Shown piece after piece: positions 1 through 46,428 of a stretch of DNA of 46,428 bases. Position numbers and translations under genes: made by a program. Positions within the stretch are counted from its first letter, which is position 1; every line of letters begins with the position of its first letter. Source of the DNA: Candidatus Competibacter sp. (lineage in GTDB: Bacteria > Pseudomonadota > Gammaproteobacteria > Competibacterales > Competibacteraceae); the NCBI GenBank assembly GCA_029624815.1, contig JARSSH010000064.1, forward strand, positions 1-46,428, in the 5' to 3' direction. The notes beneath the pieces were generated by a model. That model saw only the letters and a program-made list of their open reading frames with translations, did not search any database and had not been told where the DNA came from.

Positions 1-253
1 CCGCCACTATCTTAATTTCTTGATATTTTGGTCTTGACAATGGGGAGTACCTTACGGCCCCCTTTGAAAAAGGGGGTTGGGGGGATTTCCGCTCCTGAGT
101 CGACCACAACTCATTGAGGAGAACCTATAGCTTGCCGCTTGCGCGGGAGTCTGAGTCCTCGCCAGCAACCGCTCTGGAACAGGCCGCTTCTCCGCTCGTG
201 AAAGGCACTTCACATCCCGGAAATTTATCAACCGTAAAAGAGGTAGGAGCGCG
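1..253. other. Left-edge intergenic region upstream of the binding lipoprotein gene
   Basis: No convincing gene is seen; reading frames here have no recognisable protein features. The stretch contains a short palindrome of C and G runs (described separately) and ends in an AGGAG ribosome-binding site about 8 bases before the ATG at 254. A TTGACA hexamer lies at 34-39, but no matching -10 box is seen at the right spacing. Confidence 0.5.
58..76. repeat. Short intergenic palindrome (CCCCCTTT/AAAGGGGG)
   Basis: An 8-bp perfect inverted repeat, CCCCCTTT at 58-65 and AAAGGGGG at 69-76 with a 3-base loop, is followed by a G-rich tail (TTGGGGGGATTT). This kind of sequence recurs between genes in many proteobacterial genomes. 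It has no T-run typical of an intrinsic terminator on the plus strand. Only one copy was noticed in this window. Confidence 0.6.
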
Positions 254-1249
254 ATGATATCCCGAATTCGCCAATACGCGGTTATCGTCGGCGGGCTGAT
301 ACTGGCTCTGGCTTTGCTCGTCGGCTGCGACAGTCCGCCCAAGCCACTGCCGGTCTCGCTGGCAGTTTCGCGAACCCCGCTTTCCACTCCTTTCTATGTC
401 GCGGAGAAACTTGGCCTGTTCACCAAGCACGGACTGGAGGTTCGTACTGAAGAGTGCATCGGTGGACACAAATGCCTGGAGCGGCTGCTCGCCGGAGCGG
501 TCGACATCGCAACGGTGTCGGATTCGCCGATCATGTTCAACAGCTTCAAGCACGACAACTTTGCGATTGTCGGCACCTTTGTGAGTTCGAACAACGACGT
601 GAAGTTACTGGCCCGACGCAGCGCTGGCATCGCCCATCCTCGCGATCTCGCGGGCAGGACCATCGGGACTGTCACGGGAGCCTCCGCCCAGTATTTTCTG
701 GATACCTTCCTGATCTCCGTCGGCGTGAACCCGGAGGACGTTAAAATCATTCATTTCGCGCCCAACGCCTTGCCGGAAGCCCTAAAATCCGGACAGGTGG
801 ACGCCATCAGCGTCTGGGAGCCTTTTGGCTTCATCGCCTCGCAACAATTGGGCGACGATCTGGCGATCTTCACCGATCCGCTCATTTACACCGAAACATT
901 CAACGCGGTTGCCTTGCGGGCGTTCGCCACCCAAAACAGCGCCGTCGTCATTCGAGTGTTGAGCGCGCTTAAGGAAGCGATCACTTTCATTAATAAACAC
1001 CCACGCGACGCTCAACAACTCTTGGCCGACCGACTCAAATTGGAGGATTCATTCATTACCTGGATATGGCCGGATTTCCACTTCGCGTTGAGCCTGGATC
1101 AAAGCACGTTACTGACGCTCGAACATGAAGCCCGTTGGGCGATACGCCGCAACCTCGCGCCCGCGACGGAACATCCCAACTATCGAGACTACCTCATTGA
1201 AACGCCGATGATGGCCGTGAGTCCCGAGTCGGTCACCCTCATCCGCTAG
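254..1249 (+). CDS. NitT/TauT-type ABC substrate-binding lipoprotein (SsuA/THI5-like)
   Basis: A 331-residue periplasmic binding protein of the family that presents nitrate, sulfonate, taurine or thiamine-precursor ligands to ABC importers. The N-terminus is a lipoprotein signal: a hydrophobic stretch at about 10-22 followed by LLVGC, so Cys25 would be lipidated. The mature part begins with the family-typical pattern in which 'TPFYVAEKLGLF' precedes a region on leaky-gut-like ligand lobes ('LLAGAVDIATVSDSP', 'ALKSGQVDAISVWEPF'). The ATG has AGGAG about 8 bases upstream. No permease or ATPase gene is nearby. The next genes on the same strand are a sensor kinase and a response regulator, so a sensing role is possible. 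The ligand cannot be told from sequence. Confidence 0.85.
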   Translation: MISRIRQYAVIVGGLILALALLVGCDSPPKPLPVSLAVSRTPLSTPFYVAEKLGLFTKHGLEVRTEECIGGHKCLERLLAGAVDIATVSDSPIMFNSFKHDNFAIVGTFVSSNNDVKLLARRSAGIAHPRDLAGRTIGTVTGASAQYFLDTFLISVGVNPEDVKIIHFAPNALPEALKSGQVDAISVWEPFGFIASQQLGDDLAIFTDPLIYTETFNAVALRAFATQNSAVVIRVLSALKEAITFINKHPRDAQQLLADRLKLEDSFITWIWPDFHFALSLDQSTLLTLEHEARWAIRRNLAPATEHPNYRDYLIETPMMAVSPESVTLIR

Positions 1250-1321
1250 AATTAACAAACGGCCAGATTGGGACTAGACAGAATTAATACCGTTTCTCAA
1301 TAGATTTTATGATTCAGAGGG

Positions 1322-1403
1322 GTAGGGCGGGTTAGGGCGTCGGCCCGTAACCCGCCGATTTGATTGTGACTTCGGCGGGTTACGCTGCGCTAACCCGCCC
1401 TAC
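1322..1403. repeat. Long imperfect intergenic inverted repeat
   Basis: The outer arms GTAGGGCGGGTTAG (from 1322) and CTAACCCGCCCTAC (to 1403) pair over 14 bp. Inner arms GTAACCCGCCGA and TCGGCGGGTTAC pair over 12 bp. A mismatched bulge separates the two stems, and the loop is about 13 bases. This sequence type is a familiar dispersed intergenic hairpin in proteobacteria. It occupies most of the 257-base gap between the binding protein and kinase genes, so the two may not share one uninterrupted transcript. Confidence 0.7.
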
Positions 1404-1506
1404 GCGGGAAATATAAAACTTACCGGGAATTGGTATAACCACGACCAACCGCGCTTTACCTGATGACCGTCAAAATCCATTCCACAGCAGAATCGAGAGA
1501 AATTAG

Positions 1507-3006
1507 GTGCGGATCAAATCCTTCGTCCAGGCCGGCAGCATTCTCTGGGGACTGATCGTCGTTGCGGCGTGCGGCGTGCTATTTGTCACCCTCAACAACC
1601 TCAATCATGCCTCAAAAAAACACACGGTTGTTCATGAAATTCAGGAAAGCATTTTCGAGCTCACCCTGCTGACCAACGACTACGTTCTTTACCGCGAGCA
1701 GCGTGCCCTGGCGCAGTGGCGTGAAAAGCATCGGTTCCTCGCTCGGCTCCTCGACCAACCCAATACGGGATGGAGCGATACCGACCAAGCGATCAAAACC
1801 TTGAGCAGGCCACACACGGATCTTGAGGAAACCTTCGGTCGGCTCATCGCCTACCTGAATGAGTCGGACAGTGAATCGGTCTCCCGGAATATCGCGGACA
1901 CGTACATGAGAAACCTGATATCCCAAGTGTTGGGCCGCGCGCAGCGGATGGACGCCGCGGCTCAGGAGATGGCGAGGGAAAGCCAGGCGGAACTGGATGC
2001 CGCGCTGAACCGTGTGGTGTGGATCATCCTGCTGGTCGGCGCCAGCATCGGCGTCACTATCGCCCTGACCTGGACGTTGTTGGGCGCTTCGATCCTGTTG
2101 CCGATCAAACGCCTGCAGGAAGGCGTCAGCGAGGTCAAAACGGGCAATCTCAATTATCGGATTCAACTGGAAGAGCGCAACGAAATCGGCGAACTGGCGG
2201 AATCCTTCGACCGGATGACCGAGCAACTGCAAGCCACGCTGGCCTCGCGGGCCGAACTGAACCGGGAAGTGGAGCAGCGCAAGCGGGCGGCGGAACAATT
2301 GGCGCGGGCGGCGACCGAATTGGAGCGCTCCAACCAGGAATTGCAACAGTTCGCCTACGTCGCCTCGCACGATTTGCAGGAACCGCTACGCATGGTCACC
2401 AGCTACCTGCAACTGCTACAACGCCGCTACCAGGGCAAGCTGGACGCCGACGCCGACGAATTCATCGGCTACGCAGTGGACGGCGCCCAGCGCATGAAGA
2501 CCCTGATCCTCGACCTGCTGACCTACTCGCGAGTGGGTTCGCGCGGCAAGCCGTTGGCCCCGGTCGCCCTGGAGGCGGCGCTGGCCGACGTCTTGAGCAA
2601 CCTGCAAGAAGCAGTGCGCGAGAGCGGCGCGCAGATCAGCCACGACCCGCTGCCCGAGGTGTGGGCCGACCTTGGCCAGATGCGTCAACTGCTGCAAAAT
2701 CTGATCGGCAACGCCCTGAAATTTCACGGCGACGCCGCGCCGCAGGTTCACCTCTCCGCCGCGCCCGACCCGGACGGCTGGCGCCTGACGGTGCGCGACC
2801 ACGGCATCGGCATCGACTCCGAGTTCTTCGAACGCATTTTCGTGGTGTTTCAGCGCCTGCACACCCGCGACGAGTACGCCGGCACCGGCATTGGCCTGGC
2901 GGTGTGCAAGAAGATTGTCGAACGTCATGGCGGGCGCATTTGGGTGGAGTCCACCCCTGGCCAAGGCGCCGCCTTCTGCTTTACTCTGCCTGCCGTCGCC
3001 GGCTGA
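1507..3006 (+). CDS. Sensor histidine kinase with HAMP domain
   Basis: A 499-residue membrane sensor kinase. TM1 is at about 11-29, a periplasmic segment at about 30-168 looks helical and has no named domain, and TM2 is at about 171-195. A HAMP linker follows at about 197-250, then a coiled coil and the HisKA phosphoacceptor at His288 in 'ASHDLQEP'. The HATPase domain carries '[10 protein letters not shown]' (N box), 'DHGIGID' (G1) and '[12 protein letters not shown]' (G2). The 'SHDLQEPLR' style is that of phytochrome-type kinases, which usually work with small Rcp1-like regulators; one is encoded 21 bases downstream. The start codon is GTG. The signal is unknown; the upstream binding lipoprotein is a candidate partner. 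Confidence 0.9.
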
Positions 3007-3027
3007 ATCCCCACCCAGAGACCCCCC

Positions 3028-3477
3028 ATGCATCACTTCCCCGGTCAACCCATCGAAATCCTCATGGTCGAGGACAACCCCGGCGACGCCCGCCTCGCCG
3101 AGGAAGCGCTCAGGGACAGTAGGGTGCTGAATAACCTGAACGTGGCGCCGGATGGCGAGCAGGCCATGCATTACCTGCGACAGCAGGGCCGCTTCGCCGG
3201 CGCACCAAAGCCTGACATCATCTTGCTGGATCTCAACCTACCCCGCAAAGACGGTCGCGAAGTGCTGGCGGAGATCAAGGCCGACGCCGTGCTGCGGCGC
3301 ATTCCGGTGGTGATTCTGACTACTTCGGAATCGGAGGAAGATATCCTGCGCACCTACGACTTGCACGCCAACTGCTACATCACCAAGCCGGTGGACTTCG
3401 AGCAGTTCGCCAAGGTAGTGAAATCCATCGAGGATTTTTGGTTCACCATCGTCAAGCTACCCGACGGCCTGGGTTGA
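3028..3477 (+). CDS. Single-domain response regulator (CheY/Rcp1-like)
   Basis: A 149-residue receiver-only protein, presumably the phosphate acceptor for the kinase 21 bases upstream. The acidic pocket is Glu15-Asp16 in '[11 protein letters not shown]'. The phosphorylated Asp68 lies in '[13 protein letters not shown]', with conserved Thr99 in 'ILTTSES' and Lys120 in 'YITKPVDF'. No output domain is present, so it acts by protein contact or as part of a relay. The Rcp1-like pattern with '[12 protein letters not shown]' and a long insertion before the phosphorylated strand is typical of partners of phytochrome-style kinases. It converges with the minus-strand permease gene, leaving a 16-base gap. 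Confidence 0.9.
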
Positions 3478-3493
3478 TCCGGGTGGCCAGCGG

Positions 3494-4555
3494 TCAGAGC
3501 GACTCCACCACCGGCCGCGGCCACGCCTTCAGGATGGATTGCACGACAGTCGCCAGCGGGATAGCGAAAAATACTCCCCAGAACCCCCAAAGACCGCCGA
3601 ACACCAGCACCGCCACGATGATGGCGATCGGATGCAAGTCCACCACCTCGGAAAACAGCAATGGCACCAACACGTTGCCATCCAGCCCCTGAACGATCAG
3701 GTAAATGCCCAGCAACCACATGAACTCCGAGCCCCAGCCCCACTGGAAAAACGCCACCAGCGCCACCGGCACCGTGACCACCACTGCACCGATATAGGGC
3801 ACGATCACCGACAATCCCACCATCAGGGCGAGCAGCATGGCAAATTGCAAGCCCATGAGGGCGAAAGCCAAAAAGGTTGCGGCCCAAACCACCAGCACCT
3901 CCAGGAACTTACCGCGCACGTAATTGCCCATCTGTCGATCCACCTCCCGCCAAACCTGCTGCGCCAGGGTGTGATCATGGGGCAGGAATCCGTGCAGCCA
4001 GTTCAGGATGATCTCCTTATCCTTCAAAAAGAAGAACACCAGCAGCGGCACCAACACCACGTAGATGGTGATCGTGATGACGCCCATGCCCGCCGCCAGC
4101 GACCAGGACAGCACGCTCTGACCCCATGTGGCGATCTCGGCCTTCATGGCGTTGATGACCCCCAGCACCTGCACTTCGGTGATGAATTCCGGGTACATCG
4201 CCGGCAGGCTAAGCAATAGATTTTGGCCCTTGACGATCATATTGGGCAGTTGCTGGATCAACTGGGACAACTGCCGGGAAACCATGGGCAACAAGCCCAG
4301 CAGCAGGAACAGCACGAAGGCGACGAACAGGACAAAGACCAGCACGGACGCCAGCAGCCGCGGCAGATGCAACCAACGCCGCAAGAGTTGCACAACGCCC
4401 TCCAACAGATAGGCGATGACTATGCTAGCCAGCACTGGCGCCAAGTCCCGACCCATGATCAGAACCACGCTGGTGCCCAGCACCAGCACGACGGTTAAAA
4501 TGACCGCCTGGGGGTCGTTGAATAAGCGATGAAACCAGTCGCTGATAATCTTCAT
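3494..4555 (-). CDS. AI-2E family transporter (PerM/TqsA-like permease)
   Basis: A 353-residue inner-membrane protein of the AI-2 exporter family, whose members include TqsA and PerM and probably act as exporters or Na+/H+ antiporters. About eight hydrophobic helices are visible. Two at the N-terminus are followed by a long amphipathic region with 'LSQLIQQLPNMIVKG' and by the C-terminal family signature region containing 'VPYIGAVVVTVPVALVAF' and 'LDGNVLVPLLFS'. The open frame extends upstream to 4870, but that extension has no membrane character and looks non-coding, so the start is taken at the ATG giving MKIISDWFHR. It is transcribed alone and divergently from the prkA operon. The transported substrate is unknown. 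Confidence 0.88.
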   Translation of the reverse strand: MKIISDWFHRLFNDPQAVILTVVLVLGTSVVLIMGRDLAPVLASIVIAYLLEGVVQLLRRWLHLPRLLASVLVFVLFVAFVLFLLLGLLPMVSRQLSQLIQQLPNMIVKGQNLLLSLPAMYPEFITEVQVLGVINAMKAEIATWGQSVLSWSLAAGMGVITITIYVVLVPLLVFFFLKDKEIILNWLHGFLPHDHTLAQQVWREVDRQMGNYVRGKFLEVLVVWAATFLAFALMGLQFAMLLALMVGLSVIVPYIGAVVVTVPVALVAFFQWGWGSEFMWLLGIYLIVQGLDGNVLVPLLFSEVVDLHPIAIIVAVLVFGGLWGFWGVFFAIPLATVVQSILKAWPRPVVESL

Positions 4556-4752
4556 GGCATGCCCCGTGGCCTTGTGCGTCTGCGTGGCGGGCGATGTTAG
4601 CAACAAAGCCGCCTCTGTCCCAATCATCCGCGGCTGGCATCTGAACCGCCGACCGCTAGCGTGGTCTATCAGGTCTTGGAACCGGGCCTCGCCGGCGCAC
4701 GCAAAGCGAAACAGGCAACCCCACAAAACATCCCAAATACCCGCTTGAGTGC

Positions 4753-4773
4753 ATTGCACTAAATTTGTGCAAT
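4753..4773. promoter_or_regulatory. NtrC-type enhancer palindrome upstream of prkA
   Basis: A perfect 7-bp inverted repeat, ATTGCAC and GTGCAAT, is separated by TAAATTT. The core TGCAC-N7-GTGCA matches the arrangement of known NtrC sites (TGCACC-N5-GGTGCA). It lies about 220-230 bases upstream of the predicted sigma-54 start site, a normal enhancer distance. E. coli yeaGH, the orthologous operon, is a known member of the nitrogen-limitation (Ntr) response. That NtrC binds here is inference. Confidence 0.65.
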
Positions 4774-4964
4774 CAGCGACCCGATCATACATATTCGGCC
4801 GCACCTTGCGGCCACCTGCAACCGGCCCACGGTTGTTCAGCCTGATTTCAGGTGAATCAAGCATCATCAAGCAACTGATTTTGTTGTCTTCGCCTCGAAC
4901 AATACCCGGACGACACCCGCTTATGCTCCATCCGGAAATCGGGCCTCGATCCCATCGACGGCGA

Positions 4965-4981
4965 CTGGTCCGTTAATTGCT
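4965..4981 (+). promoter_or_regulatory. Sigma-54 (-24/-12) promoter for prkA-yeaH-spoVR
   Basis: CTGGTCCGTTAATTGCT matches the RpoN consensus YTGGCACG-N4-TTGCW, with the invariant GG and GC exactly 10 bases apart and TTGCT at -12. Transcription would begin near 4992, leaving a leader of about 207 bases before the prkA ATG. The upstream palindrome at 4753 supplies a plausible activator site. Confidence 0.7.
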
Positions 4982-5198
4982 TTATCTCCCCGAGAAGCGT
5001 CAGCGGAGGGAACCCACCGTAACTACCCGCCACCGGGACCATGGGTCGGTCCGGCCAGGAACTCCGCGGCGACCCTCTCGCCACCGGCCCATGCCCGTGA
5101 CGCAAGGACCGAGAAAGGAATCGTCAAAGCCGAACCCGAAGGCTCGCACTGGGAAGCAGCCCCGCTTCCGCGACCGTCATAGAAGAGAGGTATGACCG

Positions 5199-7121
5199 AT
5201 GAAGATTTTCAACCGCTATTTATCGCGCTACGAAGAGAGTCGCGAAGAGACGCTTTCGCTGCACGATTACCTGGAACTGTGCAAGACCGACTCGAACGCC
5301 TATGCCAGCGCCGCCGAACGGTTGCTGAAGGCCATCGGCGAGCCGAGTTTGGTCGATACTCGCGATAACCCTCGTCTGTCGCGAATTTTCCAGAACAAGG
5401 TGCTCAAGCTCTACCCCGCCTTTGAAGAATTCCACGGGATGGAGGACGCCATCGAGCAAATCGTTTCCTATCTCCGGCACGCCGCGCAAGGGCTGGAGGA
5501 AAAGAAGCAGATTCTTTACCTGCTCGGCCCGGTGGGCGGCGGCAAATCCTCGCTGGCCGAACGGCTCAAGCAGTTGATGGAAAAGGTGCCGTTCTACGCC
5601 ATCGCCGACTCGCCGGTATTCGAATCGCCGCTGGGACTGTTCAATCCCGACGAGGACGGCCCGATCCTGGAAGAGGATTTCGGCATCCCGCGCCGCTACC
5701 TGCGCCACATCATGTCGCCTTGGGCGGCCAAGCGCTTGCAGGAGTACAACGGCGACATCACCCAGTTCCGGGTGGTCAAACTGCGGCCGTCGATCCTGCA
5801 TCAGATCGCCGTCGCCAAGACCGAACCCGGCGACGAAAACAATCAGGATATTTCCTCGCTGGTCGGCAAGGTGGACATCCGCAAGCTGGAGCACTTCGCC
5901 CAGAACGACCCGGACGCCTACAGCTTCTCCGGCGCCCTGTGCCGCGCCAATCGCGGGCTGATGGAATTCGTGGAGATGTTCAAGGCGCCGATCAAGGTGC
6001 TGCACCCGCTGCTGACCGCCACCCAGGAAGGCAACTACAACAGCACCGAGGGGCTATCGGCCATCCCCTTCGAGGGGACCATTCTGGCCCACTCCAACGA
6101 GTCGGAGTGGCAGAGCTTCAAGAACAACAAGAACAACGAGGCGTTTCTGGACCGGGTCTACATCGTCAAGGTGCCCTACTGCCTGCGGGTGTCGGACGAG
6201 GTCAAGATCTACCGGAAACTGCTCGCCCACAGCTCGCTGTCGCAAGCGCCCTGCGCGCCCGGTACCTTGGAGATGCTGGCGCAGTTCTCAACCCTGACCC
6301 GGATCAAGGAACCGGAAAACTCCAGTATTTTCTCCAAGATGCGGGTCTACGACGGCGAGAACCTCAAGGACACCGACCCCAAGGCCAAGTCGATGCAGGA
6401 ATACCGCGACTACGCCGGGGTGGACGAAGGCATGACCGGCATTTCCACCCGTTTCGCCTTCAAGATTCTGTCGCAGGTGTTCAACTTCGACCATGTCGAA
6501 GTCGCCGCCAACCCGGTGCATCTACTCTACGTACTGGAGCGGCAAATCGAACGCGAGCAGTTCCAGGCCGAAACCGAGGAGCGATACCTGTCCTATCTCA
6601 AGGGTTACCTGGCGCCGCGCTACGCCGAGTTCATCGGCAAGGAATTGCAACAGGCCTATCTGGAGTCCTATTCCGAGTACGGGCAGAATATCTTCGACCG
6701 CTACGTGACCTACGCCGACTTCTGGATTCAGGATCAGGAATACCGCGATCCCGACACCGGCGAATCCTTTGACCGGGCCTCGCTCAACGCCGAACTGGAA
6801 AAGATCGAGAAGCCGGCCGGCATCAGCAATCCGAAGGATTTCCGCAACGAAATCGTCAACTTCGTGCTGCGGGCGCGGGCCAACAACGCCGGCCGCAACC
6901 CGGCCTGGACCAGCTACGAAAAACTGCGCGCGGTGATCGAGAAGAAGATGTTCTCCAACACCGAGGATCTGCTGCCGGTGATCAGCTTCAACGCCAAGGC
7001 CAGCGCCGAGGAGCAAAAAAAGCACGCCGACTTCGTCGAACGCATGGTCGCCAAGGGCTACACGGCCAAGCAGGTGCGCCTGCTGTCCGACTGGTATCTG
7101 CGGGTCCGCAAGGCATCGTAA
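5199..7121 (+). CDS. prkA: PrkA/YeaG family serine protein kinase
   Basis: A 640-residue cytoplasmic protein of the PrkA/YeaG family, an AAA+-type P-loop domain joined to a C-terminal kinase-like domain; E. coli YeaG (about 644 residues) acts in nitrogen starvation and stationary phase. The Walker A loop is GPVGGGKS at 110-117. Family landmarks follow, including '[23 protein letters not shown]', '[21 protein letters not shown]', and an '[16 protein letters not shown]' arginine-containing segment. It is first in a three-gene operon, 25 bases before yeaH. The start ATG is preceded by GAGAGG at good spacing. The upstream region carries NtrC- and sigma-54-like elements. Length and motif content are complete. 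Confidence 0.97.
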
Positions 7122-7146
7122 ACGGACTAAACGGAGGAAATCGCGC

Positions 7147-8415
7147 ATGGCCACGCTGATCGACCGACGGCTGGACGGCAAGAATAAAAGCGCCGTCAAC
7201 CGCCAGCGTTTCATCCGGCGCTTTAAAAATCAGATCAAGAAGGCCGTGACCGAGGCCATGAACGGCCGCAGCATCACCGACATCGACAACGGCGAGAAGA
7301 TCAATATCCCGGCCCGCGACCTGTCCGAACCGGTGTTCGGCCACGGACCGGGCGGCCGGCGCGAAGCCATCCACCCCGGCAACAAGGAGTTCGTCGCCGG
7401 CGACCGGGTCGCTCGGCCGCAGAGCGGCGCGGGCGGCGGCGCGGGCGGCGGCCAGGCCAGCAACAGTGGCGAGGGCGAAGACGATTTCGTGTTCGAGCTG
7501 TCGCGCGAGGAGTTCCTGGAGCTGTTTTTCGAGGATCTGGAACTGCCCAACCTGGTGCGGACCCAGTTGGCCAAGATCACCGAGTTCAAGTCGGTGCGCG
7601 CTGGCTTCAGCAGCGCCGGCAATCCGGCCAACATTGACGTGGTCCGCTCGCTGAAGGGGGCGCTGGCGCGGCGGATGGCGCTGGCCGCGCCCTACACCCG
7701 CCGCCTGCGCGAGGCGGAAGAGCAACTGCGACAACTGCTGGCCGAACCACCGGTGGACGAAGGCCTCGCCCACGAACTGATGGAGGAGATCGAGCACCTG
7801 CGGGCGCGGGCGCGGGCGGTGCCGTTCATCGACACCTTCGACCTGCGCTACGCCAATCGGGTCAAGCAGCCACAGCCGACCACCCAGGCGGTGATGTTCT
7901 GTATCATGGACGTGTCCGGCTCGATGGACCGGGCGCGCAAGGATCTGGCCAAACGCTTTTTCACCCTGCTGTACCTGTTTCTCAAGCGCAACTACGAAAA
8001 GATCGAAGTGGTGTTCATCCGCCACCACACGGTGGCCAAGGAGGTGGACGAGCAGGAGTTCTTCTATTCGCGCGAAACCGGCGGCACCGTGGTATCCAGC
8101 GCCTTGCACCTGACGGGTGAGATCATGACCGCCCGTTACCCAACTTCCAGTTGGAATATCTACGTGGCGCAAGCCTCGGACGGCGACAATTGGCACCACG
8201 ACTCGCCGGCCTGCCGGGATCTTCTGCTCAAGCAAATCGTGCCGTTCGTGCGTTACTACGCCTACATCGAAATCACCCCGGACCGCCATCAGAGCCTGTG
8301 GGAAGCCTACGAGGAAGTGAAGGAGCAGCACCCGCACTTCGCCATGCGGCAAATCGACGGGCCGGCCGACATCTACCCAATCTTCCGGGATCTGTTCAAG
8401 AGGCGCGTATCATGA
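7147..8415 (+). CDS. yeaH: YeaH/YhbH family protein (DUF444, VWA-like)
   Basis: A 422-residue protein of the DUF444 family always found beside PrkA. The N-terminal '[22 protein letters not shown]' pattern matches the family. Residues about 93-110 are a low-complexity Gly-rich linker. The C-terminal half is a von Willebrand A-like domain with a metal-site motif DVSGSM (Asp255, Ser257, Ser259). An '[13 protein letters not shown]' loop supplies the conserved threonine. In E. coli its partner is the YeaG kinase; its biochemical role is not settled. The stop codon overlaps the next gene's start as ATGA, which indicates translational coupling. Confidence 0.95.
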
Positions 8416-9926
8416 GCTCGTCGCGACCGATCGCCGAGTCGTCCGAATGGACCTTTCCGATGCTGGAGCGCTACAACGAGGTCATCGGCCGCATCGCGGC
8501 CGAGGAATTCCGGCTCGACACCTACCCCAACCAGATCGAGATCATCACCGCCGAGCAGATGATGGATGCCTACTCCTCGGTGGGGATGCCGCTGGGCTAT
8601 AAACACTGGTCCTACGGCAAGCAGTTCGTGCTGACCGAGAAGAATTACCGGCGCGGGCAAATGGGGCTGGCCTACGAGATCGTGATCAACTCCAACCCCT
8701 GCATCGCCTATCTCATGGAGGAAAACACCGCCATGATGCAGGCGCTGGTGATCGCCCACGCCGCCTACGGCCACAACTCCTTTTTCAAGGGCAACTACCT
8801 GTTCCGCGCCTGGACCAGCGCCGACGCGATCATCGATTACCTGCTGTTCGCCCGCAACTATGTCGCCGAGTGCGAAGAGCGCCACGGCGAGCAAGAAGTG
8901 GAACTGTTCCTCGATTCCTGCCACGCGCTGATGAACTATGGAGTGGACCGCTACAAACACCCGGCGCCGCTATCGATGCGGGAAGAAAAGTTGCGCCAGC
9001 AGGAGCGGGAAACCTACCTGCAATCGCAGCTCAACGACCTGTGGCGGACCGTGCCGGTTCGACCGTCCGAAGCCGCCGCCGCGGTCGAGTCGCGCTACCC
9101 GAGCGAGCCGCAGGAAAATCTGCTGTATTTCATCGAGAAGAACGCGCCACTGCTGGAGCCGTGGCAGCGCGAGCTGGTGCGCATCGTGCGCAAGATCGCT
9201 CAATATTTCTATCCGCAGCGGCAGACCCAAGTGATGAACGAAGGCTGGGCGACCTTCTGGCATTACACGTTGATGAACCGGCTGTACGACGAGGGCCATG
9301 CCAACGACGGCTTCATGATCGAGTTCCTGCAATCGCACACCAGCGTCATCCAGCAACTGCCGTTCGATCACCCCTACTATTCCGGCCTCAACCCCTACGC
9401 GCTGGGTTTTGCCATGATGAGCGACATCCGGCGCATCTGCCAGGAGCCCACCGCCGAGGACCGCTACTGGTTTCCAGACATCGCCGGGCAAGACTGGTTG
9501 AAAGCGCTGGATTTCGCCATGCGCAATTTCAAGGACGAGAGTTTCATCGCCCAGTATCTGTCGCCCAAGGTCATGCGCGATCTCAAGCTGTTCGCGGTGC
9601 TGGACGACGACGTGCAGGAAGAGCTGGAGATCACCGCCATCCACGACGAGGCCGGTTACCGGCGGCTGCGGCTGGCATTGGCCGATCAATACAACCTGGG
9701 CAGCCGCGAGCCCAACATCCAGGTGTGGAACGTCGCCCACCGCAAGGATCGCTCGCTGACCCTGCGCCATACGCCGTACAATCGCCGTCCGCTACATGCC
9801 GACAGTGCGCAGGAGGTGCTCAAGCATCTGCACCGGCTGTGGGGCTTCACGGTGCGGCTGGAAACGGTGAGCGAGGACGGCAAGGTGGAATTGATCGGGG
9901 AATGCCCGGCGGCCAAGGGGCGGTGA
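8412..9926 (+). CDS. SpoVR family protein (YcgB-like)
   Basis: A 504-residue member of the SpoVR/YcgB family, found downstream of prkA and yeaH in many proteobacteria and named after a Bacillus spore-cortex gene. Family-typical stretches are '[14 protein letters not shown]', '[12 protein letters not shown]', '[16 protein letters not shown]' and '[18 protein letters not shown]'. The HExxH-like 'NEGWATFWH' has led to suggestions of a metal site, but no enzyme activity is established. The start is the ATG in the ATGA overlap with yeaH, which gives the usual family N-terminus; upstream in-frame codons belong to the yeaH reading shadow. Third and last gene of the operon. Confidence 0.95.
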
Positions 9927-9967
9927 CGGGGCGTCCGCCCAGTCCAGCGGGCGCCGATCACGGCCGA

Positions 9968-10083
9968 TTAATTCAGCCGCAATCCAATTCCCTGGGCATC
10001 GAGTCGAACCAACCCCCGCTCGCGCAACTGGCGCAAATCCCGCCGCCAGGTCTTGTCGCCGTGCTCCGGTACGACGCCCGATA
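9968..10083 (-). pseudogene. Possible remnant of a winged-helix domain (C-terminal end)
   Basis: The minus-strand frame ending at 9968 reads 'HGDKTWRRDLRQLRERGLVR' followed by 'LDAQGIGLRLN' and a stop. It resembles the closing winged-helix segment of some restriction or regulatory proteins. The frame upstream has no related sequence and runs into the mepA promoter and signal peptide. It is therefore either a 3' fragment of a lost gene or a chance similarity. It lies in the 234-base gap between spoVR and mepA. I do not assign a family. Confidence 0.25.
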
Positions 10084-10160
10084 TCGGGGACTTTGCCGTA
10101 CATGTCACCCCCGGCGATGGTAAGCTTGAAGAATCCGATCGCGCTTCGAAGGGCAATACC

Positions 10161-11015
10161 ATGACGGTTCGATCCGCCGCATTACTGATTCCGCTCCTGC
10201 TGGGATGGGCGCCGGCTTGGGCTGGCAACGCGTGGAGCAGGATTAGCCATCCGCTGGCGGGCCCGCCGCAGGCCATCGGCGCCTACACCGCCGGCTGCAT
10301 CGGCGGGGCGGTGGCGCTCCCGTTGGAGGGCGAGGGCTACCAGGTCATGCGGCCCAGCCGCAACCGTTATTACGGTCATCCCGTGCTGGTGCAATTGGTG
10401 GAACGGCTGGGCCGGCAAACGGCGGCGCGGGGCGGGCGGCTGCTGGTCGGCGATCTGGGGCAACCGCGCGGCGGCCCGATGCCGAACGGCCACCGCAGCC
10501 ACCAAAGCGGGTTGGACGCGGATATCTGGTTTCTGCAACTGCCGCGCGACCGGCTGCTGTCGCGCGGCGAAGTCGAGCGGATCGAAATGCCCTCGATGGT
10601 GCGCGCCGACGAAGGCGTTTTGAACGGTTCGCGCTGGTCGCCGCGCTATCGGGACACGCTGAAACAGGCCGCGCTGGCGCCCGAAGTGGAGCGAATTTTC
10701 GTCAATCCGATCATCAAACAGGCGCTGTGCGCCAGCGAAACCGACCGAGGCTGGCTATATAAATTGCGGCCGTGGTGGGGGCACGACGCCCATTTTCACG
10801 TCCGGCTGGCCTGCCCGCCCGGTTCCGATCAATGCACACCGCAAAAACCGATCCCTCTCGACGACGGATGCGGCGCTGACCTGGCCAACTGGGTGCGGGA
10901 CATCGTGCAGGCGGTGCTGTCGCCGCGCCCCGACCGGAAACCCCGGCCGCCGTCCGAGGATAGACTACCGGCGACCTGCGGTTTCGTTTTGGAAAACCCC
11001 ACCGCCCGGCGCTAA
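10161..11015 (+). CDS. mepA: Penicillin-insensitive murein endopeptidase MepA
   Basis: A 284-residue periplasmic LAS-type metallopeptidase that cuts D-Ala-meso-DAP cross-links in peptidoglycan. The signal peptide is MTVRSAALLIPLLLGWAPAWA with cleavage near residue 22. Zinc-site residues are visible: His114 and Asp121 in 'HRSHQSGLDADIW', and the 'WWGHDAHFHVRL' segment with the HxH ligand. Paired cysteines at the N- and C-terminal parts fit the family's disulfides. The start is the ATG that begins a clean signal peptide; an in-frame ATG at 10053 would add 36 residues with no signal character. It converges with msrB. Confidence 0.93.
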   Translation: MTVRSAALLIPLLLGWAPAWAGNAWSRISHPLAGPPQAIGAYTAGCIGGAVALPLEGEGYQVMRPSRNRYYGHPVLVQLVERLGRQTAARGGRLLVGDLGQPRGGPMPNGHRSHQSGLDADIWFLQLPRDRLLSRGEVERIEMPSMVRADEGVLNGSRWSPRYRDTLKQAALAPEVERIFVNPIIKQALCASETDRGWLYKLRPWWGHDAHFHVRLACPPGSDQCTPQKPIPLDDGCGADLANWVRDIVQAVLSPRPDRKPRPPSEDRLPATCGFVLENPTARR

Positions 11016-11060
11016 GCCGGTTTCCCGGCGGGCCACGCTTCGGACCCGCTCACCGCCGGA

Positions 11061-11465
11061 TCACTGCTCCGTTTTGTCCCCCAGCTTCAGAGCCACCGAA
11101 TTGATGCAATAGCGCAGGCCGGTCGGGGCCGGGCCATCGTCGAACACATGGCCCAAATGCGCCCCGCAATCGGCGCATAGCACCTCGGTGCGGCGCATGA
11201 ACAAACCATGGTCATCGGCGGTGGCCACGTTTTCCGTCTTTACCGGCTGCCAGAAACTCGGCCAACCGGTGCCGGAATCGAACTTTGCCGCGGCATCGAA
11301 CAGCGGGGCGCCGCAGCATGCGCAGCGGTAAACACCCGGTTCGTGGCAATCGTGATACTCTCCGGCGAAGGCCGGTTCCGTCCCTTTCTGGCGACAGATT
11401 CGATATTGCTCCTGGGTCAACTGCGCCCGCCATTCGGGATCGGATTTGCTGATTTTGTAGCTCAT
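11061..11465 (-). CDS. msrB: Peptide-methionine (R)-S-oxide reductase MsrB
   Basis: A 134-residue enzyme that reduces methionine R-sulfoxide in proteins. The zinc site is Cys48/Cys51 (CACC) and Cys97/Cys100 (CADC). The catalytic Cys120 lies in 'RYCINSVAL'. Other family blocks are '[11 protein letters not shown]' and 'GHVFDDGP'. The open frame extends upstream to 11576 into the neighbouring antiporter gene, but the family N-terminus begins at [12 protein letters not shown], so the ATG at 11465 is chosen. A GAGGAG ribosome-binding site lies just upstream on the minus strand. It may be read together with the antiporter gene upstream; the gap is 71 bases. Confidence 0.96.
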
Positions 11466-11536
11466 GGCTGCTCCTCGCGTGGGTTGGGGCCTACGTTCGA
11501 TAGACCGCAACCGCCCGAATTGGTGTCGGACCCGCT

Positions 11537-13120
11537 TCAGCCCCGCCTGCTCGCCCGTTTCTCCAGCGCCTCCCAAACATGCTCGGCCAAACCCACGCCG
11601 ACCTCGTTAAAAGCCAGAAACGTCATGTCGGCGCCCGCCGCCTTCAGGGCTTCCGCCTCCTCGGGATAGCTGCTGATCGCGCCGATCACCCCCTCGAAGC
11701 CGTGCCGGCGCAACTGGCGCGTGGCGATGTTTTTCGCCTCGGGGTCCGGCATCGCCAGCACCACCGCCTTGAGACCGTCCAGCCGCAAGCGGTGCCAGAA
11801 TCCCGGATCTTCGGCATCGGCGTACACCACCCGCCGCCCCTCGTGGAGATGCCGTTCGACCTTGACCAGATCCGAGTCGATGCCGGACACCATCCGCACC
11901 TTGTGCGGACCCGGAACATGCTGGCGCTTTTTGAGAAAATCGTAGGCGGACGTGCCGGCGTGACCCATGCCGAGAATCAGGATCTGGGTGCTGCCCAGCG
12001 ACACCGGCTGCTCGTCGGGATGATGGTCGGGCCGCTCGAACCGCGCCAACCGATGTTCGAATCGCTCGTACAGGACATGGGCAAAGCGGTTGAGCGGCGC
12101 GGCGATAGCGAAGGACAGCGCCACGGTCAAGGCCAGCAATACCAGCCATTCGGAGCCCAGTTGCCCATTGCCGACCATGAACTTCACTACGATCAGCGCA
12201 AACTCGCTGTAGCTGGCCAGCGCCAGGGCGGTCAAAAAAGCGGTGCGGGCACGCAGGCGGAAAGCAACCAGGATGAAGAAAAACAGCGCCGCCTTGAGCG
12301 GTAGCAGCAGCGCCAGCAGCAACGCCCCGCCCAGCGTGGCCAGGCTGGGCCAACCTTCCAGGCCGATTTGCAGGAAAAAACCGACCAGCAACACTTCCTT
12401 CAGCGACCACAGAGCCTTGGAAAGCTCCACCGCCCGGGAATGGTTCGACAGCAGAACCCCCAATAGCAACGCACCCAACTCCGAGCTCAGCCCCAGATGT
12501 TCAAAACCCAGGCCGCCGACCACCAGCGCCAGCGCCAGTCCATACAGCACCAGCAATTCATCGTGGCCGCTCCAGTCCAGCAGCTTCATCACCAGCGGCT
12601 GCAACAGCGGCAGCCCCAGCACCAGCAAGGCCCACGGCGACGGCGCTCCCACGCCCGCCACCGTCATCAAGAGCAGCGCCGCCAAATCCTGAATGATCAG
12701 AATGCCGATCGCCACCCGGCCGTGAAAGGCGCGCAGTTCCGCCTTTTCCTCCAGACTCTTCGCGGCCAACACCGTGCTGGAAAACCCCAGGGTCGTTGCC
12801 AACAGCAGCGCCTGTCCCAGCGGCAGCATCAACGTCGCGAGCAGGCCCAGCCCCAGCAACACCCCGCTGACCGCCAGATGCAGCACCCCCCCACCCCAAA
12901 CCTCGGGACGAGTCAGACTTTTGATCCGCAGCTTGAGGCCGACGCTAAACAGCAGCAGCAATACGCCAGCATGGGCGATCCGTTCGAGCAGTTCGCTGCC
13001 CTCCTGCCCCAGGGCATTCAGCACGAATCCCGCCGCCAGATAACCGACCAGCGACGGCAAGCCCAAGTAACGAAACAGCAATCCCAGAAAAAAAGCGAGT
13101 GCAAGCCAAAAGGCATCCAT
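11537..13120 (-). CDS. Kef/YbaL-type monovalent cation:proton antiporter (CPA2) with TrkA-N domain
   Basis: A 527-residue inner-membrane antiporter. About 12 hydrophobic helices fill residues 1-365. They start with '[16 protein letters not shown]' and include '[15 protein letters not shown]', the CPA2 pattern, and '[13 protein letters not shown]'. A Rossmann-type TrkA-N (RCK) domain follows at about 375-490 with '[17 protein letters not shown]', the dinucleotide loop. This build is that of YbaL/KefB-like K+ or Na+ exporters. An in-frame GTG at 13180 would add a charged 20-residue tail; the ATG at 13120 has GGAG 12 bases upstream and begins at the first helix, so it is preferred. The exact ion is not readable. 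Confidence 0.9.
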
Positions 13121-13259
13121 TGGTGAACGCAACTCCAGACGCGGGATCTTGTGAAAACGCGAGCGGGATGGTTGCGACACCTCCCATTCGAGTCAGACGA
13201 TGCCAGCCGCGTCGTTTTCCAGCGGCCGGCATCGGGAAGTTGTTGTTGTTAAGGAAGAG

Positions 13260-13502
13260 TCAGGCCTTTTTGAGGACTTGCACCACGTACAGCAAAACCA
13301 TGGCGCCCACCGTGGCGGTGATCAGCTTGCCGATTAGGCCGACCGCCGCAAAACCGATCAAGCGAAACAATAAACCGCCGACGAAAGCGCCAATCACACC
13401 GATGACCAGATTACCGCCAAGTCCCATGCTACCACCACGCATGAAGGTGGTCGCAATCCAGCCCGCGATCAGGCCAATAATCAGAAATCCAATTAAATCC
13501 AT
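13260..13502 (-). CDS. GlsB/YeaQ/YmgE family small membrane protein
   Basis: An 80-residue protein of the transglycosylase-associated family, seen in many bacteria as a stress-induced inner-membrane protein. Three hydrophobic helices are joined by Gly-rich turns. The family signature 'AGWIATTFMRGGSMGLGGN' followed by 'VIGVIGAFVGGLLF' is clear. It stands alone between the antiporter gene and a pseudogene, with its ATG close to a purine-rich AGGAT stretch. Its function is not known. Confidence 0.88.
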   Translation of the reverse strand: MDLIGFLIIGLIAGWIATTFMRGGSMGLGGNLVIGVIGAFVGGLLFRLIGFAAVGLIGKLITATVGAMVLLYVVQVLKKA

Positions 13503-13687
13503 GACGTTATCCTGAGGAAGCTTCTTGTGGTTCTATTGATCATAGCGCATGACGGCTACACGGGAAAATTGGCCAGAACCTTGAACCATCAACGCTCTAC
13601 TCATTCCGCAATCTTCCAAGAACTTTTCCGCCTGGCGATCGCTCAACGGCTCCCGCCCCGCCTATCCGCCGGGATCATCACCCATCG

Positions 13688-13940
13688 TCATTGCGTGGAA
13701 TAAGCGGGTTGAGAAGCATTGGAGCGATTTCGGCCATCGGCAGAGACGACCGACTCAGAATAGTATCCTTGGATTTCATGACAGCGCCTGGATTTGAGAA
13801 AGCGCAGTTGGGCTTCATTCTCCACACCCGCGGCAATAACCCGCAGCCCGGAGCCTGACATCAATACGAGATCCCTGCCACGATCCCGAATCACACCGGC
13901 AAAAACGTTGCGCTTGACGAAAGTCGTCGGCTCAGCATCA
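13688..13940 (-). pseudogene. Decayed remnant of an EAL (c-di-GMP phosphodiesterase) domain
   Basis: The minus-strand frame reads 'TTFVKRNVFAGVIRD', then 'GLRVIAAGVENEAQL' and 'CHEIQGYYSESVV'. These line up with the last third of EAL domains (FV..I, then GLRVIAEGVETEEQL, then CDEIQGYYFSRP). The catalytic front of the domain, including the EAL motif, is absent. The acidic residue in the AEGVE motif is replaced (AAGVE), and the tail after the domain is random-looking. The coding similarity begins right at the stop of the hybrid kinase gene upstream on the same strand. This is most likely the 3' scar of a deleted phosphodiesterase gene that once followed the kinase. Confidence 0.7.
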
Positions 13941-16934
13941 TGGGCTAGCAGGCGTCGAATTCATTCGACGCTCTCTCTCCATCTCCACGACCAATGCTGC
14001 CCGCACCCGCGCATAGTGACGATCCACCTTTCGCAGCAAGGTGGGAACATCTTCCAAACATCGGTCTCGCCCCCGGTATTCCAATTCCTTGCACACGGCC
14101 ACCAACTGGGCCGCGCCCAGATTGGCGCTGCTCGACTTGAAGCCATGGGCCGCCTGGCACAGCGCCGCGCCATCCCCAGCGATCGCCGCTTCTCGCATCT
14201 GCTGGAGCAAGACGGGGGAGCCGTTCAAATAGAGTTCGATGATTTTAACCAGCACGCTGGGCTGGCCAGGCCGCTGCAAGGCGCGGATTTGGGCCAGCGC
14301 CTGCTCGTCCAGCGGGGACACGGTTTGCTCGGATGAAGACCAAAAGGTCGGATCGAGCGGCGGAGCGTCTTCAGGACAAGCCACCGTTACCTCCGCGCAT
14401 GCCGTTGGCGGCAACGAGGATACAGGAGATGGAGACGACCGCGCGGACATGGATGCGCCGCCGCTGGCCGGCAGCCAGCGATCCAGCATGGCGGCCAATT
14501 GTTCCTGAGTAAAGGGCTTGCTCAAATAATCGTCCATCCCTTCCGCCAAACACTGTTCCCGGAAGCCTTTGACGATGTTGGCGGTCAGGGCAACGATCGG
14601 GAGGCGCGGCCGGCCCTGGGCGTGTTCCCAACGGCGGATGGCGGCGGTGGCGGCGAAACCATCCAGCACCGGCATCTGGCAGTCCATCAAAATCAGGTCA
14701 TACGCGGCTCGAGCCACGGCTTCAACCGCCTCCTGGCCGTTGGCCGCCACCTCGCCCTGACAGCCCAGCATGTTCAGTATCGTCAAGGCCATCTCCTGGT
14801 TGACCGGATTATCCTCGACGACCAGAATCCGGCCGACGAACCGAGGCAAGCGCATGGTGGGCAAGGCCGGGGGCTGGCTATTCGGATCGACCGCTGGGAT
14901 CAATAGCCGGCACAGGATTTTATACAGATCGGCTTGGCGCACCGGTTTGTACAAAACGCCTTGAACGCCTTGTATGTCGGCTTGAGCCGTCTGCTCGGTC
15001 CGGGCATCCAATCCATTAGAGGATAGCAGCACCAGCTTGAGCCCAGCCAATGTGGGATCGGCGCGGATTTTCCCGGCCAGATCAAGGCCATCCATCCCAG
15101 GCATCCGAACGTCCAGAAGCGCCAGATCATAGTGCTCGCCAACCCGCGTGGCGTCCCGCAGCCGAGCCAGCGCCTGGACTCCGTTCTCCGCTTGATCGCT
15201 TACCAAACCCCAAGCCATCGTCTGCCGCTGCAAAATCTCGCGGTTGGTGGCGTTGTCATCGACCAGCAAAATCCGTAAGCCCCGCAACTCCTCCCGCGCT
15301 GGCCACCGCGACCGCACGCTGGTCGCCGACTGCAACAGCGGGAGCGTAAACCAGAACCGGGAACCCACTTCCGGCGTGCTGTCCACGCCGATCTCCCCGC
15401 CCATCAACTGAATTAGCTGTCGCACAATGGCCAGCCCCAACCCAGTGCCGCCATAGTGGCGGGTGGTGGAACCGTCCGCCTGGGTGAAGGCGTCGAAAAT
15501 CTGGGCACACGCCGCCGGGGCAATCCCAATGCCAGTATCCTGGACTTCGAAGCACAGGCGCGGCCCACCGGCATTCTGCTCCAACAGGCGTAGCCGCATA
15601 ACCACCTCGCCTCGCTCGGTAAACTTGATGGCGTTACTCGCCAAGTTCACCAGAATCTGCCGCAAGCGTATTGGATCGCCCCGCACCGCGGCCGGCAGGT
15701 TGAGCGGCAAATCGCTGACCAAATCCAGGCTCTTTTCGTGTGCTCGCCCCGCTAGCAACGCCGCCGTCTCTTCCACCAACTTCCGCAAATCGAAGGACAC
15801 AACTTCCAAGGTCATCCGGCCCGACTCGATCTTGGAAAAGTCCAGAATATCGTTGATGGTGACCAGCAAGGCGTGGCCCGAATTGAGAATCATGTCCGCA
15901 AACCGTTGCTGCTGGGCGTTCAAGGGGGTGTTCCGCAGCAACTCCGCCATGCCTAACACCCCGTTCAGGGGGGTTCGAATCTCGTGGCTCATCGTGGCCA
16001 GGAACGCCGATTTGGCCCGACTGGCCGCCTCGGCGGCTTCCTTGGCCTGATGCAAGGCGGCTTCCGCCCGTTTGCGGGCGGAGAGATCGTGCGCGACCAC
16101 CTGAAAGGCCCGCTTGCCCCGATACACGAACGGGGCGGCGGCCACCTCCACGGGAAACACGGCGCCATCCATCCGCAGGTAGCGCTCCTCCAGCAGGGGA
16201 ACCGCCGTATTGAGCGCGAGGATCTGTTTTATTCGCTCCCGCACGACTGCATGGCTGTCAGGATGAATCCGATCCCAGATTGACGCGCCCAGCAACGCCG
16301 CTGCTGAATCCGCCCCAAACATCCGAACGCCGCTGGCATTGATATAGGCGATTTTTTCATCGAGATTGATGAAAATCATATCGGGCGATAACTCGACAAG
16401 CTGCCGGTAGGCGTTTTCGCTGTCCGCAAGCGCCTGCGTCGTTTTCCGCAACGCGCGCAAAGGAACCAGCCGCAGTGGAAAAAACAGGATGACGCCCAGC
16501 ACCAGCCCGGCAAAAGCGACCCAAGCGGTTTCCACCGCCAGTCCACGCAATGAGACAACCACTTCCACACTGCCGACCTCGGTGCCGAAATCGTAAATCG
16601 GATATGCGCGGATGAGGGTGGGCGCGGCCAGCTCCGGCATCAGGTGGGCAATCATCGTTCCGTCCTGGCCGATCACGGCGGAACCGTACTGCCGATTACC
16701 ATGGCGTTGCAGTAGCGATGTCAGCCGTTCGGGCTGGAAGCGCCACAAGCCAGTGCTGTGGTTGACAAACTCCGTCACGACCGTGGCGAGGGATTGAGCC
16801 TCGCTTTGCAACGCGCCGCTACGATTCTGATAGGACCAGAGAAAAAACGCGGTGGGCGCCGCCAGCATGACGAACACCGCCAAACCGCCCGCCAGCCAGG
16901 CAAACAGGCGTTCGATTTGGGAAGGCCTGTTCAC
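13938..16934 (-). CDS. Hybrid sensor histidine kinase/response regulator (BarA-like: PAS-HisKA-HATPase-REC-REC-HPt)
   Basis: A 998-residue membrane phosphorelay protein. TM1 is at about 14-34, a short periplasmic part at about 35-135, and TM2 at about 136-156. A PAS domain sits at about 172-285 and HisKA follows with His317 in 'SHEIRTPLNG'. The HATPase carries 'NLASNAIKFTE' and 'GGTGLGLAIVRQL'. Two receivers follow, with phosphoacceptor aspartates in 'LALLDVRMPGMDG' and 'LILMDCQMPVLDG'. The C-terminal HPt domain has His930 in 'AAHGFKSSSANLG'. The GTG start overlaps the stop of the upstream PstS-like gene as GTGA, so the two are translated together. No separate regulator with an output domain is adjacent. 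Confidence 0.95.
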   Translation of the reverse strand: MNRPSQIERLFAWLAGGLAVFVMLAAPTAFFLWSYQNRSGALQSEAQSLATVVTEFVNHSTGLWRFQPERLTSLLQRHGNRQYGSAVIGQDGTMIAHLMPELAAPTLIRAYPIYDFGTEVGSVEVVVSLRGLAVETAWVAFAGLVLGVILFFPLRLVPLRALRKTTQALADSENAYRQLVELSPDMIFINLDEKIAYINASGVRMFGADSAAALLGASIWDRIHPDSHAVVRERIKQILALNTAVPLLEERYLRMDGAVFPVEVAAAPFVYRGKRAFQVVAHDLSARKRAEAALHQAKEAAEAASRAKSAFLATMSHEIRTPLNGVLGMAELLRNTPLNAQQQRFADMILNSGHALLVTINDILDFSKIESGRMTLEVVSFDLRKLVEETAALLAGRAHEKSLDLVSDLPLNLPAAVRGDPIRLRQILVNLASNAIKFTERGEVVMRLRLLEQNAGGPRLCFEVQDTGIGIAPAACAQIFDAFTQADGSTTRHYGGTGLGLAIVRQLIQLMGGEIGVDSTPEVGSRFWFTLPLLQSATSVRSRWPAREELRGLRILLVDDNATNREILQRQTMAWGLVSDQAENGVQALARLRDATRVGEHYDLALLDVRMPGMDGLDLAGKIRADPTLAGLKLVLLSSNGLDARTEQTAQADIQGVQGVLYKPVRQADLYKILCRLLIPAVDPNSQPPALPTMRLPRFVGRILVVEDNPVNQEMALTILNMLGCQGEVAANGQEAVEAVARAAYDLILMDCQMPVLDGFAATAAIRRWEHAQGRPRLPIVALTANIVKGFREQCLAEGMDDYLSKPFTQEQLAAMLDRWLPASGGASMSARSSPSPVSSLPPTACAEVTVACPEDAPPLDPTFWSSSEQTVSPLDEQALAQIRALQRPGQPSVLVKIIELYLNGSPVLLQQMREAAIAGDGAALCQAAHGFKSSSANLGAAQLVAVCKELEYRGRDRCLEDVPTLLRKVDRHYARVRAALVVEMERERRMNSTPASP

Positions 16935-17785
16935 GGCGGATACGGGGCGGAAACATAACCCGAGCGATTCAAAATCTCCTTTCCAGACACCGAAAGAATG
17001 AATTCCAAAAAACCCTGGGCCACCGGCGACAGCGTGGGGCCGCGCGCGATGTAAAGAGGTTTGTAGTAGGGGTAGGCGCCTTGGCGCAGGGCGACCAGAG
17101 TGGGCGCTTTGCCGTCGATGGGCAACGCATTGAGTTTGCGGTTCTGGGCCTGCGCCAGCGCCAGATTGGTTGTACCGAGGGAATCGGGCGTCTTTTCCAG
17201 CAGATCTATATTCTCCAGATCATTGGCGGCCACCAACATGCCGGGCCGCGCCAGCGCGACGTCAATCGCCCGGTCCATGCCCGGCGATAGCTTGCGCAGG
17301 ATCAGGGTGTCCGATTCGGACGGGCTGCGCACCACCAGCCGGATGGGCGAACCATCGGCCCAGGTCGTTATCTTGCCGCTGTAGATCGCCGCCAATTGCT
17401 CGATGCTCAATCCCGGCGGCGGCGGCTCCTTCCCCGTGACCACGAGAAGGGGAGTACGGCCAAGCTCCCAATCCTGGCCACCCCGAGCTTTTTCAGACTC
17501 GGTCAATGGCTTGCCCGACACCGCCAAATCGATCGCGCCGGCGAGAACCGCGCGAATCGAACCGTTACTGCCCATCGGCGGTTCAACGACATGCACCCTG
17601 ACGTCTGGATTGAGTTTTCCATACGCCTCGGTCCATTGCTCGATCAGCGGAGTCGACGAGCCCGTTCCTCCCACAGTCAGCGCTTGCAGGCGGGCCAAAC
17701 CCGCCGCACTCGCCAAATCCACCGCCAGCAAACACACGAGGCCAACAACGTGGATTTTATTGCTCCAGGCAGTGAGTTTCATCAT
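16931..17785 (-). CDS. PstS-like periplasmic phosphate/anion-binding protein
   Basis: A 284-residue secreted solute-binding protein of the PstS-like class. The signal peptide ends near 'VDLASAAG' (about 28). The fold signature is visible in 'LTVGGTGSSTPLIEQW', the phosphate-type loop, then 'AVLAGAIDLAVSGKPLTE', 'LAAIYSGKITTW' and a late 'FILSVSGKEIL'. No pstC, pstA or pstB lies nearby. The gene instead overlaps a hybrid sensor kinase by four bases. That arrangement suggests the binding protein feeds a signal to the kinase rather than to a transporter. Two ATG codons in tandem open the gene, with GGGAG just upstream. The ligand is inferred from family only. Confidence 0.85.
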   Translation of the reverse strand: MMKLTAWSNKIHVVGLVCLLAVDLASAAGLARLQALTVGGTGSSTPLIEQWTEAYGKLNPDVRVHVVEPPMGSNGSIRAVLAGAIDLAVSGKPLTESEKARGGQDWELGRTPLLVVTGKEPPPPGLSIEQLAAIYSGKITTWADGSPIRLVVRSPSESDTLILRKLSPGMDRAIDVALARPGMLVAANDLENIDLLEKTPDSLGTTNLALAQAQNRKLNALPIDGKAPTLVALRQGAYPYYKPLYIARGPTLSPVAQGFLEFILSVSGKEILNRSGYVSAPYPP

Positions 17786-18066
17786 GTCTCCCAGCGCGCT
17801 TCTCGACAGATTGTGGTCGACTCGCGAGCGGAAATCCTCCCAACCTCATTTTTTTCAAAGGGTCGGCGTCAGCGACAGGGAGATTGGGCTCGACTATCCA
17901 CGTTTCCGCGATTTAAAGAGGGTCGCCTAGGCGATTTCCGGCCAGCATCCCACCTAAATCTCGTTTCATGCTTCAGCGCGGGAACGCCATTTTGCCGCTT
18001 CAATGAGCGGCGATAAAGCCCACCGAGACAGACATCTGGTCGGATCGCCGAACCGCTGCCGCAAGT

Positions 18067-19212
18067 CTAATCATCCAGCAGTTTGCCGGCTTGACGGTAA
18101 CTCAGCGGCTCCCGCCCCGCCACCTTGCAGAATTTCTGCCCCGGCCGGACCAATCGCTCGGTCATGCGGGCAAACAACAAACCCCCGGTCGCGGCGCAAA
18201 GGGGCGTCCGCGCCGCGCCGGGCGGGTCGCCCAGCGGGTCCATCAATTCCGCGACTCTTTCGCCCTCCATGACGGACTCACCCAACTGTTTACGATAGAC
18301 CAGCACGCCAGCGGCCGGCGCGGTCAGCACGTCCACCCCTTCCAGCGGGGTCGGTTGGCAACGCGGTTCCGGCAGCGGCCCCGGTTCGCCGGCGATCACG
18401 CCGCGCCGTTGCAAGAACCGCAGCAGCGCCGCCGCGTCGGTCGCCGCGTATTCATCGCCCACATCCGCTTGCCCGCGCAGTTCCACCGTGGTCGCGAAAC
18501 AGGCCAAAGGCACCGGGCCCTCCCCCGCCAGAGCCGCGCGCAGCTTCCACCACGGACCGGCGCAGGCTTCGTCGAACGGATTGCCGCCCGGCTCTTCTTC
18601 CAGCAAAATCGCTGCCGCCCCCAGCTCCGCGCCCAGCGTCCGCGCCTCGTCGGCCTGCCAGCGCGATGCATACAGATGCAATAGCGCCTCGCCGTCGCAA
18701 TGCAGGTCGAAGACAAAATCGGCGTCGATGGCCTGCCCCAACAACGCCAGCTTGAGCGCGTCCGCCTCCCGCGCCGCCCGCTGTTCGGCCAGTACGATCC
18801 GCAAGGTTGCGCGGACCAACGCCGCATTGTCGATCGGGTCGGCGCCCAGCCGTCCCCGCAACCGCTCCAGAGCGAACGGCGCCAGGTCGGGAAAGCCACG
18901 ATTGAAATTGCCGGCGCCCTCGAAATCGAAACGGCCCAGCAAACGACCGTTGCAGTGCTGGTTCAAGCCAATCGGATTGGCGACCGGCACCACCACCACT
19001 TCACCCACCATCCGGCCTTGTTCCAAAGCCTGCTCCAGCCCGCGCAGCAGGTGCTGCGCCACCAACAGACCCGGTATTTCGTCGGCATGAAGGGCGGCCT
19101 GGAAATAGGCTTTGGGCCGCGCGCCGGGTGTACCGTAGCGATGAACCCGCAACGTCCGCCGCGTGCCGGGCGCCGGCGCGGGCAATTCAAGATGATCGGT
19201 GGCCGTGGGCAT
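18067..19212 (-). CDS. Succinylglutamate desuccinylase/aspartoacylase family hydrolase
   Basis: A 381-residue M14-like zinc hydrolase. The first zinc motif is 'ALHADEIPG' (His42, Glu45), followed by 'VPVANPIGLNQ', the family's substrate-side 'FDFEGAGNFNRGF' (Asn-Arg pair) and a third ligand His in 'FDLHCDGEAL'. A C-terminal beta-barrel segment has 'APAAGVLVYRKQLGESVMEG', as in AstE/AspA-like proteins with a lipoyl-like tail. Members cleave N-acyl amino acids or amidated peptides; the actual substrate is unknown. It is followed by a fructosamine kinase-type gene on the same strand upstream. The ATG start is unambiguous. Confidence 0.88.
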   Translation of the reverse strand: MPTATDHLELPAPAPGTRRTLRVHRYGTPGARPKAYFQAALHADEIPGLLVAQHLLRGLEQALEQGRMVGEVVVVPVANPIGLNQHCNGRLLGRFDFEGAGNFNRGFPDLAPFALERLRGRLGADPIDNAALVRATLRIVLAEQRAAREADALKLALLGQAIDADFVFDLHCDGEALLHLYASRWQADEARTLGAELGAAAILLEEEPGGNPFDEACAGPWWKLRAALAGEGPVPLACFATTVELRGQADVGDEYAATDAAALLRFLQRRGVIAGEPGPLPEPRCQPTPLEGVDVLTAPAAGVLVYRKQLGESVMEGERVAELMDPLGDPPGAARTPLCAATGGLLFARMTERLVRPGQKFCKVAGREPLSYRQAGKLLDD

Positions 19213-19387
19213 CGAGCGTTCTCCTGCATCGGCGGTTCGGTGAATCCAAGGCGATCACGTCAACCGGGAGATCGACAAAGCAGGCGAAGCACGCGATCAG
19301 CTGGACGCGAATCGGGCGAGTAAAACGCCAGACCGTCGCCGAGTCGAATCCCTCCGAATCGCTGCTGTTGCCGCTTCCCATCTTCCG

Positions 19388-20284
19388 TCAACCCAGTTCC
19401 GCCAGCAGCCGGTCGATCATGTGCTCGGCCTGGGCGCGGTAGCCGCCGCCGAACAGGTTGAGATGGTTGAGTACATGGTACAGGTTATACAAGGTCCGCC
19501 GCTGCGGGTAACCCACATCCAGCGGCAGCGCTTCCCGGTAAGCCGCGTAAAAGCGTTCCGGAAAGCCACCGAACAATTCGGTCATCGCCAGATCCGCCTC
19601 GCGGTCGCCGTAGTAGCAGGCCGGATCGAAGACGACCGGCTCTCCGTCCACCGTACAGCCGGCGTTGCCGCTCCACAAATCGCCGTGCAGCAGCGCCGGC
19701 ATCGGCCGGTAACCGGCGAACAGCCCTTCGAATCGCGCCAGCAGTTGCTCGCCCCGCCGGCGCGGTTCGCCTTCATATCCGTTGCGAGCGGCCAGTTCCA
19801 ACTGAAAGCCGAGCCGCCGCTTGCGCCAGAATGCGATCCAATCATCGTCGCGATCGTTGGGCTGGCGGGTCGAGCCGATGGCATTGTCCCGCCGCCAGCC
19901 GAAAAATGGCTGGGGTATGCGATGCAGATCGGCCAACCGGCGGCCGAGCGTCTCCAGCGCCCGCGTTCCGCCACCACCCAGCGGCAGGTGCTCCAACACC
20001 AGAAAAGCCGAACCGGCGACGACGCCGTGCCCGGCGGGCAAGGGAACCCGCACGGTCCCCGTCGCGGCCAGTTCCGCCAGACCGGCGGCCTCCGCCTCGA
20101 ACATGGTCCGGGCAATGGTGGCGCTATGGGTCTTGACGAAAAAATTCCGCTCGCCGTCTCCGACGCGCCAAGCCTGATTGATGCAGCCGCCGCCAAGCGG
20201 CTGGCGTTGCCGAACGACGAAGCGCCGGCCGGTCACCGCGGCGATATGCCGCTCCAAGGCGTTCCAGAAATGTTCCGAGTTCAA
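19388..20284 (-). CDS. Fructosamine kinase family protein (FN3K-like)
   Basis: A 298-residue kinase-fold protein of the fructosamine/ketosamine-3-kinase family, which repairs glycated proteins and small molecules. The N-lobe has 'QPLGGGCINQAWRV' (nucleotide loop) and 'NFFVKTHS' (catalytic-site Lys). The C-lobe carries the Brenner-type 'LLHGDLWSGNAG' and 'VFDPACYYGDREADLAM', matching the family exactly. The start appears to be TTG (giving MNSEHFWNALERHI); no in-frame ATG fits the family N-terminus, and no strong ribosome-binding site is seen. Downstream of the EEP gene on the same strand with a 23-base gap. Confidence 0.92.
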   Translation of the reverse strand: MNSEHFWNALERHIAAVTGRRFVVRQRQPLGGGCINQAWRVGDGERNFFVKTHSATIARTMFEAEAAGLAELAATGTVRVPLPAGHGVVAGSAFLVLEHLPLGGGGTRALETLGRRLADLHRIPQPFFGWRRDNAIGSTRQPNDRDDDWIAFWRKRRLGFQLELAARNGYEGEPRRRGEQLLARFEGLFAGYRPMPALLHGDLWSGNAGCTVDGEPVVFDPACYYGDREADLAMTELFGGFPERFYAAYREALPLDVGYPQRRTLYNLYHVLNHLNLFGGGYRAQAEHMIDRLLAELG

Positions 20285-20303
20285 GAGGACAAGGCCGGAA
20301 ACA

Positions 20304-20337
20304 GCGTTCAGGGAACGGCGTTCAGGGAACAGGGAAC
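20304..20337. repeat. Tandem 13-bp direct repeat at the end of the EEP gene
   Basis: GCGTTCAGGGAAC occurs at 20304-20316 and again at 20318-20330, followed by a partial AGGGAAC at 20331-20337. The stop codon of the EEP gene lies in the first copy, so the last residues of that protein are repeat-encoded. Confidence 0.7.
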
Positions 20338-21147
20338 AGAGCGCAATTCCTCGACCGGCTCCCTGTTCTCCTCGCCCTGAAACCTAAATGCCTCCGGCAA
20401 GCGCACTTCCATGGCGATTGGCAGATGATCCGAAAAAGTGTGGTTCAACACCTCCACCCGTTCGACCGCGATGGACGGCGATACCAGGATATGGTCCAAA
20501 TGCCGGTCCGGTTGCCAACTGGGAAAGGTTTGCAGTCCGGGAGCCGGCTCGCACAAACGGGCCGTCGCCAACAATATTTCCATCTCCGGACTGTCCGACC
20601 GGCAGTTGAGGTCGCCCATCAGGATGACGTGACGGTAATCGCGCACCAAACGAGCCAGAAACTCGATTTGCAACAATCGACCGCGCCGGCCCAGCGCCAT
20701 ATGGACGATCAGCACATGCAAGGCATCCTTCCCCGCGCCGAACCGGACTTCCAATACGCCCCGGCCCGGAATCAGCCCAGGCAACTTGTGCTCGGTGATG
20801 GCGGCGGGTTGGATGCGGCTGAGCACCGCGTTGCCGTGCTGCGAAATCATGCCGATCCGGCGGTTGGACTGATCGAACACGTACTCGAAGCCGGCATAGT
20901 CCGCCAAATATTTTATTTGGTTAACGAAACCGCTGCGTAGACTCCCGGCATCCACTTCCTGCAAACCCACGAGGTCGTAACTGGCCAACACCCGGGCAAT
21001 GCCATCCAGGTTGCTCATCCGCGATGGCACCGGCACCAGGTGTTTCCAACTGCGAGTGAAGTACTGGGAATACTTGCGGGTGGTCAACCCGCTCTGGATG
21101 TTGTAGCTGAGCAGCCGCAAGCGGCATGGTTCGCCCTGATCGCTCAT
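20308..21147 (-). CDS. Endonuclease/exonuclease/phosphatase (EEP) family protein
   Basis: A 279-residue metal-dependent phosphoesterase of the DNase I-like fold. Key blocks are 'LLSYNIQSGL' (Asn), 'LVGLQEVDAG' (metal Glu), 'LIVHMALGRRGRLLQ', 'VILMGDLNCRSDSPE' (Asp/Asn), 'LDHILVSPSI' and 'HTFSDHLPIAMEV' (His). All catalytic residues are present. No signal peptide is seen. It is 9 bases downstream of dsbA and probably co-transcribed, although the function is unrelated. The 3' end of the gene contains a short tandem direct repeat in which the stop codon lies. The natural substrate is not evident. Confidence 0.9.
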   Translation of the reverse strand: MSDQGEPCRLRLLSYNIQSGLTTRKYSQYFTRSWKHLVPVPSRMSNLDGIARVLASYDLVGLQEVDAGSLRSGFVNQIKYLADYAGFEYVFDQSNRRIGMISQHGNAVLSRIQPAAITEHKLPGLIPGRGVLEVRFGAGKDALHVLIVHMALGRRGRLLQIEFLARLVRDYRHVILMGDLNCRSDSPEMEILLATARLCEPAPGLQTFPSWQPDRHLDHILVSPSIAVERVEVLNHTFSDHLPIAMEVRLPEAFRFQGEENREPVEELRSVPCSLNAVP

Positions 21148-21156
21148 CGTGTGCCG

Positions 21157-21789
21157 CTAGCCTTCGGGCACGGCGGCTTCCTGGGCAATCAGGAAATCCA
21201 CGACTTCGAACATGCGCGGCGAGCGCACGTCGTACTTGCCGTTGACGATCACCGCCGGCACGCCCCGCACCCCGTAACGCTGCGCCAGTTGGTTGCCGCG
21301 ACGCAATTGGGTCTCGGTCTGGAACGAATTGTAGGCCTTGCGGAAAGCGTCCCGATCGACCCCATGCTCGGCGAAGAACGCCGCCAGTTCGTCTTCGGTG
21401 TTCAGTTTGCGTTTTTCCCGATGGATGGCGTCGAACAGCGGTTGATGGATTTGGTCCAGCACGCCCAGCGCCTCGGCGGCATAGTAGGCTCGGGCGCCGG
21501 GCTCCCAATTCGCCCCGAATGACACCGGAATCCGCACGAAAACGACGTTGTCCGGCTTGCGCTTCAGCCATTCCCGCGTCACCGGCTCCAGATCGAAACA
21601 ATGTGGGCAACCGTACCAGAACAGCTCGACCACTTCGATTTTGTCAGGCGCGGAGGTCGGCACGGGCGACGACAGACGAATGTAATCCTTACCTTCCTGG
21701 AAGGCGGCGGGGGTAGCGGCGTGGGCGACGACCAACGGCAGCGCGCAGGCTAGCATGACCGGCAGCAGGCGGCGAAACAGCTTGGGCAT
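21157..21789 (-). CDS. dsbA: Thiol:disulfide interchange protein DsbA
   Basis: A 210-residue periplasmic oxidant that introduces disulfide bonds into secreted proteins. A signal peptide ends near 'VVAHAATPA' (about 25). The redox site is Cys61-Pro-His-Cys64 in 'FWYGCPHCFD', the classic DsbA dipeptide. The cis-proline loop 'GVRGVPAVIVNGKYDV' is present. Length matches family. It lies 48 bases downstream of ccsB on the same strand, a sensible context because cytochrome c maturation needs control of cysteine redox state. Confidence 0.96.
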   Translation of the reverse strand: MPKLFRRLLPVMLACALPLVVAHAATPAAFQEGKDYIRLSSPVPTSAPDKIEVVELFWYGCPHCFDLEPVTREWLKRKPDNVVFVRIPVSFGANWEPGARAYYAAEALGVLDQIHQPLFDAIHREKRKLNTEDELAAFFAEHGVDRDAFRKAYNSFQTETQLRRGNQLAQRYGVRGVPAVIVNGKYDVRSPRMFEVVDFLIAQEAAVPEG

Positions 21790-21837
21790 TTTGGGAATTC
21801 CTCGGTTCGGTGGCGGAAACAGGGCGGAGAAGCGGCT

Positions 21838-23016
21838 TTACAGCGAGCCGTAGGAGTGCAGCCCCGACAAAAACATGTTGACCCCCAGAAAAGCGAACAA
21901 GGTCACGAGCAGGCCGATCACCGCCCACCAGGCCATCGCCGCGCCGCGCCAGCCCTTGGTCAGCCGCAGGTGCAGCCAGGCCGCATAGTTCAGCCAGACG
22001 ATCAACGCCCAGGTTTCCTTGGGATCCCAGGACCAGTAGCCGCCCCAGGCCTCGGCCGCCCACAGCGCACCGAGGATGGTGGCGATGGTAAAGGCGGCGA
22101 AACCCAGCGCGATGGCCCTGTACATGACCTCGTCCAACAACTCGAGCGGTGGCAGCACCCGCGCCAGCAAGCCATCCGGCCATCGGGCCTCGGCGCCGGA
22201 TCGCAGCAGGTAGGCTACCCCCAGCATCGCCGCCAGGGCAAACGCACCGTAGCCGATGAAGTTGGCCGGCACATGGATCTTCATCCAGTAGCTCTGCAAG
22301 GCCGGAATCAGCGGCTGAATATGATGGGCTTCGCGGTCGAAGGTGTACCACAACAGGAAGGCGACGGTCCCGCTGATCGCCAACAGGGCGAAACCGCCCA
22401 TGGCGCGGGTGCGGCTGCGATTCTCGTGGAACAGATAGAGCAAGGCAGTCACCAGCGCGAACAGAATGAACACTTCGTACAGATTACTGACCGGAATGTG
22501 GCCGATATCGACCCCCAGCAGGTAGGACTCGCGCCAGCGCACCAGCAGGCCGGTCGAACCCATGACCGTCGCCGTCCAGGTCAGGGCGGTCGCGGTCTTG
22601 CCGACGAAGTCGGAGCGGCCCAACAGCGCGGCGAAATAGGCGACGGTGGCCAGCACGTACAGCGCGCTCATCCACATGAACGCGGCCTGGCTTTCCAAGA
22701 AGTATTTGAGCCAGAAATCGCTGTGGCGCAAGGCATAATCCGCGCCGTAGCGCCACAGCGCCAGCACGGCCAGCGCCGCCACCGCCAGAACGAACGACCG
22801 CGCCGGTTTCCAGTACACCCCCCAGGCGACTAGCGCCAGTGTGCATCCCACTTGGATGGCGACCTCGTAGCCGTTCATGTACGACTGATAGAGCCACCAG
22901 AGCAGGATCGAGCCGGTTGTCGCCAGCAAGACCCAGAGTCCATCCCAGACCGTCAAGCGGCGCCAAAAAGATGGTTGCTCCCACTGGTCCAACATCGCTT
23001 CGCGCGTTACCGCCAT
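21838..23016 (-). CDS. ccsB: Cytochrome c biogenesis protein CcsB/ResC (System II haem handling)
   Basis: A 392-residue multi-pass inner-membrane protein of the CcsA/CcsB (ResC) family, which with ResB carries haem to the periplasm and ligates it to apocytochromes. About eight or more hydrophobic helices are seen. The tryptophan-rich WWD-type signature is 'AAEAWGGYWSWDPKETWALIVWL', with haem-ligand histidines such as in 'VPANFIGYG' and 'LHLRLTKGW' regions nearby. The open frame extends upstream to 23289 into resB, but the ATG at 23016 (MAVTREAMLDQ) follows the resB stop by 28 bases and fits the family. Confidence 0.93.
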   Translation of the reverse strand: MAVTREAMLDQWEQPSFWRRLTVWDGLWVLLATTGSILLWWLYQSYMNGYEVAIQVGCTLALVAWGVYWKPARSFVLAVAALAVLALWRYGADYALRHSDFWLKYFLESQAAFMWMSALYVLATVAYFAALLGRSDFVGKTATALTWTATVMGSTGLLVRWRESYLLGVDIGHIPVSNLYEVFILFALVTALLYLFHENRSRTRAMGGFALLAISGTVAFLLWYTFDREAHHIQPLIPALQSYWMKIHVPANFIGYGAFALAAMLGVAYLLRSGAEARWPDGLLARVLPPLELLDEVMYRAIALGFAAFTIATILGALWAAEAWGGYWSWDPKETWALIVWLNYAAWLHLRLTKGWRGAAMAWWAVIGLLVTLFAFLGVNMFLSGLHSYGSL

Positions 23017-23044
23017 TGCCGTTCTGCTCCTCTCATAGCGCTCG

Positions 23045-25192
23045 CTACCGCGTCCCGACGTCCGCCGCCAGCCGCGTGTCCGGGGAAGGGATGGTGGGCG
23101 GCGCGGACTGTTCTTCTTCGAATGGCCCCAGCCGCCGCTCAAGCATCGTCCGCAGGCTAGCGAACTCGCGGGCAAATTCAGCCTGGCGTCGGTTGCCGGT
23201 ACCGGCCAGAAGCAACCGGGTCGCCCCGTCCTCAACCGCCAGCCAGGCCCACAGCCGACGATGCGAAGTATAAAACATGATGAAAACACCGATGATCAAT
23301 AGACTAAAACCGGTGTAGACCACGCCGACTCCACCGCTGTGAGTCACTTGCAATCCGGAAGCTTCCACCTGCTGGAAACCGGTCAGTTGCAGGTAGAAGG
23401 GCGAAGCATGGGCGGGCAACGCGGATAGCGCGGACACGGCATCGTTGAAAAACGCTTCTTCCCGTTCGCCGACCGCTTGCTCGACCTCGACCCCCTCGGT
23501 GCGCAGCACCTCGATGAAAATCTGGGCCAGGGTATCGCGCAGGATATTGAGATACAGCGCGCTCGCCTCTTGCAACCGCTCGGCCGGCACCACCGCCCTG
23601 GCCCGCTCCGCCACCGCGGCGGAACCGCCCTGAGCGAACAATTCGACCAAACTCAACCGCACCCGTTCGAAGTCGCGGCGGAATTCGGGGCTTTCGTCCG
23701 ATGCTGGCGCGGATCGGGCCAGAAAGTCACGCAGCCAGATGGAATCACGCAAGCGGGCGTTGAAGCGCAGGAAGCGCTCGGGGCTGTTGCTCGGATCGGC
23801 CGGAATATGCAGATAGGTAAAGGGCTCGCCGGGCCGGGCGCGCATACCGCTGATGAAGAACCAGCGCCCCTCCAGTTGCACCGGCGCCATGTAATTGAAG
23901 TATTCCCGTGCCTCGCCGGCCGCGTCGCGCAGCTTGAAGCCAACGCTGGGGCCAAAGTTGCGGAACTTGCGCTCGCCCGACTGGGCGTCGGGCTCCGGCA
24001 GCAGGTTGAACAGGCGAAAATCGTCCAGTTCCAGAGTGAGCGGTCCGGTCGGCCCGCTCACTTTAAGGGAACTGTCCACCGTGCCCTTGACCTCGGTCGG
24101 CTCCAGCCGGGCCACGGTCAACGGCCAGGCGCGCAGATCCAGCTTGGAGCCGCCGTCGCCGAAGTCGGACTGGTAAATCGAATAACCGCGATAACTCAGC
24201 GGATGGTTGACGCGAATGGTCGCCTCCATGGGCTGCTCGCCCAGATGCTCCCGATCGTGGATAACGACTTGGCTGACGAAAGATTTCGGCTGGCCGGTGT
24301 CGTAGTAGGCGACCTGGAAATCCTTCAGCTCGATAGCGAACGGCAGATCTTGCAGCACGAAACCGTCGCGCGCCCGCACGAACACGAAATTGGCGGCGGC
24401 GCCCTCGGGCAGCATCACGTTGCCGCGAAACGCCGGCACCGCTCCGGGCGCCAGCCGACTGACGGCGGGGATATCGCGGGCCGCCAAGTCGCGGGTCTCC
24501 AGCACGACCTCGCCGCGCCACTCCTTCAGCTTCAACCATAGATTGCCATCCAGCAGACCGCCAATGCCGATCATCACCACCGCGGCGTGAGTGAACAGAT
24601 AACCGAAGCGGTTGTAGCGCCCCTTCATCGCCGCCACCACCCGGTGATCGCCGCCATCGTGGACACGCCAGCGGTAGCCTCGCGCCCGTAGCAGCTCGCT
24701 CACCGTACCTAGCACGGCGTCGAGGTCACGATCCGGCAACCGCCACTCGGCGTGCTGGTGGAAACCGCGCAGCGAACGAACCTGGACATTGGTGCGGAAA
24801 CGAACCATCTCCCGCAGCATTCCGGGCGCCTGGCGGTACAGACAAACACTGGTGGACAAAATCAGGAACGCCAGGATAGCGACGAACCAGCCGGCGCCGT
24901 AGACATCGTACAGCCCCAGCCGGCGGAACACTTCGAACCAGAACGGCCCGAACTTGAGCAGATAGTCTGGATAGGGCTGGTTTTGCTGCAACACCGTGCC
25001 GATCGCCGAGGCGACCGCCACCACCACCAACAGAGTGATCGCCAGGTTCATGGAACCGAAAAATTCCAGCAACGCCCAGCTCGGGGTACGGCGGCAATTG
25101 GGCTGACGGGTGACGGTTTCGTTCACGGCAGGGTTCGGGGAAGCGTGCGGGGAAGCCTGTTCGACCCGGTCGGTCGGAATCGGTTCAGGCAT
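23045..25192 (-). CDS. resB: Cytochrome c biogenesis protein ResB (Ccs1)
   Basis: A 715-residue membrane protein, partner of CcsB in System II cytochrome c maturation. The N-terminal part has the family start 'ALLEFFGSMNLAITLLVVVAVASAIGTVLQQNQPYPDYLLKFGPFWFEVFRRLGLYDVY'-type layout: TM1 near residues 45-65, the QNQPYPDYL loop, TM2 near 95-115. A third helix follows near 'FTHAAVVMIGIGGLLDG'. A large periplasmic ResB domain fills the middle, and the last helix is 'GVGVVYTGFSLLIIGVFIMF'. The unusually long tail after it is charged. It lies between cytochrome c4 (terminator in between) and ccsB. Confidence 0.93.
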   Translation of the reverse strand: MPEPIPTDRVEQASPHASPNPAVNETVTRQPNCRRTPSWALLEFFGSMNLAITLLVVVAVASAIGTVLQQNQPYPDYLLKFGPFWFEVFRRLGLYDVYGAGWFVAILAFLILSTSVCLYRQAPGMLREMVRFRTNVQVRSLRGFHQHAEWRLPDRDLDAVLGTVSELLRARGYRWRVHDGGDHRVVAAMKGRYNRFGYLFTHAAVVMIGIGGLLDGNLWLKLKEWRGEVVLETRDLAARDIPAVSRLAPGAVPAFRGNVMLPEGAAANFVFVRARDGFVLQDLPFAIELKDFQVAYYDTGQPKSFVSQVVIHDREHLGEQPMEATIRVNHPLSYRGYSIYQSDFGDGGSKLDLRAWPLTVARLEPTEVKGTVDSSLKVSGPTGPLTLELDDFRLFNLLPEPDAQSGERKFRNFGPSVGFKLRDAAGEAREYFNYMAPVQLEGRWFFISGMRARPGEPFTYLHIPADPSNSPERFLRFNARLRDSIWLRDFLARSAPASDESPEFRRDFERVRLSLVELFAQGGSAAVAERARAVVPAERLQEASALYLNILRDTLAQIFIEVLRTEGVEVEQAVGEREEAFFNDAVSALSALPAHASPFYLQLTGFQQVEASGLQVTHSGGVGVVYTGFSLLIIGVFIMFYTSHRRLWAWLAVEDGATRLLLAGTGNRRQAEFAREFASLRTMLERRLGPFEEEQSAPPTIPSPDTRLAADVGTR

Positions 25193-25235
25193 TCCGAACC
25201 GGTTTGAAGCCGATCCCTGTCGAGGCCAGGGCCTG

Positions 25236-25269
25236 GAAGAAAAAAGGGTGGCTGAGCGGCCACCCTTTT
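25236..25269 (-). terminator. Rho-independent terminator after the cytochrome c4 gene
   Basis: On the minus strand AAAAGGGTGGC pairs with GCCACCCTTTT (11 bp perfect, 6-base loop) and runs into TTTTTTCTTC. It lies 38 bases after the cytochrome c4 stop and before the resB start, so resB needs readthrough or its own promoter. Confidence 0.85.
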
Positions 25270-25307
25270 GCGAAACCGGCGGATATCCGGACCGGCTCGC
25301 CCAAGAC

Positions 25308-25916
25308 TTATTGCAGGCCCTGCACGTAGGACGAAACCGCCTTGATTTGCGGGTCGGTCAATTTCGCCGCGATGACGCGCATCATCTGACCGGCGTCGTT
25401 GGCGCGCTCCATGGCGCGGAAGGCTTTCAGCTGAATCTCGCTGTATTCCGCGTGCTGGCCGGCCAGCGCCGGGAATTTGGCGGCCGGATTGCCGGTGCCG
25501 GTGGCGCCGTGGCACGCCGTGCAGGCTGGAACGCCGGTCTTGAGATCGCCGCCGCGAAAGAGAGACTCACCCACCGGCGCCAAAGCCGGATCGGCCGCGG
25601 CGCGGGCAATCTGCTGAGACGCGAAATAAGCCGCCAGGTCTTCCATGTCCTGCGGGCTCAACGGCGCGACCATGCCGGCCATGATCGGGTTGGCACGGGC
25701 TCCGCTCTTGTACTCCTGCAATTGCTTGAGCAGATAGTCGGCGCTCTGACCCGCCAGTTTGGGATACTGGGGATTGACGCTGTTGCCGTCGGGATTATGG
25801 CAGGCCGCGCAGGTGGCGGACTTGGCCTTGCCGGCGGTGGCGTCGCCGGCGGCCAGCGCGGCGGTTGTGGAACCGAGCAGTGCGCAGGTCGCGGCGATCA
25901 CAACGAGTTTTTTCAT
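25308..25916 (-). CDS. Dihaem cytochrome c4
   Basis: A 202-residue periplasmic electron carrier made of two cytochrome c domains. The signal peptide MKKLVVIAATCALLGSTTAALA is cleaved near residue 22. Haem sites are CAACH at 36-40 and CTACH at 132-136. Distal methionine ligands are likely in 'MAGMVAPLS' and 'GQMMRVIAAKLT'. This is the standard c4 pattern, feeding terminal oxidases or denitrification enzymes. The frame opens further upstream to 25985, but the signal peptide fixes the ATG at 25916, which has a GGAG ribosome-binding site (AGGAGCCTTCC on the minus strand). It is divergent from engB, a neighbourhood common in beta- and gammaproteobacteria. Confidence 0.95.
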   Translation of the reverse strand: MKKLVVIAATCALLGSTTAALAAGDATAGKAKSATCAACHNPDGNSVNPQYPKLAGQSADYLLKQLQEYKSGARANPIMAGMVAPLSPQDMEDLAAYFASQQIARAAADPALAPVGESLFRGGDLKTGVPACTACHGATGTGNPAAKFPALAGQHAEYSEIQLKAFRAMERANDAGQMMRVIAAKLTDPQIKAVSSYVQGLQ

Positions 25917-26095
25917 TTTTGGAAGGCTCCTGTACGATGACGGTATTCGGTTCAGGCGACCTGCCGCCGGCGCGGAACAGCGCAACGCGAACCGGTGGCC
26001 AAGCCTCGCTCGGCGGCGACGGAACCGGTGCTTGCCTGAATCGGTCCCGTCCCGAAAGCGGCAGTTTTATATATCAGTTTCGGCCTTTGAGTTCA

Positions 26096-26764
26096 ATGAG
26101 AAACCCCAACGATACTGCTCCTATCTCCACCGGAGCCGCAGCGGCCACCGGCCGCTGGCGCGGCGTCCGTTTTCTGTATAGCGTTAATGCCCTGGCCCAG
26201 CTTCCGCCCGACACCGGCCGGGAAGTGGCCTTCGCCGGCCGCTCCAACGCCGGCAAATCCAGCGCTCTCAACCTCCTCACTGGCCAGCAGCGCCTGGCCC
26301 GGGTCAGCAAAACACCCGGCCGAACCCAACTGCTTAATTTTTTTCTGGTGGAGCCGGACCGCTACTTGGTCGATCTACCGGGTTACGGCTACGCTCGTGT
26401 TCCGCACTCGGTCCGCCAGCACTGGGGAGAATTGCTGGAACGCTATCTGACCGGGCGCGTGGCGCTGCGCGGTCTGCTGCTGCTGATGGACATCCGCCAT
26501 CCGCTGACCGACATGGATCGCCAACTGCTGGACGGCTGCGCCGCTCGCGAACTGCCGGCGCACATCCTATTGACCAAGGCGGACAAGCTCAGCCGGGGCG
26601 CGGCGCTGGCGGCGCTGGCTCAGTTAAAACGGAGGCTGACCGCAGACTATCCGAGCGCCAACGCCCAGTTGTTCTCGGCGCTAACCGGCCAGGGCATCGA
26701 CGAAGCCCACGCGCGACTGGATGGCTGGTTGGGTTATCTAGGGCGCGCGGTGAACGCGTTTTAA
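26096..26764 (+). CDS. engB: Ribosome biogenesis GTP-binding protein EngB/YsxC
   Basis: A 222-residue essential GTPase that helps assemble the large ribosomal subunit. The G1 loop is GRSNAGKSS at 48-56. G2 threonine lies in 'SKTPGRTQLLNFF', G3 is 'DLPGYGYA' and G4 is 'LTKADKLSRG'. The upstream open frame to 25865 is a reading shadow of the cytochrome c4 leader; the ATG at 26096 gives the family N-terminus. Its stop codon TAA (26762-26764) overlaps the stop of the convergent DUF484 gene within the palindrome TTAA. Confidence 0.96.
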   Translation: MRNPNDTAPISTGAAAATGRWRGVRFLYSVNALAQLPPDTGREVAFAGRSNAGKSSALNLLTGQQRLARVSKTPGRTQLLNFFLVEPDRYLVDLPGYGYARVPHSVRQHWGELLERYLTGRVALRGLLLLMDIRHPLTDMDRQLLDGCAARELPAHILLTKADKLSRGAALAALAQLKRRLTADYPSANAQLFSALTGQGIDEAHARLDGWLGYLGRAVNAF

Positions 26765-27495
26765 CCCTCGTGCGCCGAAGGCGGGTCGGATCGCGCCCGC
26801 CACTCGCCGCCCAACAGACGCGCCCGCAGGGCCCGACCGACCAATTCGCCGGCCCGCCCCAAAAACAGCGTGCCGGCGCCGGGATGGAAGCGCTGCTCGT
26901 CCCAACTGCCCAGCGCCAGCAGCCCGCGCCACTGGCCGTCGCCCATGGGAACCAGCGCCGCCGAGGCGACCCGCGGCGCGCAGTCGCCAAACAGAGCGGC
27001 GGCCTGCTCCGGGCGCAAACGGCCGCAGCGCGGTTTGCCAACCTGCAGCAAGCCTTCGAACAGGGTTAGCGCATCCGGACGCAGGAATTCCGCCGTCCCC
27101 GAGCCGGCGGCGAGCGCGGCTTCCAGACACAGGGCGACGCAATCGGCGTTGAACTCATCCCGCAGCACCGTCTTTATGCGATGCAGCAGCACATCCGGTT
27201 CGTCCGACGCATCCAGCAGGTCCAGCGCCAGCCGCTGGACTCGCTCCGCCAGCCGGTCGTTGTCGCGGGCGATGGCGACCAGTTCCAGCAGCTTATCGTG
27301 CAAACGCTGGCCGCGCTCCCGCAACAAGCGGTTTTGGTACTCCAGCAGCGACACTGCTGGCTCGCAGGGATGCGGCACCCGTAGGCTCTCCACCAAATCG
27401 GGGTGGCGAACGAAAAATTCGGGGTGTTCACGCAGCCAGTTGACCACGATGCGCTCGATCTCCGTCGGACTCGGCGCCGCCTGTTCCTCGCTCAT
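26761..27495 (-). CDS. DUF484 family protein
   Basis: A 244-residue protein of the DUF484 family, which usually sits after dapF and before xerC in gammaproteobacteria. The N-terminus 'VVNWLREHPEFFVRHPDLVESLRVPH' is the family hallmark, followed by a coiled-coil 'LLEYQNRLLRERGQRLHDKLLELVAIARDND'-type helix near 50-85. A GAF-like alpha/beta half covers about 105-235. No xerC follows; engB converges instead. Its function is not established. The start ATG lies 33 bases after the dapF stop. Confidence 0.9.
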   Translation of the reverse strand: MSEEQAAPSPTEIERIVVNWLREHPEFFVRHPDLVESLRVPHPCEPAVSLLEYQNRLLRERGQRLHDKLLELVAIARDNDRLAERVQRLALDLLDASDEPDVLLHRIKTVLRDEFNADCVALCLEAALAAGSGTAEFLRPDALTLFEGLLQVGKPRCGRLRPEQAAALFGDCAPRVASAALVPMGDGQWRGLLALGSWDEQRFHPGAGTLFLGRAGELVGRALRARLLGGEWRARSDPPSAHEG

Positions 27496-27528
27496 GATTT
27501 AATCCGCCTTGTAACCGACCACCTCTTT

Positions 27529-28359
27529 TCAGGGCTCGACCCAACCTTCGAACACCGTTACCGCCGGCCCGGTCATGGTCACCGGTTCGCCCTCCCCCGC
27601 CCAGTGGATATCCAGCGCGCCACCGGGCAGATCAACCCGCACGTTCGGCCACAGCAAGCCCCATCGCCGGCCGACGACCACCGCCGCGCAGGCGCCGCTG
27701 CCACAGGCCAGCGTCTCGCCGACCCCGCGTTCGTAGACCCGCAACCGGATGTGGTCGGGCGCGACCACCTGCATGAAGCCGACGTTGGCACGCTGGGGAA
27801 AGCGACCGTGCCGCTCCAGCAAGGGCCCCAGATGCGCCACTGGGGCGTGCTCCACATCGTCTACTCGCAGTACCGCATGAGGGTTGCCCATCGACACCGC
27901 GCCGATTTCCAATTCGATCCCGTCGGCGGCGATCCGATAGAGCGGCGCGCACTCGGTGGCGAAGAAGGGCACATCGGTCGGATCGAGTCGCGGCTGGCCC
28001 ATGTCCACCGTCACCCGGCCATCCGCTTGGATCTCCAGACGCAGCAGACCGGCAGTGGTGGTCACGCACAGGCGATCCTTGTCGATCAACCCCCGGTCGC
28101 GCACGAAACGGGCAAAGCAACGCGCGCCGTTACCGCACTGCCCCACCTCGCCGCCGTCGGCGTTGAAGATGCGGTAGCGAAAGTCGGCGTCTTCCCGGTC
28201 GGAAGGCTCGACCACCAACACCTGATCGCAACCGATGCCGAAGTGGCGATTCGCCAATCGGCGGATGCATTCCGGCTCCAGCGCCACCGATTGACTGACG
28301 CCATCGATCACCACGAAATCGTTGCCGAGCCCGTGCATCTTGGTGAAATGAAGTTTCAT
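27529..28359 (-). CDS. dapF: Diaminopimelate epimerase DapF
   Basis: A 276-residue enzyme that converts LL- to meso-diaminopimelate for peptidoglycan and lysine. The catalytic cysteines are Cys75 in '[15 protein letters not shown]' and the second in '[15 protein letters not shown]'. The N-terminal '[19 protein letters not shown]' and 'GNPHAVLRV' are family blocks. It lies in a lysine cluster with lysA and lptM, separated from them by two extra genes. The ATG start is clear. A gap of 54 bases separates it from the GNAT-nitrilase gene upstream. Confidence 0.97.
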
Positions 28360-28413
28360 CGCCTCGACTCCGGCCAGTTCGAGCGAGCTTCTTCGCTCAA
28401 TAAGCTTTAAACC

Positions 28414-30039
28414 TTAACTCCTCCCCGTCCACGCGATCTTGTATAAATCCAGCCGCCGGTCGCGAAAATTGCGCACGCTGCCGTGCATGCGCATTTCCTT
28501 AAGGTTATCCAGATCCAGATCGACGATCAGCGTCATTTCGGTGTTCGGCGTGGCCTCGGCGGCGATGGCGTCGTGCGGGAAGGCGAAGTCGGATGGGGTA
28601 AACACCGCCGCCTGAGAGTACTGCATATCCATGTTTTCCACCCGCGGCAGGTTGCCGACACTGCCGGAAATCACCACGTAGCATTCGTTCTCGATGGCTC
28701 GCGCCTGCGCGCAGCGCCGCACCCGCAGGTAGGCGTTCTTGGTGTCGGTCCAGAACGGCACGAACAGAATCTGCATGCCCTGGTCGGCCAGCAGGCGCGG
28801 CAGCTCCGGAAATTCCACGTCGTAGCAGATCAAAATGCCGATCTTGCCCACATCCAGCTCGAATACCCTGAGCGAGTCGCCGCCCTGAAGACCCCAGTAG
28901 GATCGCTCGTCGGGGGTAATATGCAGCTTGGACTGTTTATCCCAGGTGCCGTCGCGCCGACACAGATAAGTGGCGTTGTACAACGCGCCGCTGCCATATT
29001 CCGGCATGCTGCCGGCAATAATGTTGACATTATAGGCGACAGCCAACTGCGAAATGGCCTCGCGCAGCGGTTCGGTGTACTCGGCCAGTTGCCGCACCGC
29101 TTCGGCGGTGTTGCGCTGGTTGAATTGCGCCATCAGCGGACCGTTGAAGAATTCCGGAAACAACACGATGTCGGTCTTGTAGCCCGCCACCGCATCCACG
29201 AAATATTCGACCTGTTGCAACATATCGTCCAGCGAGACGGTCTGCCGCATCTGCCACTGCACCGCCCCAACCCGCACCACCGATTTGCGGCCACCGATCA
29301 GGACTTCCTTTTCTTCGTAATAGATATTCAGCCATTCCAGCAACACGGCGTACGCCTGGGACTCGGTATCGTCGGGCAGATAGCCGGTCACGATCTTGCG
29401 CACATGGAAGTCGTTGGCCAACTGGAAAGTCAGGATGGGGTCCACCAACTCCTTGGCCCGCACCTGCTCCACGTACTGCTGGGGGGTCATGGCATGGGCG
29501 TACTTGCCGTAACCGGGGATCCGGCCGCCGACGATGATGGCGCGCAAATTAAGCTTCTCGCACAATTCCTTGCGAGCGTCGTACAGCCGCCGGCCGAGCC
29601 GCATGTCGCGATAGTCGGGATGGACAAAGATATCCACGCCGTACAAGGTGTCGCCATTGGGGTCGTGGGTGGTGAGGTAGCCATCCCCGATGATCTGATT
29701 GTAGGTGTGGCGATCGCCGTGGCGACCGTAGTCCACGATCAGGCTGATGGTGGCCGCCACCACCTTGCCGTTGTCCTCGATGCAGATTTGCCCCTCCGGA
29801 AAGCGGGCGATCTGCGAGGCGAACTGCTCGCGGCTCCAAGCACCATCCAGGCTGGGGTAGACCGCTTCCATGATCTCCTCGACATCGCCGTAGTCGGACA
29901 GACGCAGGTTGCGTAGCTTCAGCCGGTGCTGGACCGGGTGTTCGAGGGTTCGGTGCTGGACTGGGTGTTCGGAAGTTTGATCGGTCATTGCAAAATCGAG
30001 CGGGCGCGGTTGGAAGTTGGAAACGGTGGGCGCGGTCAT
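28414..30039 (-). CDS. Fused GNAT N-acetyltransferase and carbon-nitrogen hydrolase (nitrilase)
   Basis: A 541-residue bifunctional protein. Residues about 35-215 are a GNAT domain, with an acetyl-CoA loop around 'DMRLGRRLYDARKEL'. Residues about 250-535 are a nitrilase-superfamily amidase with the Glu-Lys-Cys triad: Glu in 'VLFPEFFNGP', Lys in 'KQSKLHITPDE' and Cys in 'GILICYDVEFPELPR'. Such fusions are a recognised family of unknown substrate. The chosen ATG forms an ATGA overlap with the CoA-binding gene stop; another in-frame ATG lies at 29988. Between them and the GNAT domain, 'EHPVQHR' occurs twice in tandem, a repeat-derived N-terminal tail. Confidence 0.92.
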   Translation of the reverse strand: MTAPTVSNFQPRPLDFAMTDQTSEHPVQHRTLEHPVQHRLKLRNLRLSDYGDVEEIMEAVYPSLDGAWSREQFASQIARFPEGQICIEDNGKVVAATISLIVDYGRHGDRHTYNQIIGDGYLTTHDPNGDTLYGVDIFVHPDYRDMRLGRRLYDARKELCEKLNLRAIIVGGRIPGYGKYAHAMTPQQYVEQVRAKELVDPILTFQLANDFHVRKIVTGYLPDDTESQAYAVLLEWLNIYYEEKEVLIGGRKSVVRVGAVQWQMRQTVSLDDMLQQVEYFVDAVAGYKTDIVLFPEFFNGPLMAQFNQRNTAEAVRQLAEYTEPLREAISQLAVAYNVNIIAGSMPEYGSGALYNATYLCRRDGTWDKQSKLHITPDERSYWGLQGGDSLRVFELDVGKIGILICYDVEFPELPRLLADQGMQILFVPFWTDTKNAYLRVRRCAQARAIENECYVVISGSVGNLPRVENMDMQYSQAAVFTPSDFAFPHDAIAAEATPNTEMTLIVDLDLDNLKEMRMHGSVRNFRDRRLDLYKIAWTGRS

Positions 30040-30458
30040 GCCGTCAGCCGGATGTAGTCGCGGTAGATACAGCGATCCATCACCACGGTCAATCCGGCCG
30101 CTCGTGCCCGTAGCGCCGCCGCCGCATCGATCACGCCATCCTGTAGCCACAGGGCCGGCAGCTTCAGGTCGATGCAGTCGTCGACAATGGCGGCAATATG
30201 GCGAGGATCGCGGAACACGTCCACCAGATCCACCGGCTCGGGCAGATCGCGCAAGCTGGAATACGCCCGCTCGCCCAGCACCTCCGTCACCGCCGGATTG
30301 ATCGGGACGATGCGATAGCCGAAACCTTGCAGCGCCCGGGCGACTCCGTGGCTGGGCCGCGCCGACGAGGCGGACAGCCCGACCACGGCGATGGTCTTGA
30401 CCCGCCCCAGGAGGGCGCGGATTTCATTCATCGAGGGATTGATGAAACGGGTTTTCAC
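30036..30458 (-). CDS. CoA-binding protein (YccU family)
   Basis: A protein of about 140 residues with a single Rossmann-like CoA-binding domain. The motif 'TIAVVGLSASSARPSHGVARALQGFGYRIVPINP' pattern, then 'VFRDPRHIAAIVDDCIDL' and 'LWLQDGVID', identifies the YccU family. These proteins bind CoA or acyl-CoA; the role is unknown. The start is uncertain: GTG at 30458 (MKTRFINPSMNEI) has AAAGGG upstream and fits the usual family N-terminus; GTG at 30485 and ATG at 30431 are alternatives. Its stop overlaps the start of the GNAT-nitrilase gene as ATGA, so the two are coupled; both sit inside the lysA-dapF cluster. Confidence 0.85.
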   Translation of the reverse strand: MKTRFINPSMNEIRALLGRVKTIAVVGLSASSARPSHGVARALQGFGYRIVPINPAVTEVLGERAYSSLRDLPEPVDLVDVFRDPRHIAAIVDDCIDLKLPALWLQDGVIDAAAALRARAAGLTVVMDRCIYRDYIRLTA

Positions 30459-30516
30459 GAAATGGGCCCTTTGCGCGCTTCCCACCAGACCACCGCGGGA
30501 TTTCGATCATTTGAGT

Positions 30517-31764
30517 TCACGGCAATATCGCCTCGCCGGCATACAGTTCCGCGACCGTCTCCCGCCGCCGCACCACATGGAACCGGTCGCCATCCACCAT
30601 CACCTCGGCGGCGCGCGGCCGGGAATTATAGTTGGAACTCATGGCGAAACCGTAAGCGCCGGCGGAGCGCACCGCCAACAAATCATCCGGCTCGATGCTC
30701 AAATCCCGGTCCTTGCCGAGAAAGTCGCCAGTTTCGCAGATCGGCCCGACAACATCGTAGCAATGCGGCTCGCCCATCGTGCGCGGTTCGACCGGGATAA
30801 TCGCCTGCCAGGCCGAGTACAGCGCCGGCCGCAATAGATCGTTCATCGCCGCGTCCACCACCGCGAAGTTTTTGTCCTCCCCCCGCTTCAGCAACCCCAC
30901 CCGCGTCACCAGAATGCCGGCATTACCCACAATGGCCCGACCCGGCTCGATCAGGATTTCATAGGATTTACCACGGAGATGTTCCATCAGCGCGGTGGCG
31001 TGCTCGGCTGGCAGCGGCGGCTCTTCGTCACGGTAGCGGATGCCCAGTCCGCCGCCCAAATCGAGATGACGGATCGCAATCCCCTGTTCTTCCAAGCGCC
31101 CCACCAGCGCCAGCACCCGCCCCAGCGCATCCACGAACGGCGCCACCCGGGTCAACTGCGAGCCGATATGGCAATCCACGCCGACAACTTCCAGAGGTGG
31201 CGAGGCGGCGGCCCGCGCGTAAACCGCCAACGCCCGCTCCACATCGATGCCAAACTTGTTCTGCTTGAGCCCAGTGGAGATATAGGGATGGGTATTGGCG
31301 TCCACATCAGGATTGATGCGCAACGATACCCGCGCCCGCTGGCCTCGTTCCGCCGCCACGCGCTCCAGCAGCGCCAGTTCCGCCTCGGATTCGACATTGA
31401 AACAGTGGATGCCCACTTCGAGGGCGCGCTCCAGCTCGTCGCGGCGCTTGCCGACCCCCGAAAACACGATTTTTCCGGGATCGCCACCGGCCGCCAGCAC
31501 CCGTTCCAGTTCGCCGCCCGATACGATATCGAAACCGGACCCCAGCCGAGCCAACACGTTCAGCACCGCCAGATTGCCGTTGGCCTTGACCGCGTAGCAG
31601 ATCAAATGCGGATGCTCGCCGAAGGCGTGGTCGAAAGCGCGCCAGTGCCGTTCGATGGTGGCGCGGGAGTAGATGTAGCACGGCGTGCCGACCGCCGCCG
31701 CGATGTCGGCAACCGGCACTTCCTCGGCGTACAACCGGCCGTCACGGTACTCGAAATGATCCAT
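30517..31764 (-). CDS. lysA: Diaminopimelate decarboxylase LysA
   Basis: A 415-residue PLP enzyme that makes L-lysine from meso-diaminopimelate. The PLP lysine is Lys60 in 'ICYAVKANGN'. 'DCHIGSQ', the glycine loop 'DLGGGLGIRY' and 'EPGRAIVGNAG' bind the cofactor phosphate. The second-subunit cysteine is in 'GPICETGDFLGKDR', with 'GAYGFAMSSNYN' nearby. It starts 3 bases after the lptM stop, so both are one transcript. Length and motifs are complete. Confidence 0.97.
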   Translation of the reverse strand: MDHFEYRDGRLYAEEVPVADIAAAVGTPCYIYSRATIERHWRAFDHAFGEHPHLICYAVKANGNLAVLNVLARLGSGFDIVSGGELERVLAAGGDPGKIVFSGVGKRRDELERALEVGIHCFNVESEAELALLERVAAERGQRARVSLRINPDVDANTHPYISTGLKQNKFGIDVERALAVYARAAASPPLEVVGVDCHIGSQLTRVAPFVDALGRVLALVGRLEEQGIAIRHLDLGGGLGIRYRDEEPPLPAEHATALMEHLRGKSYEILIEPGRAIVGNAGILVTRVGLLKRGEDKNFAVVDAAMNDLLRPALYSAWQAIIPVEPRTMGEPHCYDVVGPICETGDFLGKDRDLSIEPDDLLAVRSAGAYGFAMSSNYNSRPRAAEVMVDGDRFHVVRRRETVAELYAGEAILP

Positions 31765-31767
31765 GGT

Positions 31768-31914
31768 TCAAGGCTTCGCGGTGGGAGGCTGCTCGGACGA
31801 CGACGACGGCGACTGGGACTTGGGCAGGTACAGCGGCCCCTTCTGGCCACACCCGACCAGCAGCGCGGCCAACAGTAACCCCGCCAACACCGGTCGGGAG
31901 TGAAATCTAGGCAT
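31768..31914 (-). CDS. lptM: LPS translocon maturation chaperone LptM (YifL-type small lipoprotein)
   Basis: A 48-residue lipoprotein. The signal peptide ends at the lipobox LLVGC, and the mature part opens with 'CGQKGPLYLPK', the exact family signature, followed by a Ser/Pro-rich tail. LptM assists oxidative maturation of the LptDE outer-membrane translocon. The gene is immediately before lysA, its usual place in gammaproteobacteria. The start is the ATG giving MPRFHSRPVLAG, because the upstream extension to 31965 has no signal-peptide character. Confidence 0.92.
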   Translation of the reverse strand: MPRFHSRPVLAGLLLAALLVGCGQKGPLYLPKSQSPSSSSEQPPTAKP

Positions 31915-32057
31915 CGAGACAATCCTGAGGTCGGACACGAAAAGCGCCGCCAGTATAGCGCGCAATGGCTCGGGCGGCGCGGCTTGACAGCCGGGCCGCT
32001 TTCCCCGCTAATGCCGCCTGATCGCCAATCCATGGGACCAATCCACGGGAATCGTCC

Positions 32058-32741
32058 ATGACCGATATGCCGCTGACCACCGTTGAAATCGAACCTGCCG
32101 GCGCCGCCCGCTCCAGCGTGATCTGGATGCACGGGCTGGGCGCCGACGCCCACGACTTCGAACCCATCGTGCCGGAACTGCGCCTGCCGCTGGATCTCGG
32201 TATCCGCTTCATCTTTCCCAACGCGCCGATTCGCCCGGTCACCGTCAACGGCGGGATGCGGATGCGGGCCTGGTACGATGTGCTGAGCATGGATTTACCA
32301 CGTCAGGAAGACCCCGATGGCGTTTACGCCTCCGAGCGGGCGATTTACGAGTTGCTCGAACACGAGAAAAAGCGTGGAGTCCCCGCCGAGCGCATCGTGT
32401 TGGCCGGTTTTTCCCAAGGCGGGGCCATGGCGCTGCATACCGCGCTGCGTTATCCCGATCAATTGGCCGGCGTTCTGGCCTTGTCCTGCTATCTTCCCCT
32501 GGCCAGTAAGCTGAATGGCGAGCGACGGCCCGCCAATCAGCGGACGCCGATCTTCATGGCCCACGGCGACCACGACGCGGTCATTCCGCCGCGCTACGGT
32601 CAGCAAAGCGCCGAGCGGCTGGAGAAATTGGGTTATCAAGTGGAATGGCGGGATTACGGCATGGGCCACGAAGTCTGCTGGCAGGAAATCCGCGATGTCG
32701 CCGGCTGGCTGGGACGGGTGTTGGCCGTTTCCAGCGCTTGA
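32058..32741 (+). CDS. Alpha/beta-hydrolase carboxylesterase (phospholipase/carboxylesterase family)
   Basis: A 227-residue cytoplasmic esterase related to Pseudomonas EstB and acyl-protein thioesterases. The nucleophile is Ser119 in 'LAGFSQGGAMAL'. The acid is Asp in 'AHGDHDAVIPP' and the base is His in 'YGMGHEVCWQE'. The early motif 'VIWMHGLGADAHDF' forms the oxyanion loop. No signal peptide is seen. It is divergent from lptM and stands alone; a repeat element follows within 14 bases of the stop. Substrate is unknown. Confidence 0.93.
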   Translation: MTDMPLTTVEIEPAGAARSSVIWMHGLGADAHDFEPIVPELRLPLDLGIRFIFPNAPIRPVTVNGGMRMRAWYDVLSMDLPRQEDPDGVYASERAIYELLEHEKKRGVPAERIVLAGFSQGGAMALHTALRYPDQLAGVLALSCYLPLASKLNGERRPANQRTPIFMAHGDHDAVIPPRYGQQSAERLEKLGYQVEWRDYGMGHEVCWQEIRDVAGWLGRVLAVSSA

Positions 32742-32754
32742 ACGACCCGACCAA

Positions 32755-32925
32755 GAGAATACCGGCACAAAACGATTCCCCAATCATAAAACCTGGTGGG
32801 CTGTCAGCGACAATCACTCTGTGGAAGACGTTATGGCCTAGCAGGAAATTTCCGATGGCCTGCGCCCGGATGGTCTCCAGAAAGCCGGAGACCGTTATAA
32901 ACGCAAATCTTGTGCTGGATATCCT
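32755..32925. mobile_element. MITE-like intergenic element, copy 1
   Basis: A segment of about 171 bp bounded by GAGAATACCGGCACA on the left and the near-complement TGTGCTGGATATCCTC on the right. Its right 50 bases nearly match those of the copy at 40521-40700, and the left and middle parts are alignable but diverged. It carries an internal hairpin GGTCTCC-N8-GGAGACC at 32872-32893. No open frame with protein features is present. It lies between the esterase and the convergent lytic transglycosylase genes. Confidence 0.55.
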
Positions 32926-32959
32926 CCAAGCACCCACCCCGCCGGGTGGCTGACGCGGT

Positions 32960-33877
32960 TCATCGGTCGTTGCCGGCAAACAGAGAATTACCGGATCTAA
33001 TCACGGGGCTACGTGTGCTGCTGTTGCCGACGACCACCCGATTGCCGGTAGGGCGCAGGTAGGTGGTTTGCGGAGGACGCGCGGTTCGGTTAGTGCGCGG
33101 GGTGATGATGGTCACACCGCCGGTTCGGCCCGGGTAGTATCCGCCGGGGTTGCTCAACGCCAGCGAAGCGCCGCTCGCGTCGGCGTAGTAGAGACCGCTC
33201 GTCCGATACTGCTGGTAGAAACTCAAAACGCGATCGACGTAGGTTTGGGTTTCCCGGTAGGGCGGGATCTGGTTGCCGTATTTTTGCACCGCGCCCTCGC
33301 CGGCGTTGTAGGCGGCCACCGCCAACCGGGTATCGTTGAACTGATCCAGCAGCCAGCGCAGGTAGCGGGCGCCGCCGTGCATGTTGGCGACCGGATCGTA
33401 GGCGTTGCTCACTCCGAACCGCTCGGCGGTGCCCGGCATGAGCTGCATCAGCCCCATGGCCCCTTTGGGGGATACCGCCCAGGGATTGTAGGACGACTCG
33501 GCGCTGATGACGGCGTGCATGAGCGCCGGGTCGAGCCGGTATTGCGCGGCGATGCGGTTGACGTCGGGGGTAAAGCGCTGGCGGTTGTTTTCGCCGGTAC
33601 GGGACAGTCTGGCGCGACTGGCGCGCTGGGTATAGTTGCGCGGGGTGATCGGGCTGCCACCGGGCCGGTATAGATTGCTGGGGGCGAAGCTGGAAGTCTG
33701 GGCGGCTTGCTTGCTGTAGGCTGGCGTGCGCATCACCAGTTTGTAGCGGGGGTCGTTGGGGACGTTGCTCAGATGCCGTACCCCGTTGCTGTCCACGAAG
33801 GCGTAGATATCCGCCTGGGCGGGTCCGGCCAGCGCCAAGGCCACCGGAACCAAACCGGCCAATAGCAGCCGCTTCAT
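32960..33877 (-). CDS. Lytic transglycosylase (SLT domain) with N-terminal DUF4124
   Basis: A 305-residue secreted murein-cleaving enzyme. The signal peptide is MKRLLLAGLVPVALALAGPAQA with cleavage near residue 22. A DUF4124-like segment 'DIYAFVDSNGVRHLSNVPND' follows. The SLT domain at about 130-245 has the catalytic Glu in 'VISAESSYNPWAVSPKGAMGLMQLMPGTAERFG'-type sequence and the later 'AVAAYNAGEGAVQKYG' and 'PPYRETQTYVDRVLSFY'. The C-terminal 60 residues are Thr/Arg/Gly-rich and disordered. The ATG at 33877 has AGGAG 5-9 bases upstream, so it is preferred to the in-frame ATG at 33898. Confidence 0.93.
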   Translation of the reverse strand: MKRLLLAGLVPVALALAGPAQADIYAFVDSNGVRHLSNVPNDPRYKLVMRTPAYSKQAAQTSSFAPSNLYRPGGSPITPRNYTQRASRARLSRTGENNRQRFTPDVNRIAAQYRLDPALMHAVISAESSYNPWAVSPKGAMGLMQLMPGTAERFGVSNAYDPVANMHGGARYLRWLLDQFNDTRLAVAAYNAGEGAVQKYGNQIPPYRETQTYVDRVLSFYQQYRTSGLYYADASGASLALSNPGGYYPGRTGGVTIITPRTNRTARPPQTTYLRPTGNRVVVGNSSTRSPVIRSGNSLFAGNDR

Positions 33878-34166
33878 AGGTTCTCCTTTTATTATCAATA
33901 AGCTTAGTCGTTGTAGGTGACGATCGGGCGACCGTCTGACTCAAGCGGGAGAGTCGAGCGTCTGTCAGTGAATGAAACTAAGATTAACATAAACCGCGCG
34001 AACCGCACGCGCGCAAGTGTCCCCCACAGGTCCGTGCGGGGCCTTATATTGGCATTTCTGGAATCAACATTCTGAATCGTTGGAAAAAAGAAAATATTTT
34101 GGCGGACGCCGTCCGGTGAATCCGGCCCGTTCGTTGGGTTCCGTCTCCCGCCTGTGAGAGGTCACG

Positions 34167-35684
34167 ATGTTCAGAACCGCCGAACTGCAACGCACGCTGC
34201 CTAAAGGGGATTATCACCAACAGATTCCCCAGTTGCGGCAGGATCTGTTGATGACGCAAATGGAATTGCGGGAGGCCGATTTCCCGGTGATCGTGGTGTT
34301 TGCCGGGGTGGACGGCGCCGGTAAAAGCGAAACGGTCAATAAGCTGCACGAGTGGATGGACTCGCGCTGGTTGGTTGCCCGCGCCTTTGGCGAACTTTCC
34401 GACGAGGAGCGCGACCGGCCGGAATACTGGCGATTCTGGCGGGAGTTGCCGCCCAAGGGACGGATCGCGCTGTTTCTCAGTTCCTGGTATTCGGTACCGA
34501 TTCTCGACCACGTTTACGGCCGCGTCGGCCTGGCCGAGTTCGACGAGCGGCTGGCGCGGATCAAATCTTTCGAGAAAACCCTGGCCGACGATGGCGCGCT
34601 GATCCTGAAATTCTGGATGCATCTAGCCAAGGACGCGCAGAAGGAGCGCTTGCGCAAGCTGGAAAAAAACCCGCTGCTCCACTGGCAAATTTCCAAGCGC
34701 GACTGGCGGCACTGGGAACTGTACGATCAATTCGTCGCCGCCGCCGAGCACACGATCATGAAGACCAGCACTGGCCTGGCGTCCTGGAAGATCGTCGAGG
34801 GTTACGATGCCCGCTACCGAAGCATTTCGGTGGCGATCGCCATCCGCGACGCCATCCGCTTCCGGCTGGAAGAGGCCAAGACACAAACAACCAGCACCAC
34901 CGTCGCGCACCTGCCCGAGTCCTTTCCGTCGGGGTCAAGCCTGCCACCGGTCACTATCCTGTCGCGCTTGGACATGGACAAAAGCCTATCCAAGGAAGAC
35001 TACGCCGCCAAATTGAAACGCTACCAGAGCAAACTGAACCAATTACAACGCGCGGCGCGGGAGCGCAAGATTTCGACCATTCTGGTGTTCGAGGGCTGGG
35101 ATGCCGCCGGCAAGGGGGGCAGCATCCGCCGCATCACCACCGCGCTCGATGCCCGCGACTATCAGGTGATCCAGATCGCCGCGCCCACCGACGAAGAAGC
35201 CGCTCACAATTACCTGTGGCGATTCTGGCGGCACTTGCCGCGCGCCGGCCGGGTCACCATTTTCGACCGCAGTTGGTACGGGCGGGTGCTGGTGGAACGG
35301 ATCGAGGGGTTCGCACGCACCCGCGAATGGCAGCGCGCCTACGCCGAGATCAACGACTTCGAAGCACAGTTGGTGGAAAGCGGCATCGTACTGATGAAAT
35401 TCTGGCTGCACATCACCCCGGAGGAGCAATTGCAGCGATTCAAGGAGCGTGAACAAATCGCCTACAAGGCTTGGAAACTGACCGACGAGGACTGGCGCAA
35501 CCGCGAGCACTGGGCCGATTACGATCTGGCGGTCAACGATATGGTGGAGCGGACCAGCACCCGGCAGGCGCCGTGGTCGCTGATCGAGGCGAACGATAAG
35601 CGCTATGCGCGCGTCGAAGTGCTACGCACGCTCTGCGAGCGGCTGGAGACGGCGCTCGCCGGCCAAACGAAACAAGCAAAATGA
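34167..35684 (+). CDS. pap: Polyphosphate:AMP phosphotransferase (two-domain PPK2, PAP)
   Basis: A 505-residue enzyme that uses polyphosphate to phosphorylate AMP to ADP. Two tandem PPK2 domains are visible. The first P-loop is 'FAGVDGAGKSETVNKL' (about 46-60) with lid 'ELSDEERDRPEYWRFW'. The second P-loop is 'FEGWDAAGKGGSIRRI' (about 304-318) with 'RVTIFDRSWYGRVLVERIEGF'. Duplicated class II PPK2 proteins of this length are PAPs (about 475-500 residues in Acinetobacter and Pseudomonas). The gene heads a cluster with ppk1 22 bases downstream and a CHAD gene after it. Confidence 0.95.
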   Translation: MFRTAELQRTLPKGDYHQQIPQLRQDLLMTQMELREADFPVIVVFAGVDGAGKSETVNKLHEWMDSRWLVARAFGELSDEERDRPEYWRFWRELPPKGRIALFLSSWYSVPILDHVYGRVGLAEFDERLARIKSFEKTLADDGALILKFWMHLAKDAQKERLRKLEKNPLLHWQISKRDWRHWELYDQFVAAAEHTIMKTSTGLASWKIVEGYDARYRSISVAIAIRDAIRFRLEEAKTQTTSTTVAHLPESFPSGSSLPPVTILSRLDMDKSLSKEDYAAKLKRYQSKLNQLQRAARERKISTILVFEGWDAAGKGGSIRRITTALDARDYQVIQIAAPTDEEAAHNYLWRFWRHLPRAGRVTIFDRSWYGRVLVERIEGFARTREWQRAYAEINDFEAQLVESGIVLMKFWLHITPEEQLQRFKEREQIAYKAWKLTDEDWRNREHWADYDLAVNDMVERTSTRQAPWSLIEANDKRYARVEVLRTLCERLETALAGQTKQAK

Positions 35685-35706
35685 AAACCTTGAAGGGATG
35701 TTCGCC

Positions 35707-37924
<2,218 letters not shown>

Positions 37925-37953
<29 letters not shown>

Positions 37954-38893
37954 AAAGCGGTCGCGGCCCGCGAACGCGCAAGCCGTCACCCACGCCAAGG
38001 CCAGCCCGGTCGTCCTGACGGCCGACACCGCCAGCGAAGAGGCGTTCATCGCCATCGTCGGCGCCTGCCTGCGCCATGCCGAGGCCAATCGGCCGGCGGT
38101 GCTGGACGCTCAGGTCGAGGGCGTCCATCAGATGCGGGTGGCGTTCCGCCGGCTGCGCTCCGGCCTCAAGATATTTCGGCCGCTGATTCCGCGCGAGGCC
38201 AGCGCGGAGCTGGTGGCGGGCATTCGCTGGCTGAACGGTTTTCTGGGGCCAGCCCGCGATTGGGATGTGTTCCTGGAAGAAGGCATGTCGCCGGTGTTCG
38301 CCCGTTTTCCCCGCAAGCGCGGCCTGCGCCTGTTTCGAGCCAGGGCCGAGGCCCTCCGCCGGAGTCACTATCGAAGCTTGCGCGCGGCGCTGAACGAACC
38401 GCATTATCCCCTGCTGTTGCAGCAGTTCGCCGGCTGGCTGGAGCAGCGCGCCTGGCGGGAGAACCTGGCCGACTCGCAGCGGGAGCGGCTGGAAGAATCG
38501 GTGCTGGAATTTGCCACCCCGCTGTTGGAAACCGATCACCGGCGGGTTCTGAAGCGGGGCGACGACTTCGCCCGGCTGTCCGCCGAAGAGCGGCACGCGC
38601 TGCGGATTCGGATCAAGGAACTGCGCTACGCCCAGGATTTCTTCGCCAGCCTCTACCCGACGGCATCGGTCAAACTCTACCTGGGCGCACTGGCCAACCT
38701 GCAAGACGGTCTGGGGGTGATGAACGACATCGCGGTCACGCAGCGGTTGTTGGACGAGGCGCGGCTGACGACGGTATCCGCCGCCCGGCAGGTGATCGAC
38801 GGTTGGTACGGTTGCCGGCTGGATATCCACGAATGCCGGTTTGCCGAATCTTGGCGGTGCTTCGTGGAGTGCGAACGACCCTGGAAGAATTGA
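37925..38893 (+). CDS. CHAD domain-containing protein
   Basis: A protein of about 322 residues made largely of a CHAD domain, an alpha-helical fold with conserved histidines and a positive groove that binds inorganic polyphosphate. Key features are 'VHQMRVAFRRLRSGLKIF' (His and Arg cluster), 'WLNGFLGPARDWDVFLEE', and late 'LRIRIKELRYAQDFF' and 'LQDGLGVMNDIAVTQRLL'. The start is uncertain: TTG at 37925 overlaps ppk1 by 29 bases, and TTG at 37943 would begin MNAEKRSRPA. Either way it is tightly coupled to ppk1, supporting a polyphosphate-related job. A terminator follows the gene. Confidence 0.92.
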
Positions 38894-38941
38894 GCCGCCA
38901 TTTCCAGCACGGTGGCTAAACTGAATAGGAAAGCATTGAGG

Positions 38942-38984
38942 GTGGCTTGCCGCCGGCGCGACATCCGGCGGCCACTTCGTTTTT
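38942..38984 (+). terminator. Rho-independent terminator after the polyphosphate operon
   Basis: GTGGC...CCGCCGG pairs with CCGGCGG...CCAC around the 8-base loop CGCGACAT, with a small bulge, and is followed by TTCGTTTTT. It sits 48 bases after the CHAD stop and before the MmgE/PrpD start. Confidence 0.75.
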
Positions 38985-38999
38985 CACGGGAGAGCAACC

Positions 39000-40286
39000 A
39001 TGTCCGGGCCGACCTTAACCGAGCAGTTGACCGAACTGATCGCCACCAAACCGGTCGCGGCCACCGATTTGGAACATGCGGCGCTGCTAACGCTGGATGC
39101 GATGGCCAATGCGCTGGGAGCACGGACGACCGAGCCGGGCGCGATCCTGCTGCGTTGGGCCGGTGAAACCGCGATCACCGACGCCGCGCGTCGCGCCTTC
39201 CTGTTGGGATCGCTGACCCACATTTTGGAAACCGACGATCTGCACCGGGCTTCGGTCGTGCATCCGGGCTGCGTGGTGGCGCCGGCGGCCTGGGCGGTGG
39301 CGGTGCGGGAAGGCATCCGCGGTCACGCCATGCTCAGGGCAGTGCTATGGGGGTTCGAGGCGGCGACCCGGGTGGGGATGGCGGTTGGCCCGGCCCATTA
39401 TCGGCTTTGGCACAACACCGCCACCTGCGGTCCCTATGGCTCGGCCATGGCGACGGCGGCGCTGCTGGGCTTGGATAGACCGGCCGCGGTCCACGCGCTG
39501 GGCAATGCCGGTGCACAATCTTCCGGATTATGGCAATTTTTGGAGACCGGGACGATGACCAAGCACCTGCACGCGGGGCGGGCAGCGGAGGCGGGGGTGC
39601 TGGCGGCGGACTTGGCGCGGTTCGGTTTCACCGGCCCACCAGCCATTTTGGAGGGCGCCAAGGGTTGGTTCGCCGCCACCTGTCCCGACGCCGACCCCGC
39701 CGCGGTAACGCGCGACCCGGACGCCCCTTGGCAGTTGCTGCTCACCTCGATCAAACCCTGGCCGTCTTGCCGGCACACCCATCCGGCCATCGACGCGGCC
39801 CGTGAATTACGGCATCGCTGTCCGGTTGACGCCATTGAACGGGTGGAGGTGGAGACCTATCCGGCGGCGCTGGAGGTTTGCGATCGACCGCTGCCGCAAA
39901 GCGATTACGAAGCTAAATTCTCGCTGCAACATTGCGTGGCGGCGGCACTGGCGCGAGACACCGTGGATTTCGCCGCGTTCGCCGAGCCGGCGCGGGTCGA
40001 ACTGGCCGAGTTTCGCGAGCGGGTGACTCCACGGGTGGCCGAACCCTATGCCGCGGCCTATCCCCTCGCTTGGGGAAGCGCGGTAACGGCGGTGCTGCGC
40101 AAGGGCGAACGGATTACGGTCAGGCGAACCCATGCCAAGGGCGATCCCGAAGCGCCGCTGACGCCGGTCGAGTTGATCGCCAAGGCGCGGATGTTGATGG
40201 TTCATGGTGGGATTCATGAGCCAGATCGGCTCATCGATGCCATACTGGCGTTATCCGATGACTCGCCGCTGCCGGAGCTGCCTTGA
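39000..40286 (+). CDS. MmgE/PrpD family protein
   Basis: A 428-residue member of the MmgE/PrpD family, which includes 2-methylcitrate dehydratase and cis-aconitate decarboxylase. Family landmarks are 'SLTHILETDDLHRASVVHPG' (active-site-like His/Asp), 'GFEAATRVGMAVGPAHY', 'GTMTKHLHAGRAAEAG' (conserved Lys-His) and 'SIKPWPSCRHTHPAIDA'. No propionate genes are adjacent, so PrpD activity cannot be claimed. The ATG follows GGGAGAG. It stands alone between two terminator structures. Confidence 0.9.
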   Translation: MSGPTLTEQLTELIATKPVAATDLEHAALLTLDAMANALGARTTEPGAILLRWAGETAITDAARRAFLLGSLTHILETDDLHRASVVHPGCVVAPAAWAVAVREGIRGHAMLRAVLWGFEAATRVGMAVGPAHYRLWHNTATCGPYGSAMATAALLGLDRPAAVHALGNAGAQSSGLWQFLETGTMTKHLHAGRAAEAGVLAADLARFGFTGPPAILEGAKGWFAATCPDADPAAVTRDPDAPWQLLLTSIKPWPSCRHTHPAIDAARELRHRCPVDAIERVEVETYPAALEVCDRPLPQSDYEAKFSLQHCVAAALARDTVDFAAFAEPARVELAEFRERVTPRVAEPYAAAYPLAWGSAVTAVLRKGERITVRRTHAKGDPEAPLTPVELIAKARMLMVHGGIHEPDRLIDAILALSDDSPLPELP

Positions 40287-40358
40287 ATGAATTTGGGTAA
40301 TGATTACGGCGGTGCAACAAAAAAATCGGGGATAACTCGCTGTTTTTTCAGTCAAAAT

Positions 40359-40381
40359 GTTGTTTTTTGCCGAAAAACAAC
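40359..40381. promoter_or_regulatory. A/T-rich perfect hairpin upstream of the candidate small RNA
   Basis: GTTGTTTTT (40359-40367) and AAAAACAAC (40373-40381) form a 9-bp perfect inverted repeat around TGCCG. It lies about 30 bases upstream of the extended -10 box at 40411. It could be an operator for that promoter or a weak terminator for the MmgE/PrpD gene. Confidence 0.4.
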
Positions 40382-40410
40382 GAAAAGTAGTATATTTGCT
40401 CTAAATTTTT

Positions 40411-40419
40411 TGCTAGGAT
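40411..40419 (+). promoter_or_regulatory. Extended -10 promoter of the candidate small RNA
   Basis: TGCTAGGAT matches the extended -10 pattern TGnTAnnnT. No good -35 box is at 17 bases, as is common for such promoters. Transcription would start near 40426. Confidence 0.45.
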
Positions 40420-40425
40420 GACAAT

Positions 40426-40519
40426 TGTGTAGCAGGCATCTTCGCTTCTCCTCAGTCTGCTATGCATCCTCCTTTGGTGGTTTTTGGCCGGACACCCTTG
40501 TCCGGCCCTTTTTGTTTTT
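40426..40519 (+). ncRNA. Candidate small RNA with C/U-rich anti-Shine-Dalgarno segments
   Basis: A predicted transcript of about 94 nt. A stem TAGCAG/CTGCTA (40430-40435 with 40457-40462) presents a 21-base loop containing CTTCTCCTC. An unpaired segment TCCTCCTTT follows at 40467-40475. Both are complementary to purine-rich ribosome-binding sites. The transcript ends in a strong GC hairpin with a T-run. There is no open frame of note. This build resembles small RNAs that block translation starts, but I know no named family that it matches. Confidence 0.45.
40486..40519 (+). terminator. Strong Rho-independent terminator
   Basis: GGCCGGACA (40486-40494) and TGTCCGGCC (40499-40507) form a 9-bp perfect stem with loop CCCT, followed by CTTTTTGTTTTT. 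It is about 200 bases past the MmgE/PrpD stop, further than usual, and is therefore better explained as the end of the candidate small RNA. Confidence 0.85.
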
Positions 40520-40520
40520 A

Positions 40521-40700
40521 GGGATATCCGACACATAAGGAGATGTTTCAACCACAAAATTCGGTAGGCTGTTCGGACCATTCGGACTCGCTATTGTCGT
40601 AAGGCACGGATTGACTTGGCCATGATTCATTTGGCTCGCACTCCGGCTGTCTCCAGAAAACCGGAGGCCGTTTAAGCGCAAATCTTGTGCCGGATATCCC
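40521..40700. mobile_element. MITE-like element with 15-bp terminal inverted repeats, copy 2
   Basis: GGGATATCCGACACA at 40521-40535 and TGTGCCGGATATCCC at 40686-40700 match at 14 of 15 positions as inverted repeats and bound a 180-bp segment without a gene. The inner right part, from GTCTCCAGAAAACCGG to CAAATCTTGTGC, nearly matches the copy at 32755-32925. No obvious target-site duplication was identified. Confidence 0.6.
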
Positions 40701-40911
40701 CTTATCCCTCCCCGGCTCTGATAAACTGAATTCCATCCCACCCAATGGCCCGCGCCAATCCTTCCCAATGAACGCTTGCCGTTGCGGGACTCGTGGAATG
40801 TCCGAGGGAATCGAACTTGCGAAGCCACCGCGCCCAAAATCTTGAGTTCAGGGTTTCACGCCGCCGCCCGCTTCGCTCCATCTCCGAAATCATTCAAATC
40901 GAAGAGCCGCC

Positions 40912-43605
40912 ATGAAATTCACGTATCCGGGGTTGACCGATCAGGCAGTCGAAGCCTCCCGCGCCCAGCATGGTTCTAATGCCGTGGCTAGCCAGGAGAT
41001 CGAAACCTTCTGGGAAAAACTCGTGGGCAATCTGAAGGATCCGATCATCATTATCCTGATCGTGGCGCTCCTTATCACCGTGGCATTGTGGCTGTTTGGC
41101 CACGGCGAGTGGTACGAGAGCGTCGGCATCGCCTTTGCCGTGGTGATCGCCACCTTCGTCGCCACCTGGTCGGAGCACAGCAACGAGCAATCCTTCCAGA
41201 AGTTGATGGAGGAGGCCTCGCTGATTCTGGTCAAGGCGTTCCGTAATGGCCATCTAACCGAAATCTCGATCAACGATCTGGTGGTCGGCGATCAGATCCT
41301 GCTGCAACCGGGCGATACCGTCCCCACCGACGGCCTGTTGATCGCCGGCCATGCCGAAGTGGACGAAGCGGCGCTGACCGGCGAATCCGAGCCGGTGAAA
41401 AAGACCGCCGGGCCGGAGGGCGCCGATCTGGCGACAGTGGCCGAAGAACATCGCTTGTCCCGCGCGGGTCTCCTGGTCGATGGTGAATGCGTGATGCAGG
41501 CCACCGCCGTGGGCGACCAGACCCGCTACGGCCAGACCATGAAGGAGTTGCTGTCCGCCGAGGATCGACTCTCGCCTTTGCAACACAAGCTGACCGTGCT
41601 GGGCGGTCGCATCGCCACCTTCGGCTACATCGGCGCGACCTTCATTTTTATCGCCTTCATGCTCAACAACATCTTCTGGGAACCCCTGCCCGAAGGCGTT
41701 GCCAGCTACTGGGCGCAGGATGGCGGCGTCATCTTCAAGGATTTCGTGACCGCCGCCATTCTCGCCATCATCGTCATCGTGGTGGCGGTGCCGGAAGGCT
41801 TGCCAATGATGATCGCCATGGTGCTGGCGATCAACATGAAGAAGTTGCTGAGCGTCAAGGTGCTGGTGCGCAAGCTGTTGGGTATCGAAACCGCCGGCAG
41901 CCTCAACATCCTGTTTACCGACAAGACCGGCACCCTGACCCAGGGCCGCCTGTCGGTCAGCGCCTTCCTGACCGGGGCCGCGACGCGCCATGAAAAACTG
42001 GAAGACATTCCCCAGGCCTTGCGGGATACCGCCGGCTTCGCCCTGCGCAACAACACCAGCGCGGTGATCGACGCCAGCGACCCGAACGATCCGAAAATGG
42101 TCGGCGCCGATCGCACCGAACAGGCGCTGTTGCGGTTCGTCATGCCGTATCTAGCGCAGTCCGGCAACGTGGACATCGTTGATGTCATTCCTTTCAACAG
42201 CAGCCGCAAATTTTCCGCGACTCAGGTGACCGGCGACCGGGCCTTGACCTTGGTCAAGGGCGCCCCGGAAGTGATTCTGCGCAACTGCGCGCGCTGTCTG
42301 GACGCCGAGGGTAACGCCGTCGATCTCAGCGACCCAGGCGCCCTGGAAGCGGCCATGCGCGAACTGTCCTCGCGGGCCATGCGCCTGCTGGCGGTGGCGG
42401 TGACCGAGACGCCGATCGACGACAGCAAGGCGCTGCCGACGAATCTGACCCTGGTCGGCGTGTTCGGAATGCGCGACGAACTGCGCGAGACCTCCTACGC
42501 CTCGGTGAAAACCGCCAAAAATGCCGGCATCCACGTCATCATGATCACCGGCGACGCCAAGGAAACCGCCCAAGCCATCGCCAAGGATGTGGGGCTGCTG
42601 GAAGACGATCCACAGGCGATTATCCTGACTTCGGCGGAGCTGTCCCAACTGTCCGACGAGGAGGTAAAACAGAAGTTGCCGCATCTCTACGTGGTGGCGC
42701 GGGCCTTTCCCACCGACAAGAGCCGCCTGGTCAAGCTGGCCAAGGAACTGGGTCTGGTGGCCGGTATGACCGGCGACGGGGTCAACGACGCGCCGGCGGT
42801 GAAAAACGCCGATGTCGGTTTCGCCATGGGCAGCGGCACCGAGATGACCAAGGAATCCGGCGACATCGTCATTCTCGACGATAACTTCTCCTCGCTGACC
42901 AAGGCCGTGCTGTACGGGCGCACCTTGTTCAAATCGATCCGCAAGTTCCTGATTTTCCAATTGACGGTCGGCATTTCCGCCGTACTGGTGGCGTTTCTGG
43001 GGCCGTTCTTCGGCCATGATTTGCCGCTGACCATGACGCAGTTATTGTGGGTGAACATTATCATGGACACCCTCGCTGGACTGGCCTTCGCCGGGGAGGC
43101 TGCGTTGCAGCGCTATATGCTAGAAAAACCGATTCGCCGCGATGAGCCGCTGATCAACGGAGACATGTGGTCGGCAATCCTGCTCAACGGCCTGCTGGTG
43201 GCGGTTTTAAGCCTGTTGTTCCTGACCAGCGACTGGACGCATACCCTATTCCCGGGCAGCAACGAACTGAACGCCGAAACACGAGCGACGCCGTTCGCCA
43301 CGGCCTTCTTCACCTTCTTCGTGTTTCTGCACATCTTCAACACCTTCAACGCCCGCACCCAAGGACTGAATCTGTTCGAGAATCTGTTCGAGAACCGGCT
43401 GTTCCCGATCATCATTCCGGGGATTATCGTGATGCAGGCGGTGTTCATCGCCTTTGGCGGTGAAGTATTGCGAACAGTCGGCTTGTCGATTTCCGAATGG
43501 ACGACCGTTGTGTTAATGGCGCTTGTCATTATTCCGATCGATCTCGTGCGCAAGATCGCCCGGAATAAGTGGTTCGGCAATCCGATACGGCAGGAAACCG
43601 CGTAA
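40912..43605 (+). CDS. P2-type calcium-translocating P-type ATPase
   Basis: An 897-residue ion pump that exports Ca2+ at the cost of ATP. The actuator loop is TGES at 156-159. The M4 ion-site motif is PEGLP at 294-298, as in Ca2+ pumps. The phosphorylated Asp337 is in DKTGTLTQ. Further blocks are 'KGAPEVIL' (nucleotide), 'MITGDAKET' and 'MTGDGVNDAPAVKNADVG' (hinge). The C-terminal helices include 'TMTQLLWVNIIMDTLAGLAFA', with the M6 Asn and Asp used in calcium binding. The N-terminus is short, starting close to the cation-ATPase N domain. The start ATG follows GAAGAGCC. The last gene before slt, with a 17-base gap. Confidence 0.93.
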   Translation: MKFTYPGLTDQAVEASRAQHGSNAVASQEIETFWEKLVGNLKDPIIIILIVALLITVALWLFGHGEWYESVGIAFAVVIATFVATWSEHSNEQSFQKLMEEASLILVKAFRNGHLTEISINDLVVGDQILLQPGDTVPTDGLLIAGHAEVDEAALTGESEPVKKTAGPEGADLATVAEEHRLSRAGLLVDGECVMQATAVGDQTRYGQTMKELLSAEDRLSPLQHKLTVLGGRIATFGYIGATFIFIAFMLNNIFWEPLPEGVASYWAQDGGVIFKDFVTAAILAIIVIVVAVPEGLPMMIAMVLAINMKKLLSVKVLVRKLLGIETAGSLNILFTDKTGTLTQGRLSVSAFLTGAATRHEKLEDIPQALRDTAGFALRNNTSAVIDASDPNDPKMVGADRTEQALLRFVMPYLAQSGNVDIVDVIPFNSSRKFSATQVTGDRALTLVKGAPEVILRNCARCLDAEGNAVDLSDPGALEAAMRELSSRAMRLLAVAVTETPIDDSKALPTNLTLVGVFGMRDELRETSYASVKTAKNAGIHVIMITGDAKETAQAIAKDVGLLEDDPQAIILTSAELSQLSDEEVKQKLPHLYVVARAFPTDKSRLVKLAKELGLVAGMTGDGVNDAPAVKNADVGFAMGSGTEMTKESGDIVILDDNFSSLTKAVLYGRTLFKSIRKFLIFQLTVGISAVLVAFLGPFFGHDLPLTMTQLLWVNIIMDTLAGLAFAGEAALQRYMLEKPIRRDEPLINGDMWSAILLNGLLVAVLSLLFLTSDWTHTLFPGSNELNAETRATPFATAFFTFFVFLHIFNTFNARTQGLNLFENLFENRLFPIIIPGIIVMQAVFIAFGGEVLRTVGLSISEWTTVVLMALVIIPIDLVRKIARNKWFGNPIRQETA

Positions 43606-43622
43606 AGTCGTGAGGTTCGCAC

Positions 43623-45605
43623 TTGAAGAACCACCCTCGCCCCTGCCCCTCTCCCGCCCGCGGGAGAGGGATCTTCATGGCCTTTCCGCTGGCCGCCGTC
43701 CTTGCCATCGGGATCGGCGGCGATGTTGGCGCGACGGAATCGCTACGGGCGCAGCGGGAAGCATTCCAACGGGCCGAACGGTCGCCGGAGGGAATCTCGC
43801 TCGACCATGCCGCGCTGAGCGCCTACCCACTTTATCCCTACCTGCGCTACCAGGATCTCTCGGGCCGCCTGGCGGACTTCCCCGCCGCCGAGGCGCGGGA
43901 CTTCCTGCAAACCTACCCCGATACCCCGCTCGCCGGCCGCCTGCGCGCCGCCTGGCTGCGCCAACTTGCCGGCGCCCGCCGCTGGAACGATTTCCTGCGC
44001 GATTTCGTCCCCACCCGCGATCCCACGCTTGAGTGCTGGCGGCGGCAGGCGCTGTTGGCCGACGGTCAAACCGAAACCGCGTTGCAGGACTTCGCCACGT
44101 TCTGGCTGCGCGGTCGTTCGCTGCCCAACGCCTGCGACCCGGTGATCGCCGTCTGGCAAAACCAGGGACACCCATCGCCCGAACTGCGCTGGCAACGCTT
44201 TGCGCTGGCGATGACCGAAGGGGAAACCGGACTGGCCCGGTTTCTACGGGCGGACATGCCGGAAACCGACCGGGAACTGGCCGATGCGTGGCTGGCAATT
44301 GCCGACGACCCGACGCTGATTCTCGATGCCGCCCGGTTCGAACCCGGCGACCCGCGCACTCCGGCGATTCTGGCCGATGGCCTGCAACGCTGGACGCGAC
44401 GCGACGCGCTGGCCGCCGCCGCCGCCCTCGATGCACTCAAACAGCGCGAGCCGGCGCTGGCGCCGCAACTGGCGGCCGAGGAACGGCTGCTGGCCCTGTG
44501 GATCGCCAGCGACTATCACCCGACCGCGCTGGCGCGACTCGACGCCCTGCCGGAAACGGTGGTGGACCGCGACGTGCGGGAGTGGCGCATCCGGGTCTGC
44601 CTGCGGCGCGGCGACTGGCCGGAGACCCTGCGCCGGCTGGACCCGTTGCCGCCGGAGGAACGGAACAGCCCGCGCTGGCAATACTGGCGCGGGCGGGCTT
44701 TGGAAGCGCTCGGCCGGACCGAAGCGGCCCAACAGGCGTACCGCGCCGCCGCCGCCCAGCGGGATTTCCATGGCTTTCTGGCCGCCGACCGGCTCGGGGC
44801 TTCCTACAACATGGCCGGCAACCCGCTCACGGTTTCGGCGACCGAACTGGATGCGCTGCTGGCTCGCTCCCCCGGTTTGCAACGCGCCCGCGAGCTTTAC
44901 GTTCTGGGCCGCGAACCGGAAGCCAACGCCGAATGGCGACAAGCAATCCAGGGCTTCGACCATGCGGCGCTCCAGCAAGCCGCGCTGCTGGCCCACCGCT
45001 GGGAATGGCACCCTCAGGCCATCGTCACCATCGCCCAAGCCGAACACTGGGACGATCTGGAATTGCGCTTCCCGCTGGCATACCGGGAGGGCGTGATGCA
45101 CAACGCCCAAGCCGATACGCTGGACCCGGCCTGGGTCTACGCCGTCATCCGCCAGGAAAGCAGCTTCCGGCCCGATGCCCGCTCGCCGGTTGGGGCGCTG
45201 GGCCTGATGCAGCTCATGCCCGCCACCGGCAAACAAATCGCGCAGGAGTTGCAAGACGCCGCCGCCGCGCCCGACCTGCTGCAACCGGGCACCAATATCC
45301 GCTACGGCGTTCACTACCTGCGACGAATGCTGGAGCGCTTGCAGGGCAACCTCATCCTCGCCACCGCCGCCTATAACGCCGGCCCCAACAAAGTGGCGCA
45401 ATGGCTGCCGACCGGTGAACCGGTGCCGGCGGACGTCTGGGCGGAAACCATCCCCTACCGCGAAACCCGGGCCTACGTGCAACGCGTCATGGAATACGCC
45501 GCCGTCTACCGTCATCTGCTGGGGTTGGACAAAGATTTCGCGACCGGGCTGGGTGCGCGGATGAAACCGGTGCTGCCACTGGAACCCGATGGGCAAGCCG
45601 GCTAG
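43623..45605 (+). CDS. slt: Soluble lytic murein transglycosylase (Slt70)
   Basis: A 660-residue periplasmic exo-muramidase. Most of the length is an alpha-superhelical ring of TPR-like helices. The catalytic SLT domain is at about 490-640, with Glu in 'VIRQESSFRPDARSPVGALGLMQLMP', then 'NIRYGVHYLRRMLERL', 'ATAAYNAGPNKV' and 'IPYRETRAYVQRVM'. The start is debatable. TTG at 43623 has GAGG seven bases upstream and supplies the positive n-region for the signal peptide, partly coded by a palindromic repeat. ATG at 43677 (MAFPLAAVLAIGIG) leaves the signal without charge. I prefer the TTG. Confidence 0.9.
   Translation: MKNHPRPCPSPARGRGIFMAFPLAAVLAIGIGGDVGATESLRAQREAFQRAERSPEGISLDHAALSAYPLYPYLRYQDLSGRLADFPAAEARDFLQTYPDTPLAGRLRAAWLRQLAGARRWNDFLRDFVPTRDPTLECWRRQALLADGQTETALQDFATFWLRGRSLPNACDPVIAVWQNQGHPSPELRWQRFALAMTEGETGLARFLRADMPETDRELADAWLAIADDPTLILDAARFEPGDPRTPAILADGLQRWTRRDALAAAAALDALKQREPALAPQLAAEERLLALWIASDYHPTALARLDALPETVVDRDVREWRIRVCLRRGDWPETLRRLDPLPPEERNSPRWQYWRGRALEALGRTEAAQQAYRAAAAQRDFHGFLAADRLGASYNMAGNPLTVSATELDALLARSPGLQRARELYVLGREPEANAEWRQAIQGFDHAALQQAALLAHRWEWHPQAIVTIAQAEHWDDLELRFPLAYREGVMHNAQADTLDPAWVYAVIRQESSFRPDARSPVGALGLMQLMPATGKQIAQELQDAAAAPDLLQPGTNIRYGVHYLRRMLERLQGNLILATAAYNAGPNKVAQWLPTGEPVPADVWAETIPYRETRAYVQRVMEYAAVYRHLLGLDKDFATGLGARMKPVLPLEPDGQAG
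43647..43670. repeat. Palindromic GC repeat inside the 5' end of slt
   Basis: CCCTCTCCCGC and GCGGGAGAGGG form an 11-bp perfect stem with a 2-base loop. It is a familiar intergenic palindrome type. Here it falls between the two possible slt starts and either codes for 'CPSPARGRG' or supplies the GAGAGGG ribosome-binding site for the later ATG. Confidence 0.7.
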
Positions 45606-45679
45606 GCATCGCCTGATGCGATCATTAGAACCGTCGAGCCACCCTCGATCGGAATCGCGACCCTCGAACCGGGCGCGAT

Positions 45680-46372
45680 TCAATCCAGTTTGCAATAACC
45701 TTTCAATACGGCAAGGATTTTTTCGGGCGGCTGCGGACGGCTAAAGTAGTAGCCCTGCATCTCATCGCAATCCAGCACGCGCAAAACGGCCAGTTGCCTC
45801 GCCGTTTCCACGCCTTCGGCAATCACGGCCAAACGCAAACTGCGCGCCATGGCGATCACCGCGGCGGTAATGCTGTCGTGATCGGATTGACGGTCAATAT
45901 TCTTGACGAAGGATTTGTCGATTTTCAGTCGATCAACGGGAAAGCGCTGCAAATAACCCAGGTTCGAATAACCCGTTCCGAAATCGTCGATGCTCAACTT
46001 GACGCCCAATTGCTTGAGCGAACGCAAGGATTCCAGCAAACCATCCTGCATCAGTAGGCTCTCGGTGATTTCCAGCTCCAGCAGATCCGGTCGCAATCCC
46101 GTTTCTTGCAAAATAATCGCGACCCGCTCGATAAAATCGGAATCGGCAAGCTGCCGCGGCGACAGATTGACCGCTATGCGCAGGCTAGAAAGGCCCTCCT
46201 CCATCTGCCAGATTTTGGCCTGGGCACACGCAGTACGGAGCACCCATTCCCCGATCAGCACGATCAAACCGGTTTCCTCGGCGACCGGAATAAAATCAAG
46301 CGGTGAGACCTTCCCCAATTCCGGGCTGTTCCAGCGCAGCAACGCTTCCACACCGGTAATACGACCACTCAA
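45680..46372 (-). CDS. EAL-domain c-di-GMP phosphodiesterase, N-terminally truncated
   Basis: A 230-residue frame consisting only of an EAL domain, which hydrolyses cyclic di-GMP. The signature is 'GVEALLRWNSPELG' (EALLRW), followed by 'AVNLSPRQLAD' (Asn), 'LELEITESLLM' (Glu), 'IDDFGTGYSNLGYLQRFPVDRLKIDKSFV' (DDFGTGYS, Lys) and 'LAVIAEGVETARQ'. All catalytic residues seem present. The frame begins with TTG at 46372 only a few residues before EAL; a stop is in frame at 46391-46393. The usual YQPQ strand and any upstream sensory or GGDEF part are missing. The sequence beyond is abruptly AT-rich, so the gene is probably truncated, or begins in another frame outside the window. Confidence 0.7.
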   Translation of the reverse strand: MSGRITGVEALLRWNSPELGKVSPLDFIPVAEETGLIVLIGEWVLRTACAQAKIWQMEEGLSSLRIAVNLSPRQLADSDFIERVAIILQETGLRPDLLELEITESLLMQDGLLESLRSLKQLGVKLSIDDFGTGYSNLGYLQRFPVDRLKIDKSFVKNIDRQSDHDSITAAVIAMARSLRLAVIAEGVETARQLAVLRVLDCDEMQGYYFSRPQPPEKILAVLKGYCKLD

Positions 46373-46428
46373 CGTATACTTTAAATTAAATTAGTTTTTA
46401 CTTTTTTTATGATTGATATCATTCTGGT
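46373..46428. other. AT-rich right edge upstream of the truncated EAL gene
   Basis: The last 56 bases have a much higher A+T content than the rest of the window and no coding similarity to an EAL N-terminus. They may be the border of an insertion or an unrelated region. Too short to name. Confidence 0.4.

Follow-up and report, generated by a model that had tools for sequence, protein, structure and literature searches.

A small RNA locus of Candidatus Competibacter, very probably a new branch of an anti-Shine-Dalgarno RNA family known mainly from betaproteobacteria

Results

The locus and its conservation in the family

The window, i.e., the whole stretch of 46,428 nt of Candidatus Competibacter DNA analysed here, carries between an MmgE/PrpD gene (39000-40286) and a Ca2+ P-type ATPase gene (40912-43605) the elements of an RNA of about 90 nt, namely an extended -10 promoter, a 12-bp stem-loop, a CU-rich linker and a terminator (Table 1). 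The RNA begins 140 nt past the MmgE/PrpD stop codon, and 393 nt separate its T-run from the ATPase start. These elements had been described in an original prediction, and each was found again at its place: the extended -10 box, the stem-loop holding a CU segment in its loop, the free CU segment TCCTCCTTT (40467-40475), and the 9-bp terminator (stem 40486-40507, 7 G-C pairs) followed by a T-rich run (40509-40519), all within an interval that is indeed free of genes.

Table 1. Features of the small RNA locus, in positions of the window
Feature	Positions	Strand	Remarks
Degenerate PhaR-like site GGCGGTGCA	40308..40316	.	8/9 positions of YGCRNYGCR; ~110-118 nt upstream of presumed start; function doubtful
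Inverted repeat (dyad) GTTGTTTTTTGCCGAAAAACAAC	40359..40381	.	In 23/27 A-type loci with enough sequence; presumed regulator site
Upstream promoter element GTATATTTGCTCTAA	40390..40404	+	Pattern in 23/28 A-type loci; like element before several C-type copies
Extended -10 box TGCTAGGAT	40411..40419	+	TGnTARnWT-like in 24/28 A-type loci; start presumably near 40426
Small RNA, presumed transcript	40426..40513	+	Fold z -4.8; 26 full orthologues; 3' end within T-rich run to 40519
Stem-loop 1 (arms 40426-40437, 40455-40466)	40426..40466	+	11 aligned pairs, 8 changed on both sides
Loop anti-Shine-Dalgarno segment CTTCTCCTC	40445..40453	+	TTCTCCTC in 22/28 loci
3' module (linker and terminator), common to paralogues	40463..40512	+	Model R2: 64.1 bits
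Linker ATCCTCCTTTGGTGG	40466..40480	+	Invariant 26/26; 40469-40480 complementary to acsA leader, 12 nt
Intrinsic terminator and T-rich run	40486..40519	+	9-bp stem; stem pairs kept in 100% of cells, 26 sequences

A DNA search returned matches in 31 of 59 genomes. Besides the genome of the window, these were 29 of the 36 further genomes of the family and 1 of the 22 from outside it. Full orthologues, which we label A-type after the window, are present in 26 of the 37 family genomes (Candidatus Competibacter and kin), and the remaining family matches contain the module only or the promoter only. The conserved block extends from the upstream inverted repeat through the promoter and the RNA and ends at the T-run. 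An MmgE/PrpD-like C-terminal peptide is encoded directly upstream in 26 of 28 A-type loci, thus the A-type locus is old. Relatives had been named as the place where the prediction could fail; by sequence, they keep the promoter, helix, linker and terminator, and most loci also keep the loop segment.

Structure and conserved segments of the RNA

The 94-nt RNA folds at -35.0 kcal/mol, compared with -20.1 +/- 3.1 for shuffled sequences (z -4.8), none of the 200 shuffles being as good. Across the alignment of 26 sequences, 99.8% of cells are consistent with the 19 base pairs that make up both helices. Both sides have changed in 10 of these pairs, against 3.6 in shuffles, and none of 500 shuffles reaches the covariation score of the whole structure. 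Around the linker, a weak CC.CC/GG.GG pairing is predicted only, and its four pairs never vary. The terminator, by pattern count, is unremarkable alone (1 found and 0.9 expected in the 701-nt region), as is the promoter pattern, and the RNA was therefore judged real by comparison, that is, on the orthologues, the -10 box, the covariation and the boundary at the T-run.

Both anti-Shine-Dalgarno (anti-SD) segments of the original prediction are present, but they are not equally conserved. The linker AUCCUCCUUUGGUGG is invariant in all 26 BLAST-found orthologues, with 15 positions fixed, whereas the loop segment reads TTCTCCTC in 22 of 28 A-type loci, TTCTGCT[CT] in 3 and neither in the other 3, these last all belonging to one genus (g5). 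Judged by these counts, the most guarded part of the RNA is the linker rather than the loop. The alignment supports selection acting on the RNA, its helix, its linker and its terminator, and the stretch very probably encodes a genuine small RNA that evolution has conserved.

Promoter and upstream elements

A promoter scan of the region did not list the site at 40411-40419, which has no good -35, and listed instead a site at 40367-40396. The latter was rejected, and 40411-40419 preferred, because the scan site overlaps the conserved dyad and upstream element and its own -10 is not conserved. Only one further near-copy of the dyad occurs in the window's genome, with 2 mismatches, on contig 45 (23221-23243; L034), about 200 nt before a TRAP-TAXI solute-binding gene. 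Control of the window copy by PhaR is doubtful, since its PhaR-like site agrees at 8 of 9 positions and lies off the promoter, at about -118 to -110.

Two side observations concern these elements. At about 1440-1540 of locus L029 (genome G018), the A-type dyad and promoter are present and the RNA is absent downstream, as in a decayed or rearranged locus; and several of the C-type copies (L003, L083, L090, L092, L102, L109, L114) have a GTnTTTGCTCTAA-like element in common with the A-type promoter.

The 3' module, its paralogues and its relation to RF02278

The 3' module occurs four times in the window's genome: in the window, twice in tandem on contig 14 and once on contig 69. The contig 14 copies (12515-12699; L002, L133) are B-type, and each of their promoters has a strict PhaR-type box. 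B-type, a label of our own as are A-type and C-type, denotes copies with a sigma-70-like promoter and a small GACATC or ACATTC hairpin, often in tandem. Paralogues and distant relatives stand beside other neighbours and have sigma-70-like promoters, and many distant copies read ACTCCTCCATCCTCCTTTGGTGGTT ahead of the terminator. One record (L148, genome G331) holds three tandem copies in about 270 nt, and in two unrelated records (L114, L163) a module copy lies less than about 1 kb from an RNase P RNA gene, perhaps by chance.

Module model R2, built partly from pattern-found loci, gave optimistic E-values, as 93 of 398 phylum-sample genomes, many of them outside the class, passed E<=1e-4; therefore, a 36-bit cut-off was used, drawn after the best score outside the class (32.1 bits in the phylum sample) was known. 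At 36 bits or more, the module is found in 35 of the 37 family genomes and, by a hand count, in 78 of the 369 genomes sampled from the class. A pattern scan of named genomes places it in Candidatus Competibacter, Contendobacter, Plasticicumulans, Cardiobacteriaceae and allies. Loci L058-L115 were found by exact pattern and their linker is invariant by construction, so that the claim of invariance rests on the 26 BLAST-found orthologues; L106, L107 and L115 were judged chance matches and excluded from the module set.

The original prediction had not recognised the family, and a search of Rfam (15) indeed returned no family at gathering score in the window. SorY, anti-hemB, PrrF and suhB/MmgR were discarded as identities, all scoring under gathering in the window. 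With permissive scoring, the best match by E-value was RF02278 (28.1 bits, gathering 50). In 31 scanned module loci (30 places, one locus twice), 2 reach gathering at the module. RF02278 itself is reached at gathering by two matches of the phylum sample (65.6 and 73.2 bits), and of 20 other module loci, 13 show E<=0.01 to RF02278, with scores below gathering (30.2-47.2 bits). We take this as an apparent continuum leading from betaproteobacterial double-hairpin RNAs (RF02278) via intermediates to the window RNA. Common descent of the module and RF02278 is likely, not proven, because the shared stretch is short and CU-rich. The window RNA is very probably a new branch of a small RNA family so far known mainly from betaproteobacteria.

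PhaR-type boxes on sister copies

The PhaR motif of Sinorhizobium meliloti is given as WNWD2NYGCRNYGCRNH2WNW, and PhaR is reported to repress the small RNA MmgR (PMC12542648). B-type promoters carry TTGACGCA.TGCARCA, in which the -35 runs into the palindrome. A strict box within 215 nt is found in 29 of 33 B-type, 7 of 29 A-type and none of 7 C-type copies, shuffled sequences giving 0.9, 0.6 and 0.4, respectively. In the window's genome, two PhaR-like boxes also stand just before a phasin gene (Phasin_2; contig 55, 28644-28722, L048-L050), which is followed by a class I PHA synthase gene.

Within Cardiobacteriales, Rappaport israeli and Dichelobacter nodosus have phaR and boxed small RNA promoters; phaR was not found in Cardiobacterium hominis, C. 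valvarum and a Wohlfahrtiimonas, whose small RNA promoters are without a box. The rule suggested by these five genomes was predicted beforehand for three more, and held in 3 of 3, hence 8 of 8 in total; 3 of the 4 Cardiobacteriales PhaR matches score just below the curated cut-off (104.1-108.5 against 109.45 bits). For a wider set, 68 genomes were taken from the 74 outside the family that reach 36 bits, leaving out G412, G106, G208, G288, G226 and G396, and G615 and G717 were added. There, a strict box within 180 nt upstream of the module is present in 11 of 21 phaR-positive and 2 of 49 phaR-negative genomes (Fisher p = 9e-6, a value that ignores relatedness; shuffles 0.8 and 2.1), and 10 of the 21 phaR-positive genomes have no strict box within that distance. 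The count was not fully blind, as boxes in L135, L141, L145 and L163 had been noticed earlier and L095, seen before, has the same sequence as L130 (G308). The boxed phaR-positive genomes span 8 of the 14 phaR-positive families, in which relatives are not independent. The two boxed phaR-negative genomes include G258, which is 86% complete; the box of G052 may be due to chance. Judging by their promoters, the sister copies seem to be linked to the regulation of the bioplastic store.

Candidate targets

In the window's genome, no sites complementary to the 16-nt linker with at most 2 mismatches were found outside the four small RNA genes. Pairing was then scored over 323 gene starts, 308 of them distinct and all with guessed start codons, taken from 384 kb of chosen stretches (several around box matches) and the window. 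There was no general excess of pairing over these starts, the means being -13.8 kcal/mol for the linker against -14.9 for its reversal, and -9.8 against -9.5 for the loop. Any targeting would thus be selective rather than general, since the linker pairs no better than its reversal over all starts.

The strongest linker duplex among the 323 starts was that of acsA, encoding an acetate-CoA ligase, with 12 perfect pairs and -23.2 kcal/mol; its leader CACCAAAGGAG pairs with the linker beyond the SD proper. For this gene, 34 close matches were collected and the loci of 30 were examined, with several leaders taken relative to a codon slightly upstream of the probable ATG. In these 30 mutually related family leaders, the median linker duplex was -22.1, against -14.6 for the reversal. 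A perfect complement of 10 nt or more is present in 16 of the 30 leaders and in 2 of the 308 sampled genes, acsA itself being one of the 2; the other 14 leaders fall short of that length. In 27 of the 30 leaders, CACC stands at most 14 nt 5' of GGAG, compared with 8 of the 94 sampled genes that have GGAG, again including acsA. Between -7 and -4, each leader position is conserved in 23-26 of the 30, compared with 9-18 at -24 to -8, and post-SD positions are conserved too. This pairing is open to every module copy and is not specific to that of the window. From the predicted duplexes, we infer that acsA is the best target candidate of the linker.

Other near-top starts were those of PhaC (linker, -21.0), whose PHA synthase leader AACCACCATAACGACGAGAGGAA (L246:9402-11216) pairs well with the linker; an acetoacetyl-CoA reductase (loop, -17.7); and a biotin-carboxylase protein (loop, -20.7). 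A thiolase-like gene, beside a gene that we take to be phaB, ranked 64 and 89 of 323. By eye, and outside this ranking, the SD stretch of the phasin gene, TTTGAGGAGAG, has an 8-nt match to the loop. On contig 45 (L244:13951-16836), the leader CCCACCAAAGGAA of a gene for a 961-residue protein with an Orn/Lys/Arg decarboxylase major domain is complementary to the linker over 11 nt without mismatch.

Discussion

Proposed mechanism and alternatives

The features described above lead us to favour, with reasonable confidence, a trans-acting small RNA of about 90 nt with its own extended -10 promoter and its own terminator, which would repress the translation of some carbon-metabolism mRNAs. The RNA would be made from this promoter and end at this terminator; its invariant linker UCCUCCUUUGGUGG would pair over Shine-Dalgarno sequences, helped in most genera by the loop CUUCUCCUC, and translation of a limited set of metabolic mRNAs would be blocked, acsA being the best candidate. 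Silencing would probably proceed by covering of the ribosome-binding place, as the original prediction had proposed; this reading gains support from the conservation in relatives, and the mechanism fits the best weak Rfam match, RF02278, whose small RNAs contain ribosome-binding sites in reverse complement. Where a sister copy has a PhaR box, it would be released when PHA granules bind PhaR, and the window copy more likely answers to another, presumed regulator at the dyad.

The RNA could instead be mainly a 3'-UTR product of the MmgE/PrpD mRNA, arising by read-through, stopping at a shared terminator and being trimmed to a stable 3' piece that acts in trans. Its start only 140 nt past the stop codon and the retention of that neighbour in 26 of 28 loci are in line with such an origin, for which there is a precedent in the related Bordetella S17S, reported to arise by RNase E processing (PMC11722255). 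Since a terminator scan finds none between the MmgE/PrpD stop codon and the RNA, read-through or processing may operate beside the RNA's own promoter. As the main source of the RNA, however, we regard it as unlikely: the promoter element, the extended -10 box and the upstream dyad are conserved right before the RNA, and the paralogues, like the distant relatives, stand next to different genes and are preceded by sigma-70-like promoters. Still less probable, in our judgement, is a decoy or generic brake, in which the anti-SD would mimic the 3' end of 16S rRNA and lower translation broadly, or bind a protein, without chosen targets. Overproduced RF02278 members do slow growth (PMC5688073), and linker pairing with the sampled leaders does not exceed that of the reversal. 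However, the GGUGG part of the linker, which is not anti-SD, is equally invariant and fits the CACC conserved before the acsA SD, and S17S is reported to repress a named target directly without impairing exponential growth of E. coli (PMC11722255).

The position of the RNA ahead of the ATPase gene, and a 19-codon frame starting at ATGCATCC in the window, might suggest that the RNA serves the Ca2+ ATPase gene as its leader or attenuator, or that the stretch is a short coding gene. Both were rejected, and we give them hardly any credence, given that the conservation stops at the T-run, 393 nt before the ATPase start; that the ATG has no counterpart in the other 25 orthologues and the changes in helix 1 are compensatory; and that the module recurs elsewhere in the genome.

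Significance

With the trans-acting RNA as the preferred reading, a wider picture may be drawn, although we offer it tentatively and would not yet rely on it. A single anti-SD small RNA family may extend across Beta- and Gammaproteobacteria and, in bioplastic makers, may repeatedly have been put under PhaR, the granule sensor; a full store would release PhaR and switch on the RNAs, which would shut acsA, and with it acetate activation, at the ribosome, forming a feedback from storage to carbon intake. The window copy would then belong to a branch in Competibacteraceae with an input of its own, at a new 23-bp dyad.

Acetate uptake and storage of the acetate as PHA sustain glycogen-accumulating organisms of the Competibacter type. 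No Competibacter small RNA was found in the literature searched, and a conserved small RNA with a testable target in acsA and with sisters that look storage-regulated would offer a handle on post-transcriptional control in Competibacter. It would also extend a mainly betaproteobacterial family to a good part of the sampled Gammaproteobacteria (78/369). Because PhaR boxes and phaR genes agree in their occurrence, a link from PHB to a small RNA can be checked in cultured gammaproteobacteria, e.g., Plasticicumulans; a link of this kind has been published for Sinorhizobium MmgR (PMC12542648, PMC8401924). Taken together, the window RNA is a new branch of a known kind of small RNA, with two specific testable leads, the PhaR boxes on its sisters and the acsA leader pairing.

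Comparison with known systems

The closest known system is RF02278, the Betaproteobacteria toxic small RNA, which includes the Burkholderia double-hairpin RNAs ncS03/05/27/62 and bdhR1, the Bordetella S17 being related (PMC5688073, PMC11722255). These RNAs are described as carrying reverse complements of ribosome-binding sites, with coverage of these sites predicted, and overproduction of ncS27 as slowing growth (PMC5688073); a metabolic shutdown is reported for NcS27 (PMC10987360) and direct repression for S17S (PMC11722255, a preprint). As in the window, unpaired CU-rich stretches complementary to ribosome-binding sites, a CCUCCUUUGGUGG core followed by a terminator hairpin, and several copies per genome are reported (PMC5688073, PMC11722255), and the window RNA likewise has a CU-rich anti-SD core and then a terminator hairpin. 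It differs from RF02278 in its score (28.1 bits, well short of the gathering value of 50), in its long covarying 5' stem-loop with a first CU segment in the loop, in its promoter region, and perhaps in the first hairpin, for which only a weak pairing is predicted around the linker.

The Cuckoo RNAs of Alphaproteobacteria are multicopy RNAs with anti-SD CCUCCUCCC hairpin loops in the neighbourhood of DUF1127; by this description, they resemble the window RNA in the anti-SD motifs in hairpin loops and in being multicopy.

The Neisseria RNAs NmsRA/NmsRB (RcoF, NgncR_162/163; RF02877) are siblings reported to repress TCA and propionate genes through the SD by means of anti-SDs (PMC5362039). As in the window RNA, one of their two anti-SD segments is reported to lie in a loop and the other to be single-stranded (PMC5362039); the contig 14 paralogues are in tandem as well. 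No RF02877 match was listed in the window, and the B-type locus L095 scores 23.2 bits (gathering 52). Finally, Sinorhizobium MmgR (RF00519) is a PhaR-repressed small RNA that holds down phasins and PHB (PMC12542648, PMC8401924). It differs from the window RNA in being alphaproteobacterial (the window scores 18.9 bits, gathering 41) and in having a PhaR operator on its promoter, the window being without a strict PhaR box; its parallel lies rather with the PhaR-boxed sister copies.
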